Below are positions 1-32,549 of a stretch of DNA of 32,549 bases, one piece after another. The stretch's first letter is position 1. Every line of letters begins with the position of its first letter. The stretch comes from Mollicutes bacterium (GTDB lineage Bacteria; Bacillota_I; Bacilli_A; RFN20; CAG-826), in contig JALEXS010000065.1 of the NCBI GenBank assembly GCA_022780025.1, forward strand, positions 1 to 32,549, in the 5' to 3' direction. The translations under genes and the position numbers were made by a program. The notes beneath the pieces are model-generated. The model did no database searches and had not been told where the DNA came from. It saw nothing but the letters and a program-made list of their open reading frames with translations.

Positions 1-50
1 ACTAATCAAAAATTTAACATAGATCAATAATAATTTTTTTCAAAGAACGA

Positions 51-85
51 TTGGTTGTTTTTTTCTACTAAACAACCTGTTTTTA
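51..85 (+). terminator. candidate rho-independent terminator
   Basis: GGTTGTTT (53-60) ... AAACAACC (70-77) 8-bp stem followed by TGTTTTT; would serve a + strand gene left of the window. Confidence 0.45.
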
Positions 86-139
86 ATATGCAGTAAACTT
101 AAATACAATTTTTTTCTTGATTTTTAATAGTTAGTCTCC

Positions 140-1708
140 TTATAAATGTATAACTTGTGCATCATCAGCACTAAGAACATTTCTTCTAGCACGATTAAGT
201 TTAATTCTAGTTTTACCACCAGCAATAATACCTAATCCTTGGATTGTAATAATTGGCATAACTGCAATTAAACCAATAACGCCAAATCCAGATATTAAGC
301 CTGTATCAGGATTTGTTTTACTTATAGCTTCGCCAATTCCAATAACAAAAGGTAATACAAAACAACTTGCCATAGTGCCACTAGCAACTCCACCACTATC
401 AAAAGCAATAGCAGCATATATATCAGGAACAAAGAATGTAAGAGCTAAAGCTAAAGCAAATAATGGAACATAATAATACATAATTGAAAAATTACTACCA
501 TAAGCAACTCTAACTACAGCAAGAACAATAGCTAAAGAAACACCGATACATAAACTAAATAAGATAGATTTTTTAGAAATTGCTCTACCACTTACTTCTT
601 CAACTTGAGCAACAAGTACATGGACTGAAGGTTCAACTAAACAAATTGAAAGACCAACAACAATACCAATTAAGATTAATAAATAGTAATAAGATGGTCC
701 ACCTAAAGCTATTTTATTTCCTAAAGCATGTCCTATAGGAATAAGACTCATATTAGCAGCACTTAAGAAAACTGTTAAACCTAAATAAGTGTAGATAAAT
801 CCTAAACCAATTTTAAACATTTCTCTTTTATTTAATTTTATAAATATAAATTGATATACAGTGAAAAATACAATAATAGGACATAAAGCAAGTAAAACTT
901 CTAATGAGATTCTACTTAATACTTCTAATAATTGTGGATTTGAATCAACAACATTTTCAAAATTTTTGAATGCATCAGAATTTTGTAAAGGTAAAAATAA
1001 TAACATTACCATAACAATAGGTCCAATCGAACATAATCCAGTTACACCGAATGAGTCTCCACTACTATTTTTACCACCTCTAACACTAGCAACACCAGCA
1101 CCAAATGTTAATAAAAATGGAACAGTAACAGGTCCTGTTGTAACACCACTACTATCAAAAGAAATTTCAAAAATAGTATTTCCGTTTTTTCCAAATAAAC
1201 ATGCTAAAGCAAATATAATTAAATAGAAAAATATAATCCAAAGTTTTAAAGATTTTTGGAAAACAATTCTTAATAAACCTAATACTAAAAAGATACCAAC
1301 ACCGACTCCAATAGCTATCTTAAAAATCCAAGGATTTATTAATCCATCTTTACCAACTAAATCACCTAAAACAGTTAAATCAGGTTCAGCAATGGTAATC
1401 ATTAAGCCAAGTAAAAAAGAAACAATAACAATTATCGCAATAGATTTTCTTTTTGTAATAGAACTACCTATATATAAGCCAACTTTAGTTAAAGCAGTTT
1501 CACTACCTAAAGAAAATAATGACATACCAATAGCTAAAAATAACATTGATACAATAAATATTCCAATTTCTTCATTAGTTAAAATTTGGTGATCAGGAAA
1601 AGCGTTAGTAAATTGTAAGCCAAATAAGGCTAATACAATAACTACTATAGGTAATACAGATAGTAATGATTCTTTTAATGTTCTCCAAATATTTTTCAAT
1701 ATATTCAT
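140..1708 (-). CDS. DUF1538 family membrane protein (two tandem DUF1538-like halves)
   Basis: 522 aa multi-TM protein; duplicated motif FDSSGVTTGPVTVPF...GDSFGVTGLCSIGPI and FDSGGVASGTMASCFVLPF...SGFGVIGLIAVMPI. Confidence 0.8.
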   Translation of the reverse strand: MNILKNIWRTLKESLLSVLPIVVIVLALFGLQFTNAFPDHQILTNEEIGIFIVSMLFLAIGMSLFSLGSETALTKVGLYIGSSITKRKSIAIIVIVSFLLGLMITIAEPDLTVLGDLVGKDGLINPWIFKIAIGVGVGIFLVLGLLRIVFQKSLKLWIIFFYLIIFALACLFGKNGNTIFEISFDSSGVTTGPVTVPFLLTFGAGVASVRGGKNSSGDSFGVTGLCSIGPIVMVMLLFLPLQNSDAFKNFENVVDSNPQLLEVLSRISLEVLLALCPIIVFFTVYQFIFIKLNKREMFKIGLGFIYTYLGLTVFLSAANMSLIPIGHALGNKIALGGPSYYYLLILIGIVVGLSICLVEPSVHVLVAQVEEVSGRAISKKSILFSLCIGVSLAIVLAVVRVAYGSNFSIMYYYVPLFALALALTFFVPDIYAAIAFDSGGVASGTMASCFVLPFVIGIGEAISKTNPDTGLISGFGVIGLIAVMPIITIQGLGIIAGGKTRIKLNRARRNVLSADDAQVIHL

Positions 1709-2634
1709 TTCACAATATCTCCGAATTCTTTTGGTAAAACCGTCCTAAACTCCATTATTTTTTTAGTTTTTGGGTTTCTTAATACTAATTCATAGGCGTG
1801 TAAACATAATCTTTTTATTGGATTTTCTGGCTCTCCATATTTATCATCACCTAACACATAATGACCTAGACTTCCTAATGTAACACGAATTTGATTTTTA
1901 CGTCCTGTAAAAATATGAACATCTAGAAGCGAATAATCTTTATTTTCTTTTATTACTTTATAATCAGTAATACATCGTTGTGAATTTTTCTTATCCTTAG
2001 TAACATACATCAAGTTAAGTGAATTCATCTTCAAATAATTAATAATATGGTCTTCTTTTTTATCAAATATACCTTCACAAACTGCAAAATATCCTCTTTT
2101 AATAACTAAATCATTCCAGTTTTCTTGTAATGAATTCTTTAATTCTTCATTTTTAGCAAACATAAGTATGCCACTAGTTTCTTTATCAAGTCTATGAACT
2201 ACATAAACTCTATTATGTTTATCTTTAGATTGAAGATAATCCATTACCATTCTATATGCAGTGCTACTTTTTTCTTTATCACTAGCTACAGATAATAATC
2301 CAGCAGGTTTATCAATAACTATAATGTCATCATCTTCATATAATATAGGTAAGTTATTCCTAGCTTTTTTCTTAATAGGTTTCTTATTAATAATTAAAGA
2401 ATCTCCTTTAGATAATTTAAAATCAAATTGACTAACAGGAGCTCCATCTATAGCTATTAAATGATGAGACAACAAAGATTTTGCATTAGTTCTATTGAAC
2501 TTTAAGCAATTTATAAGATAATCAAGTAAATTACAATCATATTGAACAATATATTCTTTGATATTTAATTTCTTTGCTTTTTCTTCTTTAACTTTTCCTC
2601 TACAATTCAAGTTTTCTTTATAATTTTTATTCAT
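1705..2634 (-). CDS. RluA-family pseudouridine synthase (RluD-like, N-terminal S4-type region)
   Basis: YEDDDIIVIDKPAGLLS, VHRLDKETSGILMFAKN, TGRKNQIRVTLGSLGHYVLGDDKYG motifs. Confidence 0.88.
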   Translation of the reverse strand: MNKNYKENLNCRGKVKEEKAKKLNIKEYIVQYDCNLLDYLINCLKFNRTNAKSLLSHHLIAIDGAPVSQFDFKLSKGDSLIINKKPIKKKARNNLPILYEDDDIIVIDKPAGLLSVASDKEKSSTAYRMVMDYLQSKDKHNRVYVVHRLDKETSGILMFAKNEELKNSLQENWNDLVIKRGYFAVCEGIFDKKEDHIINYLKMNSLNLMYVTKDKKNSQRCITDYKVIKENKDYSLLDVHIFTGRKNQIRVTLGSLGHYVLGDDKYGEPENPIKRLCLHAYELVLRNPKTKKIMEFRTVLPKEFGDIVK

Positions 2635-2701
2635 AGACCTATTCTAAATTAAACGCACTTAAAAATACACAAAAAATATAGCGTAAATTATTTAAAAATA
2701 A

Positions 2702-3490
2702 TTATTTAGCTTTTCTTTTATCTTGGATTTTGCAAATTACACTTCTTACTAATCTTCTAGGGCTAAAGCGAATCATAAAAATAAGAAAACGATTACTAGC
2801 ACCATAAATTGCTATTTCTTTTTTCTTCATTAACTTTTTATAACCATATTCTGCTACTTTTTCAGGTGTAGCAACTCTTAAAGTAGAAAATAATTTTGAA
2901 TTATCTAAATTTGCTCTTTTTTCAAATCCAGTATCAGTAGTACCAGGGCATAAACAAGTTACACTGATATTGTGTCTTTTAACTTCTTTAGCTAAACCAT
3001 AACTAAAAGCTAATACATAATTTTTACTAGCATAATAAGTTAATAAATAAGGTCCACTAGCAAATGAAGCAATACTTCCAACATTTAATATTTTACCTTC
3101 CTTATTTTTAACCATGTTTTGTAAATAAATGTAAGTAAGTTCAGTTAATGCTTTAATATTTACATTTAATAAATCATTTTCCTTTTCATAAGGTATTTCA
3201 TAAAAATCACCAAAATTACCAAATCCAGCATTATTAACTAAAATATTAATAAAATAATCTTTTGAATCTGTATATTCTTTGATTAATTTTGGTCCATTAT
3301 CATTAGATAAATTAACTTCTAAAACATCAACTTTTACATTAAATTCTTTTACGATTTCTTCTTTTAAAGAATTAAGTTTTTCTAACTTAGTACTAGTTAA
3401 AACTAAATCATAATGATTTTTTGCAAAAATCTTTGCTAAATTTTTACCGATTCCGCCTGTTGCGCCCGTAATTAAAACTCTTTTTTCCAT
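2702..3490 (-). CDS. short-chain dehydrogenase/reductase family protein
   Basis: ITGATGGIGKNLAK nucleotide-binding motif, NNAGFGNFG, YYASKNYVLAF catalytic YxxxK. Confidence 0.88.
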   Translation of the reverse strand: MEKRVLITGATGGIGKNLAKIFAKNHYDLVLTSTKLEKLNSLKEEIVKEFNVKVDVLEVNLSNDNGPKLIKEYTDSKDYFINILVNNAGFGNFGDFYEIPYEKENDLLNVNIKALTELTYIYLQNMVKNKEGKILNVGSIASFASGPYLLTYYASKNYVLAFSYGLAKEVKRHNISVTCLCPGTTDTGFEKRANLDNSKLFSTLRVATPEKVAEYGYKKLMKKKEIAIYGASNRFLIFMIRFSPRRLVRSVICKIQDKRKAK

Positions 3491-3543
3491 ATATTTTTAA
3501 ATCCTTATAAATTATAATAATTATATATTAAAAGGGGAGAAAT

Positions 3544-3939
3544 ATGAAGATAGCATTAATAGCACATGATAAAAAGAAAGAATCAATGATAATTTTAGCA
3601 AAAAGATATGCTGATGTATTAAAAGAACACGACCTATACGCTACAGGTACAACTGGTCGTTTAATCAGTTTATCAACTGGATTAAATATAACTTGTATGA
3701 AATCTGGTCCACTTGGTGGAGATCAACAAATTGGTTCATTAATTGCTGAAGATTTATTAGATATAGTTATATTCTTACGTGATCCATTAACAGCACAACC
3801 TCATGAACCTGATGTTAACGCATTATTAAGACTTTGTGACGTCACAAAAACAATTGTTGCAACAAACATTAATACAGCAGTTATAATATTAAACGCATTA
3901 AAAAATAACGAAATTACTATAACAAAATCTATTTCTTAA
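3544..3939 (+). CDS. mgsA: methylglyoxal synthase
   Basis: [10 protein letters not shown]...[11 protein letters not shown]...[16 protein letters not shown]...[24 protein letters not shown]; 131 aa; SD AGGGGAG upstream. Confidence 0.93.
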
Positions 3940-5353
3940 GTTCTTCAATAATAATTTTATTTGCTATTGCAGGATTAACTTTACCATGAGTTTGTTTCAT
4001 TAAATTACCCATAATGAAGCCTTTTACTCTATCTTTACCAGCTTTAAAATCAGCTTTTAAAGTTTCGTTAGCTGCTAAAATATCAATAACCATTTTTCTA
4101 ATTGTATCTTCATCACTTATTAAAGAGACTCCAGATTCTTTTTTAATTACGATTGGTGATTTATTTTCTTTTATAACTTTAGCAAATATTTCTTTACCTT
4201 GAGACGAATTAATCTCTCCTGTTTTTAATAAATCTACCATTTCAGCAATATATTTAGGTTCAACTTTAAAGTCTTTTATTAATAAATTATTCTTATTTAA
4301 ATATCCTAATATTTCAGTAATTACAAACTTACTAATAGGTACATAGTTTTTTGAAAAACTGCTTATTTTTTCAAAAAAGTCTGCAATTTCAATATTATTT
4401 AAAAGAATTTTAGCATCAACAATATCTAAATTATAATCATTAATAAATCTATTTAATTTATGATCATAAAGTTCAGGACATGTATCAATTGCATCTTGAA
4501 CAAACTCATCACTAATTTTAATAGGAACAATATTTGGTTCAGTAAAATATTTATAATCAACAGCATCAGTTTTAACACGCATTAAAACTGTTTCTTTTTT
4601 ACTTTCATCAAAACGTCTAGTTTCTTGTCTAACATCTTGACCTAAAAGTAGTAATTCAGATTGTCTTTTAATTTCATAATCGATAGCTTTTTCAATATTA
4701 GCAATACTATTTAAGTTTTTAATTTCGACTTTAGTACCAAATTTAGTTTCACCATATGGTCTAATAGAAACGTTAACGTCGCATCTAAGACTTCCTTCTT
4801 CCATCTTTCCATCACTAACACCACTAAATGTTACTAATTCTCTGATTTTATCGACATATTTTCTAGCTTCTTCACCACTATGCATAACTGGCTTAGAAAC
4901 AATTTCAATTAAAGGAATACCTGCACGATTATAATCAAGTAAAGTATAATTACTAAAATGTAATTGTTTACAAGTATCTTCTTCCATATGAAGTCTTTCA
5001 ATTTCAATCTTTCTTAATTTACCATCAATTTCAATTTCTAAATAACCTTCACTACCGATAGGTCTATCTTGTTGAGTTATTTGATAACCTTTTGGTAAAT
5101 CACTATAGAAATAATTCTTTCTATCAAACCATAATTCTTGGTCAATATGCATATGTAATGCATTACACATTCTTATAGCATTTCTTACTGCTTCTTTATT
5201 AACTACTGGCATAGTTCCAGGGAATGCCATATCTAATAAAGTAACATCAGTATTTGGATCATCACTAAAATTAATAGGAGCAGGAGAAAACATTTTACTT
5301 TTAGTTTTCATCTCAACATGGATTTCTAAACCGATAATTGCTTCAAAATTCAT
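3929..5353 (-). CDS. gatB: Asp-tRNA(Asn)/Glu-tRNA(Gln) amidotransferase subunit B
   Basis: [58 protein letters not shown]; part of gatCAB cluster. Confidence 0.96.
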
Positions 5354-5355
5354 AA

Positions 5356-6831
5356 TTATTTCTCCTCCTTATTCTTATAATTATTTACTGATAAATTACT
5401 AAAACCAGTAATTTCTTCGATAGCATTAGCAGCAGTAAATAAATTTAATTCAGTAAATATCTTACTTGTAACATTAACACCAAATGGTAAATCATCTTTA
5501 AATCCAATTGGTAAAGTAATAGAAGGTTGACCACCAAAATTAGCAAAAGCTAAATAATTATCAGCAATTAAATATTCATTAGATAATTTATCACTTGCTT
5601 TACCAATTTCAGGAGCAACACTTGGAGAAGCTAAATTGATAATATAATCATATTTATTTAATACTTCATTAAATTTATTAGTAATAATTCTTCTAGCTTT
5701 TTGAGCTCTTAAAAATAAATCATGTTGATTTTCTCTCATTAAAGCATAGCTTCCAATAACAAATCTTCTTTTAATAAGATTTGAAAAACCATTTGTACGA
5801 GCATTAAACATAACTTCTTGATAGGTTTTACCACCATAATATGGACCAAACTTAATACCATCTAAATTTGCATTATTACTTGTAGCTTCAGCACAACTTA
5901 TAACAAAGTAACTTGGATAAATAGATTCTAATAATCTTTTATCAATACTAACTCTTTCAATAATTGCACCTTTATTTTCTAATTCTTTAAGAATAAATTT
6001 AAATCTTTTATTTAAAACCTCATCAGTAATAGAATCTTCAATTTCTTTAATAACAGCAAATCTTTTACCTTTTATATCTTTAGAATATGTTGTATAGTCA
6101 TCAATTTTTTCTAAACTACTTGTAGAATCTTTATCATCATGTCCTGCTAAAATGTTTAATAAATAAGCACTATCAAAAACATCTCTAGTAAAGTATGCAA
6201 CATGATCTAAACTAGGTGCAAAAGGGAATAATCCAAATCTTGAAATTCTACCCCATGTAGGCTTAAACCCTACTAATCCCGCATTATTTGCAGGTTTTCT
6301 AACACTATCACCAGTATCACTTCCTAATGAAAAAGGTACAATTCCACTAGCAACGGAAACTGCACTTCCACAACTTGAACCACCAATTAAATGAGAATGA
6401 GTTTTATCATATGGATTATAAGTAGTGCCTTTATGACCGCTAGTTCCGGTTCCACCCATTGCTAACTCATCTAATGTAGCTTTACCAATTAAAATAGCAT
6501 TAGCATTTTCTAATTTTTCAATAACTGTAGCATTAAATAAAGGAATATAACCATTTAAAATATTACTACTTCCAGTTGTTTCTATATCTTTTGTACTAAA
6601 ATTATCTTTACTAACAAAAGGGATGCCAAATAATAAATTATCAACTGGAACAGGTAATTTATCTAATTCTTCAGCTTTTTTAAGAGGTTCATCTTCTAAA
6701 ATAAGTTCAAAAGCATTATCACAATTTTCTTTTGCTCTTTTAATAGCTTCTTTAGTAAGTTCAGTTACAGTAACTTTCTTTTCTAATAAAGCATTATGTA
6801 TTTCTTTAATAGTTAAATCTAAATAATTCAT
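5356..6831 (-). CDS. gatA: Asp-tRNA(Asn)/Glu-tRNA(Gln) amidotransferase subunit A
   Basis: amidase signature GGSSCGSAVSVASGIVPFSLGSDTGDSVRKPA; adjacent to gatB and gatC. Confidence 0.95.
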   Translation of the reverse strand: MNYLDLTIKEIHNALLEKKVTVTELTKEAIKRAKENCDNAFELILEDEPLKKAEELDKLPVPVDNLLFGIPFVSKDNFSTKDIETTGSSNILNGYIPLFNATVIEKLENANAILIGKATLDELAMGGTGTSGHKGTTYNPYDKTHSHLIGGSSCGSAVSVASGIVPFSLGSDTGDSVRKPANNAGLVGFKPTWGRISRFGLFPFAPSLDHVAYFTRDVFDSAYLLNILAGHDDKDSTSSLEKIDDYTTYSKDIKGKRFAVIKEIEDSITDEVLNKRFKFILKELENKGAIIERVSIDKRLLESIYPSYFVISCAEATSNNANLDGIKFGPYYGGKTYQEVMFNARTNGFSNLIKRRFVIGSYALMRENQHDLFLRAQKARRIITNKFNEVLNKYDYIINLASPSVAPEIGKASDKLSNEYLIADNYLAFANFGGQPSITLPIGFKDDLPFGVNVTSKIFTELNLFTAANAIEEITGFSNLSVNNYKNKEEK

Positions 6832-6833
6832 AA

Positions 6834-11339
<4,506 letters not shown>

Positions 11340-11475
11340 ATGTTCTTAATTTTAGCATTTATTGAGGTTAATTTATATAAGCAAAGGATAAAATAATCAT
11401 GTTTTAATAAAATTAATATATATTTTATTAATGTTTCTTATATGAGGTAAACTTTATTTAGATTATAATTTAATT

Positions 11476-12387
11476 ATGAAATTTATTGTAAGTAAAAAAG
11501 ATAATTTAAAAGATTCAATTCCTTTAATTTCATTACTTGTATCATTAAATCTAATTTTAATTATTTTAATGACTTATTTACCTTATTTAATTATAGTTTT
11601 ATTCTTATTAATGCCTTTACCATCAATAATTTATTTTTTATATATTAAATTTAAATATTATTATATTTACTTTTTATCTAGTTTTTTACTAGGTTTATTA
11701 GTATCTATAGGTGATATTTCTTATTGTTTAACTTCTTTACTTCCTATTTTATTAATTACTCCTTTGATAGGTTTTTTATTAAATAAAAAGGTAGATATAT
11801 TTTTAATAATTATAATGAGTAGTGTTTTAATGTTTTTAATTAATATTGGTTTAATTTATTTATTAAATTTTATTTATAATATTGATTTTATTAATAACAT
11901 CTTGTTCTTATTAAAACTTAATAATAATGAAGTTATAAATATGTTATTACCAACAATAATTTATTTAGTAACATTAGCTCAAATTTTTGTTATTACTTAT
12001 ATTAATTTTAAAGAAATTAGTTCTATTAATAAAATTAGTTTTCTTAATATTTATAATGATTTAATAAGTGTTGTTATTACTTTAGTTTTTACTTTAATTA
12101 CTCTTATTACGTATTTCTTTAACATAAAAATATTTATATTATTATTAATAATTTCTTTTATATCTTCCTTAAATATCTTCGTTTTTAAAAGAAAATACCT
12201 GCAGAACTCCATTATTTTTTTAGTTTTATCAATGTTAGCTTGGATTTTATACATAATTATTTTACCTTATTTTTCTTATATTAATGCCTTGTTTATTACT
12301 TTATTATTACCTCTAACTTTATCGATTTATAAAATAGTTTATCTATTAATAGATAAAATAAAACACCAGGATAAAATAATTAATTGA
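11476..12387 (+). CDS. polytopic membrane protein of unknown function
   Basis: 303 aa, almost entirely hydrophobic predicted TM segments; no SD but TATAAT 6 nt before ATG. Confidence 0.7.
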   Translation: MKFIVSKKDNLKDSIPLISLLVSLNLILIILMTYLPYLIIVLFLLMPLPSIIYFLYIKFKYYYIYFLSSFLLGLLVSIGDISYCLTSLLPILLITPLIGFLLNKKVDIFLIIIMSSVLMFLINIGLIYLLNFIYNIDFINNILFLLKLNNNEVINMLLPTIIYLVTLAQIFVITYINFKEISSINKISFLNIYNDLISVVITLVFTLITLITYFFNIKIFILLLIISFISSLNIFVFKRKYLQNSIIFLVLSMLAWILYIIILPYFSYINALFITLLLPLTLSIYKIVYLLIDKIKHQDKIIN

Positions 12388-12417
12388 AATTAGTCTTTAA
12401 AATAATAAAATATTGAT

Positions 12418-12810
12418 ATGATTGAATTTTTAAAAACTTTTGGAAAAGGATTATTATATTTTGTTTTATTACCTTTTATAGTAGTTTTTTTATTGTTATA
12501 TGGACTTTATTTATTAGTCATCTTTTTTATAACTTTATTTAAAATTTTAGTTCTTTTCTTTAAAGGAAAAACAATCAGTTTAAAAAATGAATTAGATGAA
12601 AAAGCTTTTGATATATTAAAGAATAAGAAAATGAATAATGTTACTAATACTGCTCAACAAGCTCAAGGTAATACAATTAATAATACATATAACACTATTC
12701 ATTTAGATGTTGATCCTAAAAAAATAAATAATAACAATCTTGTGACAGAAAAAGATATTATTATTGATGCTAATGATACTAAAAATATAGAGGTTAAGAA
12801 TAATGAATAG
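12418..12810 (+). CDS. small membrane protein with polar C-terminal tail
   Basis: N-terminal TM segments, Asn/Thr-rich tail; overlaps start of the next CDS by 8 nt. Confidence 0.7.
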   Translation: MIEFLKTFGKGLLYFVLLPFIVVFLLLYGLYLLVIFFITLFKILVLFFKGKTISLKNELDEKAFDILKNKKMNNVTNTAQQAQGNTINNTYNTIHLDVDPKKINNNNLVTEKDIIIDANDTKNIEVKNNE

Positions 12811-13447
12811 TCTTATAATCTTAAATAAAACTCTTGAATCAACTTGGAAAACAATATTAATTCTTGTTGTAGTTATTGTTGCTATTTTTGCATTATTTGG
12901 ATTAATCGGTAGATTAGTTGAAAAAATTATGTATAGCCAAGGAAAGAAAATAGATAAATTTATGAGTCCTTTAATTCTTTCAGGTTTAGTTAATGAAGAA
13001 AAGGAATTCCATAAAATTGCTACTCAAAAATCTAGATTTTATTTCTTTAAAACTTCGATTATACCTTTATTATTTATATTAATTGGCTTTTTAATGTGGT
13101 TAATTTATCATCTTATTATTGGAAATTGGAATGAATCTATTTTTAATGATAAAACTGGTATTGGAACTTTATTTTTTACTTGGGACTTTTCAAAAGCAAC
13201 ATATTATCCACCACTTGGATTTGGTAATATAACCTTACAAAATACACCTCATTTTTTAACATCAGTTCAAGCAATAAATTATTTTATATTCTTATTCATA
13301 TTTATTGGTTTATTCTGGTATTTATTTAATGTCCAAGGCTATATTTCAAGAATGCTCAGAATAAAAAAACTCGAAGATCGTATATTCTCTAAAGATTTAG
13401 AAAATGTAGATCTAGGAGTTTTATTTAATCAAGATAATCCAAATTAA
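12803..13447 (+). CDS. membrane protein of unknown function
   Basis: 214 aa, about three TM segments; SD GAGGTTAAGAATAATG. Confidence 0.7.
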   Translation: MNSLIILNKTLESTWKTILILVVVIVAIFALFGLIGRLVEKIMYSQGKKIDKFMSPLILSGLVNEEKEFHKIATQKSRFYFFKTSIIPLLFILIGFLMWLIYHLIIGNWNESIFNDKTGIGTLFFTWDFSKATYYPPLGFGNITLQNTPHFLTSVQAINYFIFLFIFIGLFWYLFNVQGYISRMLRIKKLEDRIFSKDLENVDLGVLFNQDNPN

Positions 13448-13642
13448 TTATTTAGAAAAAGATTTAACAAAAATATCAATAACAAGGTAAGCAATACCAA
13501 TTATTAATACAATATCGATAAATACAAATAACCAAAACAATCTAAAAGTAGATCTTTGTTTTTCAATTACTTCTTTTGAAGTAGTTTCACTATTAGATTG
13601 ATTTAAATCTTTATTTTCATTAATTAATTCATTATTTTCCAT
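13448..13642 (-). CDS. small single-TM protein downstream of asnS
   Basis: 64 aa, C-terminal TM helix; starts 3 nt after the asnS stop codon. Confidence 0.5.
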   Translation of the reverse strand: MENNELINENKDLNQSNSETTSKEVIEKQRSTFRLFWLFVFIDIVLIIGIAYLVIDIFVKSFSK

Positions 13643-13645
13643 ATA

Positions 13646-15025
13646 TTAGAATTTTAAACTACCTGGTGTACGAGGATATGGTTGAACATCTCTAATATTA
13701 TTAATACCTGTAATATACATTAATAATCTATCAAAGCCTAAACCGAATCCACTGTGGATACATCCACCATATTTTCTTAAGTCCAAATACCATTCAAGAC
13801 CTTTTGAATTACCAATTTCATCCATCTTAGCTTTTAATTTTGTATAATCTTCTTCTCTTTGACTACCACCAATTAATTCACCAACAGAAGGAACTAATAA
13901 GTCACATGCTGCAACTGTTTTATTATCTTTATTAAGTTTCATATAGAAAGCTTTAATTTCTTTTGGATAATCAATTAAGAAAACAGGGCCTTTAAATACT
14001 TGTTCAGTAATATAACGTTCATGTTCACTTTGTAAATCCATTCCCCAGAAGATTTTATTAAATTCAAATTTATGACCTTCTTTTTGAGCTTTTAATAAGA
14101 TTTCAATTGCTTCAGTATATGTTAATCTCTTAAATTCACTATTTAAAACATGATGTATTTTATCTAAAAGTCCTTTTTCAATGAAACTATCAAAGAATTT
14201 CATTTCTTCTTTACAATTATCTAAAGTATATTTAATAACATATTTTAAGAATGATTCGATAACATTCATATTATCTTCTAAATCGCAAAAAGCCATTTCA
14301 GGTTCAATCATCCAAAATTCAGCTGCGTGTCTAGTTGTATTAGAATTTTCTGCTCTAAATGTAGGACCAAATGTATAAACATCTTTATAAGCCATAGCAA
14401 ATGATTCAACATGTAATTGACCACTAACTGTTAAAGAAGCATTAGCTTTGAAGAATTCTTCAGGATGTTTCATATCAGCTACAACTTTAAATACTTGACC
14501 TGCTCCTTCAGCATCATTTGCAGTAATAATTGGAGTATTAACATAAACGAAATTTCTTTCTTGGAAATATTTATGAATTGCATAAGCTAAAGTATTTCTT
14601 ACTCTATATACTGCATAAAAAGTATTACTTCTAGGACGTAAATGAGCGATATCTCTTAAAAATTCAAATGAATGTCTTTTCTTTTGTAATGGATAATCCT
14701 CAGCACAATCATTAAGTAAAGTAATATTTTTAACTTGTATTTCAAATGGTTGTTTATTTTCAGGAGTTAATTTAATATTTCCTTGAACTTCAATTGTTGA
14801 ACCATATCTTATATGTGAATAAGTATCATAATCTTTATTACTTGAATCATAAACTAATTGAATATTCTTAAAATAAGTTCCATCGTTAAATTCAATAAAT
14901 CCGATTGAACCATTATTTCTATTAGTTCTAACCCAACCTTGAAGATCGACTTCTTTTCCATCTTCTAGTTTGTTACTTTCTAATTCAATGAAAAGTTTTT
15001 TGTTAGTTAATTCCTTTGAAACCAT
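13646..15025 (-). CDS. asnS: asparaginyl-tRNA synthetase
   Basis: VDLQGWVRTNRNNGSIGFIEFNDGT OB fold; FRAENSNTTRHAAEFWMIEPEMAF (class II motif 2); GFGLGFDRLLMYITGINNIRDVQPYPRTPG (motif 3). Confidence 0.95.
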   Translation of the reverse strand: MVSKELTNKKLFIELESNKLEDGKEVDLQGWVRTNRNNGSIGFIEFNDGTYFKNIQLVYDSSNKDYDTYSHIRYGSTIEVQGNIKLTPENKQPFEIQVKNITLLNDCAEDYPLQKKRHSFEFLRDIAHLRPRSNTFYAVYRVRNTLAYAIHKYFQERNFVYVNTPIITANDAEGAGQVFKVVADMKHPEEFFKANASLTVSGQLHVESFAMAYKDVYTFGPTFRAENSNTTRHAAEFWMIEPEMAFCDLEDNMNVIESFLKYVIKYTLDNCKEEMKFFDSFIEKGLLDKIHHVLNSEFKRLTYTEAIEILLKAQKEGHKFEFNKIFWGMDLQSEHERYITEQVFKGPVFLIDYPKEIKAFYMKLNKDNKTVAACDLLVPSVGELIGGSQREEDYTKLKAKMDEIGNSKGLEWYLDLRKYGGCIHSGFGLGFDRLLMYITGINNIRDVQPYPRTPGSLKF

Positions 15026-15034
15026 AATTTCTCC

Positions 15035-15826
15035 CTATCTCTTTCTTTTTCCACTACTCATAGCAACTATATATAATATTCTTAAAAATAAAATAATGAA
15101 ATCGCTAAATAAATTTAATGCACAATATAAAGCAAGATTTGTTGTAATAACTCCATTTGAAGAGTTAGCAATAGCTTTTAATCTACTCATATCGATTGCA
15201 ATATAAGCGATTATAACAACAAAATAAATTATTTCAATACCCCAAAGTAATGCATTAAATGCATTAATTGCAACTGAAGAGTTCATAAATATAAAAGGTA
15301 ATAAAACAAAATTGAATAAACACATGAATCCTATAGCAGATAAGCCATAAATTAATACAAGATAAACAAATTTAATTTTGTCACCAAGTAAAGCGCCTAT
15401 TCCACATGTAATCAAAAATATTAAAGCTGTAAATCCTAAAGCAGTGCCAAATACATATGGACTATCAACTGTAAAACAAACACCAGTTAAAATAAATCCC
15501 ATAAATACTGCATAAAGAACATATGGAACAATTAATCCTCTACCTTTTTTATTGCAGAAGAAACTTACAATAAGTGAACAAATAAAAAGTCCAACAATTC
15601 CAACACCAAGAAATATATAATAAGCCATAATTCCAATTTCTGGATTATTTATTGCTAAATTATAAATTAAACTACTTGCTCCAAAGGTTACTGCTGTAGT
15701 GATAAGTAAAGCTAGACCAAAGTATAAGAAAACTTTAACATAAGTTTTATTAGTAAATGATGAAACAGGTTTAGCACCAGTACCATCTAAATTAGCTTCT
15801 CTAGTTTTATTTAAATAGTCTTCCAT
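15035..15826 (-). CDS. Bax inhibitor-1/YccA family membrane protein
   Basis: multi-TM protein with YFVVIIAYIAIDMSRLK and ALYCALNLFSDFIILFLRILYI typical C-terminus; GGAGGT SD. Confidence 0.82.
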   Translation of the reverse strand: MEDYLNKTREANLDGTGAKPVSSFTNKTYVKVFLYFGLALLITTAVTFGASSLIYNLAINNPEIGIMAYYIFLGVGIVGLFICSLIVSFFCNKKGRGLIVPYVLYAVFMGFILTGVCFTVDSPYVFGTALGFTALIFLITCGIGALLGDKIKFVYLVLIYGLSAIGFMCLFNFVLLPFIFMNSSVAINAFNALLWGIEIIYFVVIIAYIAIDMSRLKAIANSSNGVITTNLALYCALNLFSDFIILFLRILYIVAMSSGKRKR

Positions 15827-16136
15827 TTTAAAACCTCCGTTTATTCATTATACAACAATAATACGTTTATTTTTAATAGAAATTATAAATATATTTATAA
15901 TTTACTTTTCTTTCATAGAATTTAAATTAATATTAAAAATTTTCCGTATATTATTATAACTTTATTTTAAGTAATAATAAAAATAAAGATATAATCGAGA
16001 CTTTTTAAGAAAAATAAAGACAATATTAATAAGCCAAAATATTTACTAATTATTTTATTTCTAAACTAAGATTTAGTTAAGATAAATATTCTTAATGAAA
16101 TTTGTCTTTTTTTATACTAATAAGGGAGAAATATTT

Positions 16137-17015
16137 ATGAAAAAGTTTGCAAAACTTCAATTATTTTTAAGTTTGTCATTTTTAACAGTGGGGGTAATCC
16201 CTGCTCTATTTGCTTGTGGAGGACCTGCACAAGAAAAAGTTCAAAAGTTTAAAATTACATTAGGAGATTTAGGAGGTGCTGAAGCTACTTTAAGTACAAC
16301 TGAAGCTAAAGAGGGTGAACAAGTTGATATTAATATCACTTCTATTCCTACTAATAAAATTATTGAATCAGTTAGTTGTGGTGAAGGAATCGCTGTTACA
16401 AAAGATAGTGATACAAAATATCACTTTGAAATGCCTAAAGTTGATGTAGTTGTTACTTTTGTTGTTAAACAAACAAAATTCAATGTTTCATTTACTGCTG
16501 AAGAAAGTCATCCTGATACAGTAGTTGAAATTTATACTGCTACTACAATGCAAGAAAAAACTTTACCTTTTGCAGCTACTATTGGTGAATCATTTAATGT
16601 ATTTGCTTTTAATGATAATGAAACAATTTCAGGATTATATGCTAATGGTACTGCTTTAGAAAGAATTGAAGGTTCAACTGCATATTTATTAACCATTGGA
16701 AATGAAGATGTAGTTTTAACATGTAGTTATGAAGAAAAACAACCTGTTACTAGTGAATTTAATTTAGTTTATAATGTTGATCCAGAACATGCTTCTTTAG
16801 AAGTTACTTTCTTGGATGAAAATTATAACACTGTTACAAAAGCTAAGGCTGGTTCGACTGTTTTTATCGCTACTTTCTTTGCAGATGAAACTTTAACTTT
16901 ACCTCAAAAAGCTTTTGTTAACAGAACTGAAGCTACTCCTTTTGGCGAAAGTATGCCTGGAGCATTCCAATTTACAATGCCTAGTAAAGATGCAGTTATT
17001 ACATTTACATATTAA
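16137..17015 (+). CDS. lipoprotein with three tandem beta-repeat modules (InlB_B/bacterial-repeat-like)
   Basis: lipobox LFACGG; modules ending HFEMPKVDVVVTF, LLTIGNEDVVLTC, QFTMPSKDAVITF; start moved from 16095 to the ATG after SD AAGGGAGAAA. Confidence 0.75.
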   Translation: MKKFAKLQLFLSLSFLTVGVIPALFACGGPAQEKVQKFKITLGDLGGAEATLSTTEAKEGEQVDINITSIPTNKIIESVSCGEGIAVTKDSDTKYHFEMPKVDVVVTFVVKQTKFNVSFTAEESHPDTVVEIYTATTMQEKTLPFAATIGESFNVFAFNDNETISGLYANGTALERIEGSTAYLLTIGNEDVVLTCSYEEKQPVTSEFNLVYNVDPEHASLEVTFLDENYNTVTKAKAGSTVFIATFFADETLTLPQKAFVNRTEATPFGESMPGAFQFTMPSKDAVITFTY

Positions 17016-17026
17016 TAAGGTAAGTT

Positions 17027-18427
17027 ATGAGAAATAGTAATAAATTATTTTTATTAATACCTACTTTATTATTAGTAGGTTGTAAAAGTGGAGAAAATGA
17101 TAGTTCAAAATATGATTCTATTTTAACTAGTTTTCAATCTGGATTTAAAATTAAAGGGACTCTTAATACAACTAAAAAATATTATGAAGATAGTGATTAT
17201 AAAATTCCTTTAGATAGTAAAGAACAAGTTAAAGAAACTTATTTTATTGAAAGTATTTATCAAAATAATAATGGTTACGTTGGTGTTGATCGTCGTTATT
17301 ATAAAGAATCTAATGGTACTAAAAAATATTTATCAGGTGAAAATGCTTATAATAATAAAGGATACGTTGCTTTAAATTACGTTGATTATGATAATGTTTT
17401 ACAAACAGATGGATATAGCATGGATGATGATTATAATGAATTATCTTATAGTGCTAGTGGTCTTATTAATCCTTTCCTTTTAATAAATTCTAGTGATATA
17501 AGTAATGATAAATTATTAAATAACTATAAAGCTAATTTGTTTTATTCATATATTTTTGCTGGCATTTCAGATAAGATAAATACTAAACTTTCTATAAAAA
17601 AAGCCGAGTTTAGCAAGGATTTTGAAAAATTAAGCGTAGTTTTTAATGATTATAAATCTACTGAATATGATAATTATGATACCTTTTATATTACTTTAAA
17701 TTATGATATTACTTTTACCTTTGAAGATATTGGAGTAGCTAATAGTAAAGATGCTATTCAAATAGAAAAGAATAAAGTAGAGAATGAACCATTACAAAGA
17801 GCATTAAATAACATGGTTAATAAGAACATTACTATTTCTAGAAAAATAGTAAGTTATGATAAAGATGCTAAAGTTGATGCTGAAGAAACAGTTATTACAT
17901 ATAACGATGGAAAAGATATCTATATGCAAGTATTTGATTCTAATTTAGCTAATAATGAAGTTCCTACTACTCCAAGTAAAAGTGATTTATATTTAAAAGC
18001 TAATAGTAAGAAGTTTTTAAATACTTATACTTATTCTAAAGATGGTGAAAATAATGATTATATATTTAATTTAGATACTGGTAATTATGCTTCAATCAAT
18101 GGTTATTACTATTATTCCGCTTTCCAACCTGATTTTAATATAAATGCTAATATTTTTAATAAAAATGAAGATGGTTCTTTTTCACCAACTAATGATAACT
18201 TACCTTATATTGGTAGTGATTGTTTTGTTCCACCATTAAATACAACTAGTGAAATATCTAATGGTTATATTACTGATATGAAGATTTATGTAAATGAAGA
18301 AACTGATATTAGTTATATAAGTACTATATTAATGGAATTTGATAGCAACATATATCATGGTGAAATTACTATTAATTATACAAATGTAGGTAAAACAACT
18401 TTACCTTTTAATATTACGATTGAATAG
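17027..18427 (+). CDS. lipoprotein of unknown function (paralog of next gene)
   Basis: lipobox LLVGCKSG; 466 aa; shares architecture and C-terminal pattern with the 18440-19822 product. Confidence 0.75.
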   Translation: MRNSNKLFLLIPTLLLVGCKSGENDSSKYDSILTSFQSGFKIKGTLNTTKKYYEDSDYKIPLDSKEQVKETYFIESIYQNNNGYVGVDRRYYKESNGTKKYLSGENAYNNKGYVALNYVDYDNVLQTDGYSMDDDYNELSYSASGLINPFLLINSSDISNDKLLNNYKANLFYSYIFAGISDKINTKLSIKKAEFSKDFEKLSVVFNDYKSTEYDNYDTFYITLNYDITFTFEDIGVANSKDAIQIEKNKVENEPLQRALNNMVNKNITISRKIVSYDKDAKVDAEETVITYNDGKDIYMQVFDSNLANNEVPTTPSKSDLYLKANSKKFLNTYTYSKDGENNDYIFNLDTGNYASINGYYYYSAFQPDFNINANIFNKNEDGSFSPTNDNLPYIGSDCFVPPLNTTSEISNGYITDMKIYVNEETDISYISTILMEFDSNIYHGEITINYTNVGKTTLPFNITIE

Positions 18428-18439
18428 GAGATTAAAATT

Positions 18440-19822
18440 ATGAAAAATAAAATTACAATATTAACGATATTATCTTCTATTTTACCTTTAGTTTCTTGTG
18501 GTAGTAGTGATGTAATTACTTCTAATATTAATAATTTAAGAAATGGATTCTTACTTAGTGGAGAAGTTACTCAAACTAGATATGCTGCTACTGGATATGG
18601 TAATGATCATGGTTATAGTTTTTCTAAAGATACTGAAGAAACTAATAAATATAATGTAAATGTAGGTTTTCAAAGTAATGGTATAAATGCTTATACTAAG
18701 ACAAGTACTCAAGAATTTGATGGTGAAACTTATGTTATTGAAGATTATTTATATTTTGCTGATGAAGAAGGTTTAACTTATAAGAAAGAATTAAATTATC
18801 AAAATAAGATAGATAAAAATTATTCGATTAATTTATCTTCTAGTTCTTTTACTTATAATGGATTTTATAATTTCTTTTCAATTATTGGAAAAGAAGATTT
18901 AATTAAAGATGAAGAATTTAAAGCTTATGATCGATATCAATTAGATATTACTAAAGCTGGAATTATTGCTAATAATCTACTTTATTCATTAAATAGTGGA
19001 TTTGCTAGTAAAGTTAAAGAAGCTTATTTTAGATTAAGTAAAAATAAATTTAGTGAATTTCATATTGAAATGGAACCATATTATTATGCTGATACTTCTA
19101 CTGGTTATTTTTATAAAATATATAATAAAGCTATATTTAATATAACTAAACAAGGTAGTTATAAAGTAGATGATATTACTCCTATTAGTAAGAAAAATAA
19201 TACTAAATTAGAAAAAGCTATTAAAACCATTAATAATAATTTCAAGTTAACTACTGAAATTAATGTTACTGAACAAACTACTAATAAAGTAACTGTTTCA
19301 TATAAAGATTTCTATTTTGATTCAAAATCTATATATGTACATAATTATGATGATAAACTTAAAAGTAATCCTGATCCTTTAACTGATTATTATTTAAGTG
19401 CTGATGATAATGGTAAATTATATTCATATAAATATGATAGTGAATCTAAAACTTATAATAAGTCTGTAACTGATGAATATCCTAGTTTATATCAAGGTAA
19501 ATATTATTATGAAGATTATTTACCTATTATAAGTAATATTAGTAGTGATTTATTTACATTAGATTCTAGTGATAAAAACTTATATATTAATGAAGAAGGT
19601 ACTTCTAGTTGTTTAAATAAATGTTTTTATATACCTTTATCTCCTTATAGAACTGCTGATGCTTTAAATTTTTCCAAATATGAAGTTAAATTAAATGATG
19701 AAAATATAGATTATATTAAATTATATTTTTCTTATCTTAATTATGATGGAGAAATTAGAAGTGGTTATTATAAATTAAATTTTGATAATATTGGAAATAC
19801 TTCTAATCCTGCTACGTTATGA
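18440..19822 (+). CDS. lipoprotein of unknown function (paralog of previous gene)
   Basis: lipobox LVSCGSS; 460 aa; stop overlaps the next start. Confidence 0.75.
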   Translation: MKNKITILTILSSILPLVSCGSSDVITSNINNLRNGFLLSGEVTQTRYAATGYGNDHGYSFSKDTEETNKYNVNVGFQSNGINAYTKTSTQEFDGETYVIEDYLYFADEEGLTYKKELNYQNKIDKNYSINLSSSSFTYNGFYNFFSIIGKEDLIKDEEFKAYDRYQLDITKAGIIANNLLYSLNSGFASKVKEAYFRLSKNKFSEFHIEMEPYYYADTSTGYFYKIYNKAIFNITKQGSYKVDDITPISKKNNTKLEKAIKTINNNFKLTTEINVTEQTTNKVTVSYKDFYFDSKSIYVHNYDDKLKSNPDPLTDYYLSADDNGKLYSYKYDSESKTYNKSVTDEYPSLYQGKYYYEDYLPIISNISSDLFTLDSSDKNLYINEEGTSSCLNKCFYIPLSPYRTADALNFSKYEVKLNDENIDYIKLYFSYLNYDGEIRSGYYKLNFDNIGNTSNPATL

Positions 19823-21516
19823 AATTAAATAGATTGTTTGTTTTATCCTTATCATGTTTAACTTTATTTTCTTGTAATAATAAAGAAAATAATTTTTCTA
19901 ATGACAAAAATGTAGAATTATTATTAAGTGGAAATAAAGGTGGTAATATTAAATTATATAGTAATGAAACATTTCTTGATGAATTTAATGATTTAGAATT
20001 TAATAAAAGTTACCAATTTAAAAAAGGTACTGAAATAAATTTAAAAGTGTCCCAATCTGAAGGATTTTTTATAAATTCAATTAATTATAATGAAGAAAAA
20101 GTTAAAGTTAATAATCAATTTTATACATTTATTTTAAATGAAGATACTAATAAATTAGATATAAAATTCTCATTAATTGAAACTAATATTGACGATTTTA
20201 CTTTTGAATTTAATGAAGAGAACAAAGAAGCTTATATTACAAATTATTCTTCAAATAACACACCTTCTCCTTTGATTATTCCTGAAGAAGTTAAAGGATA
20301 TAAGGTAACTAAAATTAAAGAAACTGCTTTTGATAATACTTCAATTAAAAAAATTAAGTTAGGAAATAATATTAATAATATTGAAGATGGTGCATTTAAA
20401 AACGCTTCTTCATTAACTTATTTTATAACTGATAATAATCAATATTATAAAGCTATTGATGGTATTCTTTATAATAGTGATCAATCAACATTAATATCAG
20501 TTCCAGCTAAATATGAAAATAGTGAATTAATACTAAATTCTAATACTAAATTTATTAATGATTATGCTTTATATACTAATAGAACTATAAAAAATGTAGT
20601 CTTTAATAATTCTTTAGAAAAGATAGGAAAATATGCATTTTATAATGTTAATACTATAGAAGAATTAACTTTTCCTAATAGTTTAATAACTATTGATGAT
20701 TATGCTTTTAAACAAAATACTGTATTAAAAACAATTAACTTTAATCAAAGTCTTCAATATATTAATTCAAATGCATTTTATGGTTGTATTAAAATTAGAA
20801 AATTAGAATTTCCTAATTCATTAAAAGAAATAGGTAATGATGCTTTCTACCATTGTGATTATTTATCAGATATTAAATTTAATGAAGGTTTAATTAAAAT
20901 TGGAGATAGAACTTTTAGTAATTTAACTAGTTTAATTAACATTGAATTCCCTTCTACATTAAAAAGTATTGGCAGTAGCTCATTTTCTGCTTGTTCAAAT
21001 TTAAAAACTATAAACCTTAAGAATATAGAAACTATTGGAAATTATGCTTTTGTTTTATGTAATTCTATAAATAAAATAAATATTCCTAAAACAATTAAAT
21101 CAATTGGTTTTAATCCGTTTTATGGAATATTACATTTAGATCAATCTACATTTACTATTGAAGAAAATGATAATTATGTTATTAATGAAGGCGTACTATT
21201 TTCTAAAGATAGAACTAAACTCATATCTTATCCATATGGTATTACAAATACTAATTATGTTATTCCAAGTTCAGTAACTATTTTAGATAATCAATGCTTT
21301 GCTTTTAATAATAATTTAGCTTCTATAGAGTTACATACTGGTGTTAATAAAATTGATGAAGCATTCTATGGAGTAACTTCTCCTTTAGTTATTAGTTATA
21401 AAGGTACTATTGAAGAATTTAATTCAATTAATAAAGAAGGAAGTAATGGTTATAGTTATTACGAAGGAAGTAGTATAAAAAAGATTAACTGTACCGATGG
21501 TACAATTAATCTTTAA
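19819..21516 (+). CDS. BspA-type leucine-rich-repeat lipoprotein
   Basis: lipobox LFSCNNK; repeats such as LEFPNSLKEIGNDAFYHCDYLSDIKFNEGLIKIGDRTFSNLTSL. Confidence 0.88.
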   Translation: MKLNRLFVLSLSCLTLFSCNNKENNFSNDKNVELLLSGNKGGNIKLYSNETFLDEFNDLEFNKSYQFKKGTEINLKVSQSEGFFINSINYNEEKVKVNNQFYTFILNEDTNKLDIKFSLIETNIDDFTFEFNEENKEAYITNYSSNNTPSPLIIPEEVKGYKVTKIKETAFDNTSIKKIKLGNNINNIEDGAFKNASSLTYFITDNNQYYKAIDGILYNSDQSTLISVPAKYENSELILNSNTKFINDYALYTNRTIKNVVFNNSLEKIGKYAFYNVNTIEELTFPNSLITIDDYAFKQNTVLKTINFNQSLQYINSNAFYGCIKIRKLEFPNSLKEIGNDAFYHCDYLSDIKFNEGLIKIGDRTFSNLTSLINIEFPSTLKSIGSSSFSACSNLKTINLKNIETIGNYAFVLCNSINKINIPKTIKSIGFNPFYGILHLDQSTFTIEENDNYVINEGVLFSKDRTKLISYPYGITNTNYVIPSSVTILDNQCFAFNNNLASIELHTGVNKIDEAFYGVTSPLVISYKGTIEEFNSINKEGSNGYSYYEGSSIKKINCTDGTINL

Positions 21517-21575
21517 GAAAAGGAGATATAAAGAGCGAAAAACGCTGTTATTCTTAACTATTATTTTCAGATTTT

Positions 21576-21609
21576 ACTCACATTCATTAATTGGATGTGA
21601 GTTTTTTTA
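21576..21609 (+). terminator. rho-independent terminator of the lipoprotein operon
   Basis: ACTCACAT - 11 nt loop - ATGTGAGT followed by TTTTTTT. Confidence 0.85.
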
Positions 21610-21926
21610 TTTGAATTTATTAGAAAAATATTCAAACAAATTATAGGTGGTACCCTCCCCTTGTTTACATTATAAAGAAATTGATATCCCTTTTTCAGTA
21701 CATCAAAAGATTTATTATATACATTTATTATTTTTTAGTGTTTTATTATTAATCAGATAAAGTCTTTTTTAAAAAATCAATATATCCTTTCCCTTTTAAA
21801 GACTATAAATAACTATAAGCGGCTGCTTTATTAGTTATCCTAAATATTACCAAAAACTAATTAAAACTAATAAAAACCGTGCAGAACTCAAATATTTTTT
21901 AGAAATTTAATGATAAATCTAATTTA

Positions 21927-22922
21927 TTATCTTAATTTATATCTTTGATTCTTTGATGTTTTTTTATCTTTAAATTCAACTTCTATCAATCCTAATTCAA
22001 TTGCAGGATTTAAATAATTCTTTCTAAAATTTACTTTATCAGATAAATTTAATAAACTTAGCATATCTTGGGTTGTATACCATTTATCTTTTTTAAGTAC
22101 TTTTAATAATTTATTAACATATATACTGCTATTTTCTATTTCTAATGAAGTGTTATTAATTAACTCAGTTAAAGATAAATCAATCATTTTTAACATAAAT
22201 GTAACAAAAACTGTAGAATCTCCATTTAGATTAGATTTACTAATTGCATCATAATATTCTAATTGGTATTTCTTTATTAAAGATTCAATTGGAATATATT
22301 TAAAAATTGGTTTCCATTTACTTAATATTAAGTTTTGCCATAATCTAGCCATTCTTCCATTTCCATCACTAAATGGATGAATAAACACAAATTCATAATG
22401 AAAAATTGAAGATAAGATCAAGGGATTCATTTTATTAAAGTTTTCTTTTGCCCAATTAATTAAATTAGACATAAGAATAGGTACCATTTCTTTAGGGGGT
22501 GCTAAAAAAATTAAATTTCCTTTATTATCAATGACTCCTTCTCCACTAATTCTATATTTACCAGAGAGTTCTATTAAATCTTTAGTCATAATAGAATGAA
22601 TAAATTTTAAATTTTTTTCTATAAAAGGATTTTTATCATAAGCAATTTCATAAGCTTTAATAGCGTTTTTTATTTCTTTTATATCTTTAGATGGACCAAT
22701 TACAACTTTATTATTAATTACATCTTCAACTTGATTAATTGTTAAAGAATTAGCTTCTATTGCGCAGCTAGATTGAATAGATCTAATTCTATTTTGCTTT
22801 CTAAGTATTGGAAATCTAGATAAATTATCATAAGATGATATCTTTCCTATTTTTTCCATAATAGAAGAAACATAATCTAATATCTCATTTGTAATAATAA
22901 GAGGTGGTATGTATTTTTCCAT
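21927..22922 (-). CDS. Fic family protein (Fic-1), C-terminal winged-helix-like region
   Basis: Fic motif HPFSDGNGRMAR; N-terminal inhibitory-helix-like SSCAIEAN; C-terminal KWYTTQDMLSLLNLSDKVNFRKNYLNPAIELGLIE; start may be the second Met (22922), ORF-track start 22928. Confidence 0.9.
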   Translation of the reverse strand: MEKYIPPLIITNEILDYVSSIMEKIGKISSYDNLSRFPILRKQNRIRSIQSSCAIEANSLTINQVEDVINNKVVIGPSKDIKEIKNAIKAYEIAYDKNPFIEKNLKFIHSIMTKDLIELSGKYRISGEGVIDNKGNLIFLAPPKEMVPILMSNLINWAKENFNKMNPLILSSIFHYEFVFIHPFSDGNGRMARLWQNLILSKWKPIFKYIPIESLIKKYQLEYYDAISKSNLNGDSTVFVTFMLKMIDLSLTELINNTSLEIENSSIYVNKLLKVLKKDKWYTTQDMLSLLNLSDKVNFRKNYLNPAIELGLIEVEFKDKKTSKNQRYKLR

Positions 22923-22928
22923 ACTCAT

Positions 22929-22969
22929 ATTATAACATAAAAATTATCTTGTAGGGTATCTTATAGGGT
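22929..22969 (-). promoter_or_regulatory. extended -10 promoter and 12-bp tandem repeats of fic-1
   Basis: minus strand TGTTATAAT (22929-22937) and two tandem 12-mers ATCTTGTAGGGT (22946-22957) / ATCTTATAGGGT (22958-22969) in the -35 region. Confidence 0.55.
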
Positions 22970-23050
22970 TTCTTAATGGCTATAAGTTAAAAATATCCCA
23001 TACTAGCGACGTTTTTCATTTAGTTGTTTTTATTTGTGATATTTATAATT

Positions 23051-23085
23051 ATTCGCAAAAATTATATTATATTTGCGAAAAGATA
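23051..23085. repeat. 35-bp dispersed repeat, copy 1 (contains TTCGCAAA...TTTGCGAA inverted repeat)
   Basis: ATTCGCAAAAATTATATTATATTTGCGAAAAGATA, identical at 29110-29144; similarity continues to about 23131. Confidence 0.9.
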
Positions 23086-23104
23086 ATTTTTAATTTTAGA
23101 TTAG

Positions 23105-23216
23105 TGCTTAAATAAGCACTTTTATAAAATGCATAGATTGATTTTTTATATTTAAATAGTATAATTAAATTAGATATATTTTATATTTTTGCTTAAATAA
23201 GCACTTTTATAAAATG
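23105..23216 (+). promoter_or_regulatory. DUF4143 ATPase promoter bracketed by perfect 27-bp direct repeats
   Basis: TGCTTAAATAAGCACTTTTATAAAATG at 23105-23131 and 23190-23216; between them TTGATT (23138-23143) N16 TATAAT (23160-23165). Confidence 0.75.
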
Positions 23217-23226
23217 AGGTGAGATT

Positions 23227-24519
23227 ATGGAAATAAAACGTGATTATTATTTAAATCAGTTAATTAGTTCTAAAGGAAACGGAATGATTAAAGTTATAAC
23301 TGGTATTCGTAGATGTGGTAAATCTTATTTACTCAATAATTTGTTTTATAATTATCTTCTTCAAAATAATGTAGATTTTGACCATATTATTAAATTTTCT
23401 TTTGATTCTGCTGAGGACTTAAAAATGATTGGGGAAGACCCTTTCAAATTTAGTGATCCTAATGCAAAAGTCGATCCAAACAAATTTATGCACTATATTA
23501 AGTTAAGATTTAATGATTCTAAAACATACTATCTATTACTTGATGAAATCCAACTTTTAGGTGCTTTTGAATTTGTTTTAAATAGTTATTTAAGACATTC
23601 AAACATTGAAGTATATGTTACAGGTAGTAATGCTAAATTCTTATCAAAGGATATCATTACTGAATTTGCAGGAAGAGGATGGCAAATACACATCTTCCCT
23701 CTTTCATTCAAAGAATATTACGATGCAATTGGTGGAGATAAACTTCAACTTCTTCAACAATATATGTTATATGGAGGACTTCCTGCTTTAATTAACTTTT
23801 CAGATAAAGATAAAATCTCCTATTTAAAAAATCTTTATAAGGAAACTTATATAAAAGATGTTATTAATAGAAATAAGATTGTAGATGAAGCTCCTATGGA
23901 AGCTTTATTAAATACTGTTTCTTCTTCAGTTGGTTGTCTTACTAACCCATCTAAGCTTGAACGAGCTTTTAAAAGTATTGGTAATATTACCTTATCAACA
24001 CCAACAATTTCTAAATATTTAGAATTATTATGTGATGCATTTATTTTAAACGTTGCTAAACGTTATGATATCAAAGGAAAGATGTATATGAGTACTCCAT
24101 TTAAGTACTACTTCACTGATTTAGGTCTAAGAAATGCATCTATTGACTTTAGACAAGTTGAATATACTCATCTACTTGAAAATCTTATTTATATCGAATT
24201 ATTAAGACGTGGATATTCTGTTGATGTAGGTAACATTGAAAAACAAGAAACTATAAATGGCAAATATACTAGATCACAACTTGAAGTTGATTTTGTATGC
24301 AATTTAGGAGATAAACGCCTTTATATACAAGTTGCTTATTCAATCCCTGATGAAGCTAAAATTGCTCAAGAAAAGAAATCACTTCTAACAATAAAAGATA
24401 ATTTTAAGAAGATTATTATAACAATGGATTATCTTCAACACCTACACTATAACAATGATGGAATCCTAATCATGAACATCTATGATTTTCTTTTTGACGA
24501 AAATTCCATTGAATACTAA
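23227..24519 (+). CDS. AAA (AAA_14) ATPase with C-terminal DUF4143 nuclease-like domain
   Basis: VITGIRRCGKSYLL Walker A, YYLLLDEIQLL Walker B, YVTGSNAKFLSKDI, RGWQIHIFPLSFKEY, SQLEVDFVC. Confidence 0.9.
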   Translation: MEIKRDYYLNQLISSKGNGMIKVITGIRRCGKSYLLNNLFYNYLLQNNVDFDHIIKFSFDSAEDLKMIGEDPFKFSDPNAKVDPNKFMHYIKLRFNDSKTYYLLLDEIQLLGAFEFVLNSYLRHSNIEVYVTGSNAKFLSKDIITEFAGRGWQIHIFPLSFKEYYDAIGGDKLQLLQQYMLYGGLPALINFSDKDKISYLKNLYKETYIKDVINRNKIVDEAPMEALLNTVSSSVGCLTNPSKLERAFKSIGNITLSTPTISKYLELLCDAFILNVAKRYDIKGKMYMSTPFKYYFTDLGLRNASIDFRQVEYTHLLENLIYIELLRRGYSVDVGNIEKQETINGKYTRSQLEVDFVCNLGDKRLYIQVAYSIPDEAKIAQEKKSLLTIKDNFKKIIITMDYLQHLHYNNDGILIMNIYDFLFDENSIEY

Positions 24520-24529
24520 TTTAATTTGT

Positions 24530-24563
24530 TAGCTTAAATATGATATCTTTTTAATTTAAGCTA
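24530..24563. terminator. candidate bidirectional hairpin between convergent genes
   Basis: TAGCTTAAAT ... ATTTAAGCTA 10-bp arms; loop contains T-run, but no strong U-run after the stem. Confidence 0.4.
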
Positions 24564-27110
24564 GTCTTGCTTAGTAAAATTAATAACACGCTCTTCTTCA
24601 CCTGTTTCAGATGAATCTAGATACCTTAAGGATAATTCTCCATTTGCTTGGAAATAAAAGCATAATTTATGCATTCCATAATTAATTATACCAGAGTAAG
24701 AACCTTCAGTAATGTAATCAAGTGTAATTGAATATTTCTCAAAATTAATAATTACATCTAGAATATAATCTTTTTCCTTTTTGTTCACTACAACATATGG
24801 AAAATTTATTTTGTCATCATTAATGATTAATTCTACACCATTATAACTATAACGATCTTTTTCCTTTTCAATAGATAAGGTTTTGTCGTTACAAATAATT
24901 TTATCGCAAAATCCACTCTCTAAAAGATAATCTAGACGCCTATTACAAATTATACCAAACTGCTCTAATGTTCCATCAAAATATAATTCTTCTAGATGAT
25001 AATTCTTTTCACTCAGCCTCCCTTCTGGACTAAAGCAAGAAAGTGTATTTGGTAAATGAACTTTCTTTAAAACATTTAAGTTAGGTAATTCTTTGCCTAA
25101 AGAAGTGACTGCACTCAGTTCAAATGATGTTACTTTTTTGCCTAAAATATGAGATGGAACATAAATCTCACTTTCCATTCCTAGATAAGTAAAAAGTCCT
25201 AAATTATTAAAATTATTATCTTTATCTCCAACATAGGAAATTGATTCATAATCTTCAAATATTTTATTTATAGATTGATCTTCGATTATAACTTCATAAC
25301 CATCTCTCTTTAATAATGAAACCCATGAAAAAATTGTTTCATTAACCTTTGTAGATATTTTAATATGTGCTTTCTTGTCAGCTGATCGATAATTAAAATA
25401 TTCTAATGTGGAAGGTAACTCTACTTCTACATTTTTATTTTCAGAATAATAGTCAAATTGAATAATATTTAAATCAAAACGTGTAACGCCTTCGTGGACC
25501 ACAATTTTTTCTATATTATCACAATGGAGTGATACATTATTATTACCATAAGCATTGTTATAAATATCAATGGTTTTAAGACCACTTAAAACACCTTTAA
25601 AATGAGCGTTTTCATTTGATGAATTAAGCGTAATTTTTGATACAATTTCTTCACCATCTTCAATAGTTACGGATTCAAAATCACCTTCTAAAACTAAATG
25701 TTTAATTGAATTATTACCAGCAAAAGACAATATTGCGTCATTAGTAACATTATGAACTTCGAGAAGTTCATAATTATAATTATAAGGACTATTTACAAAA
25801 TAATAGAAAATTCCACTCCTATCATCTTCAATTGGATAGTAATTTAATTTTAAGGTTTTAGCGTTAAGAATGGTCTTTGGGCAAAATGCTTCCCTACATC
25901 CTTTTGAAAAAGAATTAAATTTTAATAAATCTAGTTCTGTAACTTTTTGATCCATTATATATAGAAGTGCTGTTCCATCATAACTTGTTAAAAATGGTCC
26001 TTCAGTTTTAAAAAATGTAGAACCTGTTTCTATTTCAATTTTTTCTAAATAAATAAATTCTTTACCATTATTATCAACAACAAGACTTAAATTACTTACA
26101 TCAGTTATATTTCCGTATTTGTCTTTAACACCAATGACAGATTTAGGAATATAAAGTTCTTTTACGATAGTTTTTCCTACTATGCGAATAGAAAAGTGTT
26201 CTGTTAAATATTTGATGTTATTAGGGATTACTACTCTTTCTTCATCTTTAGCAACATACATTTCAGCAACGCCATTATGTTCTAAGATTCCGAGAGTTTC
26301 AACACCAGCATTGCTCCCTGGCCATAATCTATTTATAATTTCTTGAGCTTCATGTTCTGAAATTACAAATTGTGAATCTCTTTCTAAAACTCTAAAATCT
26401 TCCTTATTAATGATTTCAAAACCATTTTTGATTTTTTCACGAACTCCGCCAATCAATGTTTTATTTCTATAAATTCGATCTGCTAAATGCGCATTATGAT
26501 AACGAATTTCATATGATTCAGTTGTTTTATAATATTCAATAAAAGTTAATGTACTATCGCCATAAAAAGCCCATTCTGTATTTCCTGAGTCAGTAATTTG
26601 AAACCCACTAAAAGTATAATCATTTTCATTATTATAAGTGACATCAAAATACATATAATATGTGTCATTATCAAAGCCTAAATTACTAGGAATATAAATA
26701 TAAGTTGATGTTTCATTTCCATTATTAGTTACTTTCACGTAACCATCATCTTTATAGCGAGTAATTACATTATAGAAATTAGATTGTTTTCTATACTTTA
26801 CTAATCCATCTCCAACAATTACTGGAATATACATGGATTGTTCAAATGCATTAGCGATATCAATTCCGGTTTGAATATAATCACCACTATTATTGAGCAT
26901 ATCAATAATTTCGTTTTTATTTTCAAAAGAACGTTTCTCTCTTTTAATATTCTTTCTCGATCTTTGTTGATTATCATTTTGAATAAAATCCTTAAAGATT
27001 TGATTCATTTTAGCTGAAAATTCTTCATATTCTTTATTTTTTAATCCACCACAAGAAGATAGAAGCATAACAAATAAAGCATTAAATATTATGGCATGTT
27101 TTAATTTCAT
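24561..27110 (-). CDS. large lipoprotein with degenerate LRR (BspA-like) repeats
   Basis: MKLKHAIIFNALFVMLLSSCGG lipobox; segments such as NNIKYLTEHFSIRIVGKTIVKELYIPKSVIGV and NLNVLKKVHLPNTLSCF; start moved to ATG with AGGGAG SD. Confidence 0.72.
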   Translation of the reverse strand: MKLKHAIIFNALFVMLLSSCGGLKNKEYEEFSAKMNQIFKDFIQNDNQQRSRKNIKREKRSFENKNEIIDMLNNSGDYIQTGIDIANAFEQSMYIPVIVGDGLVKYRKQSNFYNVITRYKDDGYVKVTNNGNETSTYIYIPSNLGFDNDTYYMYFDVTYNNENDYTFSGFQITDSGNTEWAFYGDSTLTFIEYYKTTESYEIRYHNAHLADRIYRNKTLIGGVREKIKNGFEIINKEDFRVLERDSQFVISEHEAQEIINRLWPGSNAGVETLGILEHNGVAEMYVAKDEERVVIPNNIKYLTEHFSIRIVGKTIVKELYIPKSVIGVKDKYGNITDVSNLSLVVDNNGKEFIYLEKIEIETGSTFFKTEGPFLTSYDGTALLYIMDQKVTELDLLKFNSFSKGCREAFCPKTILNAKTLKLNYYPIEDDRSGIFYYFVNSPYNYNYELLEVHNVTNDAILSFAGNNSIKHLVLEGDFESVTIEDGEEIVSKITLNSSNENAHFKGVLSGLKTIDIYNNAYGNNNVSLHCDNIEKIVVHEGVTRFDLNIIQFDYYSENKNVEVELPSTLEYFNYRSADKKAHIKISTKVNETIFSWVSLLKRDGYEVIIEDQSINKIFEDYESISYVGDKDNNFNNLGLFTYLGMESEIYVPSHILGKKVTSFELSAVTSLGKELPNLNVLKKVHLPNTLSCFSPEGRLSEKNYHLEELYFDGTLEQFGIICNRRLDYLLESGFCDKIICNDKTLSIEKEKDRYSYNGVELIINDDKINFPYVVVNKKEKDYILDVIINFEKYSITLDYITEGSYSGIINYGMHKLCFYFQANGELSLRYLDSSETGEEERVINFTKQD

Positions 27111-27372
27111 AGTATTTCTCCCTAGCATTAACTTTTCTTAAGCTAATTGAATGATAACATGAATTGGAAGTTTTTGCTCTAAGTTATAATAAAAAGATTA
27201 AAATTTCGGACATTATTTGACAGGATCATTGCAATAAAGGATATTTTAAGCAACAAATTCACCCTTAACGATTCACATTAGTGAAAAAATTCTGTGTAGA
27301 AAAGTAAAAAACGTGTCCTCTAGTGCATCAAATAATTCGCCAAGTAACAATACTATCTAGCTCTTTTTATTT

Positions 27373-27454
27373 TTCGCAAAAGTTATATAGTTTTTGCGAA
27401 TTTTTTTCATTTTAAATTGATATTTCTTCCTAAAAGTTATATAAAAATTGCGAA
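27373..27454 (+). promoter_or_regulatory. two 28-bp operator-like elements around the abiE promoter
   Basis: TTCGCAAAAGTTATATAGTTTTTGCGAA (27373-27400) and TTCCTAAAAGTTATATAAAAATTGCGAA (27427-27454); TTGATA (27417-27422) N17 TATAAA (27440-27445). Confidence 0.75.
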
Positions 27455-27466
27455 GAGGTGTTATTT

Positions 27467-28069
27467 ATGTGTACTAGAAATTTAATATATGAACGCATTA
27501 CAAATTCATCATTTAAGGCTTTTACATCAGCTGATTTTTTAGATTTAGATAATTATAAGAATATTAGTAAAGCTTTAGAAACATTAGAAGATACTGGTTT
27601 TTTATCTCGTGCAAAACGCGGTATTTATTATCAATATAAAAAAAATGAACTGTTTGGATTTATTGAACCACCAAACATTGATGAGGTAGCTAAAGCAATT
27701 GCAAGACAATATAATTACAATATTGTTCCTTCTTCTAACCATGCTTTAAATATCATTGGTATTTCTACACAAGTTCCATCTTCTTATACTTACATAACTG
27801 ATGGTCCTTATAATGAATATCAAATTGGAAAAATTACAATCAAATTTAAACATGCAACTTCTAAAGAAATTAATGGTTTAAGATATAAAAATCTTATTGC
27901 TATTCAAGCTATTAAAGCATTAGGTAAAGAAAATATTACTGATGATATTAAGTTAAAAATACTTAACTTCTTAGATGAAGATGATATTTCAGAAATTAAG
28001 AATAATACAATTAAAATCACTGCTTGGATTTATGATTTATTTAAATCTATTATTGGAGATAAAAACTAA
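27467..28069 (+). CDS. AbiEi-type antitoxin/regulator (DUF6088-like)
   Basis: N-terminal winged-helix region FTSADFLDLDNYKNISKALETLEDTGFLSRAKRGIYY; directly followed by AbiEii NTase; start moved from GTG 27458 to ATG 27467 after SD GAAGAGGTG. Confidence 0.82.
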   Translation: MCTRNLIYERITNSSFKAFTSADFLDLDNYKNISKALETLEDTGFLSRAKRGIYYQYKKNELFGFIEPPNIDEVAKAIARQYNYNIVPSSNHALNIIGISTQVPSSYTYITDGPYNEYQIGKITIKFKHATSKEINGLRYKNLIAIQAIKALGKENITDDIKLKILNFLDEDDISEIKNNTIKITAWIYDLFKSIIGDKN

Positions 28070-29073
28070 TGTATAACATTGCCAACTTATCTAATAAAGA
28101 TAGAAATGCTCTATTTTCTAAATATGAAAATGACTTTGGAATAAATAAAGCTATCGTTGAAAAAGATTTTTGGGTTACTTTCCTTTTAGACTATTTGTTT
28201 CACAAATCAAAATTTAAGGACTATTTTATCTTTAAAGGTGGTACTTCCCTTTCAAAATGCTTTAATCTAATTTCTAGATTTTCTGAAGATATTGATCTTA
28301 TATTAAAATGGAATTATCTAACAGATGATGATCCTAACAATGAACGTTCTAACACTAAACAATTAAAATACAATGAAGAAATCAATCGTTTAGCTTAAGA
28401 ATTCTTAAAGAACGAATTCGTTCCTACTTTAAGCAATGAGCTAAAAGAATTAATTAATGATGATTTCAAACTTGAAATTAATCCGCTTGAACCCCAAACT
28501 GTGAATTTTTCCTACCCAAGACTTTTTAATGCTAGTGATGCCAGAATATTACAATACATCAAACTTGAAATTGGTCCACTAGCTGCTTTAACTCCAACAG
28601 AGATTACTACTATTTCTCCCCTAATAAAGGATTTAAATCTTCCTTTATTAACTTATGATTCAACTTCTATTGAAACAGTAAGCGTAATTAGAACATTTTG
28701 GGAAAAAGTTACAAGATTGCACCAAGAAGCTCATCGACCAGAAACCACTCAAATGCCTTCTAGATATTCTAGGCATTACTACGACATCTATTGCATAGGT
28801 CATTCTAAGTACAAAGATTTAGCACTTGCTGATCTAAAGTTACTTAAAACCGTAGCGTCATTTAAGAAAAAATTCTATCCTAGAAATTGGGCAAAATATG
28901 ATGAAGCATACCCTACAACTCTCAAACTTTTACCTCCAAAATATAGATATAAAGATTTAGAGGATGATTATATAAGTATGCAGGAAATGATTTACAAAGG
29001 TGCACCAACTTTTTCTGAAATAATGAATTATATCAAACAACTTGAGAATGAAATTAATTCTCTAATTAAATAA
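28069..29073 (+). pseudogene. AbiEii/AbiGii-type nucleotidyltransferase toxin interrupted by one in-frame TAA
   Basis: KGGTSLSKCFNLISRFSEDIDLI NTase motif; TAA at 28396-28398; same frame continues EFLKNEFVPTLSNELKELINDDFKLEINPLEPQTVNFSYPRLF... to 29073 with no other stop. Confidence 0.88.
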
Positions 29074-29109
29074 CTATTTAGATTAGAGTCCTTATTTAGG
29101 GCTCTTTTC

Positions 29110-29144
29110 ATTCGCAAAAATTATATTATATTTGCGAAAAGATA
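29110..29144. repeat. 35-bp dispersed repeat, copy 2
   Basis: identical to 23051-23085; similarity extends with TGCTTAAATTAGCCTTGTTCTAAAATG (22/27 match to the DUF4143 operator repeat). Confidence 0.9.
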
Positions 29145-29189
29145 TTTTTTATTTTAGACCAATGCTTAAATTAGCCTTGTTCTAAAATG

Positions 29190-29420
29190 ATAAGGTCATA
29201 ATAAATAGTATCAATTAAGTCATCGCGAAACTGAAATATATTAACATGGATAATTTTATTATTTGATAAGTTACTTTGTTCAATAATCGGCAATGTAACT
29301 GATATTCCCTTAATTACTTAACGTCTAAACAATTTAAGGAACTAGTTTTCCACTTAAATTAACAAAAGTGTCTGCTTTCTATTGACCCGTTCAAAAAGAC
29401 CACCAATTAAGGCAGTCCTA
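29190..29420 (-). pseudogene. possible relic of a type I restriction specificity subunit (hsdS)
   Basis: minus-strand fragments GGLFERVNRK and, in another frame, ISVTLPIIEQ...NIFQFRDDLI resembling HsdS conserved regions; interrupted by stops. Confidence 0.25.
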
Positions 29421-29440
29421 TACGAAATTCAATCTATAAT

Positions 29441-30490
29441 TTATCTTTTATAAATATACCTAGTATTACGAGCAGTTCCAATTTTTTCAACAACTCCGCT
29501 TTTTACAAGCTTCCCTAAAACACTCTCAATAGTAGTGACGCTTACATCTGGTAATACTTTATATATATCTGCTTTAGATAATGGAGTAATGCTGTTTTTC
29601 AATGTTTCTTCAATACGATTTGTCTTGGATAGTTTCTTACCATTGACAACACAGAATCTCATATCTAGTTCTCTATAGCAACGAAGAAGCGTAAATATAA
29701 AGTTCTCTGCAAAAGCAAAATAATCATTTTCGTTAAGCTCCCATCCCTTTGATGAGATTCTTAGTGCTTCATAGTAAAGATCTTTATATTTATTGATCTG
29801 TTCCTCGTACGAAATATATTTAACTACGTCATATCCTTCTTTATATAAAAGCAATAAAGATAAAAGTCTACTCATTCTACCATTTCCATCAGAGAAAGGA
29901 TGTATACACAAAAAATCTAAAATAACACATGGGATAAGCAATAATGAATTGATGCCATAATCTTGTTTTGCTGATAAATAGGCGAGATAAAGTTGCTCCA
30001 TAGCTTTTGGTGTTTCTGCTGCTGGTGTCGGACGAAAACGAACGCTTCTATTACCATATGCATCAATTTCTAATATAACATTATCCGTTTCTTTGTATTT
30101 TCCACCATACTGATAGTTTGTATATGAGAGCAACATTGAGTGAAGGGACAATATAGTATTCTCTGAAAAATCTAATGTTTTATAATTCAAGTGTATTAGA
30201 TTGAGCGCATCTCTATAACCTGCAATCTCGGCTTCGTCATGATTTAAAGGCGCACTACTTTTATTAACGATATCTTGTATTCTGCTGTCGCTAGTTATTA
30301 TACCTTCAATAGCATTTGAACTTTTAACTGACTGTACCTTTGCTATCTTTTCTAATTCATTAAATGCATCAGTGTAGATTCTTTGTCTATCCAATGCTTT
30401 ATTTTTCAATTCTCCAATAGACAATGATAACGTGATAAATTTAGATGGTATGTTGGCATTTTTTAAAAACGAATAATCAAACTTATGCAT
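29441..30490 (-). CDS. Fic family protein (Fic-2), C-terminal winged-helix region
   Basis: HPFSDGNGRMSR; inhibitory-type SNAIEG; C-terminal LSKADIYKVLPDVSVTTIESVLGKLVKSGVVEKIG; AGGAGG SD. Confidence 0.93.
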   Translation of the reverse strand: MHKFDYSFLKNANIPSKFITLSLSIGELKNKALDRQRIYTDAFNELEKIAKVQSVKSSNAIEGIITSDSRIQDIVNKSSAPLNHDEAEIAGYRDALNLIHLNYKTLDFSENTILSLHSMLLSYTNYQYGGKYKETDNVILEIDAYGNRSVRFRPTPAAETPKAMEQLYLAYLSAKQDYGINSLLLIPCVILDFLCIHPFSDGNGRMSRLLSLLLLYKEGYDVVKYISYEEQINKYKDLYYEALRISSKGWELNENDYFAFAENFIFTLLRCYRELDMRFCVVNGKKLSKTNRIEETLKNSITPLSKADIYKVLPDVSVTTIESVLGKLVKSGVVEKIGTARNTRYIYKR

Positions 30491-30512
30491 ATATTCCTCC
30501 TAATGTGCATAT

Positions 30513-30609
30513 ATTTTATCAAATAATATGCAGATTTTCAACTATTTTAACACATCATCTGCATACTTTTTATATTTTTATATGCATTAAAATTACTTAA
30601 TATGCAGAA
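30513..30609 (-). promoter_or_regulatory. fic-2 promoter with repeated TATGCAGAW elements
   Basis: minus strand TTGAAA (30536-30541) N17 TAAAAT (30513-30518); TATGCAGAT 30527-30535, ATCTGCATA 30557-30565, TATGCATTA 30581-30589, TATGCAGAA 30601-30609. Confidence 0.6.
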
Positions 30610-30768
30610 AGAGTCAAATCAATGATTCTATCGAATAAGTAATCAGTTTTTTTAAAAAATAACAAATCATATATATTTAAATTGCGTAATCCAAAAAAGT
30701 TATTAATTTATCAAATATAAAGGAATCGTTATTGTAGTTTTCTATACTCAATCTTTTCAATAAATAAA

Positions 30769-31698
30769 TTACAAATCAGCGTTAAGCAAAAATAAATAAT
30801 TATCCTCAGATTCTTCAACCAAATTTTTTATTATTTGTATAAAGTCTGAATAATCATATGTAGTATGAGCTTTGTCTAAAGCATCATAATATTCAACTCT
30901 ATTTTCATTTTTAATTACTACAGGAGGATATCCATTTTTGATTAACTCAAAATTAAGTAAAAGCCTTGCTGTTCTTCCGTTGCCATCAACAAAAGGATGA
31001 ATTTTCACAAATTCACCATGAAGATAACATGCTCTTATGATAGGATGCAAATTTTCCCATTTTTTATAATTTTCCATTAATTTTTGCATTTCAAATGGCA
31101 CATTTAGATAAATTGGTGGAACATGTTTTGCACCACTAATAAATACATTCTCTTGACGATATTTACCAGCATTATGATTATCTATTTCTTTTAGTATTAA
31201 GTAATGGATTGCTTTTATATTATATTCGGTTATAGAATCATTTTTTGAAACAAGGTCTTCAATAAAATCGATTGCTTCTTTATGATTTATGGCTTCTAAA
31301 TGGTCTTTTAAAGGTTTTCCCTTAATTGTAATTCCATTTTCTAAAACAACCTTTGTTTCAGAAAGAGTTAAGGTGTTACCTTCAATTGCATTTGAATTAT
31401 AAGTCCATTCAATAACTAACTTATTTTTAAATTGCTCCTTCATTAAATTTGAAAAAGGCCTAAATGAGTTTATTAAATCTTTTTTCTTATCAATTAGGTT
31501 AAAATCGATAGCGTTATAAAAAATCTTTTCAGTATTTTTGTATCTTTTATCTATTGGTTTTGTTGCATCTATTGGTATTAACCAAGTTTTGCCTACTTTG
31601 ATTGCTCCCTCAATTCTACCTTCTGAACATAGAGTGCGTATTCTTCTTTCGTTTATTCCCCATTTTTCTACAAAATATTTTATTAACTTAAATTCCAA
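30769..31698 (-). CDS. HTH-Fic fusion protein (Fic-3)
   Basis: N-terminal MerR/excisionase-like HTH INERRIRTLCSEGRIEGAIKVGKTWLIP; SNAIEGN; HPFVDGNGRTAR; start moved to TTG at 31698 after SD GAGGTG because the ORF-track ATG overlaps the -35 box. Confidence 0.88.
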   Translation of the reverse strand: MEFKLIKYFVEKWGINERRIRTLCSEGRIEGAIKVGKTWLIPIDATKPIDKRYKNTEKIFYNAIDFNLIDKKKDLINSFRPFSNLMKEQFKNKLVIEWTYNSNAIEGNTLTLSETKVVLENGITIKGKPLKDHLEAINHKEAIDFIEDLVSKNDSITEYNIKAIHYLILKEIDNHNAGKYRQENVFISGAKHVPPIYLNVPFEMQKLMENYKKWENLHPIIRACYLHGEFVKIHPFVDGNGRTARLLLNFELIKNGYPPVVIKNENRVEYYDALDKAHTTYDYSDFIQIIKNLVEESEDNYLFLLNADL

Positions 31699-31719
31699 TT
31701 TAAATTCACCTCTTTTATT

Positions 31720-31790
31720 CCGTAATCGGCACAATGATATTATAAGTAAATCTACGTAATAAGTCAATACACTGCCGTTATCGGCATAAT
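31720..31790 (-). promoter_or_regulatory. fic-3 promoter flanked by two operator copies
   Basis: minus strand TTGACT (31762-31767) N17 TATAAT (31739-31744); CCGTAATCGGCACAAT 31720-31735 and CCGTTATCGGCATAAT 31775-31790. Confidence 0.75.
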
Positions 31791-31914
31791 ATAATCATAG
31801 TTAAAGGATATCAATATTATTAATTTCAATTTACATTTTAAAATTAATAATCGTTGTAAATTTTCAACGATTTATTCCATTATGTTCTCATCAGCTCTAG
31901 AAATTTCGGTTTAT

Positions 31915-32328
31915 CTATCCGCTTATAACGTTCCAATAACCATTTTTATTAGAACCAATTCTTTCTATTAGATTATTATTTGTTAAAAATCTAATAATAT
32001 TATCAATAGCAGTTTCGCTTATTCCTATAATTTTAGCTAATTCCGGCTTGGTGATATTTGGATTATGTCTCATTTCTGATAAAATCTTTTGTCTAGTTTC
32101 ATTTAATCCGTGTTTCCTAGTTACAGGATTTTTATCGCCAACCTTATCACCAATGTTATCACCAACTTTTCTAATATTATTAAAAGGGATTGTAACAACG
32201 ATTGAATTTTTTCTAAATTCAAAAGCATTTTCACTATAGTTTTCTATGATTTTAGGAACACCTCTACCGGATTTATCACTAATTCTTAATTGAGCGAAAA
32301 TTTCCGATAATTTTATATCAGTCTTTTC
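31915..32328 (-). pseudogene. 5'-truncated AlbA_2/RecG-like ATP-binding transcriptional regulator, C-terminal part
   Basis: minus frame EKTDIKLSEIFAQLRISDKSGRGVPKIIENYSENAFEFRKNSIVVTIPFNNIRKVGDNIGDKVGDK...KPELAKIIGISETAIDNIIRFLTNNNLIERIGSNKNGYWNVISG*; in-frame TAG at 32329-32331 and no N-terminus. Confidence 0.7.
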
Positions 32329-32413
32329 CTATGCTATAGTGCCGTCGATTTTTTTATTAAAATAAAATAAGAGTAATAAAAAAGCATTTACCATTTATAA
32401 ATGTATAAAAAAA

Positions 32414-32464
32414 GGGGCTGTTGAAAAACTGATTAATTAATCGGTTTCTAAATAACCCTTTTTT
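32414..32464 (+). terminator. imperfect long hairpin with T-run
   Basis: GGGGCTGTTGAAAAACTGATTAATTAATCGGTTTCTAAATAACCC then TTTTTT; poly-A on the other side gives bidirectional potential. Confidence 0.55.
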
Positions 32465-32483
32465 ATTGGAAATTTTTGAGTTT

Positions 32484-32507
32484 TTAAACATACTGAAGTA
32501 TGTTTAA
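32484..32507. repeat. inverted repeat
   Basis: TTAAACATACT GA AGTATGTTTAA, 11-bp arms. Confidence 0.7.
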
Positions 32508-32549
32508 TTTTTGTAAAATTTTTGATTAATTTTTTTACCTCTTTTTGAT

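Follow-up and report, generated by a model that had tools for sequence, protein, structure and literature searches.

Looping repressors such as those of the lac, gal and ara systems use two operators placed on the same face of the DNA helix, with the promoter between or beside them. In AbiE systems, autorepression by the antitoxin AbiEi through inverted repeats in the promoter has been established elsewhere (PMC3985639, PMC7319586); in S. agalactiae (AbiEi) and M. tuberculosis (Rv2827c), an antitoxin gene is followed by a nucleotidyltransferase toxin gene, and the inverted repeats overlap the promoter and vary between homologues. PDC-S01, an ATPase fused to a PD-(D/E)XK-like domain, is a candidate single-gene phage defence, and most PDCs await validation (PMC12988326). 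The window, by which we mean the whole stretch of 32,549 nucleotides analyzed here, carries an AbiE operon and a gene of the PDC-S01 family, together with a DNA repeat found ahead of the latter and behind the former.

The PDC-S01 family gene (23227..24519, plus strand) encodes an AAA_14-DUF4143 ATPase of 430 aa that comprises an ATPase domain, a winged helix, and a PD-(D/E)XK-like domain. It matches the PADLOC PDC-S01 model (1.8e-115) in both profile and ATPase plus PD-(D/E)XK-like architecture, but it differs from the described family in that its subfamily is devoid of the catalytic lysine, and in that the literature searched, which included few subscription papers, yielded no description of upstream control elements for DUF4143 genes. 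The AbiE operon begins with a DUF6088 antitoxin gene of the AbiEi type (27458..28069, plus strand; its start may be the ATG at 27467), which matches DUF6088 (4.5e-37) and the PADLOC AbiEi model (1.1e-52) and directly precedes the frame of an AbiEii-type nucleotidyltransferase toxin (28069..29073, plus strand), overlapping it at 28069. As in the known AbiE systems, inverted repeats lie in the promoter region (27373-27400 and 27432-27454), and their placement is conserved in relatives. Unlike in those systems, the antitoxin belongs to the DUF6088 subgroup and is associated with a compact 28-bp palindrome, two extra palindromes are located away from the abiE promoter, and an in-frame TAA at 28396-28398 disrupts the toxin frame. 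AbiEii matches were obtained on both sides of this codon, with 28069-28398 and 28501-29073 in the same reading frame; no intact toxin gene is thus present in the assembly, and the TAA could mark a genuine pseudogene or stem from faulty assembly of the fragmented genome. Because the frame is broken, the AbiE system may be inactive here. A terminator-like hairpin (29085..29105, plus strand) follows the operon. The interval also holds a putative lipoprotein gene (24561..27128, minus strand) with no evident role, for which Pfam and NCBIfam gave no match. Two other large predicted lipoproteins are encoded at 18440-21516, and three genes with Fic domains, each on the minus strand, are found near the segment (21927-22928, 29441-30490, and 30769-31767); two of them were scanned, and both match PADLOC SoFic.

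The repeat consists of copies at 23051..23131 and 29110..29190, both on the plus strand. As reported in the initial annotation, the same 35 bp are present at 23051-23085 and at 29110-29144; the further claim that similarity continues beyond this stretch was borne out by blastn, which aligned the two copies over 81 bp at 87.7% identity (E about 1e-21), and the count of 22/27 given for TGCTTAAATWAGC...TAAAATG is correct. Gapped local alignment carries the resemblance, more weakly and with small gaps, to about 23169 and 29219. What had been overlooked is that TGCTTAAATAAGCACTTTTATAAAATG is present twice, perfectly, upstream of the DUF4143 gene, at 23105 and again at 23190. Since this second part of the repeat occurs twice before the DUF4143 gene, the repeat combines two distinct elements, namely, an AbiEi-type palindrome and the distal member of a pair of DUF4143 elements. 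The first copy belongs to the control region of the DUF4143 gene, and the second is a truncated version of that region.

Within the control region, the distal element (23093..23131, plus strand) is a nested palindrome of about 39 bp around GTGCTTAAATAAGCAC. The proximal copy (23178..23216, plus strand) lies 85 bp from it and ends 10 bp before the start codon, and the predicted promoter TTGATT-16-TATAAT (23138..23165, plus strand; -35 at 23138 and -10 at 23160) falls between the two. The element is private to this gene, as the genome holds only 2 copies within 3 mismatches, both upstream of the DUF4143 gene. A spacing of 85 bp, close to eight helical turns, would put the elements on one face of the helix with the promoter in between, as in the lac, gal and ara systems. 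Unlike in those systems, the presumed repressor would be a STAND/AAA-like ATPase, and the operator sequence is own to each gene or gene group.

The same layout recurs at other DUF4143 genes. The genome itself encodes 12 DUF4143 matches, most of which have their own, differing upstream repeats. A set of 115 DUF4143 genes (PADLOC PDC-S01 family) was then drawn from the order, with 87 other genes of the same loci as controls. Upstream repeat scores reached a median of 27.6 in the DUF4143 genes versus 13.4 in shuffles, and a repeat-pair score above 30 was obtained for 46% of the 115 genes versus 0/87 controls, the percentage being approximate because a few loci overlap or are duplicated and gene starts were placed from an alignment. 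By this score, roughly half of the DUF4143 set is without a pair, a class in which diverged copies, wrong starts, and true absence are not separated. Element sequences differ between DUF4143 gene groups and are palindromic (median score of 9.9 versus 6.1 in shuffles). The proximal copy typically ends about 10 bp ahead of the start codon, and in 32 of 46 genes the best promoter within 220 bp is located between the copies, with its -10 box a few bases before the proximal one. Copy-to-copy spacings cluster at 52-53, 64-66, 73-76, and 84-86 bp. With one gene retained per 60% protein-identity cluster, the resulting 22 spacings gave R(10.5 bp)=0.51 (p=0.003 versus uniform spacings), and a 70% identity cut gave p<=0.0002 against the same expectation. 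The best-fitting period was between 10.0 and 10.2, and the data therefore support helical phasing with the period itself left loose. On both counts, the 85 bp in the window and the phasing across the family, the copies are arranged as expected for a looping operator pair on one helix face.

An independent set of viral contigs showed the same tendency: an alignment query found 32 DUF4143 loci, and 13/30 DUF4143 genes, some of them near-duplicates, scored above 26 versus 0/60 coding windows. Single-protein queries of the viral contigs found no close relatives of either window protein. Isolate plasmid records also include a DUF4143 element pair, with a spacing of 76 bp, in Prevotella nigrescens. 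In one tiny plasmid record from this species (L294, NZ_CP133466.1), a circle of 2630 bp, the DUF4143 gene and its repeat pair are accompanied by a single other gene; the record may represent a real replicon or an assembly product. In a distant DUF4143 subfamily (L004, L005, L007, L357, L358, and L365), we observed tandem direct repeats with a period of about 23 or 32 bp and no spaced pairs, and a phylum-wide sample contained few DUF4143 genes, mostly of another subfamily.

Palindromic elements could also be RNA structures in the leader, acting as an attenuator or riboregulator, and the proximal copy does lie inside the predicted leader. However, the distal copy is upstream of the -35 box and would not be transcribed from that promoter, and the spacings follow the DNA helix, making this explanation highly improbable. 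The recurrence of a private site pair around the promoter in many DUF4143 genes suggests instead that each protein switches its own gene.

Which part of the protein might read the element was approached by comparing element and protein similarity. Element similarity between genes tracks protein similarity modestly (rho 0.26). With overall identity controlled, the relation was strongest in the nuclease-like domain, at residues 331-360 (partial r=0.27, p=0.002, 56 genes), the best of several regions tried, so that the p value is uncorrected for this choice; the ATPase domain did not track element similarity (partial r=-0.11). The element could not be predicted from the recognition helix of the winged helix by itself. 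An AlphaFold2 model of the window protein (pLDDT 89, pTM 0.90) displays the ATPase, winged helix, and PD-(D/E)XK-like domains, and its best PDB matches include SSO1545 (2fna), CED-4, Apaf-1, and Orc1/Cdc6; our search found no solved structure of a sequence relative of either window protein. Nearly all DUF4143 sequences (111-112 of 112) retain the Walker lysine and acids. In the nuclease-like domain, the acidic residues are kept and residue 368 is Q, while the position of the nuclease lysine (residue 370) is occupied by A, S, V, C, or T and never by K in all 109 sequences with a residue there, whereas in Bacteroidota relatives an E-x-K lies at an equal distance from the aspartate. The absence of this lysine from the subfamily suggests that the PD-(D/E)XK-like domain may read rather than cut DNA.

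The second copy of the repeat starts right after the terminator-like hairpin of the abiE operon. It contains an unchanged palindrome and a diverged single DUF4143 element (29151..29190, plus strand), its -10 box reads TATCAAT, and the proximal element is missing. A search for a DUF4143 coding remnant behind 29190 returned no convincing candidate up to 29460. The best reading of 29110-29219 is that it represents a truncated duplicate of the DUF4143 control region in which the promoter and proximal element are gone. Among the three ideas put forward in the initial annotation, a duplicated DUF4143 upstream region is the best: both the DUF4143 element in common and the damage to the promoter within 29110-29219 speak for the duplication, while the second gene may have been lost, as was proposed, or may never have been there.

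Another of these ideas took the repeats as ends of a mobile or recombining 6.1-kb module. Direct repeats do flank the DUF4143-lipoprotein-AbiE segment, their 35-bp identity could support deletion by recombination, and 3 of 55 tested DUF4143 genes (L014, L217, and L277) have an extra copy of their own upstream element right behind the gene, at most about 65 bases past the stop codon. Such downstream copies are rare, however, the anatomy of the repeat is that of a control region, and neither the open reading frames nor Pfam matches of the interval include a recombinase or transposase. None of the genus-mates searched keeps both flanks together, so that an empty site could not have shown up among them. 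We find module boundaries unsupported and very unlikely to account for the repeat, and retain the truncated duplicate.

The first half of the repeat carries the palindrome TTCGCAAA-N12-TTTGCGAA. It was correctly stated before that the site at 27373 shares the palindrome word: exact 8-bp arms occur in the window at 23052, 27373, and 29111, with 0 expected from shuffles. The copies at 23052..23079 and 29111..29138 are identical in sequence, and that in the abiE promoter region (27373..27400) has 3 mismatches to the pattern built from the other two. Throughout the 1.43 Mb genome, the palindrome is found at these three sites only, even with 3 mismatches allowed, so that the repeat does not belong to a general repeat family within its own genome, an outcome that would have spoken against the ideas discussed here. 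Next to the abiEi start lies a degenerate second operator, AAAAGTTATATAAAAATTGCGAA (27432..27454, plus strand); several relatives have two tandem palindromes at the matching position before abiEi.

The closest DUF6088 homologues in relatives carry the same palindrome at their promoter, often doubled in tandem. It is a tandem double in G085 and G249, one exact plus one degenerate copy in G057, and a single copy in G211. A scan of named genomes, in which gene tallies are lower bounds, placed it, among the matches listed, at DUF6088 genes of L083, L092, L099, L120, L124, and L134, of which L120 is the G085 locus again and L099 shares the doubled operator of G249. In DUF6088 genes further removed, other arms stand in the same place. 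Because the palindrome occurs at DUF6088 promoters, matches one G085 operator at 27 of 28 positions at 23052, and resembles in its setting the sites of AbiEi autorepression known elsewhere, we read it as an AbiEi-type operator of the DUF6088 subgroup and a candidate binding site. A 26-bp TTCGCAAA...TTTGCGAA palindrome was also seen near ParA/ParB-like genes (L017, G094:C10:34531-34556), with no AbiE or DUF4143 gene nearby in the fetched locus.

If AbiEi binds at 27373, 23052, and 29111, it may co-repress the DUF4143 gene, and loss of AbiEi would release both. The confinement of the only three such palindromes of the genome to this locus argues for this shared regulon, as does the near identity of the 23052 site to a DUF6088 operator. 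Moreover, the palindrome half of the repeat shows 0 changes while the remaining 46-47 columns contain 8-10 (Fisher p 0.004-0.018), which lends weak support to continued use of the palindrome in the second copy, but this conservation could also stem from recent duplication or chance. Further, some 150 bp separate the 23052 palindrome from the DUF4143 start downstream, so that the site falls outside the predicted promoter, and at other loci with both genes no palindrome of this type was seen at the DUF4143 gene. We hold joint control by AbiEi to be plausible, though somewhat less likely than not; it is compatible with self-regulation by DUF4143, to which it would be an addition.

Among the matches listed, similar palindromes also stand at DUF4143 starts in L112, L119, L122, L126, L135, L150, L172, L181, and L192, mostly from Bacteroidota where the organism is given, and the fetched loci contain no DUF6088 gene. 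Given these TTCGCAAA palindromes, which lie directly at the Bacteroidota DUF4143 starts and in one case as two copies 32 bp apart, the palindromes at 23052 and 29111 could themselves be DUF4143 sites whose likeness to the DUF6088 operator arose by convergence. This is unlikely, as the centre of the 23052 site matches DUF6088 operators better than the Bacteroidota sites, the DUF4143 proteins concerned are only about 21-27% identical, and the third site, at 27373, lies in the abiE promoter. We accordingly keep the palindrome as an AbiEi-type operator.

Judged from sequence, it is likely that the DUF4143 protein binds both of the private elements flanking its promoter and represses its own gene, and that this arrangement was duplicated in truncated form at 29110. 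The region before the DUF4143 gene would act as a control region in which two nested palindromes of about 39 bp are most likely bound by the DUF4143 protein itself, as a dimer or larger oligomer, and the bound protein would repress the gene by covering or, more probably, looping the promoter. The single DUF6088/AbiEi operator in front of the DUF4143 elements may add control by AbiEi. As for the order of events, we infer that the 29110-29219 duplicate kept the AbiEi palindrome and one diverged element, while the gene disappeared along with the proximal element and a functional promoter. A bolder extension, which we consider distinctly unlikely, is that DUF4143/PDC-S01 proteins are self-addressed STAND-like ATPases parked on private operators, where a disturbance, such as phage interference with host DNA or transcription, would lead to both expression and ATPase activation, the operator thereby serving as a defence sensor.

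The DUF4143 family is very common and uncharacterised, and its private, helically phased operator pairs are what makes it of interest here. A private DNA element for each gene offers a cognate ligand that can be tested at once, and it would account for the coexistence of a dozen paralogues in a single small genome with no cross-talk among them. Such elements suggest self-control at the level of transcription, with the nuclease-like domain reading the DNA, and if AbiEi also controls the neighbouring DUF4143 gene, one antitoxin would wire two defence genes.
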